A stretch of DNA of 64,000 bases from the NCBI RefSeq assembly GCF_006517175.1, contig NZ_CP041186.1:1391001-1455000 (forward strand), given 5' to 3'. The position numbers were made by a program, and so were the translations under genes. This stretch comes from Persicimonas caeni. Its GTDB lineage: Bacteria; Myxococcota_A; Bradymonadia; Bradymonadales; Bradymonadaceae. Positions 1 through 64,000 of this stretch are shown in pieces. The notes beneath the pieces were generated by a model. The model ran no database searches, was not told the DNA's origin, and saw only the letters and a program-made list of their open reading frames with translations. How positions within the stretch are numbered: the stretch's first letter is position 1; each line of letters opens with the position of its first letter.

Positions 1-1788
1 TCGCGCGATCACGCTCCACTTCTGGGTCGGCTCGCTGAAGTGAAACGCCGGCTCGTCGGCGGCGCGCCGCGCGCCTGATGGGGTCATCAATTGGGCGAGC
101 GCGGGCACGTCGACCCGCTCGAGCAGCTCGACGATCTCGGGGTCGTCGGTGGTCAGGCGCTCGTCGATATAGGTCTGGATGCGCTGACGACACTCCGAGC
201 GCGACAGCCCCCAGGTGCGCAGGTGGTCGCAAAGCGCCAGGCGCAGCGCGTCGCCCGCCCCGGATGCCTCGCTCTCGGGGATGCGCAGCACCTTGGCGGC
301 CCCGACCTCCTGGGCGCGCTGGACGAACCAGCCCAGCACGCGCGCCTTGCCCACCCCGGCGGGTCCGCCGACGATCACCCCCCGGGTGGTGCGCGTCGAG
401 AAGACACGGCTCAGCTCACCCCACAACACATCGCGCTCACGCTCGCGTCCCACCAGCGGCGGGCGGCGCAACCCGAGCAGCCCCAATGAAGTGCGTCCGC
501 GCCGGCGTACGTCGACCGCGTCGGCCTCGGTATGCCAGCTTCGCGCGAGCGCCGGCATCTCGTAATCGGGCACGATGGCGTGGTCCGAAAACGACACCCC
601 CCGAGGGTCGATGCGCTTGCGGCCGGTCGTCGGACGCGACGAAAACGGCGCGCTCGTCTCCTCGCCGTGGCTCGTCTGCGACCAGAGCCCCACGCCGTCG
701 GTGCGCGCCGACAGCAGCGAGTCGAGCGCCCGGGTGGTCTGCACGGGCGGCGCGGGCGCCCCGCTGAGGCTTGCGGTCTTGTCGACCGGTGAAACGTCGC
801 CCGGCGACATCTTATCCGGCGACATCTTATCCGGCGACATCTTATCCGGCGATATGGGGCCCGGCAGATGCGTCCAGGTCTTCGCGTCCGCGTGACTGGC
901 CACGCCGCCGAACTCAACGTCCAACGACTCGTCGTCGACGTCGCCCAGCAACAACAGATTCCAGGCCGCGTCGGCCGCGCACTGGAATCGCCGGGCGGGC
1001 TCCTTGGCCAACAACCGCTGCAACCAGCGCTCGAAGCCGTCGGGCACGCCGATGGTCGCCTCGAGCGGCGGCACCGGCGCCTCCAGATGCTTGAGCCACA
1101 TGCCCGGGGCGTTGTTGGCCTCGAACGGCGGACGGCCGCACGCCAGCTCGTAGGCGACACAGCCCAATGCGTACAGGTCGGTCCACGGGCCGAAATCTCG
1201 CCAATCTCCGCGCACTTGCTCGGGGGCCATATAAGACGGCGTCCCCGAGCGCTCCTGGGTGTGGGACGGCTCGCCGGCGCCGCCGCGCCCGACGGCGTGG
1301 ACCAGGCCAAAGTCGCTCAACAACACCCGCACATGCTCGCCGCTACCGTCGAGCAGGATATTCGACGGCTTGATGTCGCGGTGGACCAGCCCGCGAGCGT
1401 GCGAGTGGGCCAGCGCGTCGAGCACCGAGACGAGCACGCTCTTGACCGTCGACCAGGTCATGTAGCGCATCAGGTTCTCGAGGTTGCCCTGCGAGGCATA
1501 CTCCATGGCGAACCAAGGCGTGCCCACGTTCCAGCCGGACATGGCGCCGGTCGACGGCTCGATGACCCCGTAGTCGACGATGCGCACGACGCCCGGATGA
1601 TCGAGGCGCGCAGTCGCGCGCACCTCACGCTCGAAGGCGCGCATATATTTGCCCGCGTTGCCCAACCCGCGGCGGATGACCTTGACCGCGAATACTTCGC
1701 CGGTGGGCTCGTGCTCGGCACGCCAAACCTCTCCCATGCCGCCTCGCCCGAGACGATTGTGCAACTTGAATGAGCCTAGATGACGCAT
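1..1788 (-). CDS. Ser/Thr protein kinase with C-terminal ATPase domain (3' end outside window)
   Basis: Reads leftward from an ATG at 1788 and is open to the window edge, so the C-terminus is missing. The first ~300 residues are a Hanks-type kinase: glycine loop GRGGMGEVW near residue 16, AVK lysine, catalytic loop HRDIKPSN near residue 133, DFG, and a TPSYMAPEQ activation segment. A linker follows with four near-perfect MSPDK/MSPGD pentads, encoded by short direct repeats at about 806-855. Near residue 472 there is a P-loop (GGPAGVGKAR), so the distal part resembles the AAA/ORC-like ATPase region seen in large signalling kinases of deltaproteobacteria. No transmembrane segment is visible in the part present. 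It probably phosphorylates cytoplasmic partners; the substrate cannot be inferred. It stands alone, with a repeat array upstream. Confidence 0.9.
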   Translation of the reverse strand, partial: MRHLGSFKLHNRLGRGGMGEVWRAEHEPTGEVFAVKVIRRGLGNAGKYMRAFEREVRATARLDHPGVVRIVDYGVIEPSTGAMSGWNVGTPWFAMEYASQGNLENLMRYMTWSTVKSVLVSVLDALAHSHARGLVHRDIKPSNILLDGSGEHVRVLLSDFGLVHAVGRGGAGEPSHTQERSGTPSYMAPEQVRGDWRDFGPWTDLYALGCVAYELACGRPPFEANNAPGMWLKHLEAPVPPLEATIGVPDGFERWLQRLLAKEPARRFQCAADAAWNLLLLGDVDDESLDVEFGGVASHADAKTWTHLPGPISPDKMSPDKMSPDKMSPGDVSPVDKTASLSGAPAPPVQTTRALDSLLSARTDGVGLWSQTSHGEETSAPFSSRPTTGRKRIDPRGVSFSDHAIVPDYEMPALARSWHTEADAVDVRRRGRTSLGLLGLRRPPLVGRERERDVLWGELSRVFSTRTTRGVIVGGPAGVGKARVLGWFVQRAQEVGAAKVLRIPESEASGAGDALRLALCDHLRTWGLSRSECRQRIQTYIDERLTTDDPEIVELLERVDVPALAQLMTPSGARRAADEPAFHFSEPTQKWSVIAR

Positions 1789-1894
1789 GCGACCTACTCT
1801 GAGAAGTACCACCCGCCGGTTGGCGAGCCGAAAAACCTAGCTTATCTCAACAAGAAACGCCAGTTTGCCCGCACAAACGCTGGGTCTTCGACTC

Positions 1895-2180
1895 GACCGA
1901 CGCCGCGAGGGCTCGCGAACTCCGAAAACGCGACCGGACCGCAGTGTCGAAGGCTCGCGAGCCCTCGAATGTGCGGTCGACCAGAAAAACGAGGGCTCGT
2001 GAACGCTCGAAAGAGCGGTCGACCAGAAAAATCGGCGCTCGTGAACACTCGAAAGAGCGGTCGACCAGAAAAGTCGAAGGCTCGTGAACCCTCGAGAGAG
2101 CGGTCGATGTCGCTCGGAAGACCTCCAGAACACTTTGGAGACTGGTCGACCGGTCTCGCAAGTGTTCTAGAGCCCTCCAA
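1895..2180. repeat. Degenerate 42-bp tandem repeat array
   Basis: Copies of GGTCGACCAGAAAA start at 1975, 2017 and 2059 (42-bp period), with a diverged copy at 2102 and decayed units on both sides. Each unit carries a CTCG-rich core, e.g. GGCTCGTGAAC. The array lies between the divergent kinase and phosphorylase genes. A frame stays open across it and gives a 14-residue repeat, but composition and position argue against a protein. A similar array with about 41-bp spacing sits at 42477-42880. Confidence 0.7.
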
Positions 2181-2321
2181 GACCGGCCAACACTAAACAA
2201 ACGTTCACCCAAAGACTGTATTCGTGGCGGTGCTGACCCAAAAGACCCCTTGATAAGCACCCGCGCTGCGGCGATCATACGGCCGTCGCCGCCATCATCA
2301 CCGACCGAAGAGCTGTACCTC

Positions 2322-3866
2322 GTGAACGACACCACCACGCAAGCCTGCCCGACCCTCGCCGCCCCCGCCGTGCGCGTGCGCCGACTGGGCATCGACACCC
2401 ACCAGGAGCCGATCATTTATATGCGCCGCGACTGCCCGGTGTGTCGCTCGGAGGGCTTCGAGGCGCAGTCGCGCATCAATATCACCGTCGGTGAGCGCAC
2501 CATCATCGCCACGCTCAACGTGGTCGAGCCCGCGCTCTTTCCCGACGAGCTCTTGTCGCTCGACGAGGCGGGGCTGTCGGAGGCGGCGTGGAAATTGCTC
2601 GAGCCCCGCGAGGGCGCGCACGCCGAGTTGTCGCACCCGCGCCCGCTCGAGTCGCTCAGCCATATCCGCGCCAAGATCTACGGCAAGACGCTGTCGGCCG
2701 AGCAGATGCACGCGATCATGCGCGACATGGTGCACGGGCGCTTCGCCGACGTGCACCTGGCCGGCTTTTTGGCCGCGTGCGCCGGCGACCGGATGACCAA
2801 CGGTGAAATCGTGGCGCTGACCCAGTCGATGGTCGACGTCGGCGAGCAGTTGAGCTGGAACGCCGACGTCGTCGTCGACAAGCACTGCGTGGGCGGACTT
2901 CCGGGCAACCGCACCACCCCGCTGGTGGTCTCCATCGTGGCGGCCTACGGCCTGACCATCCCGAAGACGTCGTCGCGCGCGATCACCTCGCCTGCGGGCA
3001 CCGCCGACGCGATGGCCACGCTGACCGACGTCGACCTCGACATCGCCGACATCCGCCGGGTCGTCCAACGAGAAGGCGGCTGCATCGCCTGGGGCGGCGC
3101 GATGCGCCTGAGCCCGGTCGACGACATTCTGATCCGCGTCGAGCGCGCCCTCGACATCGACAGCGAGGGGCAACTGGTCGCCTCGGTGCTCTCCAAAAAG
3201 ATCGCCGCCGGCTCGACCCACGTCATCATCGACATGCCCGTGGGCCCCACCGCCAAGGTGCGCTCGCCCATCGCCGCCCAGAAGCTCGCGCGCATGTTCG
3301 AGGCGGTCGCCGAGCCGATGGGCCTGAACCTGAAGGTGGTCACCACCGACGGCTCCCAGCCCATCGGCCACGGCATCGGCCCGGCGCTCGAGGCGCGCGA
3401 CGTGCTCGCCGTGCTGCAGGGTCAGCCCGACGCGCCGGCCGACCTGCACGGGCGCGCGGTGAAGTTGGCCGCCGAGATCTTCGAGTTGTCGGGCAAGGTG
3501 GCCGAAGGTCAGGGCGCAGAGCTCGCCCGCCAGATCCTCGACGATGGCCGCGCCTGGGCGAAGTTCCAGGCGATCTGCGAGGCCCAGGGCGGCCTGCACG
3601 AGCCCCCGGTGGCCGCCCACCAGCACGACGTGGTCGCCGAGCGCGCAGGGACGGTCGTCGCCGTCGACAACCGCCGCCTGGCCCGCGCGGCCAAGCTCGC
3701 CGGCGCCCCCGAAGACCCGGCCGCCGGCCTCGAATTCCACGCTCGCCTCGGAACGAGGGTTGCCAAAGGCGAGCCGCTCTTTACTCTGCACGCCGAAAGC
3801 CCCGGCGAGCTCGACTACGCGCTCGCCTACGTCGCCGAGCACGACGGCATCATCACTCTGGAGTAG
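2322..3866 (+). CDS. AMP/thymidine phosphorylase family protein
   Basis: Predicted pyrimidine/AMP phosphorylase of the long archaeal-like type (about 514 aa from the GTG at 2322). It would split a nucleoside or nucleoside monophosphate with phosphate into base plus sugar phosphate. The N-terminal domain begins VRVRRLGIDT, matching the extra N-terminal domain of AMP phosphorylases. The phosphorylase core has DVVVDKHCVGGLPGNRTT (the KHS/T phosphate-site region) and SSRAITSPAGTADAM. The C-terminal domain carries the AGTVVAVDN segment typical of the family. The frame remains open upstream to a TTG at 2252, but no ribosome site supports that start. It is followed after 5 bp by PRPP synthase, which suggests a ribose-phosphate salvage operon. 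Substrate (AMP, thymidine or other) is unresolved. Confidence 0.85.
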   Translation: MNDTTTQACPTLAAPAVRVRRLGIDTHQEPIIYMRRDCPVCRSEGFEAQSRINITVGERTIIATLNVVEPALFPDELLSLDEAGLSEAAWKLLEPREGAHAELSHPRPLESLSHIRAKIYGKTLSAEQMHAIMRDMVHGRFADVHLAGFLAACAGDRMTNGEIVALTQSMVDVGEQLSWNADVVVDKHCVGGLPGNRTTPLVVSIVAAYGLTIPKTSSRAITSPAGTADAMATLTDVDLDIADIRRVVQREGGCIAWGGAMRLSPVDDILIRVERALDIDSEGQLVASVLSKKIAAGSTHVIIDMPVGPTAKVRSPIAAQKLARMFEAVAEPMGLNLKVVTTDGSQPIGHGIGPALEARDVLAVLQGQPDAPADLHGRAVKLAAEIFELSGKVAEGQGAELARQILDDGRAWAKFQAICEAQGGLHEPPVAAHQHDVVAERAGTVVAVDNRRLARAAKLAGAPEDPAAGLEFHARLGTRVAKGEPLFTLHAESPGELDYALAYVAEHDGIITLE

Positions 3867-3871
3867 TACCT

Positions 3872-4765
3872 ATGTCCGCGCCCCTGATTTTTGCGCTTCC
3901 CGGCCAGGAGAGCTTCGCCCGGGCCCTGAGCGAGCACCTCGACGCCCCCATGGGCGAGACCACGCTGCGCCGCTTCCCCGACGGCGAGACCTACGTACGC
4001 GTCGAAGAGGCGTGCAAAGGACGCGAGACGATCATCGTCTGCTCGCTCGACGGCCCCGACCGAAAGGTCCTGCCGCTCTTCTTCTTGGCCGACACCCTGC
4101 ACGATCTGGGCGCCGAGCGCGTCGGGCTCGTCGCCCCGTACCTGGCCTACATGCGCCAGGACGTGCGCTTCCAGCCCGGCGAGGGCATCACATCGCGCTA
4201 CTTTGCCAAAATGGCGAGCACGCACGTCGACTGGTTGGTGACCGTCGACCCGCACCTGCACCGCTACGACTCCCTCGACGAGATCTACGGGATCGACAGC
4301 AGAGTGGTGCACGCCGCGGAGCTGGTGGCCGCGTGGATTGGAGCGCATATCGAGCGTCCGCTCTTGATCGGACCGGATGTGGAGAGTGAGCAGTGGGTGG
4401 CCGACGTGGCCGGCAAGGCGGGCGCACCGTCGGTGGTGCTCGAGAAGGTGCGTCGCGGCGATCGCGACGTCGAGGTGTCGGTGCCCGAGGTCGAGCAGTG
4501 GCGCGAGCATACGCCGGTGCTCTTCGACGACATCATCAGCACGGGGCACACGATGATCGAGACGATCCGGCACCTGCGCGAGGCGGGCATGAAGCCGCCG
4601 GTGGTGGTGGGTGTGCACGGCATCTTGGCCGAAGACGCCGAGAAACGCCTCCTGGAGGCGGGCGCCGAGCGCATCGTGACGACCAACACGGTGGCCCACG
4701 AGACCAACCAGATCGATCTGAGCGGGCCTGTGGCCGCCGCGGTGCGCTCGGTGCTCGAGAGTTAA
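3872..4765 (+). CDS. prs: Ribose-phosphate pyrophosphokinase (PRPP synthase family)
   Basis: A 297-aa PRPP synthase homologue, expected to transfer pyrophosphate from ATP to ribose 5-phosphate in the cytoplasm. Visible family features are the N-terminal RRFPDGETYVR segment, the DPHLHR loop (metal/ATP region), and the PRPP-binding loop DDIISTGHTM near residue 220. It is slightly shorter than classical Prs (about 315 aa) and fits the divergent class often paired with a phosphorylase. The ribosome site GGAG lies inside the last codons of the upstream phosphorylase, so the two are probably translated from one mRNA. It could channel ribose phosphate released by the phosphorylase into PRPP. The stop abuts, with zero gap, the stop of the convergent lipoprotein gene. 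Confidence 0.92.
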   Translation: MSAPLIFALPGQESFARALSEHLDAPMGETTLRRFPDGETYVRVEEACKGRETIIVCSLDGPDRKVLPLFFLADTLHDLGAERVGLVAPYLAYMRQDVRFQPGEGITSRYFAKMASTHVDWLVTVDPHLHRYDSLDEIYGIDSRVVHAAELVAAWIGAHIERPLLIGPDVESEQWVADVAGKAGAPSVVLEKVRRGDRDVEVSVPEVEQWREHTPVLFDDIISTGHTMIETIRHLREAGMKPPVVVGVHGILAEDAEKRLLEAGAERIVTTNTVAHETNQIDLSGPVAAAVRSVLES

Positions 4766-5518
4766 TCAGCTCTCTTCGCTGGTTGCCTCATCTTTGGTCG
4801 CCTCATCATTGGCCGGCTTGTCGTCGGCCGACTTGTTGTACTTCATCGGGCAGGTGCCTGCGTTGACGCGCTCGACGTGCTGGCTCATGTGCTGCTGGAG
4901 CTTCTGAACCTGCGCCTCGTCTTTGGCCGTGAAGACGAGCTTCATGCCGTTGTCGACCTCTTCGGTGGTCACGGTCGACTGGGCCATCATGCCCTTCATC
5001 TTGCCGTGGCCCTTCATCTTGTTTTGGCCCTTCATCTGGCCCTGACCGTTCTTCTTGCCGTGCATCTTGCCATGGCCTTTCTTGCCGTGGCCCTTCATCT
5101 GGCCCTTTCCGTGCATCTGACCATGGTGGTTGGCCATCCACTCCACGCGCTCGCGCAGCTCGGCGACGTCGCCGGTGGTCGTGAAGACCATCGCCACGCC
5201 CCCTTCCATGTTCTCGGCGGTCACGCTGGTGCCTTCGACGGCCATCGGGCAGTGCGCCATCATGCCCTTCTTGCCTTTCTTGCCTTTCTTGCCGGCCATC
5301 TCGCCCTGGGCCTGCTCGTCGGCAGCCTGCGCGTCGGCTTCGGCGGTCTCAGCTTCGGCATCTTCGGCGTCGGCATCTTCCTTGGCGTCCTCGGTCTCGG
5401 TCTGGGCGGCCTTCTGAGTAGCGACCTGCTCGTCGTCCTTGGCAGCCTCCGAGCCCGAGCTACAGGCGGCGGTGGTCAGGACGAGCAACAACATCATCAA
5501 CAGACTCTTCATCTTCAT
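4766..5518 (-). CDS. Lipoprotein with duplicated domain and Gly-Lys-His-Met-rich linker
   Basis: About 250 aa from the ATG at 5518, placed 7 nt after a GGGAG ribosome site; an ATG at 5521 is also possible. A signal peptide with lipobox TAAC is followed by an Ala/Glu/Asp-rich stretch. Two copies of a roughly 50-residue domain then appear, each with a hydrophobic MVFTTT/LVFTAK strand and a following helix, and each associated with a CPM motif. They are joined by a linker made of GHGKMKG/GKGQMKG repeats. The many His, Met and Cys-Pro-Met motifs suggest metal (copper?) binding outside the inner membrane, but this is inference. I do not recognise a named family. It lies tail-to-tail with prs and divergent from the cytochrome c gene. 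Confidence 0.8.
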   Translation of the reverse strand: MKMKSLLMMLLLVLTTAACSSGSEAAKDDEQVATQKAAQTETEDAKEDADAEDAEAETAEADAQAADEQAQGEMAGKKGKKGKKGMMAHCPMAVEGTSVTAENMEGGVAMVFTTTGDVAELRERVEWMANHHGQMHGKGQMKGHGKKGHGKMHGKKNGQGQMKGQNKMKGHGKMKGMMAQSTVTTEEVDNGMKLVFTAKDEAQVQKLQQHMSQHVERVNAGTCPMKYNKSADDKPANDEATKDEATSEES

Positions 5519-5716
5519 CATTTGTCTCCCGGTGGAGTTCATCAGTGTGTGACGGCCACTCCATAGCGGCCGCATCGGGTCGTTCGTGTCGTCCAACATG
5601 CACAATTTGTTGCATCCAAGCAACCATGCGAGGTGTTGACGACACTGGCGAGCGCCCCAGCTTTAGACATGACGCCCGTTCGGCTCGCTCGTGAGGTAGA
5701 AACCGGAGACAAGATT

Positions 5717-6316
5717 ATGAAACAGGGCCTGATCACCGCCGTCGCGCTGCTCGTCGCAGGAGCGCTGTTCGCCCTCGCCTTTATCTACTCGGGCCTGTTT
5801 CCCATCGCCGCCAACGACGCCAACAGCGCCTTCAAGGAGTGGGTGTTCGGGACCACCATGGAGGAAGCCGTGGCCGACCGGGCCGACGAGGTCGAGGTGC
5901 CCGCCAACCTGGTCACCGACGAACGCGTCGCCAAAGGCGTGGCTCACTACGACTCGATGTGCGTGATGTGCCACGGCGCGCCGGGCAAGGAGCGGGCCAC
6001 CTTCGCCGAGCACATGACTCCCGAGCCGCCCGAGATGACTCACGCCGCCGAAGAGTGGTCTGCCGCGGCGGTCTTCTGGATTACCAAGCATGGCATCGAA
6101 ATGTCGGGGATGCCCGCCTGGGCGCCCGACCACTCCACCGAGGACCTGTGGAGTGTCGTCGCGGCGGTCAGTCAATTCCCCGAGATGTCGCCCGAGCGAT
6201 ACGCCGAGTTGGCCAAGCAGGGGGGGCACGACCAGCAAGCGCCCCAGGACCAGCCAACAGGCGGCGGACCGACCGACGAACCCCACCACGACGACGGCCA
6301 CATGCACTCCCACTGA
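5717..6316 (+). CDS. Membrane-anchored monohaem cytochrome c
   Basis: 199 aa from the ATG at 5717, after a GGAGACAAG ribosome site. The N-terminus holds one hydrophobic segment (residues ~5-27) that anchors or exports the protein. The single haem-binding motif is CVMCH near residue 83, and the sequence GMPAW about 50 residues later can supply the axial Met, as in small class I cytochromes c. The C-terminus ends in a His-rich tail (HHDDGHMHSH) that may bind metal. It would carry electrons on the periplasmic face; the partner is unknown. It is divergent from the lipoprotein at 4766-5518. Confidence 0.88.
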   Translation: MKQGLITAVALLVAGALFALAFIYSGLFPIAANDANSAFKEWVFGTTMEEAVADRADEVEVPANLVTDERVAKGVAHYDSMCVMCHGAPGKERATFAEHMTPEPPEMTHAAEEWSAAAVFWITKHGIEMSGMPAWAPDHSTEDLWSVVAAVSQFPEMSPERYAELAKQGGHDQQAPQDQPTGGGPTDEPHHDDGHMHSH

Positions 6317-6475
6317 GCCCACGCCGCGCGCCAGAAAGATGCGCAACCCCTGTTGCCTCGATGGGCCTGCCCAGTTAGACTTGCTTTTGACGCCGCAAAG
6401 CGCGTTTACCCTGTCGGCCCGGCAGAGCGCTTCATGCGGCGAACGCAGCATACGCTTTGCGTCTCGAGCGGCATC

Positions 6476-8641
6476 ATGGCTCAAAAATTCTTCACGCTCG
6501 CACCTCTCGACCGACTGCTCACGCGGCGGCTTCCCGACGAGTTGCGCAGCGCCGACACCATTGAGGCGCAACAGGCCAAGCTTCTTCTGTTCGCCTGCGC
6601 CGGCTCGGCCGTCCTCGGGCTGCTCTTCACGCTCATCTTCTGGTTCAGCGGCAACGAATGGCTCTGTGTGCCGACCCTGGTGGGCACCGTTGCCGTGCTC
6701 ACGCCGCCGGTTGCGCTCCATCTGGGGTACTCGGTGGCCACCGCCGGGCACATCCTCGCCCTGCAAGCCTACCTGTCGCTGTGCGCCATGGTTGCCATCG
6801 CAGGCGGACTGCGCCCCGAGGCGTTGGTCTGGCTCTTCTGCCCGCCGGTCATCGCGATGATCTTCGCCGGCTACCGCGCAGGCGGAGCCTGGACGCTGTT
6901 GAGCATCGCCACGTGCTTCGGCTTCTACGGGATCGAGCAATATATCGCCGACTTTCCCGACATGCTCGACGAGAACTCGCCGGTCATCGCAGTGGGTGTG
7001 CCCGTCGCCGTCGTCTCGATCAACTCGCTACTCTACTTCCTGAACGCGCGCCTGCAGAAGTGGCTCGCCCGCTCACTCACCGAGGCCCAAAAAGAAGCCC
7101 TGGAGGCATCGCACCGGGGATTCCAGACACTGTTGGAGCGCTCCCCCGACGCGCTGTTGGTGCTTCGTGACGACGAGCCGATCTACGTCAATCCGGCGTT
7201 CGTCGAGCTGTCGGGCTATACGCTCGAGGAGCTGCGCAGGGTCGATCCCAACAAGATGATTCCCGCCGTCGAGCTCGAGCAGCGCCGACAACACGAAAAG
7301 GCGCTGTTGAGCGGCGACGCGGCCAGCGAGGTGCGCGAGGGCACGCGCATCCGAAGGGATGGCACCAAAATCGACGTGGAGACGCGCTCGTTCGTCGCAC
7401 CGTTCGGCGACGAGCCCGCCGTCTTTGTCAACTTCCGCGACGTGACCGAGCGTAAGCACCTGCAAGCCAAGATGATGCAGATGGACCGCATGATCGCCGT
7501 GGGCACCCTGGCCGCCGGGGTCGCCCACGAGATCAATAACCCGCTGGCGTTCATGACCGGCAACGTCACGCTGCTGCTCAGCGAGCTCGAGCAAGGCGCG
7601 TTCGACAACTGGCAACCGCCGGCCGACAGCATGCTCGACCACGACGAGCTGCGCGAGGTGCTCGACGACGTCACCGAGGGGGCCGAGCGCATTCGCGCCA
7701 TCGTGTCGAGCCTGCGGGCCTTTGCTCGCGAGCAGGAAGACGCGGACCTAGACGGCTCGGTCGACATCTTGGCGCTGCTCGACTCGTGCACCAAGATGGC
7801 CCAAAACGAGATCAAGCACCGCGCGCGCCTGGTCACCGATTTCGGCGAGGTGCCGGCCGTTCGCGGCGACAACTCTCAGTTGGGGCAAGTCTTTTTGAAC
7901 CTCATCGTCAACGCCGCTCACGCGGTGCCGGCGGGTCATCACGACGACAACGAGATTCGCGTCAGCGTCACCAGCGAAGACGACACGGTCATCGTGCGGG
8001 TCTCCGACACCGGCACGGGCATCCCCGCGCATATCCAGTCGCATATCTTCGACCCCTTCTTCACCACCAAGGGGGAGCGCGACGGCATGGGCTTGGGCCT
8101 CTACATCACCCAGAATATCGTGCACGACCACGGCGGCGAGATCTGCTTTCAGACAGCGCAGGACAAGGGGACGACCTTCGAGGTGCGCCTGCCGAGCACC
8201 GAGTACGCGCCGGCCGACACCAGCCGCCCGCTACCCACCGTCGACTCGTCCACCAAGCTCGGCCACGCGCTGATCGTCGACGACGAGGAGAAGATCTTGC
8301 GCACCCTCGAGCGCGCCCTGTCTAACTTCGAGATTGACGCGACCTCGTCGGCCGCGACCGCCGTGGAGTGGCTGCGAGGCGGGCAGACCTACGACGTCAT
8401 CTTGTGTGATCTGCTCATGCCCCAGATGTCGGGCATGGAGTTTTACGAGACGCTCGAAGCCGCCTTCCCGCACCTGGCCGAGCGGGTGGTCTTCATGTCG
8501 GGCGGCACGTTCACCAACGGCTCGCGTGAGTTCGTCGCCTCGTGCGGCCGCCCGCTGGTCGCCAAGCCTTTCGACATCGACAAGCTGCAAACGGTCTTGA
8601 GCGAGCAGGTCCGAGAGACCAAAGAGCGCCTCTCGGCTTAG
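6476..8641 (+). CDS. Hybrid sensor histidine kinase (PAS, HisKA, HATPase, receiver)
   Basis: 721 aa from the ATG at 6476; the frame is open further upstream but the sequence there is not protein-like. Residues ~35-195 hold about six membrane segments. A PAS domain follows (ERSPDALLVL, ~212-330), then the dimerisation/phosphoacceptor helix AAGVAHEINNPL with His near residue 351, and an ATPase domain with N-box NLIVNAAHAV and G-box GTGIP and GLGLY. A C-terminal receiver has acceptor Asp near residue 645 (VILCDLLMP) and a conserved Lys in VAKPF. No separate response regulator is adjacent, so it may feed a phosphorelay elsewhere. The input signal is not evident. It is convergent with the TlpA-like gene, with 2 bp between them. 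Confidence 0.93.
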   Translation: MAQKFFTLAPLDRLLTRRLPDELRSADTIEAQQAKLLLFACAGSAVLGLLFTLIFWFSGNEWLCVPTLVGTVAVLTPPVALHLGYSVATAGHILALQAYLSLCAMVAIAGGLRPEALVWLFCPPVIAMIFAGYRAGGAWTLLSIATCFGFYGIEQYIADFPDMLDENSPVIAVGVPVAVVSINSLLYFLNARLQKWLARSLTEAQKEALEASHRGFQTLLERSPDALLVLRDDEPIYVNPAFVELSGYTLEELRRVDPNKMIPAVELEQRRQHEKALLSGDAASEVREGTRIRRDGTKIDVETRSFVAPFGDEPAVFVNFRDVTERKHLQAKMMQMDRMIAVGTLAAGVAHEINNPLAFMTGNVTLLLSELEQGAFDNWQPPADSMLDHDELREVLDDVTEGAERIRAIVSSLRAFAREQEDADLDGSVDILALLDSCTKMAQNEIKHRARLVTDFGEVPAVRGDNSQLGQVFLNLIVNAAHAVPAGHHDDNEIRVSVTSEDDTVIVRVSDTGTGIPAHIQSHIFDPFFTTKGERDGMGLGLYITQNIVHDHGGEICFQTAQDKGTTFEVRLPSTEYAPADTSRPLPTVDSSTKLGHALIVDDEEKILRTLERALSNFEIDATSSAATAVEWLRGGQTYDVILCDLLMPQMSGMEFYETLEAAFPHLAERVVFMSGGTFTNGSREFVASCGRPLVAKPFDIDKLQTVLSEQVRETKERLSA

Positions 8642-8643
8642 TG

Positions 8644-9231
8644 TTAGAAGAGCCCGCGCCAGAGCATGCCGGCGGTGGTGGTGTAGCCGACGGCGGTGTG
8701 CTCGATTTTGCCCTCGTCATCGATGACGTACATGGTGGGATAGGCCGACACGTTATAAGCGCCCTTCACCCCGCGGTTGCCGAGCAAGACCGGGTACTCG
8801 ACGTCGTGCTCGTCGATAAACTCTTGGATGGCGTCCCGGTTTTGGTAGTCGAGCACCACGCTGATGACGTTGACCCGGTCACCCAGCCACGACTTGACGC
8901 GCGAGACGTTGTCGGACTCGGCGCTGCACACCGTGCACCAGGGCGCCCAGAAGATCACGAAGGTCTTCTCGCCGCGGTAGTCACGCAGGCTGTGGCGCTC
9001 GCCGTCCATGTCGGTGAGCACGAACTCGGGCGCCGGCGCACCGGCGTCGACCAGCTCGCGCCCCTGCCACATCGTGATGGCGAAGAAGGCGAGCGCGAAG
9101 ATCGTCAGGTCGACCGTCCATCGAAACCAACGCTTCTGGCGCATGCGCGCCCACCAGGTCAACTCGGAGGTCGCCTTTTCGGTCGGAGCGTCAGTGTCGG
9201 TCGATGTCTTGTTTTGTTCATTCATGGTCAT
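8644..9231 (-). CDS. TlpA-like membrane-anchored thioredoxin
   Basis: 195 aa. A short cytoplasmic N-terminus is followed by one membrane helix (residues ~37-55) and a periplasmic thioredoxin fold with active site APWCTVCSAE near residue 97 and the cis-Pro loop SAYPTMYV. This is the AhpC/TSA-redoxin type used for reducing periplasmic disulfides, for example in cytochrome c or CuA-site maturation. Its start overlaps the stop of dsbD by four bases (ATGA), so the two are translationally coupled. The natural inference is that DsbD supplies electrons to this thioredoxin. Confidence 0.9.
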   Translation of the reverse strand: MTMNEQNKTSTDTDAPTEKATSELTWWARMRQKRWFRWTVDLTIFALAFFAITMWQGRELVDAGAPAPEFVLTDMDGERHSLRDYRGEKTFVIFWAPWCTVCSAESDNVSRVKSWLGDRVNVISVVLDYQNRDAIQEFIDEHDVEYPVLLGNRGVKGAYNVSAYPTMYVIDDEGKIEHTAVGYTTTAGMLWRGLF

Positions 9232-11534
9232 GGAGCCGCCTCGGAAAATGCCTCGACTAACATCGTCGAGGTGATGACTTCCGGCAAGGGCTTTGCTTCG
9301 CCCGGCCGGTCCGGCGAATACATCAGGTAGAACGGTACGCCGGCCTTGCCGTATTCGGCCAATTTTTTGCGGATGCGCTCGTCGGGGTTGGTCCAGTCGG
9401 CTTTAAACATCGCCACGTCGTGCTCTGCGATGGCTTGTCGTACCGGCTCGGTGTCGATGGCGTTCTTCTCGTTGACCTTGCAGGTGAGACACCAGTCGGC
9501 GGTGAAGTCGACGAAGACCGGCCGGCCCTTGTCGAGCTCGGCGGCGACGGCCTCTTCGGTCCACGGCTTCCAGTCGATCGAGCCGGAGACCGCGCGTGGA
9601 CGTTCGGCCGAGGCGTTGGCCTCCAACGGGAACGTATAGACGCCCGCGACGGCGATCGACGCCACGGCGGCGACCACGGCCAGGGCCTTGCGTTGCGTCC
9701 AAGTATTGAACTGCACGAGCCCCCACAGCCAAGCGGCCACGCCCAACACCGCCGAGAAGACGAGCATCATCGCCATGCCGTCGACGCCGGTCTGGCGGCC
9801 CAAGAGCCACACAATCCAGATGGCCGAGCCGAGCAGCGCGAAGCCCAAAAACTTCTTGAGGTGGTCCATCCAGTTGCCCGGCTTGGGCAAAAGCTTCGCC
9901 CAACCCGGTACCAGCGTCAGCGCCACCATCGGAGCGGCGAGTCCGAGCCCGAGGGCGGCGAAGACAGCCAGGATGGTCAGCGGGCTGCTCGCCAGCGCGA
10001 AGCCGACGGCGGTCCCCAGAAACGGCGCCGAGCACGGCGTCGCCAAGATCACCGCCAAGATGCCCTCCCAGAAGCTTCGCCGAACGCCGTCGGACTCCTG
10101 GGCCTTCTCGTGGACCTTCTGAGAGTTCAACGTCACCTCGAAGACGCCGAAGAGGTTGAGCGCGAAGAGCACCAGGATGACCACGAGCGCGGCCAAGAAG
10201 TGTGGCTGCTGGAACTGGAAGCCCCAACCGACCTGCGTTCCGGCTGCGCGAAGGCCGATGACCACGCCGCCAAGGGCGAGCAAGCTGCCGACGATGCCGC
10301 CGGTATAGGCCATGCCGTGGGAAATGATGCTACTCTTGCTCTCGTGCACGAGCTTGGTGAACGACGAGACCTTGAGCGCGAGCACCGGAAAGACGCACGG
10401 CATCAAGTTGAGGATCATCCCGCCCAAAAAGGCGAGCAGAAGCACCCACGGCAGGCTCATCGTGTCGGACGAGCCGCCAGAAGACGAGCCACCAGAAGAC
10501 GAGGTGCTGGTAAGCGAGACAGCAACGGCGGCTTCCGAGTCATCCCACGTGGGGAGCGAGAGCTCTTCGACCGGCCCCCCCGGCTCGCCCAGGGGGAACT
10601 TGTCGCGAAGGTAGACCGGCAGGAGCGCCCCGTCGGAGTCCTCGAGTTGCAGCACACCCGACAACAGGTCGCGCGGCTCCTCGCCGCTGGCAGCGAGCTT
10701 GCCACGCAGACGGATCACCCATCCCTCGTGGGCCTCGGGGTGCTCGTCGATGGCGGTTACCTCGAAGTCCACCGCGGAGAACCGGTCGGCCATGACGGCG
10801 TGAGCGAGCTCGTCGAAGTTCGGCTCGAGCTCGCGACACTCCGAAGACTCCTCGTCGCATTCGACCAGCTCGATGATCGCCTCGAACTCGTCGTTGGGAC
10901 GGATGGGGCGCTGCGAGTAATGAAACTGGGCGTCGAGACCGAGCTCGTTGGCTTTTCGCGGGACTCGTGCACCGTAGTGGCTGAGCGCGTCGAGCACCGG
11001 CGTCGAAGCCCGCACAGTGCGCTCACCGACCGGAATGGACCGGCTGAGCTGCGAGTGACCGGGCAAGCACAGGTTGCTGCAGGCGAGGTAGTCGACCTTC
11101 GCCGACACCTCGACGCTGCCCGCGGCGTCCTCGGCCACGGTCGCCTCGCTAAAGAGGATGACCTCGTCGCCGTAGCCGTAGATCGTAAACTCGCCGTCCG
11201 ACTCGCTGAAAAGCTGCGGCGCCGCCCACTCGAGCGGCCCGAACTCGAGCGCGTCACTCTCCCACTCGATATGGGTGGGCACCCCGGCGTCGCCCGGGTT
11301 CTGCCAGTAGATATGCCAGTCGGTGTCGAGGTCGAAGGCCACGCCCACGGTGATGGTATCGCCGGGGGCGACCTGCTCGGCGTCGACAATCAGGCGCGAC
11401 TCGACCCGCGCGTCGCCCTCGTGCACCGCGCCCTTTCCGATGGCGCTGTCGGGCACGTCGAACGAGGCGAAAGCGCTGGTGCTGGCGAGGAGTGTCGCCA
11501 GGACGATAGCCAAGAAGCTCGAGATCCGTGTCAT
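9228..11534 (-). CDS. dsbD: Thiol:disulfide interchange protein DsbD-type
   Basis: 768 aa with a signal peptide (STSAFA). The N-terminal periplasmic domain contains CSNLCLPGH, the DsbD-alpha-like Cys pair. The central eight-helix membrane domain carries the redox Cys motifs NLMPCVFPVLALK and TPCSAPFLGTAVG. The C-terminal thioredoxin domain has DWCLTCKVNE. It moves electrons from cytoplasmic thioredoxin across the inner membrane to periplasmic substrates. The gene sits between an ArsR-rhodanese regulator (3-bp gap) and the TlpA-like thioredoxin (4-bp overlap), forming a three-gene operon that may be induced by metal or thiol stress. A Ser/Gly-rich linker separates the N-domain from the membrane part. 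Confidence 0.93.
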   Translation of the reverse strand: MTRISSFLAIVLATLLASTSAFASFDVPDSAIGKGAVHEGDARVESRLIVDAEQVAPGDTITVGVAFDLDTDWHIYWQNPGDAGVPTHIEWESDALEFGPLEWAAPQLFSESDGEFTIYGYGDEVILFSEATVAEDAAGSVEVSAKVDYLACSNLCLPGHSQLSRSIPVGERTVRASTPVLDALSHYGARVPRKANELGLDAQFHYSQRPIRPNDEFEAIIELVECDEESSECRELEPNFDELAHAVMADRFSAVDFEVTAIDEHPEAHEGWVIRLRGKLAASGEEPRDLLSGVLQLEDSDGALLPVYLRDKFPLGEPGGPVEELSLPTWDDSEAAVAVSLTSTSSSGGSSSGGSSDTMSLPWVLLLAFLGGMILNLMPCVFPVLALKVSSFTKLVHESKSSIISHGMAYTGGIVGSLLALGGVVIGLRAAGTQVGWGFQFQQPHFLAALVVILVLFALNLFGVFEVTLNSQKVHEKAQESDGVRRSFWEGILAVILATPCSAPFLGTAVGFALASSPLTILAVFAALGLGLAAPMVALTLVPGWAKLLPKPGNWMDHLKKFLGFALLGSAIWIVWLLGRQTGVDGMAMMLVFSAVLGVAAWLWGLVQFNTWTQRKALAVVAAVASIAVAGVYTFPLEANASAERPRAVSGSIDWKPWTEEAVAAELDKGRPVFVDFTADWCLTCKVNEKNAIDTEPVRQAIAEHDVAMFKADWTNPDERIRKKLAEYGKAGVPFYLMYSPDRPGEAKPLPEVITSTMLVEAFSEAAP

Positions 11535-11537
11535 AGT

Positions 11538-12203
11538 TTATCCGTTCATTTCGACAGGCAAGCCGGCGGCCTTCCATTCGGCGATGCCCTCGCGCATGCG
11601 GTGAGCATCGAAGCCGGCGTCGCGCAGGCGTTGGACGCTCTTGATGGCGGCCACGCAGTACGGCCCGCGGCAATAGGCGACGACCTCGCGGTCTTTGGGG
11701 AGTTCGTTCAGCCGCTTTTCGAGCTCGGCCGACGGCACGCTGCGGGCGTGAGGAATCCGGCCGGCCTCGAACTCTTCGGAGGGCCGAAGATCGACGAGGA
11801 AGACTTCACCGCGGCGAACTTTGTCGAGCAGTTCTTCGCCGACCAGGTCGGGCAATAGAGCCTCTTCGCTGGCGTGGGTGCGCATCGCCTCGCGCACTTC
11901 GGGGAGCGATTGCATCCCCATGTCGCGGAGGGCCAGCCACAACCGGAGCGCCGGCTCGCCGGCGAGTCCGTAAAAGACGCGCCGCCCCTCTTTGCGTCCT
12001 TCGACAAGCCGAGCCTGCTTGAGGACTTTGAGGTGCGCGCTCGTGTTGGCCACGCTCTGGCCGAGCTTGTCGGCCAAGTCGTCGACCGAGCGCTCCGTCT
12101 GGCACAGCAGGTTGAGGATGCGCAGGCGAGTGTCGTTCGACAGCGCCTGACCGACGCTGGCGAATTGCTGGTAGAGTTGTTCTGGGAGCTGCTCGAGACT
12201 CAT
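11538..12203 (-). CDS. ArsR-family repressor fused to a rhodanese domain
   Basis: 221 aa from the ATG at 12203 (MSLEQLPEQ). Residues ~10-90 form an ArsR winged helix (LSNDTRLRILNLLC ... SAHLKVLKQARLV). Residues ~120-215 form a rhodanese domain with a catalytic-type Cys loop YCRGPYCVAA. This fusion is a known architecture in which the regulator may sense sulfane sulfur or thiol state through the rhodanese Cys. It heads the operon with dsbD and tlpA, and a TTCAA-N8-TTGAA palindrome lies about 32 bp upstream of its start, fitting autoregulation. The effector is inferred, not shown. Confidence 0.9.
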   Translation of the reverse strand: MSLEQLPEQLYQQFASVGQALSNDTRLRILNLLCQTERSVDDLADKLGQSVANTSAHLKVLKQARLVEGRKEGRRVFYGLAGEPALRLWLALRDMGMQSLPEVREAMRTHASEEALLPDLVGEELLDKVRRGEVFLVDLRPSEEFEAGRIPHARSVPSAELEKRLNELPKDREVVAYCRGPYCVAAIKSVQRLRDAGFDAHRMREGIAEWKAAGLPVEMNG

Positions 12204-12234
12204 GGGCCATCCGGGTTGACTGCGACCTTCAATC

Positions 12235-12254
12235 ATTCAAACGATCAATTGAAA
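12235..12254 (-). promoter_or_regulatory. Candidate ArsR operator
   Basis: ATTCAA and TTGAAA arms form an inverted repeat (TTCAA at 12236-12240, TTGAA at 12249-12253) in an AT-rich gap just upstream of the ArsR-rhodanese gene. ArsR-family operators are commonly of this form. Binding is inferred. Confidence 0.5.
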
Positions 12255-12309
12255 GTTATACATTCCCGAAGGTGAGGTCAAGAATGGGGGAGTGAATGAA
12301 TGGGAACAC

Positions 12310-12342
12310 AAAAAAGGCCCCTCCGATGCACACGGAGGGGCC
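12310..12342 (-). terminator. Rho-independent terminator of the 12366-12809 lipoprotein gene
   Basis: A perfect 10-bp stem (12316-12325 with 12333-12342, GGCCCCTCCG arm) with a 7-nt loop is followed on the minus strand by six T residues. It lies 24 bp past the stop codon. Confidence 0.9.
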
Positions 12343-12365
12343 TCAAAGCGCTACACCATCACGGC

Positions 12366-12809
12366 TCAGTGATTGTGTCCGGCGTGATCGTCTTCGGCCT
12401 TCTCGCCTTCAGCTTTCTCGCCGCCGGCCTTCTGCTTGAGCTTCATGTTGCACTCGGGGCAGACACCGTCGCCCTTCTCCATGCGGGCGTAGTGCACCGT
12501 GCCCATGTCGCAGAACCAAGCGCCTTCCGGAATCTGGGCCTTCTCGACGGGCGGGTCGAACGCTTTGCCCTCTTTGGGCACTTCGACCATCGCGACTTTG
12601 TCGCCTTCGGCCTCTTTCTCGTCGGCCTTGGCTTCGTCGGCCTTCTCGGCCGTCTCTTCTCCGGCTTCTTCTTCAGCCGCCTTTTCCTCGGTCTTCTCGG
12701 CGGCGGCCTCTTCGGCGCCCTCGGCGCTCGCCTCTTCCTTTTTGTCGCAGGCGACTGCGAACAGGGACAGGCTGAGCAGGACGACCAACATAGTCTTGAA
12801 CTTCATCAT
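12366..12809 (-). CDS. Lipoprotein with heavy-metal-binding-type domain
   Basis: 147 aa. A signal peptide ends in a lipobox (FAVAC), followed by an Ala/Glu/Lys-rich low-complexity stretch (~25-70). The C-terminal domain reads PKEGKAFDPPV ... WFCDMG ... EKGDGVCPECNMKLKQK and ends in DDHAGHNH. The same domain closes the CusB-like protein encoded 3.4 kb upstream, so the two are paralogous modules. The CDMG/CPECNM pairs and His tail point to binding of copper or another soft metal in the periplasm. Location beside cusA supports a role in metal buffering or delivery to efflux. It has its own terminator. The exact metal is not known. Confidence 0.82.
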   Translation of the reverse strand: MMKFKTMLVVLLSLSLFAVACDKKEEASAEGAEEAAAEKTEEKAAEEEAGEETAEKADEAKADEKEAEGDKVAMVEVPKEGKAFDPPVEKAQIPEGAWFCDMGTVHYARMEKGDGVCPECNMKLKQKAGGEKAEGEKAEDDHAGHNH

Positions 12810-12825
12810 GGGTACTCCAGGTGGA

Positions 12826-12869
12826 TAGGGGTCTAGGGTTTAGGGGTCTAGGGTTTAGGGGTTTAGGGT
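12826..12869. repeat. TTTAGGG-like G-rich tract
   Basis: On the plus strand the sequence is built from TAGGGG, TCTAGGG and TTTAGGG steps between the lipoprotein gene and the end of cusA. It resembles telomere-type repeats and could fold as a G-quadruplex. Related tracts occur at 30714-30751 and 53187-53256. Confidence 0.75.
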
Positions 12870-12874
12870 GAAGG

Positions 12875-15800
12875 TTAGTGCTTCATGCCACTATACGTAA
12901 GTTTTTTGCGGCGCAAATCCCAGCGCTTCATCATGTCGAAGATGACCGGGATGACGAAGAGCACCAGGATCACGCTCGAGACCATGCCGCCGACCATCGG
13001 CACCGCGATGGGCTTCATGACGTCGGAGCCGGTGCCCGTCGCCCACAACAGGGGCGTCAGGCCGATGAGCGTGGTCGCCGCGGTCATCAACTTGGGGCGA
13101 AGCCGCAGGGCAGCCCCGTCGACGGCGGCCTGGTGGACGTCGCTCGCATCGATGAACTCGGCGACGCGCTCGCCACTTGCATCTTCGGCGTCGATGCCCG
13201 CCGCGGCCAGCTTGGCTTCGATACGCTCGTCGAGGGCTTCATGCAAGTAGACGAGCATCACCACGCCGGTCTCGACGGCGACGCCGAACAGCGCGATGAA
13301 TCCAACCCACACAGCGACCGAAAAGTTGAAATCCATGAAGTAGAGCAACCAGACGCCGCCCACCAGGGCGAATGGAACCGACAGCATGACCACCAACGAC
13401 TCCCCAACATTCCTGAAGGTGACGTAGAGGAGCATGAAAATGATCAGAATCGCCATCGGGATGAGCAACGAAAGCCGCTCGTTGGCGCGCTTTTGGTTCT
13501 CGTACTGACCGCTCCATGTGTAGCTGTAGCCCGGCGGGACCTCGAGGTTCTCCTCGAGCTTCTTTTCGGCCTCTTGGATGAAGCCGCCCATGTCACGGCC
13601 GCGCACGTTGAGCAGCACCACACTCCTGAGGTCGCCGTTCTCGGAGTTGATCATCGGCGGGCCCTCCTCGAAGCGAATATCGGCGACCTGGCCCAGCGGG
13701 ATTTGCTCGCCGGAGCTCGTCGAGACGAGCACGTCGTGGATCTTGTCGATGGAGTCGCGATAGTCGCGTGCGTATCTGACCCGCACGGGGAAGCGGCTTC
13801 GCCCCTCGACGGCGGTCGTGGTGGGCATCCCGCCGATGGCGACCTCGATGACCTGGTTGACGTCCTCGACGGTCATGCCGTAGCGGGCGATGGCCTCACG
13901 ATTGGGCGTGATATTCAGGTAGTGGCCTCCGGTGACGCGCTCGGCGTACAGGTCGCTGGCGCCAGGCACGTCGCGCAGCAACTGCTCGGCCTCGAGCGCC
14001 AGATCTCCCAGCTTCTCGAGGTCGGGGCCGAAGAATTTCACGCCGATATCGGTGCGGATACCCGTGGCCAGCATGTTGATTCGGTTGATGATCGGCTGGG
14101 TCCAGCCGTTCGACAGGCCGGGAATCTGCAGCTTGGCGTCGAGCTCGGAGATGATGTCGTTTTTGGTGATGCCGGGACGCCACTCGTCCTGCGGTTTGAG
14201 GAGCACGATCGTCTCGATCATCGCCACCGGCGCCGGGTCGGTGGCCGTCTCGGCGCGGCCGACCTTACCGAGCACGTAGCTCACCTCGGGGTGCTCGGCG
14301 ATGATCTTGTCGGTGACCTGCAGCAAGCGCTTGGCCTCGGTGACGCTGACGTTGGGAAGCGTCACCGGCATATACAAAATGCTCCCCTCGTCGAGCGACG
14401 GCATGAACTCGCTGCCGATCTTTTGAACGACCGTCTCGGGCTCACCGTCTCCGTTGGTGTCCCACTCGAGCCCGGTCATCAGCGGCACCGTGGCGCCTAC
14501 GAGGCCCACGGCGAGCAACAGCGTGATGACCGGATGGCGAAGCACGAGGCGCAGAAACGGCGTGTAGATCGACACGAAGAACTTCGAGATCGGGTTTTGC
14601 TCCTCGGGGCGAAGCTTGCCCTTGAGGAAGATGATCAAGAGCACCGGCACCAGCGTAATCGCCAGCACGCTCGCCCCGATCATCGTCAGCGTCTTCGTCC
14701 ACGCCAGCGGCGTGAAGAGCTTGCCCTCTTGGCCCGTGAGCAAGAAGACGGGCACGAAGCTCGTGATGATGATGAGCATCGAGAAGAAGAGCGCCGGGCC
14801 GACCTGCCTGCACGCCTCTTTGATGATGCGCTTTCGCTCCTCCTCGCTCGGCGGGTCGTCGTCGGGTCTCTCGGCGAGCTTTCGGTACGAGTTCTCGACC
14901 ATGACGATGGAGGCGTCGACGATGACGCCCACCGCGATGGCGATGCCGCCCAGGCTCATGATATTCGACGTGATTCCCATCTGCTTCATGAAGATGAAGC
15001 CGATGAGCACCGCCACCGGAAGCGTGAGCACGACGACGAGTGAGCTTCGGATATGAAACAAGAAGAGCAAGATGATCAGGCTGACCACGATCGCCTCCTC
15101 GGTGAGGCTGTGGGTGAGCGTGTCGACACTCTTCATGATCAGCTTGCTGCGGTCGTAGGCCGGCTCGATGGTCACGCCCGCCGGTAAGCCGGGCTCGATC
15201 TCGTCGATCTTCTTTTTGACGCGATCGATGACCTCTTTGGCGTTCTCGCCGTAGCGCATGGCCACGACGCCGCCGACGACCTCGCCTTCGCCGTTCTCGT
15301 CGAGCATACCGCGGCGAATTTCGGTGCCGAGCTGCACGAACCCGAGCTGCTCGATGGTCACGGGCACGCCGTCCTTACTCGTCTTGACGACGACCTGCTC
15401 GATATCCTCGACGTCCTTGAAGTAGCCCTGGCCGCGCACGAAGTACTCGATATCGGAGTGCTCCAAGATCTTGCCGCCGGTATCGCGGTTCGACGCTTTG
15501 ACGGCGCGCGCGACCTGGCCGACGCTGACCCCGTACGCCTCGAGCTTGGTGGGGTCGAGCTCGACCTGATACTCCTTGACGAACCCGCCGATCGACGCCA
15601 CCTCGGCGACGCCCTCGACCGACTGCAGCTTGTAGCGGATATAGTAGTCCTGCAGCTCGCGCAGCTTGGCGAGGTCCTGCGGGTTCTCTTCACTCGTGCG
15701 CAGCACGTACCAGTAGACGTGGCCCACACCGGTGCCGTCGGGTCCCAGCGTCGGCGTGACCCCCTCGGGAAGCTCGCTCTGAGCGTAATTGAGCTTCTCG

Positions 15801-16132
15801 AGCACTCGGCTTCGGGCCCAGTAGATCTCGGCATCCTCGTCGAAGATGACGTAGACCAGACTAAAGCCAAAAAAGCTCGTCGCCCGGATCGCCTTGACCT
15901 TGGGGATGCCCTGCAGGTTCGCCGACAGGGGGTAGGTGATCTGGTCCTCGATGACCTGCGGTCCACGCCCGGACCACTCGGTATAGACGATCACCTGGTT
16001 CTCGGAGAGGTCGGGAATCGCGTCGAGCGGGGTGTTCTGAATCGACCACACTCCGACGCCGATGGCGATCAACGTAGCGATGATCACCATCAATGGATTT
16101 TCGACGCACCAGTCAATGATTCTTCGGATCAT
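12875..16132 (-). CDS. cusA: CusA/CzcA-family heavy-metal RND efflux pump
   Basis: 1085 aa, the usual size for the HME-RND family. The first membrane helix (IIDWCVENPLMVIIATL) is followed by the PLDAIPDLSENQVIVYTEWSGRGPQ motif region typical of heavy-metal RND proteins, two large periplasmic domains, and two helix bundles (IVVSLIILLFLFHIRS; VGVIVDASIVMVEN; FIALFGVAVETGVVML). It forms the inner-membrane trimer of a tripartite pump driven by protons, exporting monovalent or divalent metals from the periplasm or cytoplasm. Metal specificity (Cu/Ag or Zn/Co/Cd) cannot be fixed by eye, though the adjacent CusB type and metal-binding domains favour copper/silver. It follows cusC and cusB in the same direction. 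Confidence 0.93.
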   Translation of the reverse strand: MIRRIIDWCVENPLMVIIATLIAIGVGVWSIQNTPLDAIPDLSENQVIVYTEWSGRGPQVIEDQITYPLSANLQGIPKVKAIRATSFFGFSLVYVIFDEDAEIYWARSRVLEKLNYAQSELPEGVTPTLGPDGTGVGHVYWYVLRTSEENPQDLAKLRELQDYYIRYKLQSVEGVAEVASIGGFVKEYQVELDPTKLEAYGVSVGQVARAVKASNRDTGGKILEHSDIEYFVRGQGYFKDVEDIEQVVVKTSKDGVPVTIEQLGFVQLGTEIRRGMLDENGEGEVVGGVVAMRYGENAKEVIDRVKKKIDEIEPGLPAGVTIEPAYDRSKLIMKSVDTLTHSLTEEAIVVSLIILLFLFHIRSSLVVVLTLPVAVLIGFIFMKQMGITSNIMSLGGIAIAVGVIVDASIVMVENSYRKLAERPDDDPPSEEERKRIIKEACRQVGPALFFSMLIIITSFVPVFLLTGQEGKLFTPLAWTKTLTMIGASVLAITLVPVLLIIFLKGKLRPEEQNPISKFFVSIYTPFLRLVLRHPVITLLLAVGLVGATVPLMTGLEWDTNGDGEPETVVQKIGSEFMPSLDEGSILYMPVTLPNVSVTEAKRLLQVTDKIIAEHPEVSYVLGKVGRAETATDPAPVAMIETIVLLKPQDEWRPGITKNDIISELDAKLQIPGLSNGWTQPIINRINMLATGIRTDIGVKFFGPDLEKLGDLALEAEQLLRDVPGASDLYAERVTGGHYLNITPNREAIARYGMTVEDVNQVIEVAIGGMPTTTAVEGRSRFPVRVRYARDYRDSIDKIHDVLVSTSSGEQIPLGQVADIRFEEGPPMINSENGDLRSVVLLNVRGRDMGGFIQEAEKKLEENLEVPPGYSYTWSGQYENQKRANERLSLLIPMAILIIFMLLYVTFRNVGESLVVMLSVPFALVGGVWLLYFMDFNFSVAVWVGFIALFGVAVETGVVMLVYLHEALDERIEAKLAAAGIDAEDASGERVAEFIDASDVHQAAVDGAALRLRPKLMTAATTLIGLTPLLWATGTGSDVMKPIAVPMVGGMVSSVILVLFVIPVIFDMMKRWDLRRKKLTYSGMKH

Positions 16133-16158
16133 AACAACAGTCCTCGTTCTTGAGGTTC

Positions 16159-16238
16159 ACCACGGAGAGCACAGTGAGCACGGGGCACTACTTTTCCTTT
16201 GTCGTGTTTTTCCCCGTGTCCCCTGTGCCCTCCGTGGT
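16159..16238. repeat. Inverted repeat overlapping the cusB 3' end
   Basis: Left arm 16159-16185 (ACCACGGAG...CACGGGG) and right arm 16212-16238 are reverse complements at about 23 of 27 positions. The right arm encodes part of the Thr/Gly-rich tail of CusB and the left arm lies in the cusB-cusA gap. A closely related inverted repeat is at 30753-30830. Confidence 0.75.
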
Positions 16239-17756
16239 GCCTTCACCGGCGTCGGCCTTCTGCTTGAGGAACATCCCGCAGACGGGGCATTCACCGTCGC
16301 CCTTCTCGTGCTGGATCCAGTGCGAGGTGCCCATATCGCAGTACCACATGCCGTCGGGTACGGCCGCGGACGGCACCGGCGGGTCGAACTTCTTGCCTTC
16401 TTTGGGCACGTCCTCCGGCGCGAGCTCTTCGACCTCCTCTCCGCCGCCTCCATGCTTCCCGTGGTGCGACTCACTGCCGCCGAACGAGTTGAGCTGGACC
16501 TCCGAGTCGAGCAAAAAGCCGCCCTGATACGCGACCGTTTCGCCGGCTTTGACGCCCGATTTGATCACCAGATAGTCGTCGGTGGCGCGGCCGAGCTCGA
16601 CCTCGCGCCGCTCGAAGACGTTGTCGTCGACCTCGACGTAGACGCTGCTCGACTTTCCACCGCGGATGACCGCCGACTTGGGCACGACGAGTTCGTCGGC
16701 CTCGCTGTCGGCGTCGTCCTTCTTGAAGAACACCGACGCGTACATGCCCGGCTTGAGCCGCTCGTCGTCGTTGTCCAGCTCGATGCGCACTTTGACCGTA
16801 CGCGTCTCCGACTCGAGCGTCGGGTGGATAAAGGTGACTTCACCTTCGAGCGACTCGCCGGCGAACGCCTCGGCGGTCACGCGCACTTTCATCCCCTCTT
16901 TGACCTCCTCGAGGTGATGCTCGTAGACATCTGCCTCGACCCAGACCGTCGACAAGTCGGCGATCTCGTACAACGGCGTCCCCTCCTTGACGTACTGGCC
17001 CTGGCGGACCTCCAGGGAGGTAATCGTGCCGGCGTTGGGGGCGAACATGGTCACGTACTCGCGCGGCTTTCCGGCCTTCTCGAGCTGCGCAATCTGGCGC
17101 TCACTCATGCCCAACAGCTTGAGCCTGCGTCGGGCCGAGGTGATCAGCGTCTTGTCGAACTCGGTGTTGTCGAGCGCGACCAGAAACTCCTCCTGGGCGG
17201 TCAGAAGCTCGGGCGAGTAAATCTTGATGACAGGCTGGCCGCGTCGAACCGTCGCGCCGGTCTCTTCGACCAACAGCCGTTCGATACGCCCGTTGACCCA
17301 GCTCGGGATCGTCGCCAGCCCCGTCTCGTCGTAGGTGACGATGCCCACGGCGCGAATCTCGCTCTTGGCGTCTTTCGCCTCGACCTCGGTCACCTGCACA
17401 TTGGCCAACACACGCTGCGTCGGGCTCAGCGAGACCTTGCCCATCGCGGCGAGTTCTTGGGGGTCCATGCCCCCGCCACTCTTCTTCTTTTTGATGAGAT
17501 CCATCTGGCAGACCGGACACGCGCCCGGCGTGTCCGAGACGACCGAGGGGTGCATCGGACACGTATAGTACGTCCCCGACTCCTCGCCTCCGGCCGACTC
17601 GGCCTTCTTGTCGTGATCGTGATCGTGATCGTGATCGGACGAGCTACTCGACGCCGCCACGCCCGGAATCCCCCACACCGAAGCAACCAGCAACGTCATT
17701 CCCGCGCCGGCTGCCAACGCCAGCAAAACCAATACAGCTATCTTCTTCGAATTCAT
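16188..17756 (-). CDS. cusB: CusB-type periplasmic adaptor with two metal-binding domains
   Basis: 522 aa. A signal/anchor helix (IAVLVLLALAAGAGMTLLV) precedes a His/Asp-rich DHDHDHDHDK stretch and then a heavy-metal-binding domain TYYTCPMHP...CPVCQMDL (residues ~62-95). The middle has the membrane-fusion fold: a barrel-sandwich (VNGRIERLLV), alpha-hairpin, and beta-barrel (YVKEGTPLYEIADLSTVWVEADVYE). The C-terminus adds a second domain, WYCDMG...CPVCGMFLKQK, shared with the nearby lipoprotein. It joins the RND pump to the outer-membrane channel and may hand metal to the pump. Its start overlaps the stop of the TolC-like gene by 4 bp. Having metal-binding modules at both ends is unusual. Confidence 0.92.
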   Translation of the reverse strand: MNSKKIAVLVLLALAAGAGMTLLVASVWGIPGVAASSSSSDHDHDHDHDKKAESAGGEESGTYYTCPMHPSVVSDTPGACPVCQMDLIKKKKSGGGMDPQELAAMGKVSLSPTQRVLANVQVTEVEAKDAKSEIRAVGIVTYDETGLATIPSWVNGRIERLLVEETGATVRRGQPVIKIYSPELLTAQEEFLVALDNTEFDKTLITSARRRLKLLGMSERQIAQLEKAGKPREYVTMFAPNAGTITSLEVRQGQYVKEGTPLYEIADLSTVWVEADVYEHHLEEVKEGMKVRVTAEAFAGESLEGEVTFIHPTLESETRTVKVRIELDNDDERLKPGMYASVFFKKDDADSEADELVVPKSAVIRGGKSSSVYVEVDDNVFERREVELGRATDDYLVIKSGVKAGETVAYQGGFLLDSEVQLNSFGGSESHHGKHGGGGEEVEELAPEDVPKEGKKFDPPVPSAAVPDGMWYCDMGTSHWIQHEKGDGECPVCGMFLKQKADAGEGTTEGTGDTGKNTTKEK

Positions 17757-19279
17757 CGTTCGTCTCCTTCGGCCGCGTCCTCTTCGGGCTCGTCTTCATC
17801 GGCCTCATCTTCGTCGGCCTGCTCCTCATCCGCCTCTTCTTGTTCCGACGCCTCGAGCTTCGTCGACGGTGTCGGGACTTCTCCGATCAACGCCAAGATC
17901 AGCGCGCGATGCTCGCGAATGCTCGCCCGCAATTCGGCGAGCTTCGCCTCCAGCTCCACGAGACGCTGCTCGGACTGCAACCAGTCTTCGTAATCGGCGC
18001 GACCGGCCTGGAAGCCGGCCAGAGCAGCGCGCCGGGCTTGGCGCGCCTGAGGGATGAGTTCGTCTTTGTAGTAGGCAACGTGGCGGTGCAGGTGGTGCAG
18101 GTCGGCCAGGTGGCCGGCGATCTCGCCGCGAAGCTCCAGGCGAAACGCATCGATGGCCGCCTCGAGCGAGACCACCCGCGCCTGGGCGACGTCTTCGGCC
18201 GCCTCGGCGCGCTCACCCGACCAAAAGGGCAAGCTCGACGAGACTCCGAGCGTCACGAGGTCGGTGCCCTCGTCCATGCCGCTGTCTTGCTCGGCGCGAA
18301 ATCGCCAGGCGCCAAAGACCTGCAAGTCGGGGTATTTCGCCCACTCGGCTGCCCGCGCGCCGGCCATCGCCGCCTCCTTTTGGCGCTCGAGCGCATCGAC
18401 GATGGGCCGATTCTGCATGCCTCGCTCGACGAGCGCATCGAGGTTGTCGAGCGGCTTGCCCGTCATCTGCTGCATCGCATCGTCGCCGGTCTCATCGGGC
18501 GGATTGACCGAACTTCCGGCGGGGCGATTGAGCAATGCGTTGAGCCTCGCGACCTTCTCGGGGCGCTGGTGCATCAGCAAAAAGATGCGGTCGTCGATGC
18601 TCAACAGCTGCAGGCGTACGCGCTCGACCTGCGACACACTCGCCTTTCCCGTCGGAATCCGCGCCCGAAGCAGCCTCAAGAACTCGCGCACCGGAGGCTT
18701 GAGCTTCTCGAGGGCGTCGATGGTGCGGTCGATGCGGTAGATTTGGTAGTAAAGCCCGGCGGCTCGAATCACCAAGTCGACCTGCTGCTCGTCGACCAGC
18801 GGCTCGCGCGCGTCGGCCTCGGCGACCACTTGCTCGCGCAACGCGGTCAGCTCTCCTGGCCACCACAGCGGCTGAGAGACGCCAATCTGGATGCCCGACA
18901 TCGGCGTCTGCGCCAGGGTCAGGTCGTTCCACGGGATATTCGAGAAGCTCAGCTCGACCCGCGGGTCGGGCTTCAAGCCCACCCCGCGCAGACGACTCTC
19001 CTCGATGGCGACTTCGGCGCGCCGGCGCGTCACCGCCGGGTGCTCGTCGAGCCCTTCGACGATGAGCTCGGCGAACGGCGTGGTCGGCCCCTCGTCGGAC
19101 ATCATCCCTTTGACGTTCGGCGGAGCCTCAATGGACTCTTCGGCCGATGACTCGGACTCTTTCTTGGCCTCTTCGGCGCTCTTCTCGGCCTTGTCGGACG
19201 CCTCTTGCGCACTCGCCGAGGTGGCGGAGACACACAAGGCTCCGAAGAGGCAGAGAACCCCGATTTTTCGCGATAACAT
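17753..19279 (-). CDS. cusC: TolC/CusC-family outer-membrane efflux protein
   Basis: 508 aa from the ATG at 19279, just after ribosome site GGAGAAG. A signal peptide (VSATSASA) is followed by a Glu/Ser-rich spacer and then two OEP-type helical repeats (EVAIEESRLRGVGLKPDPRVELSFSN; DVAQARVVSLEAAIDAFRLEL). Short beta segments around PMSGIQIGVSQPLWW match the porin strands. It provides the outer-membrane duct of the tripartite pump. The C-terminus is very acidic (EADEEQADEDEADEDE), an unusual tail for this family. It is first of three genes in the order cusC-cusB-cusA. Confidence 0.88.
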   Translation of the reverse strand: MLSRKIGVLCLFGALCVSATSASAQEASDKAEKSAEEAKKESESSAEESIEAPPNVKGMMSDEGPTTPFAELIVEGLDEHPAVTRRRAEVAIEESRLRGVGLKPDPRVELSFSNIPWNDLTLAQTPMSGIQIGVSQPLWWPGELTALREQVVAEADAREPLVDEQQVDLVIRAAGLYYQIYRIDRTIDALEKLKPPVREFLRLLRARIPTGKASVSQVERVRLQLLSIDDRIFLLMHQRPEKVARLNALLNRPAGSSVNPPDETGDDAMQQMTGKPLDNLDALVERGMQNRPIVDALERQKEAAMAGARAAEWAKYPDLQVFGAWRFRAEQDSGMDEGTDLVTLGVSSSLPFWSGERAEAAEDVAQARVVSLEAAIDAFRLELRGEIAGHLADLHHLHRHVAYYKDELIPQARQARRAALAGFQAGRADYEDWLQSEQRLVELEAKLAELRASIREHRALILALIGEVPTPSTKLEASEQEEADEEQADEDEADEDEPEEDAAEGDER

Positions 19280-19394
19280 GTTCTTCTCCAAATCCGATTC
19301 GAGTCGACATTACGTCGAACGAAAGCGCACCCACGTTCGGGTCAACGCTCGTCACACGCACACAGCTCGCTTCATGCAAGCAGAGTGGTGCGTC

Positions 19395-19850
19395 TCAAAT
19401 CAGAAATGTCTGATGGAGAAGAAAGAGAGGGGGGGAATGTGGGGGAATGGGCGCCAGAGGCGACGAAACGACGCCGGGCGCACGCGGCTGGGGCAGCCGC
19501 AACTGCAAATGGTCTTGCGCGGCGAGGGCCGGCGCAAATGAGATCGTCGAGTTCGAAAGCGCCAGCACGTTGCCGGCCGGTGTGTTGTTGTCAGGCGCGA
19601 TGTGGCACGTGCAGCCATGGTCTTGGCACACGTCGTGACAGTCCGACTCGGACTGCGCCTTCTGATGGTGAGACTGGCCCTTCTGGACCATGTCGCCACC
19701 CGACGCATCGCAACAACACGACTTCTTCTGGCTGGCAGCGAACGCCTCGCTGCCGAGCGCACCGACGCCTCCCACCAAGACGGTGAAGACGATGGCGACC
19801 AGAGTGGCGGCGAGCCACAGTCGCTGTCGGATGTCGGCCAGATGAGTCAT
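19395..19850 (-). CDS. Exported Cys/His-rich protein, function unknown
   Basis: About 151 aa from the ATG at 19850 (MTHLADIRQRL). One hydrophobic signal or anchor segment (LWLAATLVAIVFTVLVGGVGAL) ends near an AFA cleavage site. It is followed by KSCCCDASGGDM and a Cys/His cluster SDCHDVCQDHGCTCHIAP. The last third is Pro-rich with no obvious fold. The cluster of about eight Cys and several His suggests metal binding, in line with its place about 115 bp upstream of cusC in the same direction. No known family recognised. It may lead the efflux operon. Confidence 0.65.
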   Translation of the reverse strand: MTHLADIRQRLWLAATLVAIVFTVLVGGVGALGSEAFAASQKKSCCCDASGGDMVQKGQSHHQKAQSESDCHDVCQDHGCTCHIAPDNNTPAGNVLALSNSTISFAPALAAQDHLQLRLPQPRAPGVVSSPLAPIPPHSPPLFLLHQTFLI

Positions 19851-19961
19851 GGGTTCCAAGAACGTATCGACGAAACTCTCGATTACAACCGACTATTACC
19901 GTGCACGGATTCTTCGCCGATTGCAAGTTGAGGGTCATTCCCCCCCGCCGCGAACGTCGAA

Positions 19962-22900
19962 TCACTGCACCTCGACACACATTTGAAGCACGCGCCAGCC
20001 GCCCGGCACCGTCTCGCCGGTGTCGTTCGGCCACACCTCGATGTCGTTTCGCATGTTACGCGTGTAGATCACGTCGTAGACACCTGCCGGCATGATCGTC
20101 GAGTAGGCATCCGGGTCGGCGGGCACGTACGACTGCTGATTCGTGTCCCAGCTAAACGCAATCTCGTACAACGCGTGCATCTTTCCGGAGTCTTGCTCGC
20201 GCAGCCAGAAATACAGCGGGCTCGAATCGTCGACCGTCGGCGGGAACGCCCCGCCGTCGACGGTGATCGTGCCGCTCGGCGTCGCCGTGGCGATATCGAT
20301 ATCGAGCGTCTTCGCGCCCGGCCCGACCACCACGTCCTCCTGGAGAACACGCCAGCCTCCCGGCACCGTCTCGCCGGTGTCATTGGGCCACACCTCCACG
20401 TCGTTTCGCATGTTGCGCGTATAGATCACGTCGTAGGTGCCTGCGGGCATGATCGTCGAGTAGGTGTCGGGGTCCGCGGGCACGTACGCCTGCTGATTCG
20501 TGTCCCAACTGAACGCGATCTCGTACAGCGCGTGCATCTTTCCCGAGTCCTGCTCACGCAGCCAGAAGTACAGCGGGCTCGAGTCATCGACTGTGGAGGG
20601 AAACGCCGCACTATCGACCGTGATCGTCCCGCTGACCGTCGCTGTGGGAATGTCGATGTCGAGCGTCTTCGCCCCCGGACCGACCACCACGTTCTCCTGG
20701 AGCACGCGCCAACCTCCCGGCACCGTCTCGCCGGTGTCGTTGGGCCACACCTCCACGTCGTTTCGCATATTGCGCGAGAAGACGACGTCATAGGTACCTG
20801 CCGGCATGATCGTAGAATACGTGTCCGCATCGGCAGGTACGTACGACTGCTGATTCGTGTCCCAACTGAACGCGATCTCGTACAGCGCGTGCATCTTTCC
20901 GGAATCCTGCTCGCGCAACCAGAAGTACAGCGGACTGGAGTCATCGACCGTCGACGGGAACGTCCCTCCGTCGACCGTGATCGTCCCGCTGACCGTCGCC
21001 GTCGGAATGTCGATATCGAGCGTCTTCGCCCCCGGACCGACCACCACGTCCTCCTGGAGCACGCGCCAGCCCCCTGGGACCGTCTCGCCGGTGTCGTTCG
21101 GCCACACCTCCACGTCATTTCGCATATTCCGGCTGTAGATCACGTCGTAGGTGCCTGCGGGCATGATCGTCGAGTAGGTGTCCGAGTCTGCCGGCACGTA
21201 CGCCTGCTGATTCGTGTCCCAACTGAACGCAATTTCGTACAGCGCGTGCATCTTTCCGGAGTCCTGCTCGCGCAGCCAGACGTACAGCGGGCTCGAATCG
21301 TCCACCGTCGACGGGAACGTCCCGCCGTCGACCGTGATCGTCCCGCTGACCGTCGCCGTCGCGATGTCGATATCGAGCGTCTTCGCCCCCGGCCCGACCA
21401 CCACGTCCTCCTGGAGCACGCGCCAGCCTCCCGGCACCGTCTCGCCGGTGTCGTTAGGCCACACCTCCACGTCGTTTCGCATGTTGCGCGAGAAGATCAC
21501 GTCATAGGTCCCCGCCGGCATGATCGTCGAGTAGGTATCCGGGTCCGCAGGCACGTACGCCTGCTGATTCGTGTCCCAACTGAACGCGATCTCGTACAGC
21601 GCGTGCATCTTTCCGGAATCCTGCTCGCGCAGCCAGAAGTACAGGGGACTCGAATCATCCACCGTCGACGGGAACGTCCCGCCGTCGACCGTGATCGTTC
21701 CGCTGACCGTCGCCGTGGCGATGTCGATGTCGAGTCCGTTGGGGCCGGCGCCGATCACCACATCATTTTGAAGCACGCGCCAGCCGCCCGGCACCGTCTC
21801 GCCGGTGTCATTGGGCCACACCTCCACGTCGTTTCGCATATTGCGCGAGAAGACGACGTCGTAGACCCCCGCCGGCATGATCGTCGAGTAGGTGTCCGCA
21901 TCGGCAGGCACGTACGACTGCTGATTCGTGTCCCAGCTGAACGCGATCTCGTACAACGCGTGCATCTTTCCGGAGTCCTGCTCACGCAGCCAGAAGTACA
22001 GGGGACTCGAGTCATCCACCGTCGACGGGAACGTCCCACCGTCGACCGTGATCGTTCCGCTGACCGTCGCCGTGGCGATATCGATCGTCGAGCCGAGCGG
22101 CGTCGTCGACGTGCACGAAGCCAGGCCGGAGCAATCGCCGGTGATCGTGCCGGCGCACAAACCGTTCGCGTCGCACACGTCCCCACTCGTGCAGGCGATG
22201 CCGTCGTTGCAGAAGGTGCCCACCGGCTCGGTGATCAGCGTGAAACTTTGCGACTGCTCGTCGCACTCGTAATGCGAGCAAGGACCGGTCGACGTCTGCG
22301 GCGCCTGCGGCACGTTGCTCACCACACACCCGTCCGCGTCGGCGTCGGCGTCGCCCGGGGCGCAGGTCTCGGCGCCGTTGCACCACAGCGTATCGTCGCA
22401 CACCGTGTCGTCCGGCGAGTGGCTGGCCACGCCGGCCGAGCAGGTGTCGGCGGTGCAGGCGACGCCGTCGTCCGGAACCAAGGTGTCGTCGTTCGTGTAT
22501 TGGCAGCCGGCCACCGGATCGCACGCGTTGGTCGTGCAGGGGTTTCCGTCGTCGCAGGTCACCGCCGCTCCGCCCACGCACTGCCCGCTCTGACACGACT
22601 CGCCGCTCAGGCACACACTCGTGCTGCACGACGAGCCATCGGGCTCATCGGAGTAGGTGCACTGCCCGTTGACCAGCGTGTCGACCGTGCAGGGGTTCCC
22701 GTCGTCGCAGTCGGGGGTGTAGCACTCGTAGCCCATCGAGGTCGAAGTTATTCGGCACGCCTGGTTCTGCGCGGCGCACGGGTCGGGCAGGCACGGGTCC
22801 TGGGTGCAATTGCCCACGCCGTCGTCGTGGTAGCCCGGGTCGCACGAGCACACATAGCCGCTGGTCGTCGACGAACTCTGGGCGCACTGCGTCTTGTTCG

Positions 22901-23927
22901 GGTCGCCGCACGGGTTGGGCAAGCACGGGTTCTGGGTGCAGCCGCCCTGCCCGTCGTCGTGATAGCCGTTCGCCGTGTCGCACGCGTCGCACACGTCGCC
23001 GTCCCACCCGGCATCGCAGCTACACTGGACCACACCCGTCGAATCGTCACAGGTGCCGTTTCCGGAGCAGCTATTCGCCTGGCAGGTCTCGTCTTCGACA
23101 CACTGGCCGCCATCGAGGTGGTAGCCGGGATCGCATTCGCACGTGTAGCTGTCCTGCTGCGCCACACAACTCGTTCGGTTGGCCTCCGTGCACGGATTGG
23201 GCAGGCAGGGGTCCTGGGTGCAGCCGCCCTGCCCGTCGTCGTGATAGCCATTCGCCGCATCGCAGCTATTGCAGAAGTCACCCGCCCAGCCGGCGTCGCA
23301 AGCACACTCGACGATCCCGCCGTCGTCGGAGCAGGTACCGCTCCCGTTGCACGAGTTCGGCCCGCAGGTGGTGTCGGGCACGCACTCGCCGCCTTCCTCG
23401 TGGGTGCCGGCGATGCAGACGCACACCGCGTCGGCGCCGTCTGCCACACACTCCTCGTTCTCGCCCTGGCACGGATTCGGCTCGCACGGGCGCAACACGC
23501 AATTGCCCTGGCCGTCGTCACGATAGCCCGCCGCCTCGTCACACGACTCGCATCGCTCACCGGCATAGCCCTCCTCACACGCGCAGCTCGGCCCGCCCCC
23601 CTCCTCCGAGCACGTGCCGTGGTCGTTGCAGGTATCCGGCAAGCAGCCGTTCTCGGACAAGCACTCCCCGTCGACGTTGACGTAGCCCTCGTCGCATTGA
23701 CACACATAGCCCGCACCGCTCTCGACGCAGGCCGTGCGGTTTTCGTCGGTGCACGGGTTCGGCGCACATGCTTGCATGTCGGCGTCGCCGGTATCCGGCG
23801 AGGCGTCGAAGCTCGCGTCGGCCAAGCCGGTGTCGACGGCGTTTCCACCGGTCTCATCACACGCAGCGAGGCCGACGAGGCAGATGACGGAAAACAGGAC
23901 GGCGATCAGCCGAAAGTGGCGTGACAT
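19962..23927 (-). CDS. Large lipoprotein with EGF-like repeats and six 119-residue repeats
   Basis: 1321 aa from the ATG at 23927 (MSRHFRL), with signal peptide and lipobox GLAAC. Residues ~30-450 hold about ten EGF-like modules rich in Cys (PNPC...CVCQCDEGY; CDAGWAGDFC). A Cys-rich stretch with GNPCTVDTL-type modules follows. The C-terminal 710 residues are six near-identical 119-aa repeats (start IDIATATVSGTITVDGG, end ETVPGGWRVLQ) that look like beta-rich carboxypeptidase-regulatory or adhesion domains. It is expected on the cell surface, possibly in adhesion or prey/substrate contact. Repeat count may vary among strains. Neighbours do not clarify its role. Confidence 0.85.
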   Translation of the reverse strand: MSRHFRLIAVLFSVICLVGLAACDETGGNAVDTGLADASFDASPDTGDADMQACAPNPCTDENRTACVESGAGYVCQCDEGYVNVDGECLSENGCLPDTCNDHGTCSEEGGGPSCACEEGYAGERCESCDEAAGYRDDGQGNCVLRPCEPNPCQGENEECVADGADAVCVCIAGTHEEGGECVPDTTCGPNSCNGSGTCSDDGGIVECACDAGWAGDFCNSCDAANGYHDDGQGGCTQDPCLPNPCTEANRTSCVAQQDSYTCECDPGYHLDGGQCVEDETCQANSCSGNGTCDDSTGVVQCSCDAGWDGDVCDACDTANGYHDDGQGGCTQNPCLPNPCGDPNKTQCAQSSSTTSGYVCSCDPGYHDDGVGNCTQDPCLPDPCAAQNQACRITSTSMGYECYTPDCDDGNPCTVDTLVNGQCTYSDEPDGSSCSTSVCLSGESCQSGQCVGGAAVTCDDGNPCTTNACDPVAGCQYTNDDTLVPDDGVACTADTCSAGVASHSPDDTVCDDTLWCNGAETCAPGDADADADGCVVSNVPQAPQTSTGPCSHYECDEQSQSFTLITEPVGTFCNDGIACTSGDVCDANGLCAGTITGDCSGLASCTSTTPLGSTIDIATATVSGTITVDGGTFPSTVDDSSPLYFWLREQDSGKMHALYEIAFSWDTNQQSYVPADADTYSTIMPAGVYDVVFSRNMRNDVEVWPNDTGETVPGGWRVLQNDVVIGAGPNGLDIDIATATVSGTITVDGGTFPSTVDDSSPLYFWLREQDSGKMHALYEIAFSWDTNQQAYVPADPDTYSTIMPAGTYDVIFSRNMRNDVEVWPNDTGETVPGGWRVLQEDVVVGPGAKTLDIDIATATVSGTITVDGGTFPSTVDDSSPLYVWLREQDSGKMHALYEIAFSWDTNQQAYVPADSDTYSTIMPAGTYDVIYSRNMRNDVEVWPNDTGETVPGGWRVLQEDVVVGPGAKTLDIDIPTATVSGTITVDGGTFPSTVDDSSPLYFWLREQDSGKMHALYEIAFSWDTNQQSYVPADADTYSTIMPAGTYDVVFSRNMRNDVEVWPNDTGETVPGGWRVLQENVVVGPGAKTLDIDIPTATVSGTITVDSAAFPSTVDDSSPLYFWLREQDSGKMHALYEIAFSWDTNQQAYVPADPDTYSTIMPAGTYDVIYTRNMRNDVEVWPNDTGETVPGGWRVLQEDVVVGPGAKTLDIDIATATPSGTITVDGGAFPPTVDDSSPLYFWLREQDSGKMHALYEIAFSWDTNQQSYVPADPDAYSTIMPAGVYDVIYTRNMRNDIEVWPNDTGETVPGGWRVLQMCVEVQ
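19965..22088. repeat. Six tandem 357-bp coding repeats
   Basis: Equivalent positions recur exactly every 357 bp (for example 20143, 20500, 20857, 21214, 21571, 21928). Units are nearly identical in nucleotide sequence with scattered silent changes, which implies recent amplification or gene conversion. Confidence 0.95.
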
Positions 23928-24017
23928 CGTTAGACTCCAAAAACGGAAGGTGCTCGCAGCTAATGGCCGCAGAGTATTGTTTTTGGAGTCGCGGGACAAC
24001 GGTGCGCACTCGGCCCA

Positions 24018-24062
24018 ATCTCGCTCAATTCAGTCCCACTCAATTCAGTCCCGCTCAATTCG
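24018..24062. repeat. Three short tandem repeats upstream of the EGF lipoprotein
   Basis: GCTCAATTCAGTCCC-like units occur three times with 15-bp spacing (the last ends GCTCAATTCGGACC). They lie between the stop of the GH18-like gene and the start of the lipoprotein gene, where a promoter would be expected. Confidence 0.7.
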
Positions 24063-24069
24063 GACCAGC

Positions 24070-25209
24070 TCACTTCACATCGGCGTACACGTCGAAATCG
24101 GGCACCACCAGCCCGACGGACTCTTTGCCGCGCCACAGGCGCTGGTAGGTGTCCCACTCCTGCACGTCGGTCGTCCACGAGGCGTACACCGCAATCCCTC
24201 GGAAATGCCCCGGAATCTCATCGAGCCGAGCCAAGCCTTGCTTCACGCCGCGAATCCCGTGCTCGATATTCTCGACGTGCGGCCGATGATACGGCTCGTC
24301 ATCCTCGTAGGCGGGCACACCCATGAGCACCTCACAACCGCCCTGCTCGGGCGCAGGCAGCGTCTGCAGCAGATCTTTGGTCCACTTGGCCATCAGCCCC
24401 TCGTATTTGGCGGGCTCGGTCAGGGCGGTGTCGTAGCCCATGACCACCAGCTCGTCGGCGACCATGCAGACCTCTTTGGTGAACGCGAGCGTCCAGTGCA
24501 CGTCGGGGAACGGGTGGAGGGGTGTCGTCGGTGGGTAGGCCGCGATCGACAACGTCTTGTCGTCGCCCATCGCCGCCTTCACCTCACGCAACAGGTCGAG
24601 GTAGCCGGGCTCGTGGGAGGGGAGCGGCTCGACGTTGATGTGGATGCCATCGGCGCCCAGCTCGGTGATCTTGGCGACGTGGCCCGAGTAGGCCTTGCGC
24701 TGCGCCGCGTCCGTGAGGCGTACGTCCTCATCGAGCACGCCGCCGCTCCACGGCATCACGTCGATATGCGGGGCGATACGCTGCATCTTCGACAAGAAGC
24801 GCCGCGCCCTGTCGGCTTCGTAGTGGCGAATCGTGCCGTCGTCTCGCCAGCCGGGCTTGCCCTGCTCGTCCATCGGACCCAGGAACGGATAGACCCGCCG
24901 AATGCCGAGCTCGTCGAGCGCCTCGACGAGGCGCGCCGGATCGAGCTCGGCCCCGCCGTGCAGCCAATGGCGCCGCAGCCACACTCCATTGTCGTTGACG
25001 TCGAATTCACGCGCGACTTCGCCCGACTCGTCGCTCGTGCCTGCGTCCGCCACGGCCGTGGCCTCGACGTCCGCCCAGCGCGACTCCTCGCGTATCGCGT
25101 CTTCTTTGGCTTCGAAGTCTCGAATCAGCCCAAAATAGACCGCCACCGCGCCCACCACGCCCAGCGCGACGACCACTCCGACGATCTTTGCCGTTTTGCC
25201 ACCAACCAT
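24070..25209 (-). CDS. Membrane-anchored glycoside-hydrolase-18-like TIM barrel protein
   Basis: 379 aa with one N-terminal membrane helix (IVGVVVALGVVGAVAVYFGL). The remainder looks like a TIM barrel. IRRVYPFLGP gives an early strand, HIDVMPWSGGV a middle strand, and GADGIHINVEPLPS corresponds to the DG-x-x-x-D-x-E segment that carries the acid/base Glu in GH18 enzymes; here the Asp position is Asn. ELVVMGYDTAL fits the later MxYD strand. It may act on an extracytoplasmic polysaccharide or be a non-catalytic relative. The family call is by motif only. It probably shares a direction but not an operon with the EGF lipoprotein. Confidence 0.65.
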   Translation of the reverse strand: MVGGKTAKIVGVVVALGVVGAVAVYFGLIRDFEAKEDAIREESRWADVEATAVADAGTSDESGEVAREFDVNDNGVWLRRHWLHGGAELDPARLVEALDELGIRRVYPFLGPMDEQGKPGWRDDGTIRHYEADRARRFLSKMQRIAPHIDVMPWSGGVLDEDVRLTDAAQRKAYSGHVAKITELGADGIHINVEPLPSHEPGYLDLLREVKAAMGDDKTLSIAAYPPTTPLHPFPDVHWTLAFTKEVCMVADELVVMGYDTALTEPAKYEGLMAKWTKDLLQTLPAPEQGGCEVLMGVPAYEDDEPYHRPHVENIEHGIRGVKQGLARLDEIPGHFRGIAVYASWTTDVQEWDTYQRLWRGKESVGLVVPDFDVYADVK

Positions 25210-25318
25210 CTGCCTTCTCCTCGAGCAAGGGTTCCGACTCCTCCTACGTCAACAACCCTATGGAGCAGATGTGCAGCCATGGAGATGGCCATGTGTAAAG
25301 AATGTGCAATTCCAAGCA

Positions 25319-25471
25319 CGTCGCGGCAAACGACTACCCGCCCGCCACCACGTTGACCGGCTCGCCGGCACAAAACGCGTCGATATTCTCGACGGTGGTG
25401 TCGAGGATGCGCTGGATCGCCTCTTTGGTGTTGAACGCGCTGTGGGGTGTGATGATGACGTTGCGCATGCG
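25319..25471 (-). repeat. Direct repeat copy A (duplicated 3' end of dehydrogenase gene)
   Basis: Identical to 29682-29834 apart from two bases at the outer edge (25328-25329); 25330-25471 is a perfect 142-bp match at an offset of 4363 bp. It contains the last 46 codons of the 2-hydroxyacid dehydrogenase and its stop codon. Confidence 0.97.
25334..25471 (-). pseudogene. 3' fragment of D-2-hydroxyacid dehydrogenase gene
   Basis: Encodes only the C-terminal end (MRNVIITPHSAFNTKEAIQ...) identical to the end of the intact gene at 29697-30704, including the TAG stop. The upstream part of the gene is absent and is replaced by island sequence. It looks like the displaced original 3' end left when the island inserted and supplied a new 3' end. 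Confidence 0.9.
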
Positions 25472-25484
25472 AAGCAAATCCTCG

Positions 25485-26258
25485 TCAGAAATGTTCTGAA
25501 CTTCTCGAGAGTACGGATTTCCAGCCTGTCCCGTAGACAAAACCTGCACCGGCAAGCTCTTGCAATACACTTGTGTAAAACCGCCCTAATGCCCGAATTC
25601 TTCGTTTATAAAACTCAATTGCCCTTTCCTGCACTACTTGAGGGTCTCCCACTCTGTCTCTGGCAACCTTTTTGACTACTTTGATCATCGGATCGGCGTC
25701 TCCAACCCAAAACCCTCCGACACACATCATTCGCCAGTAAAGAGGAATCAGCTGAGGATTGCTCTCCAACATTTGTTCAAACGAGGAAAGAACATAGACT
25801 TCAACGTTTTCTAACAGATTCCGTGTTCTCTCCCCTACACACTCCGCGGCGGCGTTCACACGTTGATAAACAGCCTTGAAATCTCTCGCACACTGAAGGG
25901 ATGGATCTGTTACAAACACCCATGCATCGACATCACTAGGCCCGACATCAACATATTTCGTCACGTAATTCCGCTCGCAATCCTTATCCAACGAGAGACT
26001 TTGAAGTGAGGTCGTGTCAGAAACCACTGATCCAAAGAAACAAACTGCCTCAATACATTTCTGATTTTCCAGCAACCAACCGTGAAACTGCATCAAAGCG
26101 CCTTTTGTCGGCTGAGGCATTTCACGAACAATGCCAAAATCTGGCCGTAAGATCCCTTCCAAATCCTTCTGAACGTTTTCATTCACTGGATTTGATGAAA
26201 AAGTTCGTCTGCGAAGCTCATCTTCTACCAGCTCTGCAAGTTTTCGTTGAGAAATCAA
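25485..26258 (-). CDS. Nucleotidyltransferase-like protein of the island cassette
   Basis: 257 aa from a TTG at 26258, 8 nt after an AGGAG site located in the last codons of the radical SAM gene. Residues ~68-118 carry CFFGSVVSDTT and then GPSDVDAWVFVTD, the G-S and D-x-D elements of the nucleotidyltransferase fold, but separated by more residues than usual (about 34). The C-terminal half is helical and basic (IKVVKKVARDR; EFYKRRIRALGRFY). It could transfer a nucleotide to a protein, RNA or small molecule. It is the last gene of the cassette and its stop lies 14 bp from the repeat boundary. Family assignment is by motif only; a CD-NTase or minimal NTase relation is possible. Confidence 0.6.
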   Translation of the reverse strand: MISQRKLAELVEDELRRRTFSSNPVNENVQKDLEGILRPDFGIVREMPQPTKGALMQFHGWLLENQKCIEAVCFFGSVVSDTTSLQSLSLDKDCERNYVTKYVDVGPSDVDAWVFVTDPSLQCARDFKAVYQRVNAAAECVGERTRNLLENVEVYVLSSFEQMLESNPQLIPLYWRMMCVGGFWVGDADPMIKVVKKVARDRVGDPQVVQERAIEFYKRRIRALGRFYTSVLQELAGAGFVYGTGWKSVLSRSSEHF

Positions 26259-26261
26259 ATC

Positions 26262-27086
26262 TTAGCTCCTCGGCTGAGTGAAGCCGCGCGTAGAAAAGAC
26301 TGACTCATCCTTATTCTGGTAAACTTCACCTCGAGGCCCGATCCATACAAAACCGAAACGATCACGCACATCAGCGTCGAACTCGTCGTACTGCACAACA
26401 AGTTGATATTCGACATTTCCTGCATCAAATGACCGTATTGAAGGATCATCAGAGGGCTCGCTTTCAGTATACTGCTCCAGAAACTCAACTGTCGCCTGAA
26501 GGTTCTTTAGATACGCAACCGAGTCTTTTTCAGGGCCTAGTAGTGTCAAGAAGCGGACAGTACTAAACGAGAATTCCTCTAAGAAACGTACATATCTCAA
26601 GACGGACCATTGCTTGCGAGGTTGAATGATGATGTTCGCTCGAAAAGTTCGGTCATCCCATTCGTTAACTACTCGCAACTGCTCCGTCACCTTTTCAAAA
26701 ACGCTCGCAGGCATCTGTGTGTACTGCGCAAACTCATCTGCGCGTGTGCCGTAGATACTCACTGTAATCGGGACCTCTGGAGCAAGATCGGCAGCCTTAT
26801 GACGCAGAAGCAAGCCATTCGTTGTAAGAGAAGTCGGCGCAATTTCTGTGAACGCAGATACAACCTCGTCAATATGCGGATGCATCAGCGGTTCGCCTCC
26901 CGTCACTTTTATTGATTGGATCGGTTCGCCTAACCTCGCGAATGCATCTACCAGAGTTTCTTTATCAGCAAAATACGTCCCTCGGTTAGGATATCCCTCA
27001 TTGAAGCACCTCTTGCAGCGAAGATTGCATGCGTCAGTGACCAGGACACGGACTGTCTTGAGCAGTGGTACCTTTTGTGGCTCCAT
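26262..27086 (-). CDS. Radical SAM protein (MoaA-like core) of the island cassette
   Basis: 274 aa. The 4Fe-4S cluster motif is TDACNLRCKRCF near residue 17 (CxxxCxxC), followed by the SAM-binding KVTGGEPLMHP and LTTNG, giving the classic partial TIM barrel. No other Cys occurs in the rest of the protein, so it lacks the second cluster of MoaA and the SPASM/twitch clusters. The C-terminus is short (WIGPRGEVYQNKDE). It therefore catalyses some SAM-radical reaction on an unknown substrate. The next gene starts 3 bp after its stop and the previous one ends 33 bp before it, so it is part of one transcript. Confidence 0.85.
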   Translation of the reverse strand: MEPQKVPLLKTVRVLVTDACNLRCKRCFNEGYPNRGTYFADKETLVDAFARLGEPIQSIKVTGGEPLMHPHIDEVVSAFTEIAPTSLTTNGLLLRHKAADLAPEVPITVSIYGTRADEFAQYTQMPASVFEKVTEQLRVVNEWDDRTFRANIIIQPRKQWSVLRYVRFLEEFSFSTVRFLTLLGPEKDSVAYLKNLQATVEFLEQYTESEPSDDPSIRSFDAGNVEYQLVVQYDEFDADVRDRFGFVWIGPRGEVYQNKDESVFSTRGFTQPRS

Positions 27087-27119
27087 TACGGTTCCCGAGT
27101 TACTATTTGGAAGAACGAG

Positions 27120-27737
27120 TTACTTTTCGAAAAACAGGCGAACCTCGTCGGAAGTTGACTGGTCCAGCAAGACCTCGAAGCCAGCGTTTATGAAGGTTTC
27201 AGTGACAAAAGCGCGCTGATGAAAGAAATAGTGAGTATAGGAATCCGTTTCAGCAATTCGTCGGTACTGGTAACCGGTACCAGAAAACGCCTGAAAATAG
27301 AGAACTGCTCCGGAAGCTGTTAGCATGTAGAGTTTGTGAGATAATTCTCGGAGTTGCTCGCGGTCGAGATGAAAAATGACGCCTCTGCACCAGATGCCAT
27401 CCAGCAACTGCCAAGGACACGCTGCGTCAACACTTAGAATATCTCCCTGTTTTAGATGTTTTTGCCCGTATATCTCTCGCCCGAGAGCGATGGCCTCCTC
27501 ACAAATGTCAATCCCAGCGGCCTTAAAGCCCAGTTCGCTAAAGAAGGCTACGTCCCTCCCAAAACCGCAACCTAAATCGAGGATGCACCCCTCTTTCCGA
27601 CAGAACCGTGCGAAACGTAGCAACCTGTCTTGAAACACTTCATTTCTCCAAGCCCACTTTTCGACGAGTTCGTGATAGACCTCCCCATAAGCTTCCGCGA
27701 TCTGTTTACGAATTGAACCACTAAGCCCTGGTAGCAC
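27120..27737 (-). CDS. Class I SAM-dependent methyltransferase of the island cassette
   Basis: 205 aa from a GTG at 27737. Motif I is CILDLGCGFGRDVAFF (residues ~52-67) and the acidic motif II is AAGIDICEEAI; a middle region DGIWCRGVIFHL matches motif IV position. The fold is that of small-molecule methyltransferases in the UbiE/Tellurite-type group. The substrate is unknown, and a product of the neighbouring radical SAM enzyme is a reasonable guess. It starts 21 bp after the 2-TM gene. The start codon has no perfect ribosome site (AAGAGAG, 8-nt spacing), and no better start is seen. Confidence 0.85.
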   Translation of the reverse strand: MLPGLSGSIRKQIAEAYGEVYHELVEKWAWRNEVFQDRLLRFARFCRKEGCILDLGCGFGRDVAFFSELGFKAAGIDICEEAIALGREIYGQKHLKQGDILSVDAACPWQLLDGIWCRGVIFHLDREQLRELSHKLYMLTASGAVLYFQAFSGTGYQYRRIAETDSYTHYFFHQRAFVTETFINAGFEVLLDQSTSDEVRLFFEK

Positions 27738-27758
27738 CGATTTTCGCTCTCTTAGACG

Positions 27759-28742
27759 CTAATCATTTTCCCAAAAATGGTCGGAAAAACGTTTACTGCA
27801 AACTGCACATTGCGAGCCATCAAGCTCTTCCTCTGGGCCTCCACTGTCTTCAACGAGTCTGAAATACCAGTCCATTTTCCGTCGCTTTGGATTTGACGAG
27901 ATGCGACTTTGCACAACCTTCTGCAATTGACTCAAGCGGCTTTCGAGCCCTTCATCGTCCTCAAACCTCTCTTGGTTATAGACAGGCAGATAGGGCAACT
28001 CATCATGAGCAAACAGATGACCATCACCAAAACACTTATATTCAGGATAAATACTTTCACAAAGGCGCACAGTTGCCATCAATGCATCTACTAGAATTCC
28101 TTCCATTCGCTCGAAAGACTTCGCGTACTCCTCTGTAACTTGCTGCTCAGCGTAACGAATCCTAGAACTCCCCAAAGCCGTCTTAACACAAATCAGCCCC
28201 CACCCGACAAAGAAATACAGAACATTCATAACCACAACGGCGGCGGCAACCAGAAACAACAAGTCGATGTTAGCTTGCCCCAAGGTTTTCTCCAGCTTAT
28301 CTCCACCAAGCAAAACTGCAGTAGCTAAAGACAAGATAGCCGTAGTCACAACCAAACCTAGCTTGCCAGTCAAGCCATGGAGTCCTGAGCTCAGAGGAAT
28401 AGAGTCCACGAGGGTCAGCATCTCATCCTTGAGATCACTGATGAACTGATCCTTCGGTAAGATCCGTCGCTTATACTCCTGCTTTTCTACAGCGAATGCT
28501 CGGAGAGCACTACCTATAACAGGCTGAAGGTTTTGCAAGTATAGCAACGCTCGATGATCGTCAGCGTAACGGTCGTAAAGATCCCGAAAGTAATCTTTAA
28601 GAAAGAACTCACCTAGCTGTTGCTGCCTTTCATTACCAGAGGAGAAAGAAGTCGACGCAAATATCAAATCAAGAACATTATTCGGATCGACTGGCGGAAT
28701 GTTTTTTAGCGCTGCGTCACTTGAGTCGTCAGTGGAATCCAT
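27759..28742 (-). CDS. Two-TM membrane protein with C-terminal CxxC motif, island cassette
   Basis: 327 aa. A soluble helical N-terminal region (~1-120) is followed by two membrane helices (LVVTTAILSLATAVLLGG and LFLVAAAVVVMNVLYFFVGWGL, residues ~130-185). The C-terminal region ends with SQCAVCSKRFSDHFW, a possible half zinc finger (CxxC...H). The start shares one base with the deaminase stop (TGATG), so translation is coupled. I do not recognise a family. The 2-TM layout next to a nucleotidyltransferase recalls membrane effectors of signalling-type defence systems, but no homology is visible to support that. Confidence 0.8.
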   Translation of the reverse strand: MDSTDDSSDAALKNIPPVDPNNVLDLIFASTSFSSGNERQQQLGEFFLKDYFRDLYDRYADDHRALLYLQNLQPVIGSALRAFAVEKQEYKRRILPKDQFISDLKDEMLTLVDSIPLSSGLHGLTGKLGLVVTTAILSLATAVLLGGDKLEKTLGQANIDLLFLVAAAVVVMNVLYFFVGWGLICVKTALGSSRIRYAEQQVTEEYAKSFERMEGILVDALMATVRLCESIYPEYKCFGDGHLFAHDELPYLPVYNQERFEDDEGLESRLSQLQKVVQSRISSNPKRRKMDWYFRLVEDSGGPEEELDGSQCAVCSKRFSDHFWEND

Positions 28743-29188
28743 CAGATATTTCTAGGTTTACGATCCGGCCAAGGAAGTGGATACAACTCAACAATCGTAC
28801 TCTCGACCGACACCTCCCGCTCCCGAAGAGTCAGCACCACCACGTTCAGCCCTGACTGGCGAGCATTCTCAAAGATCAGCTGTCGGCACAAACCGCAGGG
28901 GGTCGCCAAGGTTTCAGGATCATCTGAGGCAATTGCAATGGCCTTGATAAGAGGCTCACCATGCAATGCACAATGAACGAGCGCAGCGTGTTCAGCGTGT
29001 AGGCTTAAACTGTGAGTTGAAGAGAAGAAGCTACCTGCAGAAAAAATATTGTCGTTCAAGGTCAATACTGCAGCCCCATAACTGGCACCGCGAGCAGCAC
29101 GGTTCTGCAGCTTACGAGCCTCGTTGGCTGAGTCAATTAGCTCGCGCCTTCGTGGTATCGGTATTTGCGGAACTTCTTTGAACTTCAT
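28742..29188 (-). CDS. Cytidine deaminase-like protein, first gene of the island cassette
   Basis: 148 aa from the ATG at 29188, which follows a GGGAGG ribosome site by 5 nt; an earlier ATG at 29242 has no such site. The zinc motifs are LHAEHAAL and TPCGLCRQ, as in CDA-fold nucleoside deaminases (His, Cys, Cys ligands and the catalytic Glu). The substrate may be a free nucleoside, nucleotide or a nucleoside-like product. It leads the five-gene cassette and overlaps the next gene by 1 bp. A palindrome at 29245-29256 lies in its upstream region. Housekeeping Cdd is possible, but the tight coupling to unusual genes argues for a dedicated role. Confidence 0.85.
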   Translation of the reverse strand: MKFKEVPQIPIPRRRELIDSANEARKLQNRAARGASYGAAVLTLNDNIFSAGSFFSSTHSLSLHAEHAALVHCALHGEPLIKAIAIASDDPETLATPCGLCRQLIFENARQSGLNVVVLTLREREVSVESTIVELYPLPWPDRKPRNI

Positions 29189-29244
29189 TCGAACCTCCCT
29201 CAAGTAACGCGAACTACCGCTAAACTGAAAGCCCAAGTGCATTT

Positions 29245-29256
29245 CAGGTTAACCTG
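29245..29256. promoter_or_regulatory. 12-bp perfect palindrome upstream of the cassette
   Basis: CAGGTTAACCTG lies 57 bp upstream of the deaminase start. It could be an operator for the cassette. The rest of the stretch from 29189 to 29681 is AT-richer and contains no gene I can support. Confidence 0.35.
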
Positions 29257-29681
29257 TTCCTCTCGTTCATCAAATAAACTCGGGAGAAACGGCAGAGCGA
29301 GAATATCATTCGTGAAAGGCGCCGCAAGCACTCGTCTTGAGAACGAGAAAAAACCTCGCCTGGATATCGTCCATTCGTCTTTCGAAACCACGATCTGTCC
29401 TGCTGGTGGCTACGGTTGAGGTGACCAAACTCCGCGTGCATCCAGGCTAGATGAGAACGCACGTTAGCCACAGGTTAGGGTCGCACCGTATACTCTGCAA
29501 CCCGCCGCAATGAGCCTCCCAAATATGTATTTGAGCTGCGAGGGCTAACAGTTCAAACGAAAGGGAAAGTAAATACCAGTGCGTCCGCAATGCTCATTCT
29601 GGTCTTCGTTTGAACATCGAGCACACTACAGCAACATAGAAACAGGCTTCCGTCGTCGCTTATAGAGCAAGAGCAACTACC

Positions 29682-29834
29682 CGTCGCGGCGCACGACTAC
29701 CCGCCCGCCACCACGTTGACCGGCTCGCCGGCACAAAACGCGTCGATATTCTCGACGGTGGTGTCGAGGATGCGCTGGATCGCCTCTTTGGTGTTGAACG
29801 CGCTGTGGGGTGTGATGATGACGTTGCGCATGCG
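29682..29834 (-). repeat. Direct repeat copy B (within intact dehydrogenase 3' end)
   Basis: Matches 25319-25471 (142 bp perfect core 29693-29834). This copy completes the intact dehydrogenase gene and marks the other edge of the island. Confidence 0.97.
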
Positions 29835-30704
29835 CAGGAGCACGTGGTCGGCCAAGATCGTCTCCAGGTCGTGCTTCTCGCGGAACATGCGGTGCAGAAG
29901 CTGGGCCTCCTCGCGCACCGTCGGCTCCTCGGGGATGACGTCGAGCCCGGCAGCGGCGACCTTGCCCTCCGACAGCGCAAATAACAGCGCCTGCACGTCG
30001 ATCACCGCGCCTCGGGCGGTGTTAATAATGACCACCCCGTCCTTCATCTTCTCGAACTCTTCCTCGCCCAGAAGCCCGCGGGTGTGCTCGTTGAGCGGCA
30101 CGTGCAGCGAGATGACGTCGGATTGGGCCAGCAGCTCGTCGAAGTCGACGTATTCGAACCCGAACTTCTCCTCGAGCGCCTCGTCGGGGGCGACGTCGTA
30201 GGCGACGACGTTCATGTTGAAGCCACGGGCGATCTCGATGGTGCACAGGCCGATATCGCCGGTGCCCACAATCCCCAGGGTCTTTCCGCGCAGGTCGAAG
30301 CCGCGCAGCCCCTGCTGGGAGAAGTCGCCGCGACGCGTGCGGTCGGTCGCCTCGATCATGCGGTGACTCAGCGCCAACAGCAGCGCGAAGACGTGCTCGG
30401 CCACCGTGTTGGTGCCGTAGGTCGGCACGTTACTCACCGTGATACCGCGCTCCTCGCACACCTGGGTGTCGACGTGGTCGAAGCCCGTCGAGCGCGTGGC
30501 CACGAGCTTCAGGTTCTCGAGCTTGTCGAGCACCTTCGCGCTCAGGTCCGAGTAGATGAACACCGACACCACGTCGGCGTCCTTGTACTCGTCGACGTTG
30601 TCCGCGGTCAGCGGCTTGTCGGTATGCGTGATCTCGTGCTCGTCGGCGAGGGCCTCGAAGGTCTCGCGCTCCCACGATTCGGTTTCGAAGACGCAGATTT
30701 TCAT
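29697..30704 (-). CDS. D-isomer-specific 2-hydroxyacid dehydrogenase (D-lactate dehydrogenase-like)
   Basis: 335 aa. The N-terminal catalytic domain begins MKICVFETESWERETFE. The NAD-binding domain has GIVGTGDIG (Rossmann GxGxxG) near residue 147. Catalytic residues sit in NTARGAVID (Arg), PEEP (Glu) and ITPHSAFNT (His). This matches D-lactate dehydrogenase/fermentative LdhA relatives, reducing pyruvate with NADH. Cytoplasmic. It stands alone with a G-rich tract and inverted repeat upstream. Its final 46 codons are duplicated at 25334-25471, where the island appears to have inserted at this gene. Confidence 0.92.
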   Translation of the reverse strand: MKICVFETESWERETFEALADEHEITHTDKPLTADNVDEYKDADVVSVFIYSDLSAKVLDKLENLKLVATRSTGFDHVDTQVCEERGITVSNVPTYGTNTVAEHVFALLLALSHRMIEATDRTRRGDFSQQGLRGFDLRGKTLGIVGTGDIGLCTIEIARGFNMNVVAYDVAPDEALEEKFGFEYVDFDELLAQSDVISLHVPLNEHTRGLLGEEEFEKMKDGVVIINTARGAVIDVQALLFALSEGKVAAAGLDVIPEEPTVREEAQLLHRMFREKHDLETILADHVLLRMRNVIITPHSAFNTKEAIQRILDTTVENIDAFCAGEPVNVVAGG

Positions 30705-30713
30705 GGGGGGTGG

Positions 30714-30751
30714 TGGGGGGTTTAGGGGTTTGGGGGTCTAGGGGTTTAGGG
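30714..30751. repeat. G-rich TTTAGGGG/TTTGGGGG tract
   Basis: Plus-strand steps GGGGTTTAGGGG, TTTGGGGG and TCTAGGGG directly upstream of the dehydrogenase start codon. Same type as 12826-12869. Confidence 0.75.
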
Positions 30752-30752
30752 A

Positions 30753-30830
30753 TTCACCACGGGGGGCACGGGGAGCACGGTGAGAAGCTTTTTATGCCTT
30801 TCCCCGTGTCCCCGTGCTCCCCGTGGTGAA
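30753..30830. repeat. Inverted repeat related to that at cusB
   Basis: Left arm TTCACCACGGGG...CACGGGG (30753-30780) and right arm CCCCGTG...CCCCGTGGTGAA (30802-30830). It lies between the dehydrogenase start and the end of the thrombospondin-repeat gene, and may act as a hairpin or be a dispersed element. Confidence 0.8.
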
Positions 30831-30880
30831 CTCTGTGAACTCTCTCTCAGACGCGGAAATGTTGCGCACCCGTGCCCCGA

Positions 30881-33800
30881 TTACAAACGCCGTCGCCAAA
30901 TCAACCCGAGGAGCCCGACGGCCAGCGCCAGCGCCACGCCGGCGGGGGTGCCGACCGGGCGGCTGACGGTGCGACAGCCGCAGCCTTCGGGCGAGCCGCT
31001 GCGCAGGTGGCTGCCGTCGCCGGCGTCGCCAGCGTCGGGTTGGCCGGCGTCGGCGTCGCCTGTACCGGCGTCGCCCTCGCCTGCGTCCTCGTCACACGCA
31101 TCGCCCGTGCCGTCTTCGTCGGCGTCGGCCTGGTCGGGGTTGGCGACCAGCGGGCAGTTGTCGGTGTCGTCGCCGACGCCGTCGTCGTCATCGTCGTGGT
31201 CGGTGCAGTCGGGCTCGCCGTCGCCGTCGGTGTCGTCGAACTCGTCGACGAAGTCGCCGTCGCAGTCCTGGTCGATGTGGTCGCAGCTCTCCTCGGCGCC
31301 CGGATAGACGCCGGCGTTCTGCGGCTGGCAATCGTCGACGTCGTCGACCCCGTCGTTGTCGGTGTCGATGCCCGCGCACTCGGGGATGCCGTCGCCGTTG
31401 TCGTCGTCGAACTCGTCGACCAGGTCGCCGTCGCAGTCGCTGTCCTTCTCGTCGCAGTACTCGCGGCTGCCGTTGAAGATCTTCGGGTCGAGCGGCGCGC
31501 AGTCGGTCTCGTTGGGGTCGCCGTCGTCGTCGAGGTCGGGGTCGGTGCAGTCGGGAGTGCCGTCGTTGTCGAAGTCGTCGAACTCGTCGACGAGGCTGCC
31601 GTCGCAGTCTTGGTCGACGTCGTCGCACATCTCGTCGGCGCCGTGGTGGATCGTCGGGTCGAGCGGCTCGCAGTCGTTGTCGTTCAGGTCGCCGTCGTTG
31701 TCCCAGTCGTCGTCGCACACGTCACCCAGTCCGTCGCCGTCGCCGTCGTCCTGCGCGGTGTTGGCGTCGTCGGGGCAGTTGTCCACGTCGCCGCAGACGG
31801 TGTCCGCGTCGATGTCGTTGTCGGCGTCGTCGGGGCAGATATCGCACACGTCGCCCTCGCCGTCCGAGTCGGTGTCGACCTGGTTGGCGTTGGCCGTCGT
31901 CGGGCAGTTGTCCACGTCGCCGCACACCGTGTCGCTGTCGGCGTCGTTGTCGGCGTCGTTCGGGCACGCGTCACACACGTCGCCCATGCCGTCGCTGTCC
32001 GCATCGGCCTGGTTGGTATTGGCCGTCGTCGGGCAGTTGTCCACGTCGCCGCACACCGTGTCGCCGTCGAGGTCGTTGTTCGGGTCGTTCACACAGGGAT
32101 CGCACGCATCGCCCATCCCGTCGCCGTCCGTATCGGTCTGACTCGAGTTGGCCGCCGTCGGGCAGTTGTCGATATCGCCGCACACCCCGTCGCCGTCGGC
32201 GTCGTTCTGCGGGTCGTTCGGGCACGTGTCGCACGCATCGCCGATGCCGTCGCCGTCGACGTCGTACTGCGCCTGGTTGGGCGTGTTGATGCAGTTGTCC
32301 GACGGGTCGCAAATGCCGTCGTTGTCCGCGTCGTTGTTGACCGCCCCGGCGCACAGATCACACAGGTCGCCCACCCCGTCGCCGTCACTGTCGGTCTGGT
32401 TCGGGTTGGCCGTCGACGGGCAGTTGTCCGGCGGCGAGCAGACCCCGTCACCGTCGGCGTCGTTGTAGGCGTCGTTGGGGCACGTATCGCAGGCATCGCC
32501 GATATTGTCCGAGTCGCTGTCGACCTGATTCGCGTTGGCCGTGCTCGGGCAATTGTCGACGTCGCCGCACACGCCGTCGCCGTCGATATCGTCGTCCGGG
32601 TCGTTCGGGCACACGTCGCACACGTCACCGGCGCCGTCGCCATCGCTGTCGGTCTGCGCGCTATTCGACGTCGTCGGGCAGTTGTCGGTGGGCATGCAGA
32701 CGCCATCGCCGTCGGCGTCGTTCTCCGAGGTCGCCGGGCACACGTCACACACATCGCCCAACCCGTCGCCATCGCCGTCGGTCTGCGAGGCGTTCGCCGT
32801 GCTCGCACAGTTGTCGCACGTGTCGCCCACGCCATCACCATCGCCGTCGGTCTGCGAGGCGTTCGCCGTGCTCGCGCAGTTGTCGCACGCGTCGCCTACG
32901 CCATCACCATCGCCGTCGGTCTGCGAGGCGTTGGCCACGCTCGCGCAGTTGTCCTGCGGGTCGCAGACCCCGTCGCCGTCGCTATCGGTGTCCGTCGCGT
33001 CGAGCGGGCACACGTCACACGCATCGCCCGCGCCGTCGCCGTCGCTGTCGAGCTGCGACGCATTCGCCGTCACCGGGCAGTTGTCGGGCGGGTCGCACAC
33101 CCCGTCGCCGTCGGCGTCGTTATTCGCATCGCTCGGGCACGCATCACACGCATCGCCCAGCCCGTCACCGTCGCCGTCGGTCTGCGAGCTATTCGCCGTC
33201 GCCGGGCAGTTGTCCTGCGGGTCGCACACGGTGTCCGAGTCCGTGTCCGTGTCGGTCGCGTCGAGCGGGCACACATCGCACGCATCGCCCGTTCCGTCGC
33301 CGTCGCTGTCCGTCTGCGACGCGTTCGCCGTCGCTGGGCAATTGTCGACGTCGCCGCATACCCCGTCGCCGTCGCTGTCGTCGTTCGGATCGTTCGGGCA
33401 CACGTCACACGCATCACCCGCGCCGTCGCCGTCGCTGTCCGTCTGCGAGCTATTCGCCGTCGCCGGACAGTTGTCCGACGGGTCGCACACCGTGTCCGAG
33501 TCGCTGTCGGTGTCGGTCGCGTCGTTCGGGCAGATATCGCAGGCGTCGCCAAAGCCGTCGCCGTCGCTGTCGACTTGGGTCGGGTTCGGCGTCAGCGGGC
33601 AGTTGTCGTCGTTGTCGAAGACGCCGTCGCCGTCCTGGTCGCGACGAATGATCACGTCGGCCGCAGTCACGCTGCCGGCCGCGCCGCCCTCGGCGGGCTT
33701 GGTCCACGAGGCGGTATTCGACATGACCGACTCGTCGACCACCGTGTCGATGACCACGTCGAAGCTGACCTGCACGCTGCTCGCAGGGGGCACGAGCACG

Positions 33801-35053
33801 TCGTTGATCCGAAGCTGATTCGCCGTCGAGGCGTCGGTGCCGCCGCCCGCCGAGACGAGCGACCAGCTGGCGGCCTCAGCGGGGATATCGTCGATAACGT
33901 CGACGGTCGCTTCCTCGTTGCCGTCGTTGGTCAGCTCGATCGTGTAGCGCACCGTCTCACCCGGGTTGACCTCCCCGTCGCCGTTGCCGTCGGAGAGCAG
34001 CCAGGTCTTCGTCGAGTTGCGCGTCAGGATGGGATCGTACTGGTCGATGCCGACCACGTTGACCGTCAGCCACACCTTGTCGCCGCCGCTCGAGTAGGTC
34101 ACGTCGATGGAGGTGTCGCCCGAGGCGAGCGCCGGGGTGATGTCGAACTGGTCGATGTCCACGCCGACCGCGTTCACCGTCGGGGAGGTCGTGTTGATGG
34201 TGCCGTTGTAGACGTTGTCGGCCGGGTTGTCCGCGTCGCTGAGCACGTGGGTGCCGCCACCGCCGACCACCTCGATCCCCTCGTAGAACCCGGAGTACGA
34301 GCCGCTATGCGACTCCCCCTCCAGAGCGTAGAAGGTCAGGTCACCCGAGGGCGTCGAGTCGACGTCGAATCCCGACAAGGTCAGGGTCTGCTCGCCGCCG
34401 CGCAGCGTGTTGATGCCGTCGTAGAGCACGACGCGACGAGGATCGAGGCGCTCTTCGGAGTACACCAGCACCAGCGACGTCGAGGCGTTGTCGGTCGAGC
34501 CGTTGCTCCACACGCCCTGGAACCCGTCGACGGTGTACGTCCCCGCCATCGCGGTGCCGTCGGCGAGCATGTCGGCGGTCACCTCGGCGCGGCACACGTG
34601 CATGTCGTAGCTGCCCGAGCCGCCCCCGGCGCAGTGACACACGTCGGCCTGCACTGAAACGACCGTGCCCGACGGCAGCGTCAACGACAACGTATCGTCC
34701 GGCGAGCCGGTGCACTCACCGCCCGACGGCTCGTTCTCTTTGCCGCCCCAATATATATAGGCTGCCTCGAGTTGGGCGTTCGACGCGATGCTCGCGTCCG
34801 AGGCGAGGTCGCTGCTCGCCACATCGAACGACGCCGGCTGGTTCGACGCGTCGACCTCCCCGTCTCCGTCGGTGTCTTTGGCCAGGTTGATCCCGGTCAT
34901 GAAGAAGTCGACCGAGCCGTCCCAGGCATTCAGCTGCGCCATGGGCACATCGGCCGCGGCCGCCGCCGGCCAAAGCAGCACCGTGGCGGCAAAGAGCCAC
35001 TTTAGAATCGTATTCTGGCGGATACAGCGAGACGCAGCATTATCAATCTTCAT
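30881..35053 (-). CDS. Cell-surface protein with DUF11, thrombospondin type 3 repeats, MopE-type motifs and MYXO-CTERM-like anchor
   Basis: About 1390 aa from the ATG at 35053 (MKIDNAASR), with signal peptide (LLWPAAAAADV). Residues ~25-320 form a large N-terminal domain ending near the IDQFDIT segment. A DUF11-type segment ([17 protein letters not shown]) follows, then about seventeen thrombospondin type 3 repeats (DNCP...DSDGDGxGDACD) that bind calcium. Three MopE-like motifs come next (DQDCDGSLVDEF). The C-terminus is EGCGCRTVSR, a hydrophobic helix, then WRRRL: a MYXO-CTERM-like sorting signal. It is expected to be exported and anchored at the surface. The repeat-coding strand leaves the opposite strand open for long stretches, which are not genes. 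Confidence 0.9.
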   Translation of the reverse strand: MKIDNAASRCIRQNTILKWLFAATVLLWPAAAAADVPMAQLNAWDGSVDFFMTGINLAKDTDGDGEVDASNQPASFDVASSDLASDASIASNAQLEAAYIYWGGKENEPSGGECTGSPDDTLSLTLPSGTVVSVQADVCHCAGGGSGSYDMHVCRAEVTADMLADGTAMAGTYTVDGFQGVWSNGSTDNASTSLVLVYSEERLDPRRVVLYDGINTLRGGEQTLTLSGFDVDSTPSGDLTFYALEGESHSGSYSGFYEGIEVVGGGGTHVLSDADNPADNVYNGTINTTSPTVNAVGVDIDQFDITPALASGDTSIDVTYSSGGDKVWLTVNVVGIDQYDPILTRNSTKTWLLSDGNGDGEVNPGETVRYTIELTNDGNEEATVDVIDDIPAEAASWSLVSAGGGTDASTANQLRINDVLVPPASSVQVSFDVVIDTVVDESVMSNTASWTKPAEGGAAGSVTAADVIIRRDQDGDGVFDNDDNCPLTPNPTQVDSDGDGFGDACDICPNDATDTDSDSDTVCDPSDNCPATANSSQTDSDGDGAGDACDVCPNDPNDDSDGDGVCGDVDNCPATANASQTDSDGDGTGDACDVCPLDATDTDTDSDTVCDPQDNCPATANSSQTDGDGDGLGDACDACPSDANNDADGDGVCDPPDNCPVTANASQLDSDGDGAGDACDVCPLDATDTDSDGDGVCDPQDNCASVANASQTDGDGDGVGDACDNCASTANASQTDGDGDGVGDTCDNCASTANASQTDGDGDGLGDVCDVCPATSENDADGDGVCMPTDNCPTTSNSAQTDSDGDGAGDVCDVCPNDPDDDIDGDGVCGDVDNCPSTANANQVDSDSDNIGDACDTCPNDAYNDADGDGVCSPPDNCPSTANPNQTDSDGDGVGDLCDLCAGAVNNDADNDGICDPSDNCINTPNQAQYDVDGDGIGDACDTCPNDPQNDADGDGVCGDIDNCPTAANSSQTDTDGDGMGDACDPCVNDPNNDLDGDTVCGDVDNCPTTANTNQADADSDGMGDVCDACPNDADNDADSDTVCGDVDNCPTTANANQVDTDSDGEGDVCDICPDDADNDIDADTVCGDVDNCPDDANTAQDDGDGDGLGDVCDDDWDNDGDLNDNDCEPLDPTIHHGADEMCDDVDQDCDGSLVDEFDDFDNDGTPDCTDPDLDDDGDPNETDCAPLDPKIFNGSREYCDEKDSDCDGDLVDEFDDDNGDGIPECAGIDTDNDGVDDVDDCQPQNAGVYPGAEESCDHIDQDCDGDFVDEFDDTDGDGEPDCTDHDDDDDGVGDDTDNCPLVANPDQADADEDGTGDACDEDAGEGDAGTGDADAGQPDAGDAGDGSHLRSGSPEGCGCRTVSRPVGTPAGVALALAVGLLGLIWRRRL

Positions 35054-35262
35054 CGGGAATATCCCATCATCGAGATCATCTATCGATGTCTGGGAGGTTA
35101 GCCCCTTCTGTCCCGCTTGTGAATGGTGCGCGTGAAACGCCTCGATGACACGCGCGTGACCTTCACGCAGATTGTCGGCCCCAAGCCGTCGCACACCCCG
35201 CCCGAGCCGTATTCTCGCCGCCTGCCTTCAGCGCGAAGGCATCCCCGCCCTCGCCGTTCATC

Positions 35263-36426
35263 TCACTCGCTGCACGCATCGCCGACACTATCGCCGTCGG
35301 CGTCGTGCTGCGCCGGGTTGGCCAGCGCGGGGCAATTGTCGCACGCGTCACCCACGCCATCGCCGTCCGTGTCTCGCTGATCGCTATTGTCCGCGGCGAT
35401 GCAGTTGTCACACGCATCGCCCACCCCGTCTTGGTCGGCGTCATTCTGCCCCGCGTTGCCAAGCTGCGGGCAATTGTCCTGCGGATCGCACACCCCGTCC
35501 TCATCGCTATCCTGCTCACTCAGATCCAACGGACATTTGTCACACGCATCACCCTGCCCGTCGCCCTCCGAGTCCGTCTGGTCGGGGTTCGGCGTGTCCG
35601 GACAGTTGTCGACCGGCGCACACACCCCGTCACCGTCGAAGTCGTTCTCGGCGTCGTGGGGACACACGTCACACGCATCACCCAGCCCGTCGCCGTCGCT
35701 GTCGACCTGCGCGGCGTTGGGGGTGTTGGGGCAATTGTCGGAGGGATCACACAGCGAGTCGTGGTCGGTGTCGGTATCCGTCGGGTCGGCCGGACACCGA
35801 TCGCACGCGTCGCCGAGGCCGTCACCGTCGGCGTCGCGTTGCTGCGGGTTGGAAAGCTGCGGGCAATTGTCGTCAGTGTCGTAGACCTTGTCGCGGTCGA
35901 GATCTCGACGAATGACCACGTCTCCCGCCGCCAACCGACCGCCCTCGCCCGCCGCCCCGGACATCTGCCAGGCGACGACCCCACGCATCACCGTGGCGTC
36001 GGGCACCGCGCCGACAACCACGTCGAAGGAGATCACCACACTCGTCCCGCCCGGAACCTCCACGCCACGCACATCCAACTCGGCGGCGTCCGAGACGTCG
36101 GCTCCGCCCGCCGCCTCGACCAACGACCAACTCTTCGCCGGCGCCGGAATCGCCCCGATCACGTCGACCGACGCCGCCCCCTCGCCCTCGTTGCGAAGCT
36201 CGACGCGAAAACGCACCGTCTCCCCCGGGTTGACCTCCCCGTCCCCGTTATCCTCCCCGTGAAACCAAGTCACCTTCGAGCTGCTCGACAGCCTCGGACT
36301 CGCCTCGCGCGCCTCCGACACCCCCGCCGCCGCCAACGCCGGCGACAACACCATCGCCGCCACCAACAGCCCTCTCGTCCACCTCTGGCAAGTGCGATCG
36401 TCGACCCGATTCTCTGCGCGGTACAT
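35263..36426 (-). CDS. Secreted DUF11 plus thrombospondin type 3 repeat protein, short paralog
   Basis: 387 aa with signal peptide (SPALAAAG) and ribosome site AGGAAA before the ATG at 36426. It repeats the middle of the downstream protein: a DUF11-type domain ([34 protein letters not shown]) and then about seven thrombospondin type 3 repeats, ending abruptly in GDACSE. It has no N-terminal 300-residue domain, no MopE motifs and no MYXO-CTERM anchor. It may be secreted, or a product of partial gene duplication. The gap of about 210 bp to the next gene holds no other gene. Confidence 0.85.
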
Positions 36427-37230
36427 CGAGATTTCCTGTGTGTTATCAGCAACCTAACACATAGACTAACGCACCATCGACACCACGCAAGAAAACGAAC
36501 ACGGAATTGAGGATCGACGGTCGTACCGCTACCGAAGGCCCCCGCGGGCTTGTCCTCATCCTTCCCCACAAATCTGAAGTCGTTTTGATAAGCGGAGGCG
36601 CAAGCCGAAGCGCCACCCCTCGTAGCGTAGCGGAGAGGGGTCTCTTTAGCCCCATGTGACCGAAGGGAACGTGGGGGAAGGGGCTACGCAGCTAACCCTG
36701 ACGGTCGCCCCACCCACCATCCGCGCATCCTGAATCATCCCCCTCTATCCGCGCCCAATTCGCCTATCATCACCCCATCCGCGCTCAGCGCCATCAGCGC
36801 CATCCGCGCCATCCGCGCCATCCGCGCCATCAGCGCTCAGCGCCATCAGCGCCATCCCCCCCGAGAACCCCACCACGCCCCGATCTGCAAGAAAGTACGC
36901 AACAAATCCGCAAATCCCGCGATAACCATAATGAGGGCCCTCGACGCGTCGTCTCACCCAGCGCCGCGTCGACGATCGGCTCTCACCGGATGCGCACCCG
37001 ACGACGAAATGACACCCGGCCTGGCCCACGCCTCTAGCCGAGCCCGCCCCGAAAAGGCGGTCGAAGCGAGGCGGGCGGAGGCAGCGCCCGGGTACGTCTT
37101 GGCTGGTCAATGGGCGGGGGTCCGCGGGACCCAGGGGGAGGGAGCTATTCTGCTACTCTGTTCAAACTCGCAAGTCGCGCGCGCGAGAATTTCGCGCGTT
37201 TGAGGGACGAGGCGGGGGCGGGCGCGTTTC
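36427..37230. other. Gene-free region with palindromes and GCGCCATC repeats
   Basis: No convincing gene. It contains palindromes at 36617-36640 and 36649-36678 (CCCCATGT...ACGTGGGG), and a tract at 36771-36860 made of GCGCCATCA/C steps. The sequence further right is GC-rich without coding features. Confidence 0.6.
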
Positions 37231-37398
37231 TAGCTGACAGGCTCATTCACCGGCGGCGCAAGGCACGCCGGGGTCTGGTCGACTGGCGACCAACAGGGCT
37301 AGCTGACAGGCTCATTCACCGGCGGCGCAAGGCACGCCGGGGTCTGGTCGACTGGCGACCAACAGGGCTAGCTGACAGGCTCATTCACCGGCGGGATG
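37231..37398. repeat. 69-bp tandem repeat, 2.4 copies
   Basis: TAGCTGACAGGCTCATTCAC begins at 37231, 37300 and 37369. The first two units are identical over 69 bp; the third breaks off after CACCGGCGG. It sits just downstream of the metallophosphoesterase gene and carries a GGTCGACTGGCGACC palindrome-like segment. Confidence 0.95.
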
Positions 37399-37421
37399 AA
37401 CCCGCCGGGGTCCTCAATGCC

Positions 37422-38369
37422 TCATCGCCCCACCGCCATCGGCTCCGCCTCACCCTCGGCGCGGCGTAGCGTGAACATCGTGAGCTCGGGCATGCAGTTG
37501 ACGCGTATGGGAAGCAGGCTCATGCCGATGCCCCGGTTGACGTAGAGTCGGTTGCCCTCCTCGCCGAAGTCTTCGACCCAGCCGTCGACGTGCACGTCGC
37601 CGTCTTTGGCGAAGGTTTGGTAGCTGAAGTCGGGGAGCCACGGCAGTCGGATTTGGCCGCCGTGGGTGTGGCCGGCGACGGCCAAGGGGGCCGTGCGGGC
37701 GGGGAAGCGGGCGTAGGAGTCGGGGTTGTGCATCATCGCGATGCGTGGCGCGCCTCGCGGAAGGTCGTCGAGCGCCCCTTCGACGTCGTCGTTCTTGGCG
37801 TAGTGCGAGCCCACGCCGACCAAGTAGAGCAGCTCGTCGGGCCCGTTGGCGGGGGCGTTGGTGGGCGGGCGCAGCGGCACCGCCTCGTTGAACAGCACGG
37901 TGACCCCGGCGCGGCGCAGCGTGCGCGTGACGGTCCGGGCGAGCTCGCGGTCGAGCTTCGAGTCGGGCTTTTCGGCCGCGTAGTCGTGGTTGCCCAGCAC
38001 TGCGTAGGTGGGGATGCCCGAGTCGACCAGCGGTCGCAACACTTCGCTCACCTTGCCGAACTGCTCGACGCGGTCTTCCTCGTCGCCGCGGTGATAGACG
38101 AAATCGCCGGTGAGCATCACCGCCGCCGGGCGCTCCTCGATGATCACTTCGGCGGCGTCCTCGGCGGTGTCCGGGTTGTCGAGCCACATGCCGATCTGCC
38201 AGTCGGAGAGCTGCGCGACCCGCTGGCCGTCCCAGGCACGCGGCAAGTCGACGATGGCGACCTCCTCGTTCTCGACGGCTAGATAACGCGGCTCGATCAG
38301 CCCCCACGCGAGCACGAAGCCGAGGAAAATGAGCAGGCCGACGCCTGCGTATTTGAAGAACTGTTTCAC
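37422..38369 (-). CDS. Membrane-anchored metallophosphoesterase (YkuE/YaeI-like)
   Basis: 315 aa from the GTG at 38369, after ribosome site AGGGG. One membrane helix (VGLLIFLGFVLAWGLI) precedes a calcineurin-like phosphoesterase domain with metal motifs QLSDWQIG, LTGDFVYHRGD, LGNHD and GHTHGGQ. The YkuE/YaeI group cleaves lipid-linked phosphoesters such as UDP-diacylglucosamine or acts on other phosphoesters at the membrane. The substrate here is uncertain. The frame is open upstream into repeat DNA, which is not part of the protein. Confidence 0.9.
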   Translation of the reverse strand: MKQFFKYAGVGLLIFLGFVLAWGLIEPRYLAVENEEVAIVDLPRAWDGQRVAQLSDWQIGMWLDNPDTAEDAAEVIIEERPAAVMLTGDFVYHRGDEEDRVEQFGKVSEVLRPLVDSGIPTYAVLGNHDYAAEKPDSKLDRELARTVTRTLRRAGVTVLFNEAVPLRPPTNAPANGPDELLYLVGVGSHYAKNDDVEGALDDLPRGAPRIAMMHNPDSYARFPARTAPLAVAGHTHGGQIRLPWLPDFSYQTFAKDGDVHVDGWVEDFGEEGNRLYVNRGIGMSLLPIRVNCMPELTMFTLRRAEGEAEPMAVGR

Positions 38370-38535
38370 GACTCGCCCCTTGCACAAGGCATCACTACAG
38401 GGTCGACAGCGAACTACCTCGAACAATGTAGACACGGCACCGGCACCGATAACCGGGGCGAGCAGCAGGCTCATGATCTCGATCATAGCGCGCGCGGCCA
38501 GCTGAGGTACTGATGGACAGACACGTCGCGCTTCT

Positions 38536-38651
38536 TCGGTGCCCGTGCATCCCTGCTCTCGCACACGAGGGCAAGATGCCCCCGCACCGAGGTTGTTCGG
38601 TGCCCGTGCATCCCTGCTCTCGCACACGAGGGCAAGATGCCCCCGCACCGA
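38536..38651. repeat. Two direct copies of a TCGGTGC...GCACCGA element
   Basis: Two 55-bp copies (38536-38590, 38597-38651) each begin TCGGTGC and end GCACCGA, with an internal GGGCAAGATGCCC palindrome. The same core makes up the 31-bp array at 54035-54245. Confidence 0.9.
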
Positions 38652-38704
38652 AAACCGGCGCCTCATAGTTTGTACGTCTTGTTTCGTTTCGAGGAATGAC
38701 TGCG

Positions 38705-39730
38705 ATGTCCCACATGCCCGCCGTCGACACGCCCGACCACGCCCCGCTCGAGTACACCCCGCAGGTGGCCGAGGCGACCGATCATATCTACCCGAAGGTG
38801 CGCCATCTGGTGACCGAGGCCGAGTGGCAGCTGTACGCCCCGCTCATCGACGCGATCGACCGCCTCAAACGCGAGCGCAACGCCTGCGTGCTCGCCCACA
38901 ACTACCAGGCCCCCGAGATCTTCTACGGCATCAGCGACTACGTGGGCGACTCGCTCGGGCTCGCCCGCCAGGCGGCCCAGTCGACGGCCGATGTCATCGT
39001 CATGTGCGGGGTGCACTTCATGGCCGAGACCGCCAAGCTGCTCAACCCCGAGCGCACCGTGCTCATCCCCGACACCGAGGCGGGCTGCTCGCTGGCCGAG
39101 TCGATCACCCCGGCCGACATCCGCGAGCTTCGCCGCCAACACCCCGGCATGCCCGTGGTCACCTACGTGAACACCTCCGCGGCGGTCAAAGCCGAGTGCG
39201 ATATCTGCTGCACCTCGTCGAACGCCGTCGAGATCGTCGAGTCCCTCGACAGCGACCGGGTCATCTTCCTGCCCGACGGCCACCTGGCCCGCTACGTCGC
39301 CTCCCACACCGACGTCGAGATCATCAGCTGGCGCGGCGTCTGCATCGTCCACGACGAGTTCCGGGTGAGCGACATGCGCGCGCTTCGTCGCCAACACCCG
39401 GGCATCCGCGTGGCCGTGCACCCCGAGTGCAAAGAGGAGGTCCAACACGAGGCCGACGTCGTCGGCTCGACCTCGCAACTGCAGGGCTATATCGACGCCG
39501 AGCGCCCCGAAAAGATCGCCCTGATCACCGAGTGCACGATGAGCGGCAACCTGAGCTCGCAATTCCCCGACACCGAGTTCATCCAGCCCTGCTCGCTGTG
39601 CCCGTACATGAAAAAGATCACGCTCGCGAAGGTCTACGAGTCGCTGCGCACCCTCGAGCCGACCGTCGAGATCCCCGACGCCATCGCCCAAGGCGCCCGC
39701 GCCGCCCTCGCCCGCATGCTCGCCGTCTAG
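38705..39730 (+). CDS. nadA: Quinolinate synthase
   Basis: 341 aa from the ATG at 38705, 9 nt after GAGGA; an ATG at 38696 is directly adjacent to that site and less likely. Makes quinolinate from iminoaspartate and dihydroxyacetone phosphate in NAD synthesis, using an oxygen-sensitive 4Fe-4S cluster. Family motifs are AHNYQAPEI, SDYVGDSLGLA, MCGVHFMAETAKLL, VTYVNTSAAVKAECDICCTSSNA, HPECKEEV and the cluster Cys in PCSLCPYMK. nadB follows after 8 bp with its ribosome site overlapping the nadA stop. Confidence 0.97.
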   Translation: MSHMPAVDTPDHAPLEYTPQVAEATDHIYPKVRHLVTEAEWQLYAPLIDAIDRLKRERNACVLAHNYQAPEIFYGISDYVGDSLGLARQAAQSTADVIVMCGVHFMAETAKLLNPERTVLIPDTEAGCSLAESITPADIRELRRQHPGMPVVTYVNTSAAVKAECDICCTSSNAVEIVESLDSDRVIFLPDGHLARYVASHTDVEIISWRGVCIVHDEFRVSDMRALRRQHPGIRVAVHPECKEEVQHEADVVGSTSQLQGYIDAERPEKIALITECTMSGNLSSQFPDTEFIQPCSLCPYMKKITLAKVYESLRTLEPTVEIPDAIAQGARAALARMLAV

Positions 39731-39738
39731 GAGGCTCC

Positions 39739-41361
39739 ATGACCGACCATATCCACATCACCGACCTCCTCGTCCTCGGCGCCGGCCTCGCCGGCATGCA
39801 GGCCGCGCTGCATGCGCCCGAGCACCGCGTCACGCTGGTCACCGCCGCCAAGGTCGGCCGTGGCGGGGCGAGCCCGTGGGCCAAAGGCGGCGTCGCCGTG
39901 CCCATCGCCGACGACGACCACCCCAGCCTGCACGCCTACGACACGCTGACGGCCGGCGCCGGGCTGTGTCACCACGGCGCGGTGCAGTTGGCGACCGAAG
40001 AGGGCTGCCAACGCCTGCGCGGACTCGTCGAGCTGGGCGTGGAGTTCGACCGCGCGAGCGGGGGAGAGCTCGCCTTGGGCCGCGAGGCCGCCCACTCGCA
40101 GCGGCGCATCGTGCGCGCCGACGGCGACGGCACCGGCCGCGCGATCTGCAAGACGGTCGGCCGCTGCTTGGAGCGCGCCTCGCACGTCACGCTTCGCCAA
40201 GAATGCCGCGCCGTCTCACTCATCGTCGACGACGGCCGCGTCGTCGGCGCCTGGCTCGCCCACGCCGACGGCCGCCTCGAGGCGGTCCTGGCGGGCGCGA
40301 CGGTGCTGGCGACCGGCGGCCTCGGCCAACTCTACGCGCGCACCTCCAACCCCATCGAGGCCCGCGGCGATGGCCTCGCCCTGGCCCTGCGCGCCGGCGC
40401 GCGCCTGGTCGACCTCGAGTTCGTCCAGTTCCACCCTACCGCGCTTGCTCCCGAACAAACCGAGTTGACTGCGGACCAAGGCCCCTTGCCCCTGCTCACC
40501 GAGGCGATCCGCGGCGAAGGCGCCCTGCTGGTCGACGAAGACGGCCGGCGCTTCATGACCGACGAGCACGAACTCGCCGAGCTCGCCCCGCGCGACGTCG
40601 TCTCGCGGGCCATCTGGCGCTACTGCCGAAACGGCCGCCTCGTCTACCTCGACGCCACGGGCATCGACGACTTCGCCACCCGCTTCCCCGGCGCCCACGC
40701 CGACTGCACCGCCCTCGGCCTCGATCCGAGCCGCGACCTGCTGCCGGTCACGCCCGCGGCGCACTATCATATGGGCGGCGTGGCGGTCGATCTCGACGGG
40801 CGCACCTCGGTCGACGGGCTGTGGGCCTGCGGCGAGGTCGCCTCGACAGGGCTGCACGGGGCGAACCGCCTGGCGAGCAACTCGCTGTTGGAGGCGCTCG
40901 TCTTCGGCGCCCGCGCCGGACGCTCGGCCGCGCGCGAGCTGAGCCGCACCGACCGCCCGTTGCGCCCGTTGCCCGACCTCGCCGCGACCGCTCCGGCGCA
41001 CACCGACGCAGTCGACGACGAGCTCCTCGCGCGCGTCCAAGAGATCATGTGCCTGCACGTCGGCCTGCTTCGCAGCGCCACCGGCCTCGAACACGCCCTC
41101 GACGCCCTCGACGACCTCGCCGCGACCTGCCCGCCGGGAAGCAGCGCCGAAGGGGTCGTCTCCATCGCAAGCCTCATCACCATCGCCGCGCTGCGCCGCT
41201 GCGAGAGCCGCGGGGCGCATTTCCGCCTCGAATACCCCGACCGACGCGAGGTCTGGCGCCGACGGATGGTGTTCTCGGGCACGGGCGTGGGCTTCGAAGC
41301 CGTCGACGCCGACCGACGACTCGACCTCGACACAAGTCGCGCGCGGAGGTTGCCGTTTTGA
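39739..41361 (+). CDS. nadB: L-aspartate oxidase
   Basis: 540 aa from the ATG at 39739 after ribosome site GGAGG. Oxidises L-aspartate to iminoaspartate for NadA. FAD-binding LLVLGAGLAGMQAAL, the AKVGRGGASPWAKGGVAVP flavin segment, EFVQFHPTAL, HYHMGGVAVDLDGRTS and GANRLASNSLLE are all diagnostic for the fumarate reductase/NadB family. The terminal helical domain is complete. The next gene starts inside its stop codon. Confidence 0.96.
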   Translation: MTDHIHITDLLVLGAGLAGMQAALHAPEHRVTLVTAAKVGRGGASPWAKGGVAVPIADDDHPSLHAYDTLTAGAGLCHHGAVQLATEEGCQRLRGLVELGVEFDRASGGELALGREAAHSQRRIVRADGDGTGRAICKTVGRCLERASHVTLRQECRAVSLIVDDGRVVGAWLAHADGRLEAVLAGATVLATGGLGQLYARTSNPIEARGDGLALALRAGARLVDLEFVQFHPTALAPEQTELTADQGPLPLLTEAIRGEGALLVDEDGRRFMTDEHELAELAPRDVVSRAIWRYCRNGRLVYLDATGIDDFATRFPGAHADCTALGLDPSRDLLPVTPAAHYHMGGVAVDLDGRTSVDGLWACGEVASTGLHGANRLASNSLLEALVFGARAGRSAARELSRTDRPLRPLPDLAATAPAHTDAVDDELLARVQEIMCLHVGLLRSATGLEHALDALDDLAATCPPGSSAEGVVSIASLITIAALRRCESRGAHFRLEYPDRREVWRRRMVFSGTGVGFEAVDADRRLDLDTSRARRLPF

Positions 41362-42476
41362 ACCACGACATCGCCATCATCGGCGCCGGCGTCGCCGGCC
41401 TGGCCACCGGCTGGCGGCTCGCCCAGCGCGGCTTCGACGTGGGCATCTTCGAGCGCGACGAGCCCGGCTCGGGCGCCAGCCGCGCGGCCGCCGGCATGCT
41501 CGCCCCGACCGCCGAGGTCAAGTTCGGCGAAGGCGCGCTGCTGCGCCTGCAACGCGACAGCCTCGCCCGCTTTGGCGACTTCGCCGACGAGCTGCGCGAG
41601 GCCTCCGGCGTCGACATCGACTACCGCACCGAGGGCTCGCTGGTCGTCGCCCTCGAGCCCGACGACACCGAGCGCCTCGAGCGCATCTGGGCCTACCAAC
41701 GCGAACTCGGCCTCGACGCCCGACGCCTGAGCGGCCCGGCCGCCCGCGACCTCGAGCCGCGCCTGGCCCCCTCGGTCCACAGCGCCGTGCTCTGCCCCGA
41801 CGACCACCAGGTCGACGCCTGGAAGCTCGTCGACGCCCTCACCGAGGCGTTCACCCGCGCCGGCGGCACCCTGCACACCCACACCTCGGTCGACGCCATC
41901 GCCCGCGACCACCGCCGCGTGCGCGGCCTGCGCCTGGCCGACACCCGCTGCGTCGAGGCGAGCACCGTCGTGGTGGCCGCCGGCGCCTGGAGCGGCGGCA
42001 TCTTGGGCGTCCCCGAGCTCGACAAGCCCACCGTACGCCCGGTCAAGGGCCAGGCGCTCTGTTTGGTAGATAACGACGACGCCCCCCTCTGCCGCCACGT
42101 CATCCGCGCCCCCGACGCCTACCTCGTGCCCAAAAACGACGGCAGCATCGTCGTCGGCGCCACCATGGAAGAGCGCGGCTTCGACGCGCGCCTGACCGCC
42201 GGCGGCATCTTCGAGCTCCTACGCGGCGCCTGGCGCGCGATGCCCGGCATCTACGACCTCGAGCTGCGCGACACCTGGGCGGGCTTCCGCCCCATCAGCC
42301 TCGACGACGCCCCGCTGCTCGGCCCCTCCAAAATCGACGGGCTGTGGATCGCCTCCGGACACGGCCGCCACGGCATCCTGCTCAGCGCCATCACCGGCGA
42401 CGTCATGAGCGAGGCGATCGCCGCCGGCGAGTTGCCCGCGAGGTATGCCGCGTTCGCTCCGACGCGCTTTGGGTGA
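41358..42476 (+). CDS. thiO: FAD-dependent glycine oxidase-like protein (ThiO/DAO family)
   Basis: 372 aa from the TTG at 41358, which overlaps the nadB stop (TTGA) and sits 8 nt after GGAGG. Rossmann motif IAIIGAGVAGLATGWRLA; then GASRAAAGMLAP, VVVAAGAWSGG, VRPVKGQAL, a Glu/Arg-containing TWAGFRPISLDDAPLLG and the C-terminal GHGRHGILLS. This is the ThiO/glycine oxidase group, which oxidises glycine to iminoacetate for thiamine synthesis. Linkage to nadAB is unexplained; an alternative is that it oxidises another amino acid for the same cofactor pathway. Confidence 0.85.
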   Translation: MNHDIAIIGAGVAGLATGWRLAQRGFDVGIFERDEPGSGASRAAAGMLAPTAEVKFGEGALLRLQRDSLARFGDFADELREASGVDIDYRTEGSLVVALEPDDTERLERIWAYQRELGLDARRLSGPAARDLEPRLAPSVHSAVLCPDDHQVDAWKLVDALTEAFTRAGGTLHTHTSVDAIARDHRRVRGLRLADTRCVEASTVVVAAGAWSGGILGVPELDKPTVRPVKGQALCLVDNDDAPLCRHVIRAPDAYLVPKNDGSIVVGATMEERGFDARLTAGGIFELLRGAWRAMPGIYDLELRDTWAGFRPISLDDAPLLGPSKIDGLWIASGHGRHGILLSAITGDVMSEAIAAGELPARYAAFAPTRFG

Positions 42477-42880
42477 CCGTCGAGGGGTTCTTGTCGTGTT
42501 CTGAAAACTCGCCGAGAAGCCCTCGACACCTTCGCAACGTGTTTTGAACACACTCGAATCAACCCTCGACACCTGATTCTGTTAATCGAACGTGCTCGAA
42601 CGAGCTCTCGAGGGCTTCTTTTCATGTTCTGAAAACTCGCCGAGAAGCCCTCGACACCTTCTTTGATTGCTCGAACGCTCCCAAACAAGCCCTCGACACC
42701 TTCGTTCGGTGCACTGAAAGCCCCCCGAGAGGCCCTCGAGGGCTTCTTTTCGTATTTTGAAAGCATGCCAAGAAGACCTCGACACCTTTGTCGAAGCCAT
42801 CAGAGCACGGTTTCGCCCCCTCGATACCCGCCTCGACGCGACCAGAGCGTCTACTCGACCTCTCGAGGGCTCGAGATAGC
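42477..42880. repeat. Degenerate ~41-bp repeat array after thiO
   Basis: GCCCTCGACACC-type cores recur through the region, combined with CTCGCCGAGAAG and TTTTCATGTTCTGAAAAC blocks, some units in inverted orientation. Similar in style and spacing to 1895-2180. No gene is supported between 42477 and 43044. Confidence 0.7.
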
Positions 42881-43044
42881 GCGTTGACACACCGGATCGA
42901 CCGATACAGGATAGGGGCCTAACCCAACGAGATGTACGACCGGGGAGGCACCTTCGACGGAGGTGCTTCAAAGAGACGGAGAGCGAGCCCGCGCGCGAAG
43001 GCGTGCCTGCGGGTCAACCACACCTGTAACGAGGGAGTCACAGT

Positions 43045-43839
43045 ATGTCTTTATTGTCACTAACAGTCCCGACCATGCTGACCGCCAGCGCCCCGTGGAC
43101 CGATCCGAACCGCGATCGACCCGTGCTGGAGTCGTATCCGGAGTTGTCTGGCCACCTGATCATGCTCGACCGTGCCCGTCAGGGTCTGATCGACACGCAG
43201 ATTACCGACGGCGAAATCACCGAGGAGATCAAAGACCTCACCGCCGCGATTGCACGCCACGACGCCACTCACGACCGCAAGACGCGGGCCGTCTACGGCT
43301 CGATGACCGCCCTGGCCGAACGCGCCGACGACCCCGCCGAGCGGAACGCGTGGCTGACGCGACGCGACACGCTCTTCCCGAACGCGCTCGAGATCAACTC
43401 GACCTCGTTCATGGACGAGGCCGGCAACGTCACCCAGGTACGCGCCCGCATCACCCCGGAACTGCGCACCGCCCTCGAGGAGACGGTCATCGCCGGTGAA
43501 CCCCTCAGCGACACGGTCGACGCCTGGCTCGCCGCCGGCGACGCACTGGGCGAGGCGGTCACTGAGCGCTCGCGCCTCAACCAGGTGCAGGATCGCGCTC
43601 AGATCAGCGCAGCCGACGTGCAGCAGGCACGCTTCTTCTGGATCAACGCCGTCGACGGCTTCGTGAAGTTCCTCGACCTCGTCGACATGGACGACGAGAC
43701 GCGCACCAAGCTGCTCAGCCCCCTCGAGGAGGCCATCGCGGCCGCCAAGGCGGGCGAGGCGCCCGACGACGAGGAGGTCGTCATCGATGACGATGGAGTC
43801 GATGAGGGCGAGGACGTCGTCATCGAAGAGCCCGTGTAG
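43045..43839 (+). CDS. Conserved-looking protein of unknown function with acidic tail
   Basis: 264 aa, ATG at 43045 after GAGGGAG. No signal peptide, membrane helix or recognised motif. The middle is predicted mostly helical (GEITEEIKDLTAAIARHDATHDRKTRAVYGS; NALEINSTSFMDEAGNVTQVRARITPELRTALEE) and the last 35 residues are strongly acidic (DDEEVVIDDDGVDEGEDVVIEEP). Codon use matches the host. It is monocistronic with a strong terminator 32 bp downstream, supporting real expression. The segment STSFMDEAGNVTQVRARITPE could form a short beta hairpin. I do not recognise a family. Confidence 0.75.
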   Translation: MSLLSLTVPTMLTASAPWTDPNRDRPVLESYPELSGHLIMLDRARQGLIDTQITDGEITEEIKDLTAAIARHDATHDRKTRAVYGSMTALAERADDPAERNAWLTRRDTLFPNALEINSTSFMDEAGNVTQVRARITPELRTALEETVIAGEPLSDTVDAWLAAGDALGEAVTERSRLNQVQDRAQISAADVQQARFFWINAVDGFVKFLDLVDMDDETRTKLLSPLEEAIAAAKAGEAPDDEEVVIDDDGVDEGEDVVIEEPV

Positions 43840-43870
43840 GGCTTGGGTAGGTTCGGTCGTGCAGTTGGGG

Positions 43871-43898
43871 AGCCCCGGTGAGAGCCGGGGCTTTTTTT
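43871..43898 (+). terminator. Rho-independent terminator
   Basis: Stem AGCCCCGG (43871-43878) pairs with CCGGGGCT (43885-43892), loop TGAGAG, then seven T residues and a second T run. Ends transcription of the 43045-43839 gene. Confidence 0.95.
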
Positions 43899-43920
43899 GG
43901 TTTTTTTGAGGGCCTCTCCC

Positions 43921-44190
43921 TCGATCCCTCTCCTTCCCTTCGCTTCGCTACGGGTGGAGAGGGGGGCCTCTCCTCGGTCCTCTCCTTCCCTCCACTTCGT
44001 TACGGGCGGAGAGGAAGATGTCGTTCAATCGATCTCTGTACAAGGTGCGATGTTGCTTCATCGATCTCTGTACCAGGTGCGTACTGGCAACATCTTCCTC
44101 CCCTGCGCGAAGCACAGCGGAGCGTAGGGGAGGACCGAGGAGGGGACTCCTCCTCCGCAAGCGAAGCGAAGTGGAGGAGGACCGAGGAGG
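43921..44190. repeat. Cluster of REP-like palindromes with CTTCGCTTCGC cores
   Basis: Several imperfect palindromes, e.g. CTCTCCTTCCCTTCGCTTCG...GGAGAGG, CCCCTGCGCGAAGC...GTAGGGG and CTCCTCCGCAAGC...GGAGGAG. A pair of TCGATCTCTGTAC direct repeats (44027 and 44060 region) lies between them. No gene seen. Relatives at 48787-49137. Confidence 0.75.
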
Positions 44191-44199
44191 AGGCCGCCT

Positions 44200-44601
44200 T
44201 CAAGCCCCAAACGCCTTCACCCTCGGCCACAAATGCACCGCAAAACACACCGCCGCCCCCGCCTGCAACGCAAACGCGACTGTCGCCGCCACGCCGTACA
44301 GCGCAAACCCCGCCCCCATCAACGTCCCGACGTTGACCAACACGATCGCCGCGATCGCCAGGGCGTCGTTGCCGCGGCTCGTGCCGCCGCGGAACTTTGG
44401 CAAGATCCAGTAGCCCACGCCGATGACGAGTTGGACCGTCCAGCCGAAAAGCATCGTGTGGAAGTGGGCGGTGAGCCAGCGGTCGAAGTGCGGCAGGAAG
44501 GGGTAGCCTTTGTGGGCGAGCATGAGGGCGCCGGCGGTCAGGCCGAGGCCGAGGTGGATGAGGGCGAGGCGGATGGCCCAGTAGGAGATGGAGGGCATCA
44601 T
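44200..44601 (-). CDS. Small four-TM protein resembling part of haem-copper subunit I
   Basis: 133 aa, about four membrane helices. The second helix region reads RWLTAHFHTMLFGWTVQLVIGVGYWILPKF, which resembles helix X and its neighbour in haem-copper subunit I (AHYH or GHFH motif followed by Gly-rich and ending with ...P). The two His could bind haem. It overlaps the upstream sister gene by 4 bp. It may be an accessory subunit of the adjacent NO/oxygen reductase system or a haem-binding chaperone. The resemblance is by eye only. Confidence 0.7.
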   Translation of the reverse strand: MMPSISYWAIRLALIHLGLGLTAGALMLAHKGYPFLPHFDRWLTAHFHTMLFGWTVQLVIGVGYWILPKFRGGTSRGNDALAIAAIVLVNVGTLMGAGFALYGVAATVAFALQAGAAVCFAVHLWPRVKAFGA

Positions 44602-45074
44602 GTGGCCTCCTTCTTGCTGTCCTCGTTACTTCTGCTCTTCTTCTTGCGTCGCTTGCGCTTTTTGACTTTGACGCGCCCCCAGATATTGACCGTGAAGGCC
44701 ATCCCGCCGATCCATTGCAAGGCGGCGGAGACGACGAGGAGTGCGCTCATCGTCGGCTGCCAGCCCGTGTCGAGCCACATCTGGCCGGGCTCGGCGACCA
44801 GGCGCAAGAGCAGGCCGAGGTTGAGGGTGACGAGCGCGGTCCACGACAGCCATTCGCGGCCGCGGGGCTGCTCTTTGGTCCACTTGGGGAAGAGCCACAG
44901 AGCCACGCCGATGATGATCTGGGTGAGCCAGCCGACGACGAAGAGGTGCAGGTAGGTGGGGAGCAGGACCGCGCCCCAGGCGCTCCCCGCCCACGCCATC
45001 GCCACGCCGCTGGCGAGCGCGGCGACGAAGTAGATCAGCCCGAACTTCAAGAAGAGTCTGCTGACCGTGGGCAT
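44598..45074 (-). CDS. Small four-TM protein, paralog of 44200-44601
   Basis: 158 aa from the ATG at 45074 with site GGAAG. It has four membrane helices, and TYLHLFVVGWLTQIIIGVALWLFPKW aligns with the same helix of the downstream gene but with one His instead of two. A basic C-terminal tail (KVKKRKRRKKKSR) stays in the cytoplasm. The ATGA overlap shows coupled translation with its neighbour. Likely forms a pair in the membrane; function unknown, tied by position to the respiratory cluster. Confidence 0.7.
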   Translation of the reverse strand: MPTVSRLFLKFGLIYFVAALASGVAMAWAGSAWGAVLLPTYLHLFVVGWLTQIIIGVALWLFPKWTKEQPRGREWLSWTALVTLNLGLLLRLVAEPGQMWLDTGWQPTMSALLVVSAALQWIGGMAFTVNIWGRVKVKKRKRRKKKSRSNEDSKKEAT

Positions 45075-45414
45075 ATTGGCTTCCGATTCGAGTCCTGTGG
45101 GATTCGGCGATGGTCTTGCGTGCTTTGGCGGTGGCCTTGCAGATAAGTAACGCCCGCTACATGGGGCGCGCTGGACTACGCGCGATAAGGACATGAGGGC
45201 TGCGAGTCGCAACGTGCTCATTATTTGAGGCGGTACAAAGCAGGCTTCGCCAACCCGCACGCCGCACAAGGGCAACCCCTATGTCCTTAACGCCCGCAGT
45301 TCAGGGCGCCCCATGTAGCTGGCGCCACTCCCCTGCAAGGCCATTACAACAGCGCGCGCCACGGTCCCGCAAGGCCATCACGAAGAGAGAATGCCCTCGC
45401 TCCGTACCACGCAT
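45075..45414. other. Gene-free gap with a large imperfect inverted repeat
   Basis: TAACGCCCGCTACATGGGGC near 45148 and GGGCGCCCCATGTAGC near 45302 are inverted, as are AAGGACAT near 45187 and ATGTCCTT near 45280. No gene supported. Confidence 0.6.
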
Positions 45415-47496
45415 TCATTCGACGATGAATCCCTCGGTGTTCTCGTACAGCACCACCCGGCTGCGGCCGGCGTCGAAGTCGAGGGTGTCGCTCCATTCGT
45501 GGGTCCACTGCTCGGGTTGGGCGGAGTTGCCGAGGCGGACGGTGACGTGGTGCTCGCCGGGGGTGACCGCGAGGCGCTCGGTGCCGATGCCGGGGCCGTC
45601 CGACGACAGGCCGTGGGCTTCGTAGACGTGCTCGCCGACCTGCTCGCCGTCGAGCCAGATGCCGACGCGTACGTCGGGGCGGCTGCGCTCGCAGATCTTG
45701 CCGTCGGCCGCCTGCATGTGGCGCATGGTCGTCGACTTCTCCTCGGCGGAGATGTCGCGGCAGTTTTCGACCGCGTCGGGGCGGTGCTTGACCGAGACGA
45801 CGAGCTGGGGCTCGGTGTTCGTGGGCACCAGGGAGGGCGCGTCGCTCGCGGCGACCACGATGGCGGAGAGTAGAGCCGCGACGAGCACGCCGCCGACGTA
45901 TTTTTTGGCGGGCGAGTAGCCCTTCTCCTTCTCGTCGATGACGCCGTCGCGAAGCCTCTTGGCCGTGTCGATGAACGCGGCCTTCTGGGTGCGGTTGTAG
46001 GTGACGAATCGCACGCCGGAGGTGTCGATCTCTTTGCTGTGAAGCTTTTCGCGACGGAAATAGGGCTGGCGCTCGCCGGCGAGGCGCTTTTTGGTCCACT
46101 TGATCCCCTCGCGGTAGTACGGGTCGCTCGAGCCGCAGCCGGCGACGAGCACGGCCTCGGCGCCGCGGCGGATGGCGCGCTCGATGGTCAGCGCGTGCAC
46201 CCAGCCGGCGCAGGGCACCGGGATGACGCGCCAGCCGGGCAGCTCGGGGCAGCGGCCCTGGGCGTCGACGGCGAAGTCGGCGGCGGCCGAGTTCGAGCAT
46301 AAAAAGGCGATGAACGGGCGCTCCTCGCGCTCGAGCGTCTCGTCGATCCAGGCGTCGACGGTCTTGCGTTTGTCTTGGACGGGCATCTGCGGCAGGCCGA
46401 TGCCGCCGGGGTTGCACGCCCCGGCGCAGATGCCGCAGCCGACGCATTTGGCCGGGTCGAGCTCGGCCTGGATTTCGTAGCGCGGGTGGCCGTCTTTGCG
46501 CGGCACCATCACGATGGCGTCGTAGGGGCAGTCCTCGACACAACGCGCGCAGCCGTTGCAGCGGTTGGTGTCGATGACCGCCTTTTGCGGGGTCTGGCGG
46601 GTCATCCACCAGGGGATGGCGACCGCCGGGAGCGTGAGCCCGAAGCCGAGCGCGATGATCGCGCCGCCCGACAGCCGCTCGGTGAGGCTCATCGGCAGCA
46701 GGTACCACCAGTCGGCGCTGAACGCCTCGGGCTGCACGGCCATCTGGGCCTGCTCGGCGCTCGTGGCGGGGATGAGGACGGAGACGAGCAGGAGCACGCC
46801 CACCAGCCACAGCGTCATCGGCCGCGAGGTGAGGAATTTGGCCCGGCTCATCCGGCTGATGTGCATCCACAGGGCCACGCCCATCGCCAGCGGCAAGAGC
46901 ATGTGGAAGAAGAAGACCATGAAGAAGAGGCCCGTGCTCACACCCGCGTCGGTCAGAAACGAGCGCGACAGGGGCTCGGTGAAGATCGGGAAGACCTCGA
47001 GCACCTTGGCGGTGCCCACGGCCAGCGTCTGGGCGCGCACGTCCCACACCAGCCAGTAGCCGAGCCAGCCGACGAACCACAGCAGGCCCACCAGCACGAC
47101 GCCGGTGACCCACGGCAGCCACCGCGCCCCGTTGAACCGGCGCGCGGCGAACATGCGCAGCGCGTGGACGATGACGAAGAACATCGTCGCGTCCGAGCTG
47201 TACCGGTGCAGGCTGCGCATGAACTCGCCCAAGAAGCCCATCTGCTCGAGCGACGCCCACGCCTTGTGGACGCTGGGCACGTACCAGAACAAGAGCAGCA
47301 CCCCCGAGACCAACGCCACGATAAAGCTCATGTTGGCGAGCGCCCCGGTCTGCCCCAACGGGTTGAGCCGCGCGGGGACGAGGCGCTCGACGGCGCGGTC
47401 GGCGTACAGGAAGAGGCGCTCGAAGCCTCGAAGCGCGCCCTCACCGCGCACGGGCGGTTCGGGTTGGGCGTCTTGGATTTTGAGGGGTGTTTCCAT
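45415..47496 (-). CDS. Fusion: cytochrome b, 2x[4Fe-4S] ferredoxin, FlpD/MvhD-type domain
   Basis: 693 aa from the ATG at 47496. Residues ~50-240 resemble the N-terminal part of cytochrome b/b6 with paired His (LHRYSSD...VIVHALRM; FFFHMLLPL...LWMHISRM) that would hold two b haems. After two more helices come two cluster motifs, CNGCARCVEDCP and CVGCGICAGACN. A FlpD/MvhD-like domain follows (AFLCSNSAAADFA; VIPVPCAGW; VLVAGCGSSD), where the last usual Cys is replaced (DPYY). A final helix and a beta-rich periplasmic tail end the protein. It probably passes electrons between quinol and a soluble carrier or the haem-copper enzyme. No family with this order is known to me. Confidence 0.85.
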   Translation of the reverse strand: METPLKIQDAQPEPPVRGEGALRGFERLFLYADRAVERLVPARLNPLGQTGALANMSFIVALVSGVLLLFWYVPSVHKAWASLEQMGFLGEFMRSLHRYSSDATMFFVIVHALRMFAARRFNGARWLPWVTGVVLVGLLWFVGWLGYWLVWDVRAQTLAVGTAKVLEVFPIFTEPLSRSFLTDAGVSTGLFFMVFFFHMLLPLAMGVALWMHISRMSRAKFLTSRPMTLWLVGVLLLVSVLIPATSAEQAQMAVQPEAFSADWWYLLPMSLTERLSGGAIIALGFGLTLPAVAIPWWMTRQTPQKAVIDTNRCNGCARCVEDCPYDAIVMVPRKDGHPRYEIQAELDPAKCVGCGICAGACNPGGIGLPQMPVQDKRKTVDAWIDETLEREERPFIAFLCSNSAAADFAVDAQGRCPELPGWRVIPVPCAGWVHALTIERAIRRGAEAVLVAGCGSSDPYYREGIKWTKKRLAGERQPYFRREKLHSKEIDTSGVRFVTYNRTQKAAFIDTAKRLRDGVIDEKEKGYSPAKKYVGGVLVAALLSAIVVAASDAPSLVPTNTEPQLVVSVKHRPDAVENCRDISAEEKSTTMRHMQAADGKICERSRPDVRVGIWLDGEQVGEHVYEAHGLSSDGPGIGTERLAVTPGEHHVTVRLGNSAQPEQWTHEWSDTLDFDAGRSRVVLYENTEGFIVE

Positions 47497-47510
47497 GGTC
47501 GTGACTTCCC

Positions 47511-47830
47511 TGGCCTTCGCCTCGCGCAAACGTCGCGGATCGTCCGCCCTTCAATGCTAATTTCTTCAATAGCGGGCGCCTCGATTCCTGAAGGCCTTCT
47601 ATTGACGTGAAACTACTATTTACGGGCGGACGATTCGCCGCGTTTGCGCGTATCGGCGTTTGTTGCTTGCTGGGCCTTCGCCTCGCGCAAACGTCGCGGA
47701 TCGTCCGCCCTTCAATGCTAATTTCTTCAATAGCGGGCGCCTCGATTGCTGAAGGCCTGCTATTGACGTGAAACTACTATTTATGGGCGGACGATTCGCC
47801 GCGTTTGCGCGTATCGGCGGTTGCTGCTTG
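47511..47830. repeat. 161-bp tandem duplication of an inverted-repeat element
   Basis: Copy 1 starts at 47511 and copy 2 at 47672 (161-bp period), nearly identical. Each has a 26-bp inverted pair: GCGCAAACG..GCGGATCGTCCGCCC against GGGCGGACGATTCGCCGCG... Inner arms CAATAG/CTATTG add a second stem. Copy 2 overlaps the 3' coding end of the SCO gene. Confidence 0.9.
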
Positions 47831-48757
47831 GAGTTCCGTTTTTTCGTTCACGAGCGTCCTCACCGCCGTGCTCAGCCACGTGTCGTGGCGGTCGCCGAGG
47901 GTGAGCCGGTAGGCGATCTTGCCGTCGCGGTCGATGACGGCGAACAGGTTCGAGTGCTCGATGACGCCGGTGTCGGGGTTGGTGCGCCGCGAGACGCTCA
48001 TCTCGTCGAGCACGCGGTTGACCTCGTCGGGCTCGCCGGTGACCAGGCGCCACTCGGGGGCTTCGACCTGGTGGGCGACGGCGGCCTCGGCGAGGCGCTC
48101 GGGGGTGTCGTTTTCGGGGTCGAGGGTCACGGCGACGACGGTGACGTCCTCGCGCTGCGCCTCGGTCAGCGAGTTGAGCGCGCGCCGGGCCTGCACCATG
48201 ATCGTCGGGCAGGCGGTGTGGCAGCTCGCGTAGATCGCGGTCAAGAGCACGACCTCGCCTTTGAAGTCGTCGAGGCTCACCCGCTCGCCGGTCTGGTCGG
48301 TCAGCTCGAAGGTCGGCGGGGTGAGCTCGGTGCGCAGGCGCTCGGCGGGGAACGGAAGCTGGGTCGCCTCGACCTTCGAGGGCCCCAGCATCACGAAGCT
48401 CGCGCCCATCGAGCCGGCGACGACCAGCGCGACGCCCACGGTGCTGATCATCGCCCACTTGCGCCGCTGCAACGCCCGCCCGATGGGCTGCGCCCACACA
48501 ATCGCCACGAACGCGGCGAGGATGAGCGGGTTGAGCAGCATCACGGCCACGTAGCCCCACTCGAAGCTGCCGGTGGCCGGGTCGTAGCCGAAGCACCACG
48601 TCTTGAAGTCGGTGGCGAAGGCGCCCAGGCCGGTCTCGGAGGTGGGGATGAGCAGGATGGCCGTCAGGATGAGCGTCATGAAGACGCACAGGGCGATGAC
48701 GAAGGTGGCGAAGCGCCAGCCTGTGATGAATTGGGAGAGATTGGTGAAGATGGTCAT
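47777..48757 (-). CDS. SCO1/SenC-family copper chaperone with three-TM N-terminus
   Basis: 326 aa from the ATG at 48757, ribosome site AGGAG. About three membrane helices (residues ~15-140) precede a periplasmic SCO domain with ASCHTACPTIM (CxxxC copper site) and the partner His in IEHSNLFAV. SCO proteins deliver copper to the CuA site of subunit II, here probably the CuA protein at 50893-51423. Its last 15 codons are formed by the right arm of the 161-bp repeat. The long membrane region is unusual, as SCO proteins normally have one helix. Confidence 0.88.
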   Translation of the reverse strand: MTIFTNLSQFITGWRFATFVIALCVFMTLILTAILLIPTSETGLGAFATDFKTWCFGYDPATGSFEWGYVAVMLLNPLILAAFVAIVWAQPIGRALQRRKWAMISTVGVALVVAGSMGASFVMLGPSKVEATQLPFPAERLRTELTPPTFELTDQTGERVSLDDFKGEVVLLTAIYASCHTACPTIMVQARRALNSLTEAQREDVTVVAVTLDPENDTPERLAEAAVAHQVEAPEWRLVTGEPDEVNRVLDEMSVSRRTNPDTGVIEHSNLFAVIDRDGKIAYRLTLGDRHDTWLSTAVRTLVNEKTELQAATADTRKRGESSAHK

Positions 48758-48786
48758 GGTGTTTCTCCTTTGGGGCGTTTGGGTGT

Positions 48787-49137
48787 GCGAGGCCCCCCAT
48801 CCGCCCTTCGCTTCGCTTCGGGCACCTTCCCCCGGGGGAAGGGATGCCTTAGCTCTTCTGAACCACGTAGCTTCTCGCAACATCTTCCTCTCCGCCCGTA
48901 GCGAAGCGAAGGGATGGAGAGGACCGAGGAGAGGCCTCCCTTTCCGCCCGTAGCGAAGCGAAGGGATGGAGAGGGACCGAGGGAGAGGCCTTCATTGCGT
49001 GCTTGCTTGCTTTGCATCCTTTGACTTCCTCCTCCTCGGTCCTCCTCCACTTCGCTTCGCTTCGCGGAGGAGGAGTCCCCTCCTCGGTCCTCCCCTACGC
49101 TACGCTTCGCTTCGCGCAGGGGAGGAAGATGTTGCGT
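48787..49137. repeat. REP-like palindrome cluster
   Basis: Contains CCGCCCTTCGCTTCGCTTCG next to a TTCCCCCGGGGGAA palindrome, a block GAACCACGTAGCTTCTCGCA, and several stems such as CCTCTCCGCCCGTAGCG...GGAGAGG and CCTCCTCCAC...GCGGAGGAGG. The 48797-48847 part is almost identical to 55165-55219. No gene. Confidence 0.8.
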
Positions 49138-49153
49138 TGGCGACCGTTTGGGG

Positions 49154-50857
49154 TCACCGCACGTGCCAGAGGTCGGCCAATGCCTTCCAGTTGGCGAAGT
49201 AGTAGACGACGAAGCAGGCCAAGAGCACCAACACCAGCACCATCGTGCCCGGCGCCTTGCCGTGCTCGAGGAGTTCGCGGGCCTCGGTGTCGCCCTCGGC
49301 GGGGGCGATGTCCTTGGGGGTGCCCCAGTCGTCCATGGCGCGGCCGTGGTTCTTCTGGCCGAAGAGCACGGCGTGGACGGTGAGCAGCACGTAGATGAGC
49401 AGGCCGATGAAGGCCAAGGTGCCGCCGATGCCCAGCACGCCGAGCATCAGGTGGGAGGTGGCGCCGTAGATGCCGGCGGCGTCGATGTCCCAGGTGCGGC
49501 GGGCGACGCCAGCCGAGCCGGCGAAGCTCATGCCCAAAGACATCAGGACGATGCCCACGGCGAACACGTAGGGCTGCAGGCGGGCGAGCCACTTGAAGCT
49601 GTACTCGCGGCGGAACAGGAGCGGTACCACATAGTAAGTGAGCCCCATGAAGGCCAGCGAGGTGCCGCCGACGACCGTGGCGTGGAAGTGGCCGGGGATG
49701 CGCAGGGTGTTGTGGGCGGTGATGTTGATCTGCTGGGTGCCCAGGGTCACGCCGGTGATGCCGCCGATGAAGCCGAAGATGACGAGCGACAGGAAAAAGC
49801 CCGAGAAGCCCGGGTTTTTCCAGGGGGCGTTCCAAAGCCAGCCAAACAGGCCTTTGGTGTAGCCTTTGAGGCGCATGCCCGCCTCCAGGCCTGCCGGCAC
49901 GGTGAACCCGTGGATGAGCGAGGCCAAGACCGCCAGATACATGGCGTAGGAGGTGTTCCAGATCTTCCAGGTCGCGCCCACGCCCGGGTCGACCAAGAGG
50001 TGGTGAGCCGAGGCGAGGTTGATGAAGAGGATGTAGAGGACGAAGGCGCCGCGCGAGACGAACTCGTTGAGGACGACGCCGCCGCTGGTCAGGTGGCTCA
50101 TCAGGTACCACACCGAGACCATGGCCACGACGTTGACCTGCTGGGATTGGTGGCCCAGGCCCCACCAGATGAGGCGGTACCACATGGGGTCGGGCTCGGC
50201 GGTCCAGCCCATGGCGAAGGTGAGCGTGGGGACGAGCGCGACTGCGCCGTGCAGCAGCGCGACGACCGCGATGATCGCGGCGGTCACCGCGCCGAAGGCG
50301 ACCAGCGGCATCGTCTCGCCGTACGTCTTGTTCTTCCAGGCCACGTAGACCGTGGCGAAGAAGTTGAAGATATTTACCAGCGCCCCCACCGCGAAGAGGA
50401 TGATGCCCAGGTAAAAGAGCGGGTGGGCGACCAGGGGCAAGTAGGACGTGAGCATCACGTCGGCCTGGCCCATCAGGATGATGTAGTCGGTCATGACCGC
50501 CCCGGATATCATCAATCCGAAGCCGGCCCAGGCTAATTTGGGCGAGAAGAGCTTGGTCTTCAGGAGGGTGGTCCCTGCGAAATACAGGATGGCCATCTCC
50601 ATGAAGAGAATCCAGAAGATGAGCATGTTGACGCCGTGGAAGGTCAACATGCGGTAGAACCAGGTGGAGTCGAGCAGGTGAACTGCCGGCCACCTCGTCA
50701 GCGCCAGGGTCAAGGCGGCGATGCCTCCCAACAGGAGGAAGACGACCGCCGAGACGGCGTTCATTTTGACGAAGAATTCAGCGTCCAGGCAGACCGGCAA
50801 GCCGGTGGTGTCGCACTTACGGGTGCGTGGCCCGGACATCGCTGTGATGGAAGCCAT
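49154..50857 (-). CDS. Haem-copper oxidase subunit I homologue, probable NO reductase type
   Basis: 567 aa, about 13-14 membrane helices, ribosome site AGGAG. Haem ligands are visible: MLTFHGVNMLIFW (helix II His), and IPGHFHATVVGG (helix X). The CuB/FeB region has WWGLGHQSQQVN (helix VI His) and SAHHLLVDPG (helix VII His-His), aligning with B-type (ba3) oxygen reductases. The Tyr normally four residues after the helix VI His, which forms the His-Tyr cross-link, is Gln. Loss of this Tyr is a feature of NO reductases derived from oxygen reductases. With nirK, nnrS and a Crp-type regulator nearby, NO reduction is more likely than oxygen reduction. Functional call is inference. Confidence 0.85.
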   Translation of the reverse strand: MASITAMSGPRTRKCDTTGLPVCLDAEFFVKMNAVSAVVFLLLGGIAALTLALTRWPAVHLLDSTWFYRMLTFHGVNMLIFWILFMEMAILYFAGTTLLKTKLFSPKLAWAGFGLMISGAVMTDYIILMGQADVMLTSYLPLVAHPLFYLGIILFAVGALVNIFNFFATVYVAWKNKTYGETMPLVAFGAVTAAIIAVVALLHGAVALVPTLTFAMGWTAEPDPMWYRLIWWGLGHQSQQVNVVAMVSVWYLMSHLTSGGVVLNEFVSRGAFVLYILFINLASAHHLLVDPGVGATWKIWNTSYAMYLAVLASLIHGFTVPAGLEAGMRLKGYTKGLFGWLWNAPWKNPGFSGFFLSLVIFGFIGGITGVTLGTQQINITAHNTLRIPGHFHATVVGGTSLAFMGLTYYVVPLLFRREYSFKWLARLQPYVFAVGIVLMSLGMSFAGSAGVARRTWDIDAAGIYGATSHLMLGVLGIGGTLAFIGLLIYVLLTVHAVLFGQKNHGRAMDDWGTPKDIAPAEGDTEARELLEHGKAPGTMVLVLVLLACFVVYYFANWKALADLWHVR

Positions 50858-50892
50858 GGGGAGTCTCCTTGTTCAGCCTAACGGCGAAGGGT

Positions 50893-51423
50893 CTATTCAA
50901 CGATGATTTTGCCGATCATGGCGTGGTGGCCGATGCCGCAAAATTCATTGCAAACAATGGTGAATTCGCCGGTAGTCGTGGGCGTGAGCGTGAGCACGTG
51001 GTCGTAGCCGGGCAGCACCTGAAAGTTCATGTTCATCGGCTGCAGCGAGAAGCCGTGCTGCAGGTCGGCCGACGAGATGTGCAGCCTGTAGGTCTCGCCC
51101 TGGCGAAGCTTGAGGGTGGGCGTCCAGCTCCACATGCGTCCGAGCAGATAGGCGTCGCCGCCGGGGGGCGGCTCGACGATGGGGATGCCGCTGGCGGGGT
51201 CCTCGCCGACCTTGTTGGCGGCGGTGAACTGCTCGACGCGCTCGACGAAGGCGTCGGGTTCGACCGCGTAGGACTCGCCGGTGCTGTTCTGTTTTCCGTT
51301 GAAGTGCCAGTAGGGCATCATGGCGAACATGATCAGACACCAGACGAGCGCCAGACCGATCCAGAGGCGTTCGTGGCCGTGGGGCCACTTGAACCAGTCC
51401 TTTGGGGGGCTGTGAATAGTCAT
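50893..51423 (-). CDS. Haem-copper oxidase subunit II with CuA site
   Basis: 176 aa, ribosome site GGAGG. One N-terminal membrane helix (RLWIGLALVWCLIMFAMMPYW) is followed by a cupredoxin domain. All CuA ligands are present: His in LQHGFS, then CNEFCGIGHHAM with Cys, Glu, Cys, His and Met. It takes electrons from cytochrome c or a cupredoxin and passes them to subunit I. The gene lies 35 bp upstream of subunit I and is close to a SCO gene that could fill the CuA site. Confidence 0.93.
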   Translation of the reverse strand: MTIHSPPKDWFKWPHGHERLWIGLALVWCLIMFAMMPYWHFNGKQNSTGESYAVEPDAFVERVEQFTAANKVGEDPASGIPIVEPPPGGDAYLLGRMWSWTPTLKLRQGETYRLHISSADLQHGFSLQPMNMNFQVLPGYDHVLTLTPTTTGEFTIVCNEFCGIGHHAMIGKIIVE

Positions 51424-51459
51424 TGTTCATTTCCTCCGAAATTCAGTGATCGGTCGGGG

Positions 51460-51645
51460 TTAAGGAAGTTGAGCCGGCTGGATGAACAGCAGCTCGATCC
51501 AACCCCAGGCGGTGTACGACAGGGCCGGAATGAGGAGTCCCAGGACGAGAAGAATCCACGGGTTATCCATGATCTTCTGGAGCCAGTGCTTGTCTGGCGC
51601 GTGTTCGTCGTGGGACGGAGTCGGTTGTGGGTCGTTCGAAGTCAT
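51460..51645 (-). CDS. Small single-TM subunit of the haem-copper complex
   Basis: 61 aa with ribosome site GAGGAGG. One membrane helix (NPWILLVLGLLIPALSYTAWGW) with a polar N-terminus. This resembles the one-helix subunit IIa found with ba3-type enzymes. Position between subunit II and the second subunit-I-like protein supports membership in the complex. Confidence 0.8.
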   Translation of the reverse strand: MTSNDPQPTPSHDEHAPDKHWLQKIMDNPWILLVLGLLIPALSYTAWGWIELLFIQPAQLP

Positions 51646-51657
51646 TGGAATCCTCCT

Positions 51658-53085
51658 CTAGTCAGCGAGCGTGGTGTTGGGTTTGAGACGGGTGAAGGCG
51701 GCGGAGACCTTGGGGGCGACGGCCGCCGAGATGAGCGCCAAAAAGAGCAGGCCGCCGGCGATGGCGATGAGCCCGCCGATGCCCATGGTCGCCAAGCCGA
51801 GCCAGTCGGCCAGCCCGCGAATCTGCTGCTCGGAGCCGTAGGCCTTGCGGGCCATGCCGTGGGCGCCGGCGACCGCAAAGCCGACGGCGAAGACGACCTG
51901 GCCGATGCCGAAGAGCGCCGGCTGGAAGCGCGCGGCCTTCTTCCAGCGCGCGCTCGGAAGCGGGAAGCCCAGGGGCTCGAGCAGCATCAGCGCCACGGTC
52001 ATGAAGGCGACGGTCACCGCGCCGATGGCGGCGTGGTAGTGCGCCGGGATCATGGTGTTCGACCCGCGGATCATCGCGCCGAGCACAAACCCGCACAGGG
52101 TGAGCGCGGCGCTGGTGGCGAAGCCCACAAAGCGCGGGTCGCGCCAGATCCCCTTGGAGAGCTCGCCGCTGCGCACGGCGGTGTAGAGGCGGTGAATCAA
52201 GATGCCCAAGAAGACGAGGACGACCGGGAAGATGCCGAACTGCATCAGCCGGGTCGACCCGACGTGGTACAGCGCGCTCTGGGTACCCTCGAGGGTCAAC
52301 AGCGGCGCGAATAGGTGCGGGGCGATGAGCAGGCCGAAGAGGACCGCGGCGGTCTTGCGTTGGACCGGCGAGCGACCCAGAAGCGAGCCGACGAGCACGA
52401 TCCAGACGACGACCATGGCCACCTCGCAGGCGACCTGCAGCACGTGGCCGCCGCCCCAGAACATCAACTCGTAGTAGGCGCCCGCCTCGAGCGAGGTGGG
52501 CGTGGCCAGCCAGCCGGCGAAGAAGGTCGCGGCCGCCGCCACGATGACGACGCCCGCGGCGCGAAGCCCGGGAACGACCGCCTCGGGCAACTCGACGACC
52601 GGGGCGTGGGCGTCTTCGCGCGACCAGAGGCCGCCCGACAGGATCGCGGCGAGCACACCCACGGCGAAGAGGACCAGCCCGAGCAAAAAGAGCGGGTGGT
52701 CGACCACGGGCACGTAGTTGGCCAAGATCGGCTCGGCGTGCTCGATGCCGGCCGACAAGACCATCAGCACCACGCCCACCGCCGACACCCCGACCGAGTG
52801 GCCGGCAACCCGGCGCGCCCTGCCCGGCATCGGCAACAGGTGGAACAAGCCGACGATAAACGAGTAGAACCAGACGATGAGCGCCAGGTCGACGTGGACG
52901 ACCAAGCAGCGCTTGAAGAATTGCGGGTCGGTCACCCACGACGAAAACGGGGGCATCCGACCGATGATCAGTCCCAACGAGAAGAGCCCGGCGGTGATCA
53001 GCGCGCCGACCGACAGCATCAGCCAGCGACGGACGACTTTGAGGCCCTGGGTGCTCGAGTGGGTTTTGGTGACGAGTGACTTCAT
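51658..53085 (-). CDS. Second subunit-I-like multihelix protein of the haem-copper cluster
   Basis: 475 aa, about 12 membrane helices. It retains haem-type His in CLVVHVDLALIVWF (helix II) and IPAHYHAAIGAV (helix X) and a helix-VI-like FWGGGHVLQVACEV, but the helix VII pair is reduced to one His (APHLFAP). It is thus a divergent relative of subunit I that may bind haem but cannot have a full CuB/FeB site. It leads the operon, upstream of the small subunit, subunit II and subunit I. Possible roles are electron entry from quinol or an accessory haem subunit. Two FNR-type boxes precede it. Confidence 0.8.
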   Translation of the reverse strand: MKSLVTKTHSSTQGLKVVRRWLMLSVGALITAGLFSLGLIIGRMPPFSSWVTDPQFFKRCLVVHVDLALIVWFYSFIVGLFHLLPMPGRARRVAGHSVGVSAVGVVLMVLSAGIEHAEPILANYVPVVDHPLFLLGLVLFAVGVLAAILSGGLWSREDAHAPVVELPEAVVPGLRAAGVVIVAAAATFFAGWLATPTSLEAGAYYELMFWGGGHVLQVACEVAMVVVWIVLVGSLLGRSPVQRKTAAVLFGLLIAPHLFAPLLTLEGTQSALYHVGSTRLMQFGIFPVVLVFLGILIHRLYTAVRSGELSKGIWRDPRFVGFATSAALTLCGFVLGAMIRGSNTMIPAHYHAAIGAVTVAFMTVALMLLEPLGFPLPSARWKKAARFQPALFGIGQVVFAVGFAVAGAHGMARKAYGSEQQIRGLADWLGLATMGIGGLIAIAGGLLFLALISAAVAPKVSAAFTRLKPNTTLAD

Positions 53086-53144
53086 ACGCTCCTCGCGTTT
53101 TGTGTGACGTGGGTAAGACTAGTGGCAGGAGCGAGGCGTGGAGG

Positions 53145-53156
53145 TGATCCAAATCA
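53145..53156 (-). promoter_or_regulatory. FNR/DNR-type box
   Basis: TGATCCAAATCA, a TGAT-N4-ATCA palindrome about 65 bp upstream of the haem-copper operon start. Expected target of the Crp/Fnr protein at 57721-58422. Confidence 0.65.
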
Positions 53157-53174
53157 TGAGGGGGTGGGGGGAGA

Positions 53175-53186
53175 TGATCTGGATCA
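53175..53186 (-). promoter_or_regulatory. Second FNR/DNR-type box
   Basis: TGATCTGGATCA, 30 bp upstream of the first box, so both face the same side of the helix (about three turns). Confidence 0.6.
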
Positions 53187-53256
53187 GGGGGGTTTGGGGG
53201 TTTGGGGGTTTGGGGGTTTGGGGGTTTGGGGGTTTGGGGGTTTGGGGGTTTAGGGG
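53187..53256 (+). repeat. TTTGGGGG tandem repeat, about 8 copies
   Basis: An 8-bp unit GGGGGTTT repeated without interruption, ending in TTTAGGGGGG. Strong G-quadruplex potential, directly next to the FNR-type box. Confidence 0.95.
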
Positions 53257-53279
53257 GGCTGATGGCGCGGATGGGGCAG

Positions 53280-53417
53280 AGACACAAATGCCCGTGAACT
53301 CGAAAGTTCACGGGCATTCGCTGCTTAGGAGTAGCAGTACAAAAGGAGCGCAGGCGGTGTCGGCCGGAGGTGAGTACCGGGCCAGGACTTAGAGTCCGGC
53401 TTCCCTCGCCTGCACTG
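53280..53417 (-). ncRNA. Candidate structured small RNA or leader
   Basis: Read on the minus strand from about 53417. First comes a multi-branched fold closed by GCAGGCG (53407-53413) with CGCCTGC (53350-53356). It contains the hairpin GGACT/AGTCC (53385-53397, extendable with GCC/GGC) and a stem GGCC/GGCC (362-365 with 380-383). The loop of that stem contains TACTCACCTCC, complementary to Shine-Dalgarno sequences. A small hairpin CTGCT/AGCAG (53322-53337) and a perfect 14-bp stem (53287-53300 with 53305-53318, loop of 4) followed by TTTGTGTCT come next. A promoter-like -10 TATAAC and an FNR-type box sit just upstream. It may be a free sRNA or the leader of the haem-copper operon. Confidence 0.55.
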
Positions 53418-53423
53418 AAATCA

Positions 53424-53463
53424 GTTATACAGGGTTTTCGGGGCTGTCATATGACGTAGATCA
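53424..53463 (-). promoter_or_regulatory. FNR-type class II promoter for the structured RNA
   Basis: On the minus strand, TGATCTACGTCA (53452-53463) is followed by a -10 hexamer TATAAC (53424-53429). A start at about 53417 puts the box centre near -41, the normal class II spacing. Confidence 0.55.
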
Positions 53464-53609
53464 TGTGGCGGAGATATCGGGGGTTCGAATTGCGATTCAA
53501 TTCTAATTACCCTCGCAAACGTTGCGCGCTCGGAACCGCCTGTAATCGGCAACATCACTGTGTTGCTGTACGTGTGACGGTGATTAACGATGATTGCTTC
53601 GAATAGCCT

Positions 53610-54014
53610 ATGAAAAAGCTACCACGATATCGCTTCTTGGCCGTTTTGCTTTGCCTGGCGTGCGTTGCGCCGGCGTGCGCTTCGGATGACTCCGAAGGGG
53701 ATGCGAGTGAGCGGGCGGATGTGGGCGGCGACGCTGGCGCCGACACGTCGAATGACGGAGATGAGCGGCGGTTATGTGATCCCCTCTTCGTCTGTACTGA
53801 TCAATTCGGAGAATATACGGAACAACTGGAATCTGACGTCGATTGCCCCGAAACCCCTCCCGAAATTGGTACCGATTGCGGAAGCAGAGATTTTCAGTGC
53901 TATTACTGCCGGTATCCGGAGCGGGCGGAGAGCATTCCGGATCCAGAGCCCGGCGGCGTGAATTGCTTTTCGGGAAGTTGGAGAAAAGGTGGCGTTGTTT
54001 GCACATCTCTGTAG
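53610..54014 (+). CDS. Small Cys-rich lipoprotein, function unknown
   Basis: 134 aa. Signal peptide with lipobox VAPAC, a short acidic linker (DDSEGDASE), and a Cys-rich domain with about eight Cys (RRLCDPLFVCTDQ; DVDCPETPPEIGTDCGSRDFQCYYC; NCFSGSW; VVCTSL) that probably form disulfides on the surface. Base composition is less GC-rich than its neighbours, perhaps a sign of recent arrival. No family recognised. No strong ribosome site. Followed directly by the 31-bp repeat array. Confidence 0.7.
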   Translation: MKKLPRYRFLAVLLCLACVAPACASDDSEGDASERADVGGDAGADTSNDGDERRLCDPLFVCTDQFGEYTEQLESDVDCPETPPEIGTDCGSRDFQCYYCRYPERAESIPDPEPGGVNCFSGSWRKGGVVCTSL

Positions 54015-54034
54015 GTAATTGTCGGTGCACTAGT

Positions 54035-54245
54035 GGGCAAGATGCCCACGCACCGAACTCGACGAGGGCAAGATGCCCACACACCGAACTCGACGAGGGC
54101 AAGATGCCCACGCACCGAACTCGACGAGGGCAAGATGCCCACACACCGAACTCGACGAGGGCAAGATGCCCACGCACCGAACTCGACGAGGGCAAGATGC
54201 CCACGCACCGAACTCGACGAGGGCAAGATGCCCACGCACCGAACC
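54035..54245. repeat. 31-bp tandem repeat array, 7 copies
   Basis: GGGCAAGATGCCC starts at 54035, 54066, 54097, 54128, 54159, 54190 and 54221, exactly 31 bp apart. Units are identical except for one G/A change (CACGCACC or CACACACC). There are no spacers and no cas genes, so it is not a CRISPR. The first unit is preceded by TCGGTGC, which pairs with GCACCGA. Confidence 0.97.
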
Positions 54246-54272
54246 GGCGCAGGGCTCCGCGGGGTGGAGCGA

Positions 54273-55139
54273 CTAAATCACCACTTCTACCAGGGCGCCG
54301 AGCGCCAGCAGCGGGAGCGTGGCCAGGCTCGAGAAGAAGAGTTTGCGGCCCCAGGCGGCGACGTCGCCGTCTGGGACGCGGCGGAAGCCGGCGACGGTGG
54401 GGCCGACGGTGCCGACGACGGCGAGCGCGAAGAAGACCCACTTCGAGTCGAGGACGAAGGGGAGCGCGGCGACGCTGGCGAGGGTGAGGATGGCGCTCAG
54501 GCGCGCCCAGAAGATCGTGATCGGATAGGCTGAGCTCTCGGGGGCGATCTTGAGGCCGGCGCGCAGGTAATCGGGCGCGCGGTATAGGGCGATGCCCAGA
54601 AAGTGCGGGATCTGCCACCAGAAGAGGATCGAGAAGAGGACGAGCGCGCCCGGGTCGACCGCGCCGGTCACCGCGGTCCAGCCCATGACGGGTGGCAACG
54701 CGCCGGAGACCGCGCCGATGGGCACGGCCCAGAAGGTGCGACGCTTGAGCGGGGTGTAGACGAAGGCGTAGATGCCCGTGGCCAGCGCGCCCAAGGCCGC
54801 GCAGAGCATGTTGACGTAGACGCCGAGCAAGAGGAGCCCGCCGAGCACGGCCAGGCAGCCGAGGATGATGCCCTCGAGGGGCTCGAGGCGTCCGGCGGCC
54901 AGCGGGCGGGTGCTCGTGCGGTCCATGAACGCGTCGGTGTCGCGCTCGAGCACCTGGTTGAAGGCGCCGCTGCCGGCGACCAACAGGCCGGTGCCGACCA
55001 GCGCGGCCACTGCGGTCTCGAGGCCGGCGGCGCCGGGCGCGAGCCACAGGCCGGCGGCGGCCGTCATGACGTTGCTGACGACGATGCCCGGCTTGGTCAG
55101 GCTGAGCCAGTCGCGGGGTCGGGTTTGTTTTTGTTGCAA
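54273..55139 (-). CDS. ctaB: Protohaem IX farnesyltransferase (haem O synthase)
   Basis: 288 aa from a TTG at 55139, 7 nt after AAGGAG; longer starts run into repeat DNA. UbiA-family membrane prenyltransferase with Asp-rich motif NQVLERDTDAFMDRTSTRPL, second motif YTPLKRRT, and about eight helices. Converts haem B to haem O by adding a farnesyl group, needed for haem-copper enzymes with O- or A-type haem. It is grouped with the oxidase-like cluster and copper genes. No CtaA-type haem A synthase is seen here. Confidence 0.95.
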   Translation of the reverse strand: MQQKQTRPRDWLSLTKPGIVVSNVMTAAAGLWLAPGAAGLETAVAALVGTGLLVAGSGAFNQVLERDTDAFMDRTSTRPLAAGRLEPLEGIILGCLAVLGGLLLLGVYVNMLCAALGALATGIYAFVYTPLKRRTFWAVPIGAVSGALPPVMGWTAVTGAVDPGALVLFSILFWWQIPHFLGIALYRAPDYLRAGLKIAPESSAYPITIFWARLSAILTLASVAALPFVLDSKWVFFALAVVGTVGPTVAGFRRVPDGDVAAWGRKLFFSSLATLPLLALGALVEVVI

Positions 55140-55160
55140 TTCTTTACTCCTTGGTTTTCG

Positions 55161-55316
55161 GGGCCCCCCATCCGCCCTTCGCTTCGCTTCGGGCACCTTC
55201 CCCCCGGGGTAAGGGATGCTGTTGCGAGAAGCCACGTGGTTCAAGAGAGCTAAGGCAGCCCTTCCCCGGGGGGAAGGTGCCGAGCGCGTGGTTTAGCGCG
55301 AGGCGGATGGGGGGCC
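55161..55316. repeat. Large inverted repeat element between ctaB and copD-like gene
   Basis: Arms 55161-55218 and 55258-55316 are approximate reverse complements (GGCCCCCCATCCGCC...CCTTCCCCC). The centre has GAAGCCACGTGGTTCAAGAG, and its relative occurs inverted at 48850-48880. Confidence 0.85.
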
Positions 55317-55330
55317 TCAACAACCCGAAC

Positions 55331-55825
55331 CTACACCCACGGCCTAGCCACAAACACCGCCAAGCAGACGATGACGATCACGAGAATCCCCGTCACCCTA
55401 CCCAGCCAGCCCGCGACCTTGCGCAAACGTTCGGCCTCTGCAGAGCCGTAACCCACCTCCGTCGCCTTCGGCCCCAGATACCAATCGTGCACGCCGCTCA
55501 CGACAAGCATGGCGATGACGGCCAGGAGCTTGTAGCCCAAGAGCCGCGTGTGATTGGCCTCGAAGAACGACAGGTTCAGGACATTTTCGACCGTCGCGCC
55601 CCACGAGTAGGCCATATACGAGCCGGTGACGACGAGCACGGTCAGGCAGAGCCAGCCCACGGGGCGAAATGCGTGGCCCAAGCGCGAGGTGACCGCGCGG
55701 CGAAGGCGCGGCTCGAGCTTGCGGGCGGCGGGTACGGCGACCATCCCCATGAAGAGGACGCCGCCGACCCAGATCACCGCCGAGAGCACGTGGAGGACGA
55801 GGCTGATCTTGTAGAGTGGGGTCAA
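55331..55825 (-). CDS. CopD-like four-TM membrane protein
   Basis: 164 aa from a TTG at 55825 that overlaps the nnrS stop (TTGA), site GGGAGG. Four helices: ISLVLHVLSAVIWVGGVLFMG (His in the first helix, typical of CopD and related haem- or copper-linked families), VGWLCLTVLVVTGSYMAY, LLGYKLLAVIAMLVV and VTGILVIVIVCLAVFV. It may bind haem or move copper. Coupled to nnrS, so likely part of NO or metal handling. Family call is tentative. Confidence 0.7.
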   Translation of the reverse strand: MTPLYKISLVLHVLSAVIWVGGVLFMGMVAVPAARKLEPRLRRAVTSRLGHAFRPVGWLCLTVLVVTGSYMAYSWGATVENVLNLSFFEANHTRLLGYKLLAVIAMLVVSGVHDWYLGPKATEVGYGSAEAERLRKVAGWLGRVTGILVIVIVCLAVFVARPWV

Positions 55826-56988
55826 CCGGGCCTCCCGTCAGCGCGCGGCTTGACCAGAATCGGGACGTACTGGAGCAGGTAGACGGCGAAGGCGAGTGCG
55901 AAGAGAACGCCCGAGGCGATCACCCAGTCGACGTAGTGCGACGGCCAGATAATCGGGACCAGCGTGCGGCCCAGTGCGGCCAGACTCATGGCGACGAAGG
56001 CCCAGGCGACGGGTTTGGTGACTTTGAGTTCGCGGCCGGTGTGGCCGAGCGCGACGCGGGCCATCATGCCCAGGGTGAGCAGGCCGATGGCGCCTACGGT
56101 CAGGGCGTGGGTGCCCATCGAGCCGGAGACCTGCGGGGTGAAGACGGCCAGCCCGCGCAGCACGAAGCCGGCGGCGATCCAGGCGTGCCCCAGATGCAGC
56201 ACCCACAGGATCGGCTTGTCGATAGTTTGCTTGGCGCCCCAGTGCGTCTGGCGGGCGAGGATGGCGACGCCGGCGATGATGGCCGCGGCGCCTGTAAACC
56301 ACTCCATGGGGGCGAAGACGCTCAGAGCGATGGCGGCGCCCACGGCGACGACCAGGAACTTCTCGAGCTTTTTGTTCGAGCGGATGAGCGCGTCGCCGAC
56401 GGCGTTGCGCGTGAACATCGGGATGATGCGCCCGCCGATGATCAGCGTGATAACGGCGATCAGATCGACGGCGAGCAAGAGCGCCGGGCGTGCCCAGCCC
56501 TCGACGACGCCGAGCGCGTCGAGGTGCATGGCGGCGTTGGCGCCCCACAGGAGCGCCAGGATGCCCAGGAACTTGAGGTTTCTGCGGTTGTTCGTGCGGA
56601 TGAGCGGGCGGCCGATGGCCCCGGCGAGCGCCGGGATGAAGAGGAGGTCGGCCATCACGACGAGCCCCGGCTGCAAGTCGCCGGCGAAGACGACGGCCAA
56701 ACGGCCGGCCAGCCACAGCAGACACAGCACGACGAGCCGTCCACCGACGGCGGTCTCCTGCTTGGTCCAGTTGCCCACGGCCGTGAGCAAGAAGCCTGCG
56801 ACCACGGCCACGGTGAACCCGAAGACCATCTCGTGGCCGTGCCAGGTCGACGGCGTCCAGTACGCAGAGGCGTCGACGTGGCCGGTGTAGGCGAGCAGCC
56901 AGAGCGGAAGAAAGGCCACGGCAAAGGCCGCCGCCAGCAAGAAGAAGGGCCGAAAGCCCTTGGCGAAAACAGTCGGGGTCGATGTCAT
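55822..56988 (-). CDS. nnrS: NnrS family protein
   Basis: 388 aa, about 12 membrane helices. Begins KGFRPFFLLAAAFAVAFLPLW and contains WHGHEMVFGF, NRRNLKF, GGRIIPMFTRNA and THALTVGAIGLLTLGMMARVALGHTGR, all hallmarks of NnrS. NnrS is a haem- and copper-containing membrane protein that protects cells from NO during denitrification. Upstream is the hemerythrin gene in the same direction; downstream the CopD-like gene overlaps. The operon is led by an FNR-type box at 57602-57613. Confidence 0.95.
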   Translation of the reverse strand: MTSTPTVFAKGFRPFFLLAAAFAVAFLPLWLLAYTGHVDASAYWTPSTWHGHEMVFGFTVAVVAGFLLTAVGNWTKQETAVGGRLVVLCLLWLAGRLAVVFAGDLQPGLVVMADLLFIPALAGAIGRPLIRTNNRRNLKFLGILALLWGANAAMHLDALGVVEGWARPALLLAVDLIAVITLIIGGRIIPMFTRNAVGDALIRSNKKLEKFLVVAVGAAIALSVFAPMEWFTGAAAIIAGVAILARQTHWGAKQTIDKPILWVLHLGHAWIAAGFVLRGLAVFTPQVSGSMGTHALTVGAIGLLTLGMMARVALGHTGRELKVTKPVAWAFVAMSLAALGRTLVPIIWPSHYVDWVIASGVLFALAFAVYLLQYVPILVKPRADGRPG

Positions 56989-57018
56989 CGACGGTACCTC
57001 GAAGCGAGAAGCGATGAA

Positions 57019-57501
57019 CTACAAGTCAAGATCCTCGACTCGTGGCTCGACTTGCGACAGGAACTGTCGCTCGTGGGCGCTGTGAGCGGCCAGCGTCTGG
57101 CGCATGGTGCTCACCAGTGTGATGAGTTTGTCACAGCAAACTCCATGCCGAGCGCCATTCTTTTGCTCGCAACCTTGCGACAAAATATCCCAGAACTCTT
57201 GGAGCTGCGCTTCGATCTGACGATGCTCGTCGTGGATGTCGTCGAGCTCTTCGAGCTCTTCTTGGCTGGCGACCCGTGCGGCGGCCGGAAAAATTCGCGT
57301 CTCCTCTTCGCCGATATGTTCGTCGAGCTCGTCGTTGAACTCGCGGGTGTAGGAGATCAACTCCTCGATGATCAGTGCGGGGTCCTCGCTGCCGCGAATC
57401 CCGTCGAGGTGTGCTTCGATATCGTCGAGAAGCCAGATGAGGCGAGTGTGCCCGTGAGCCATCTTCGGCAGCTTGGTGGTGGTGGTGATTTGCGCGGTCA
57501 T
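57019..57501 (-). CDS. Hemerythrin-like (HHE) iron protein
   Basis: 160 aa, no signal peptide. It has a four-helix HHE pattern: HGHTRLIWLLDDIEAHL, DELDEHIGEEETRIFP, DIHDEHRQIEAQL and AHSAHERQFL, giving His and Glu ligands for a di-iron site. A CC pair (GVCCDKL) is present. Such proteins bind O2 or NO or repair Fe-S clusters (YtfE/RIC-like). First gene of the nnrS operon, so it likely responds to NO. Di-iron binding is inferred from motifs. Confidence 0.85.
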   Translation of the reverse strand: MTAQITTTTKLPKMAHGHTRLIWLLDDIEAHLDGIRGSEDPALIIEELISYTREFNDELDEHIGEEETRIFPAAARVASQEELEELDDIHDEHRQIEAQLQEFWDILSQGCEQKNGARHGVCCDKLITLVSTMRQTLAAHSAHERQFLSQVEPRVEDLDL

Positions 57502-57573
57502 GGCGGCCTCCCGGTCGAGCGAGAAAAGGTGCAGCGAAAAAGCACGACGCGGCGGAATGCGACGTCACCGGCC

Positions 57574-57613
57574 ATTGTAAGTACGAGGCGCAACGGCGGT
57601 ATGACATGGATCA
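57574..57613 (-). promoter_or_regulatory. FNR-type class II promoter for hemerythrin-nnrS operon
   Basis: Box TGACATGGATCA (57602-57613) and, on the minus strand, a -10 TACAAT (57574-57579). A start near 57567 puts the box centre near -41. The same box may also affect the divergent regulator gene. Confidence 0.6.
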
Positions 57614-57720
57614 TCCTTGGCACACGCTTTGCTCTGTTTTGTTGGCGAGCGACGCATCAATGGGCCACGAAGCGGCCATCGAAAGCTCCTCAAACACCTC
57701 TAGACGAACGAGACGCCCCT

Positions 57721-58422
57721 ATGGAAAAGGTCGATAAGCTGCGCGAAATCCCGATGTTCGAGGCGGTTCCGCCGACCACGCTCGAGCCGCTGGCCCAATA
57801 CTTTGTGGCACGCACCTTCGAGCGCGGAGATCTGCTGTGGAAAGAGGGGACGCCGGCGCACAACTTCACCTTTATCACCCACGGTAAGATCAAGGTGTTG
57901 AAGTATCGCAATGACGGCAAGGAGACCACGCTGGGCATCTTCAACGACGGAGATCCGGTCGGCCAGATCGCGGTCTACCAGCGCATCGACTACCCGGCGA
58001 GCGCCATCGCGCTCGACGACACCGAGGTGCTCCAGATCCACCGCGACCACTTCTTTGGCACCCTCAAGCGCGACGCGGACCTGCTCGAGGCGACGATCAA
58101 CTCGATGATGCGCCGAAACCACCACCTGGTGCGGCGCATCCACGAGCTGGCGACCGACTGCGCCGAGCAGCGCCTGGCGATGCTTTTCGAGAAGTTCAGC
58201 GAGAAGATGGGCCGTCGCACCAAGCTCGACGACGGCAGCATGGGCATCTTCGTCGACCTGCCCTTGTCACGTCGCGATATCGCCGAGCTCATCAACACGC
58301 GTGTGGAGACGGCGATTCGTATCATGAGTCGGTGGAACAAGGAGGGCCCGGTCAAGACCGAAAAGACCGGCTTTTTGATCGTCGATGCCGCCAAACTCCA
58401 AGAGATTGCCACCGAGTTCTAA
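57721..58422 (+). CDS. Crp/Fnr family regulator (DNR-like, no Fe-S cysteines)
   Basis: 233 aa from the ATG at 57721. The N-terminal cyclic-nucleotide-like beta-roll (HNFTFITHGKIKVLKY; GDPVGQIAVYQ) is followed by a long dimer helix and a C-terminal helix-turn-helix (LPLSRRDIAELINTRVETAIRIMSRW). It lacks the N-terminal Cys cluster of FNR and looks like DNR/NNR-type regulators that sense NO through haem. The recognition helix carries the E-x-x-x-R pattern, fitting TGA-containing boxes. It most likely controls nirK, the haem-copper operon, nnrS and the structured RNA. Confidence 0.9.
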   Translation: MEKVDKLREIPMFEAVPPTTLEPLAQYFVARTFERGDLLWKEGTPAHNFTFITHGKIKVLKYRNDGKETTLGIFNDGDPVGQIAVYQRIDYPASAIALDDTEVLQIHRDHFFGTLKRDADLLEATINSMMRRNHHLVRRIHELATDCAEQRLAMLFEKFSEKMGRRTKLDDGSMGIFVDLPLSRRDIAELINTRVETAIRIMSRWNKEGPVKTEKTGFLIVDAAKLQEIATEF

Positions 58423-58561
58423 GGCAACCTTCAAGAACTAACCCCCGAAAATGTTGCGCGCTTTGCGGGGCCAACGCAAACCTTGCGCTGGCCCGCCGCA
58501 AATTTTTCTCCCCCCTCCCCCGCTGCTCGCAGCGTCCCGAGCGGGCTTCGAGTCCGCGTTC

Positions 58562-58573
58562 TGATCCAGATCA
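58562..58573 (+). promoter_or_regulatory. FNR/DNR-type box upstream of nirK
   Basis: TGATCCAGATCA, about 100 bp before the nirK ATG. A clear -10 at class II spacing is not obvious; TTTAAT at 58606-58611 is a possible one. Confidence 0.6.
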
Positions 58574-58672
58574 TATCGGCCAATCTTTGGCACGTGCCTC
58601 GCAGATTTAATCCACCGTCACGCCGCCTCGTGGTGAGGTGGATGGATGCCAATTGACCGAACGGAGGACTCA

Positions 58673-60148
58673 ATGTTCGTCCCAATGAAGAATGTTCTGA
58701 CTAACCGTTGGCGCGTGCTCGCGCTCGTCACCCTGTTCCTGTCGATCTTGACGTTGGGCGCCTGCAAGGCCGACTCAGCCAAGTCGACCACGGCCGACGA
58801 ACCCGCCCAGACCGGCGAGACGGTCGAGTTCACCCTCGAGGCCTACCTGAGCGGCTACAAGGGTGTGGGTGGCGACATCGACGGGCAGACCAACCCGGAG
58901 TTGAAGGTCAATGCCGGAGACACCGTCAAGGTCACGCTCATCAACAAAGAGAATATGGCCCACGACATCGCGCTGGAGAACGCCGGCACGAAGAGCGAAG
59001 CGCTCATGAAGGTCAACGAGCGCACGACGTTTACCTTCGAGGCGAAGGCCAACGACACCTACTTCTGCTCGCTGCCCGGCCACCGTCAGGCCGGCATGGT
59101 CGGCAAAGTCGTCGTCGGCGGCGGCGACCAGCCGGTGGCGGCCCACGAGGGTCACAGCAACAGCTTGATGCCCGCCACGGCCACCTCGCTCAAGAAGGCC
59201 AAGAAGGTGAATACCGACGAGATTGGCTGGGACGCCGCGGATATCCCGCCGCCCATCAAGCGCAAAGAGAACAAGACCGTCGAGTACGTCATCGAGACCG
59301 AAGAGGTCGTCGCCGAGCTCGAGGACGGCACCACCTACGAGATGTGGACCTACAACGGCAAGGTCCCCGGCCCCTTCCTGCGCGTCAAAGAGGGTGACAC
59401 GGTCATCGTCCACGTCGACAACGCCCCCGACAGCACCATGTCGCACAGCATCGACTTCCACTCGGTGACCGGCCCCGGCGGCGGTGCGGCCGTGCTGCAG
59501 GTGCCCCCGGGCGAGCGACGCTCGCTGCAGTTCAAGGCGACCCACGCCGGCCTGTACGTGTACCACTGCGCCACCCCGCATATCCCCACGCACCTGGCCC
59601 GCGGCATGTTCGGCATGATTCTAGTCGAGCCCAAGGAAGGCCTGGCCCCGGTCGACAAGGAGTTCTACGTCATGCAGGGCGAGTACTACACCAAGGCACG
59701 CCCGGGCACCGCAGGACACCAGGAGGAGAGCTCCGACCGCCTCTTCGAAGAGATGCCCACGTACGTGGTCTTCAACGGCCGCGTGGGCTCGCTGACCGGT
59801 GAGCGCGTCATGAAAGCCGAGGTGGGCGAGAACGTGCGCATCTTCTTCGGCGTCGGCGGCCCGAACACCCACAGCGCCTTCCACGTCATCGGCGAGATCT
59901 TCGACAAGGTCTACTCCGAAGCGGCCATCATCAGCGAGCCGCTGCGCAACGTGCAGACCACCGCGGTGCCCCCGGGCGGCGCGACCATGGTCGAGTTCGA
60001 GGTCGACTACCCGGGTAAGTACCTGCTCGTCGACCACGCGCTGACTCGCCTGGACAAGGGTGCCGTGGGCATCCTGGAGGTCACCGGCGAGGCCGACGAC
60101 ACGCTGTATAAGAGTCTGAGTGGCGAAGAGGCCACGGACAAGCACTGA
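58673..60148 (+). CDS. nirK: Copper nitrite reductase with extra N-terminal cupredoxin domain, lipoprotein
   Basis: 491 aa from the ATG at 58673 after ribosome site GGAGG. Signal peptide with lipobox TLGAC. Residues ~30-150 form an extra cupredoxin (VTLINKENMAHDI; YFCSLPGHRQAGMVGKV) with its own type 1 copper ligands His, Cys, His, Met. The two NirK domains follow: MSHSIDFHS and YHCATPHIPTHLARGMFG supply type 1 and type 2 ligands, and THSAFHVIGEIFDKV the third type 2 His. It reduces nitrite to NO in the periplasm. The added domain may take electrons from a donor. A SCO gene follows 44 bp later. Confidence 0.95.
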   Translation: MFVPMKNVLTNRWRVLALVTLFLSILTLGACKADSAKSTTADEPAQTGETVEFTLEAYLSGYKGVGGDIDGQTNPELKVNAGDTVKVTLINKENMAHDIALENAGTKSEALMKVNERTTFTFEAKANDTYFCSLPGHRQAGMVGKVVVGGGDQPVAAHEGHSNSLMPATATSLKKAKKVNTDEIGWDAADIPPPIKRKENKTVEYVIETEEVVAELEDGTTYEMWTYNGKVPGPFLRVKEGDTVIVHVDNAPDSTMSHSIDFHSVTGPGGGAAVLQVPPGERRSLQFKATHAGLYVYHCATPHIPTHLARGMFGMILVEPKEGLAPVDKEFYVMQGEYYTKARPGTAGHQEESSDRLFEEMPTYVVFNGRVGSLTGERVMKAEVGENVRIFFGVGGPNTHSAFHVIGEIFDKVYSEAAIISEPLRNVQTTAVPPGGATMVEFEVDYPGKYLLVDHALTRLDKGAVGILEVTGEADDTLYKSLSGEEATDKH

Positions 60149-60156
60149 GCTCGACA

Positions 60157-60180
60157 CGGGCCCCGCTTCGGCGGGGCCCG
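60157..60180 (+). other. 10-bp GC hairpin between nirK and SCO gene
   Basis: CGGGCCCCGC pairs with GCGGGGCCCG around a TTCG tetraloop. There is no T run after it, so it more likely acts as an mRNA stabiliser or processing signal than as a terminator. Confidence 0.7.
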
Positions 60181-60192
60181 ATGGAGAAGACC

Positions 60193-61200
60193 ATGACCAC
60201 GACAACGCACAACAAAACCCCCGGCATGGTCGTCCTTGTGGCGACCATCGCCGGTTTGGTGCTCGCCGCCATCTCGCTGCTCCCGCTGGGGCCCGGCCAC
60301 TCGGCGCTGGGCGTCGCCTTCGACACCGAAGCCGACGAGGCTGCCGAAGCCGACAAGCAAGAGGCGCCCAAGGCGCTGCGCGGCATCCACTACGACCCGC
60401 CGCGCCAAGCGCCTGCGCTCGACGGGCTCGACCACAACGGTCAGTCCTTCTCGCTCAAACGCCAGCCGCACCCGTTGGCAATGGTCTTCTTCGGCTACGT
60501 CAGTTGCACCGACGTCTGCCCGACGAACCTCAAGAAGTTCGAGAAGATCCAGAAGCAATTGGGCGCCGACGCCGACCAGGTCCAGTTCGTCTTCGTGACG
60601 ATCGACCCGGGCAACGAGCCGCCCAAGAAGATGGCCGAGTACCTCGAGTACTACGAAGGCGAGATCATCGGGGTGACCGGCCCGTACGGCGACAGCCTCG
60701 ACGAGGTCTACAAGTCGTGGGGCATTGTGCGAAAGCGCGTCGAGCTGGACAAGCCGGTGATGGGTCGTGACTACAAGTTCGACCACAGCGGCCAGATCTA
60801 TCTGGTCCAGAACGGCAAGAAGATGCCGGTCTCCTACCCCTACGGCACTTCGGTAGACACGATGGTCGAGGACCTGAGCGCGCTGCTCGACGATCCGTCG
60901 CTGGGCGAGCGGCTGCCCGAGGTGGGCTCGGTCAAAAAGGTGACCATCCCGCCGGGCTCGTACACCCGCGCGGCGCAGAAAAACCCCAAGCTTCCTGCTT
61001 ACCTTCGCGTACGCGTGGGAGACAGCATCCGCTGGCGCAACGACGACTACATGTACCACTTCGTCGGCGACATCTCGCTGGGCCCCGGCGAGGAGGCGAC
61101 CCAACGCTTCGACGAGGCCGGTGAGTTCTACTTCGGGTGCACCGCGCTGCCCAGTGAGGTGATCCGCATCGCCGTCGAAGAGCCCTCCACCGACGGCTGA
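60193..61200 (+). CDS. SCO1/SenC protein fused to a C-terminal cupredoxin-like domain
   Basis: 335 aa from the ATG at 60193, ribosome site GGAGAAG; an ATG at 60181 is also in frame. One membrane helix, then a SCO domain with YVSCTDVCPTNLKKF (CxxxC) and partner His in YKFDHSGQIYLV. From residue ~235 a cupredoxin-like strand set follows (YLRVRVGDSIRWRNDDYMYHFVGDI; FYFGCTALPSEV), with His and Cys but no downstream His or Met, so a complete blue-copper site is doubtful. It probably delivers copper to NirK. The fusion is uncommon. Confidence 0.88.
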   Translation: MTTTTHNKTPGMVVLVATIAGLVLAAISLLPLGPGHSALGVAFDTEADEAAEADKQEAPKALRGIHYDPPRQAPALDGLDHNGQSFSLKRQPHPLAMVFFGYVSCTDVCPTNLKKFEKIQKQLGADADQVQFVFVTIDPGNEPPKKMAEYLEYYEGEIIGVTGPYGDSLDEVYKSWGIVRKRVELDKPVMGRDYKFDHSGQIYLVQNGKKMPVSYPYGTSVDTMVEDLSALLDDPSLGERLPEVGSVKKVTIPPGSYTRAAQKNPKLPAYLRVRVGDSIRWRNDDYMYHFVGDISLGPGEEATQRFDEAGEFYFGCTALPSEVIRIAVEEPSTDG

Positions 61201-61801
61201 AGCCTGCCTGCAGCCCCGCCTTGACAGGGCGGGCGCTGCGACTATCCCCCTCCAGGCCGAAAAACCCTTGATTTTCGGGTATTAAGGCCGCGCCTCACCG
61301 ACATAAATCTTGTATCAAAAGCACGACAAGAACCCGCGTCTAACGGCGCGCACGAGTGGGTGTAAATTTTCACCGCGTTCGTTGCATATCTCCAACTTGA
61401 CCGCGTCGCCATGCTGACTAGCAATTGAAGCAGACCGTTGACGCCCCACAAACCGTGTCCGAAGCGAGGTCCGGTACAGAAAACGGGGAAGCAGTGTGAA
61501 CTCTGTATCGGGTGACCTCAACGGGGCCAGCAACCGTCGCAGTCGCAGTAAGCCGTACAATTGAAGCACGAAGAGCGTGGAGCGTTCCTGAGCCGCGGCC
61601 CTGTTAGGTCGAAGCCTGGCAGGTCGAAGCTCGGGCGTCATCCGGGGGGATGATCCACCGAAAACAAAAGACCGAAAGAAATGTCCGTTGTCTGAGCGCT
61701 TGCAACCTACCGTGAGACCGGCTCGACCCACGAGCGTTGGTGGCTGACACGCCGCCATCGGCCCACTGTCGACACCCGTCTCAACACGTGGAGGTAAGAG
61801 A
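61201..61801. other. Gene-free 600-bp region upstream of sigma factor
   Basis: No gene supported. A weak CCCGCC/GGCGGG hairpin follows the SCO stop (about 61217-61235). The remaining AT-richer sequence is likely promoter or leader for the sigma factor gene. Confidence 0.5.
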
Positions 61802-62806
61802 ATGAGTGAAGCATCGTATAACGAGCCGTCTCGCGACGCCTATGAAGACGCCTTGCCCGACGGGGGAACACACAAACAAGATGATGACGCCTGCCAACAC
61901 GCGCTTCTGGAGGCCAAGAAGCTGTGGTCGTCGGTCAAGATCTCGGCCGACACCGATCCGCTGTCGGCCTACCTGAACCGGCTGAACCACCTCGAGCCAC
62001 TGCCCTCGGAGACGCAGCAAGAGTTGGCGGTGCGCTACATGGAGAACGACGACGAGGAGGCGGCCAAGCTGCTGGTGCTGACGAACCTGCGCCTGGTGGT
62101 CAAGCTGGCCAAGGAGTACCAGCGGCGCAAGACCGACCTGCTCGAGTTGATCCAGCAGGGCAACCTGGGGCTGAGCGAGGCCCTGACACGCTACGATCCG
62201 TATCGTGGGGTCAAGTTCACCAGTTATGCGCAGTACTGGATCCGCGCGATGATCCTCAACTACCTGATGAACTACACCCATCCGGTGCGTATCGGTGGGT
62301 CGAGGGCGGGACGTAAGCTGTTCTACAACCTCAAGAAGGCTCGCCGCGCGCTGATGCAAAACGGCCACAAGCCGACCGCCTCGCGGGTGGCTCAATACCT
62401 CGACGTCAAAGAGGAAGAGGTCGTACGTGTGGCCGCCCAGCTCGACGCGCCGCCGGTGTATCTGGACGCCGAGGCGCCCGGCCACGAGGACACCACCGTG
62501 GGCGAGTTGATGGAGTCGGAGACGGTCAGCCCGGAGTCGGCGGCGGCCGAGTACGACCTGGCCAGCCAGATCCGCGCGGTGATCGACGAGTTCGGCGACG
62601 GGATCTCCGATGAGCGTAAGCAGGCCATCTGGACCGAGCGAATGATCGCCGACGACTCCAAGACGCTCGCCGAGTTGGGTGACGACTGGGGCGTCTCCAA
62701 GGAGCGTATCCGCCAGATCGAGGTGGGCATGCGCGAAGACTTCCGCGCCTTCTTGGTCGAGCGGCTCGGCGACGACGTCAAGCTCGAGTGGCTCAAGTCA
62801 CCGTAA
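61802..62806 (+). CDS. RpoH-like sigma-70 family sigma factor, copy 1
   Basis: 334 aa, site GGAGG before the ATG at 61802. Regions 1.2-2 (LSAYLNRLNHLEPLPSETQQELAVRY; LVVKLAKEYQRRKTDLLELIQQGNLGL; YDPYRGVKFTSYAQYWIRAMIL), the RpoH-type segment and region 4 (LAELGDDWGVSKERIRQIE) are all present. There is a ~30-residue variable N-terminus. It is a group 3/heat-shock-type sigma factor. It is followed by a terminator and then a close paralog. Confidence 0.93.
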   Translation: MSEASYNEPSRDAYEDALPDGGTHKQDDDACQHALLEAKKLWSSVKISADTDPLSAYLNRLNHLEPLPSETQQELAVRYMENDDEEAAKLLVLTNLRLVVKLAKEYQRRKTDLLELIQQGNLGLSEALTRYDPYRGVKFTSYAQYWIRAMILNYLMNYTHPVRIGGSRAGRKLFYNLKKARRALMQNGHKPTASRVAQYLDVKEEEVVRVAAQLDAPPVYLDAEAPGHEDTTVGELMESETVSPESAAAEYDLASQIRAVIDEFGDGISDERKQAIWTERMIADDSKTLAELGDDWGVSKERIRQIEVGMREDFRAFLVERLGDDVKLEWLKSP

Positions 62807-62817
62807 CGCCGAATACA

Positions 62818-62854
62818 GCCTCGCCGGGCGCATAAACCCGGCGAGGCTCCTTTT
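62818..62854 (+). terminator. Terminator after sigma copy 1
   Basis: Perfect 11-bp stem (62818-62828 with 62837-62847, arm GCCTCGCCGGG), loop of 8, then TCCTTTT. Confidence 0.85.
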
Positions 62855-62941
62855 CGGATGGGATATTTTATTTGACGCTCGTTTGTGGATGCCTAGCCAT
62901 TGGTGTCGGGCGGTATACACGTCTAATCACCAGGGGAGACC

Positions 62942-63940
62942 ATGAGTCGAGCAACAGAATCGTCGACCAATTCCGATCCGACGTATCTTCAAGCCATGCC
63001 CGAGCACGAGGGGGTCGCCGACGACGGCGACTGCCGGGCAGCGCTACTCGAGGCCAAAAAGTTGTGGTCCTCGGTCAGCCTGACGGCCGAGACCGATCCG
63101 CTGACGGCCTACCTGAACCGGCTGAACCATCTCGAGCCGCTTCCTTCCGACGCCCAGCAAGAGCTGGCCGTGCGGTATATTGAAGAGGAGGACATCGAGG
63201 CGGCCAAGCTGCTCATCCTGACCAACCTGCGCCTGGTCGTGAAGCTCGCCAAGGAGTACCAGCGCCGACGCACCAACCTTCTCGACCTGATCCAACAGGG
63301 CAACGTGGGCTTGAGTGAAGCCCTGACGCGCTACGATCCCTATCGGGGCGTCAAATTTACGAGCTACGCCCAGTATTGGATCCGGGCGATGATCCTGAAT
63401 TACTTGATGAACCAGACCCATCCGGTGCGCATCGGGGGATCGCGCGCCGGGCGAAAGCTGTTCTACAACCTCAAAAAGGCGCGCCGCGCGCTGATCCAAG
63501 GGGGCCAAAAGCCCACCGCCGCCTCCGTGGCCGAGTACCTCGACGTCAAAGAGGAGGAGGTCGTGCGCATCGCCGCGCAGCTCGACGCGCCGCCGGTTTA
63601 CCTGGACGCCCAGGCGCCGGGCCACGAAGACACCACCGTAGGCGAGTTGATGGAGTCCGATTCGGTCAATCCGGAAACGGCCGCCGCCGAGTACGACATT
63701 CAAAGCCAGATTCGCCGCTGCATCGACCAGTTCGGCGAAGGCATCGACGACGAGCGACGCCAGTCGATCTGGTTCGACCGCATGATCGCCGACGAGGCGA
63801 AGACCTTGGCCGAGCTGGGCGATGACTGGGGAGTCTCCAAGGAGCGCATCCGCCAGATCGAGGTGGGCATGCGCGAGGATTTCCGCAAGTTCCTGATGGA
63901 GAATCTGGGCGACGATGTGCAGCTGGAGTGGTTGCAGTAG
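62942..63940 (+). CDS. RpoH-like sigma-70 family sigma factor, copy 2
   Basis: 332 aa, start after GGGGAGACC. It is highly similar to the upstream sigma factor from residue ~35 to the end, including an almost identical SYAQYWIRAMILNYLMN segment and region 4. Differences cluster in the N-terminal ~35 residues and in the segment before region 4. The separate transcript (terminator between the copies) suggests different induction. Its promoter set may overlap that of copy 1. Confidence 0.93.
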   Translation: MSRATESSTNSDPTYLQAMPEHEGVADDGDCRAALLEAKKLWSSVSLTAETDPLTAYLNRLNHLEPLPSDAQQELAVRYIEEEDIEAAKLLILTNLRLVVKLAKEYQRRRTNLLDLIQQGNVGLSEALTRYDPYRGVKFTSYAQYWIRAMILNYLMNQTHPVRIGGSRAGRKLFYNLKKARRALIQGGQKPTAASVAEYLDVKEEEVVRIAAQLDAPPVYLDAQAPGHEDTTVGELMESDSVNPETAAAEYDIQSQIRRCIDQFGEGIDDERRQSIWFDRMIADEAKTLAELGDDWGVSKERIRQIEVGMREDFRKFLMENLGDDVQLEWLQ

Positions 63941-64000
63941 GACGGCTTCAGTACGATGGCGGCCTTGCACAAACGGAGGCGCTCTCTATGTTAGGCGCAT

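Follow-up and report, generated by a model that had tools for sequence, protein, structure and literature searches.

The genes at 49154-50857 and 50893-51423 of the window, the 64,000-nucleotide stretch of the Persicimonas caeni genome analysed here, very probably encode an eNOR, one its catalytic and the other its CuA subunit; eNOR is an NO reductase derived from the B family of haem-copper oxidases. An earlier note on this DNA had read the catalytic subunit as a possible NO reductase, and on sequence grounds that reading is well supported, by a Gln in place of the active-site Tyr, a B-type fold, the CuA subunit, a neighbourhood containing the copper nitrite reductase NirK, and a phylogenetic tree. 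It is not new, because the eNOR family, a known and named group, is defined in print by a Gln in place of this Tyr. The less familiar aspect is the placement of the eNOR in a conserved gene set together with an oxidase-like haem protein devoid of the copper site, here designated HCO2, and it is this paralogue that could be the new part of the finding.

The catalytic subunit is a protein of 567 amino acids, read on the minus strand from 50857 down to 49154, with a match of 207 bits to the Pfam profile PF00115 (COX1). The metal ligands are kept, as had been claimed for this protein, and comprise His74 of helix II, His236 of helix VI, the His285-His286 pair of helix VII, and His390 and His392 of helix X. 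The helix VI motif GHQSQQ (His236, Gln239, Gln240) lies in alignment on GHPIVY of the Thermus and Aquifex ba3 oxidases, so that Gln240 is the counterpart of their cross-linked Tyr, and the exchange of Tyr for Gln described in the earlier note is borne out. His236, Gln239 and Gln240 are invariant in all 49 aligned relatives, and the His residues of helices VII and X are conserved in the full-length rows of the same alignment, with a single His392-to-Lys replacement as the sole exception. Because this pattern of Gln and His is conserved across the 49 relatives, a chance substitution or sequencing error can be dismissed, and the exchange is, by the measure of this alignment, real and under strong constraint. 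Relatives at 69% identity occur in metagenome-assembled genomes of Opitutia (phylum Verrucomicrobiota). On plasmid pTF24b of Thermus thermophilus TF24 (L053:8001-9686), a Gln-bearing subunit I has GHFK rather than GHFH on helix X, and Lys may there stand in for His as the ligand of the low-spin haem. In L113 (G057:C3) and further group f14 genomes, an in-frame TGA is followed by a separate small open reading frame that encodes the C-terminal transmembrane helix of the eNOR subunit I.

The neighbouring genes on the minus strand form a conserved set around the catalytic subunit. The CuA subunit II (50893-51423, 176 amino acids, PF00116) carries the ligands His123, Cys158, Cys162, His166 and Met169, which are invariant in 17 sequences, including the homologues from Thermus, Thermomicrobium and Defluviimonas. 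The CuA gene is in every case immediately preceded by that of a 61-amino acid protein with a single transmembrane segment and an invariant core (51460-51645), a possible small subunit. On the other side of the catalytic subunit lies an SCO-type protein (47777-48757; PF02630), for which conservation and hydropathy indicate four N-terminal transmembrane segments and for which the ATG at 48757 is the likely start codon; its Cys182 and Cys186, in a CxxxC motif, and His271 are invariant. Beyond it, a fusion protein of 704 amino acids (45415-47529) joins a cytochrome b with four invariant haem His residues to eight Cys residues for two [4Fe-4S] clusters and a terminal FlpD-like domain, an architecture also present in the Defluviimonas eNOR operon. 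All 14 named relatives keep the order of 61-amino acid protein, CuA subunit, subunit I, SCO protein and cytochrome b fusion, within the reach of their contigs. Further along the minus strand are two homologous short tandem proteins, both COX1-like and with four transmembrane segments (44598-45275, and 44200-44601 with 133 amino acids), each of which resembles part of a haem-copper subunit I. This pair also adjoins the eNOR in L020, and the first of the two has a match in 17 of the family's 21 genomes, some without eNOR. The claim that the window holds no other NO reductase stands insofar as there is no second complete NO reductase active site; it had left unlisted three more proteins of COX1 fold, namely this pair and HCO2 (51658-53085).

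Profile matches confirm the further neighbours that had been named alongside the CuA subunit. NnrS (55822-56988; PF05940, 380 bits) and a hemerythrin-domain protein (57019-57501; PF01814) lie on the minus strand, and a Crp/Fnr-family regulator (57703-58422; PF00027, PF13545), previously described as DNR-like, and a NirK with an N-terminal cupredoxin domain (58646-60148; TIGR02376, 354 bits against a cut-off of 296; PF00127) on the plus strand. A haem o synthase, CtaB/CyoE, is encoded on the minus strand at 54273-55244 (TIGR01473, 236 bits against a cut-off of 210). Between its gene and a small open reading frame, at 54035-54244, is a tandem repeat of 31 bp in 6.8 copies with 97% match. Directly downstream of NirK, at 60181-61200, another SCO-type protein is encoded, which bears a long C-terminal extension. 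In Ardenticatena, eNOR and NirK are encoded in one operon (PMC4653789), and on a Thermus plasmid eNOR adjoins nirS.

From this gene content a simple pathway can be proposed. NirK would make NO, and together NirK and eNOR would provide the simplest route from nitrite through NO to N2O. Electrons would pass from CuA to the low-spin haem and on to the pair of high-spin haem and CuB (or Fe), at which two molecules of NO would combine and be reduced to N2O and water. The site, lined by the conserved Gln, would lack with the Tyr the redox cofactor used in O2 splitting. Electrons are probably delivered by the cytochrome b/ferredoxin/FlpD protein, with a quinol or a cytoplasmic donor perhaps feeding the cytochrome b and thereby CuA, both path and direction being conjectural. 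The SCO protein may serve copper assembly, and CtaB haem assembly. N2O would be the end product, since NosZ was not found in the genome, where only cross-matches of cupredoxin domains below the cut-off appeared. The lack of NosZ, along with the proximity of NnrS and hemerythrin, would also suit a low-yield NO reductase that serves detoxification and not respiration. This we regard as unlikely, although it retains some weight, because the CuA subunit, the dedicated cytochrome b/ferredoxin partner and NirK all point to a respiratory chain. Moreover, Verruconatronum alginivorum, an isolate of the Verrucomicrobiota whose genome encodes NirK and a homologue of eNor, grows by the reduction of nitrite to N2O (PMC13274419, 2026).

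Assignment to eNOR follows the published definition of the family, in which an enzyme of the B family has Gln for Tyr and is accompanied by a cupredoxin subunit II (PMC8756737). The family has been biochemically characterised and is described as NO reducing (PMC11388526, citing Murali et al. 2024). The protein at 49154-50857 has Gln where the cross-linked Tyr would be, retains the His ligands of the haems and CuB, groups with the B family, and has the gene of its cupredoxin (CuA) subunit II directly upstream. The family is credited also to Hemp and Gennis (2008), and the enzyme used in the 2024 study was reportedly that of Rhodothermus marinus. Membership is judged by the diagnostic residue and by the clade rather than by direct alignment to a characterised enzyme. 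Beyond the features common to the family, the operon adds the upstream paralogue HCO2, the conserved 61-amino acid protein and the cytochrome b/ferredoxin/FlpD fusion.

The tree was built from 537 columns, with those of the helix VI motif excluded. In it, among Gln-bearing proteins, HCO2, and ba3, A and C types, and without reference sequences of sNOR, gNOR, nNOR and bNOR, the 19 Gln-bearing proteins form one branch (bootstrap 72, SH-aLRT 85) that unites those of Thermus, Thermomicrobium and Defluviimonas with the protein studied here. Eleven ba3 proteins, all of which keep the Tyr, are split off from the Gln-bearing proteins and HCO2 with support of 100/98. The AlphaFold model of the catalytic subunit (pLDDT 71) finds its closest match by Foldseek in the Thermus ba3 structure 3s8f. 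The fold, the haem and CuB ligands and the CuA subunit are shared with B-family ba3 oxidases such as that of Thermus thermophilus, from which the protein differs in the exchange of Tyr for Gln, of VY for QQ, and in its separate branch.

The B-type fold is what speaks for a B-family oxygen reductase that tolerates the loss of Tyr or uses another residue in its place, as do the SCO and CtaB neighbours, which also serve oxidases. Such an enzyme is nonetheless very improbable: the Tyr is absent from every one of the 49 aligned relatives, the Tyr-bearing ba3 enzymes stand apart in the tree, the context is one of NirK, NnrS and hemerythrin, and NO reduction is reported for the family. Assignment to the ba3 oxygen reductases was rejected for want of the helix VI Tyr. 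Nor has a Tyr been relocated to helix VII, as in the C-family (cbb3) oxygen reductases, since AHHLLVDPG of the present protein has none at the position occupied in HHLHYTALP of the genome's own CcoN. The cNOR and qNOR enzymes share the haem-copper superfamily and, on the present prediction, NO reduction; they are related to the C family and have Glu at the active site, whereas the protein studied here has Gln240 and a CuA subunit. The sNOR, gNOR and bNOR (CuANOR) enzymes are likewise alternative NO reductases related to the B family, but have Asn (sNOR, bNOR/CuANOR) or Asp (gNOR) where Gln240 stands (residue table, Table A4, in PMC8756737).

Seven COX1-family matches occur in the genome, comprising two A-type proteins, one cbb3, one cbb3-like protein lacking the Tyr, the eNOR, HCO2 and one short protein. 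They include neither a cNOR nor a qNOR. The cbb3-like subunit I (G000:C1:6427189-6428772; L117:9187-10773) lacks the helix VII Tyr, with HHLIGG in place of the HHLHYT of the organism's CcoN, a motif that six relatives within the family have as well. Its gene is adjoined by those of a CcoO-like protein, a c-type cytochrome and a copper P-type ATPase. As this is a second haem-copper protein without the Tyr, eNOR may not be the sole candidate for NO reduction in the genome.

HCO2 (51658-53085, minus strand) is a diverged subunit I paralogue of 475 amino acids. Its His64, His214, His349 and His351 show no variation in any alignment row that covers them, so that the haem His residues and the helix VI His are kept, while Pro256 and, in most cases, Trp stand in place of the His pair of helix VII. 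It also has in common with eNOR the helix VI Gln at +3. Comparison of the HCO2 and eNOR profiles gave a probability of 99.8, and in the tree HCO2 joins eNOR and not ba3 (100/98), its exact place being unsure on a branch of length 3.3. Structure models were made of single proteins, HCO2 and the eNOR subunit I each alone; that of HCO2 (pLDDT 80) matches the ba3 and cbb3 folds, and this likeness to PDB entries is one of fold only, with no match among PDB sequences. Because the haem His residues are invariant and the helix VII pair is replaced, HCO2 should hold two haems and no normal CuB.

The distribution of HCO2 was followed in three phyla. Among 379 Myxococcota genomes, eNOR is present in 48 and HCO2 in 40, and in 38 of these 40 HCO2 lies directly upstream of the eNOR genes, on the same contig and strand and about 0.8-1.1 kb away. 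Neither of the other two was accepted as a case of HCO2 without eNOR: in G080 the contig ends 790 bases from the start of HCO2, and in G347 the sequence passes into a run of N where the eNOR gene begins. In Verrucomicrobiota, HCO2 was found in five of 289 genomes, each time beside eNOR. Of the 246 Planctomycetota genomes, 18 have HCO2, 13 of them also with an eNOR-like match, mostly on another contig, and five without. A c-type cytochrome follows HCO2 in L141, L144 and L150. HCO2 was not found within 8 kb of eNOR on the plasmids of Thermus, Thermomicrobium and Defluviimonas.

The most likely role of HCO2 is that of an accessory partner that binds haem and is itself unable to hold a normal haem-copper centre. 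That HCO2 is instead the true NO-reducing subunit and the protein at 49154-50857 its accessory is barely credible, since despite its synteny with eNOR and its retained haem His residues HCO2 lacks both helix VII His, which makes a three-His CuB or FeB site impossible, and since the eNOR of Thermus, Thermomicrobium and Defluviimonas have no HCO2 so near them. As a tentative proposal, with chances somewhat below even, HCO2 may represent an undescribed haem-copper superfamily branch in which CuB has been lost and both haem sites retained. It would be an obligate partner of eNOR in Myxococcota and Verrucomicrobiota, whether as the catalytically silent member of a heterodimer, as a relay for electrons or as a subunit that handles NO, and would occur in a freer, cytochrome c-linked form in Planctomycetota.

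Should HCO2 bind two haems in the absence of CuB, it would offer a natural test of which parts of this scaffold serve catalysis and which serve assembly or electron transfer. HCO2 is, in addition, a marker for this type of eNOR operon. For the eNOR itself, NCBIfam and Pfam label the protein only as cytochrome oxidase subunit I, so that the NO reductase would be overlooked in such genomes. Similar genomes would then be scored as positive for NirK and negative for NO reductase, and yet would probably release N2O.
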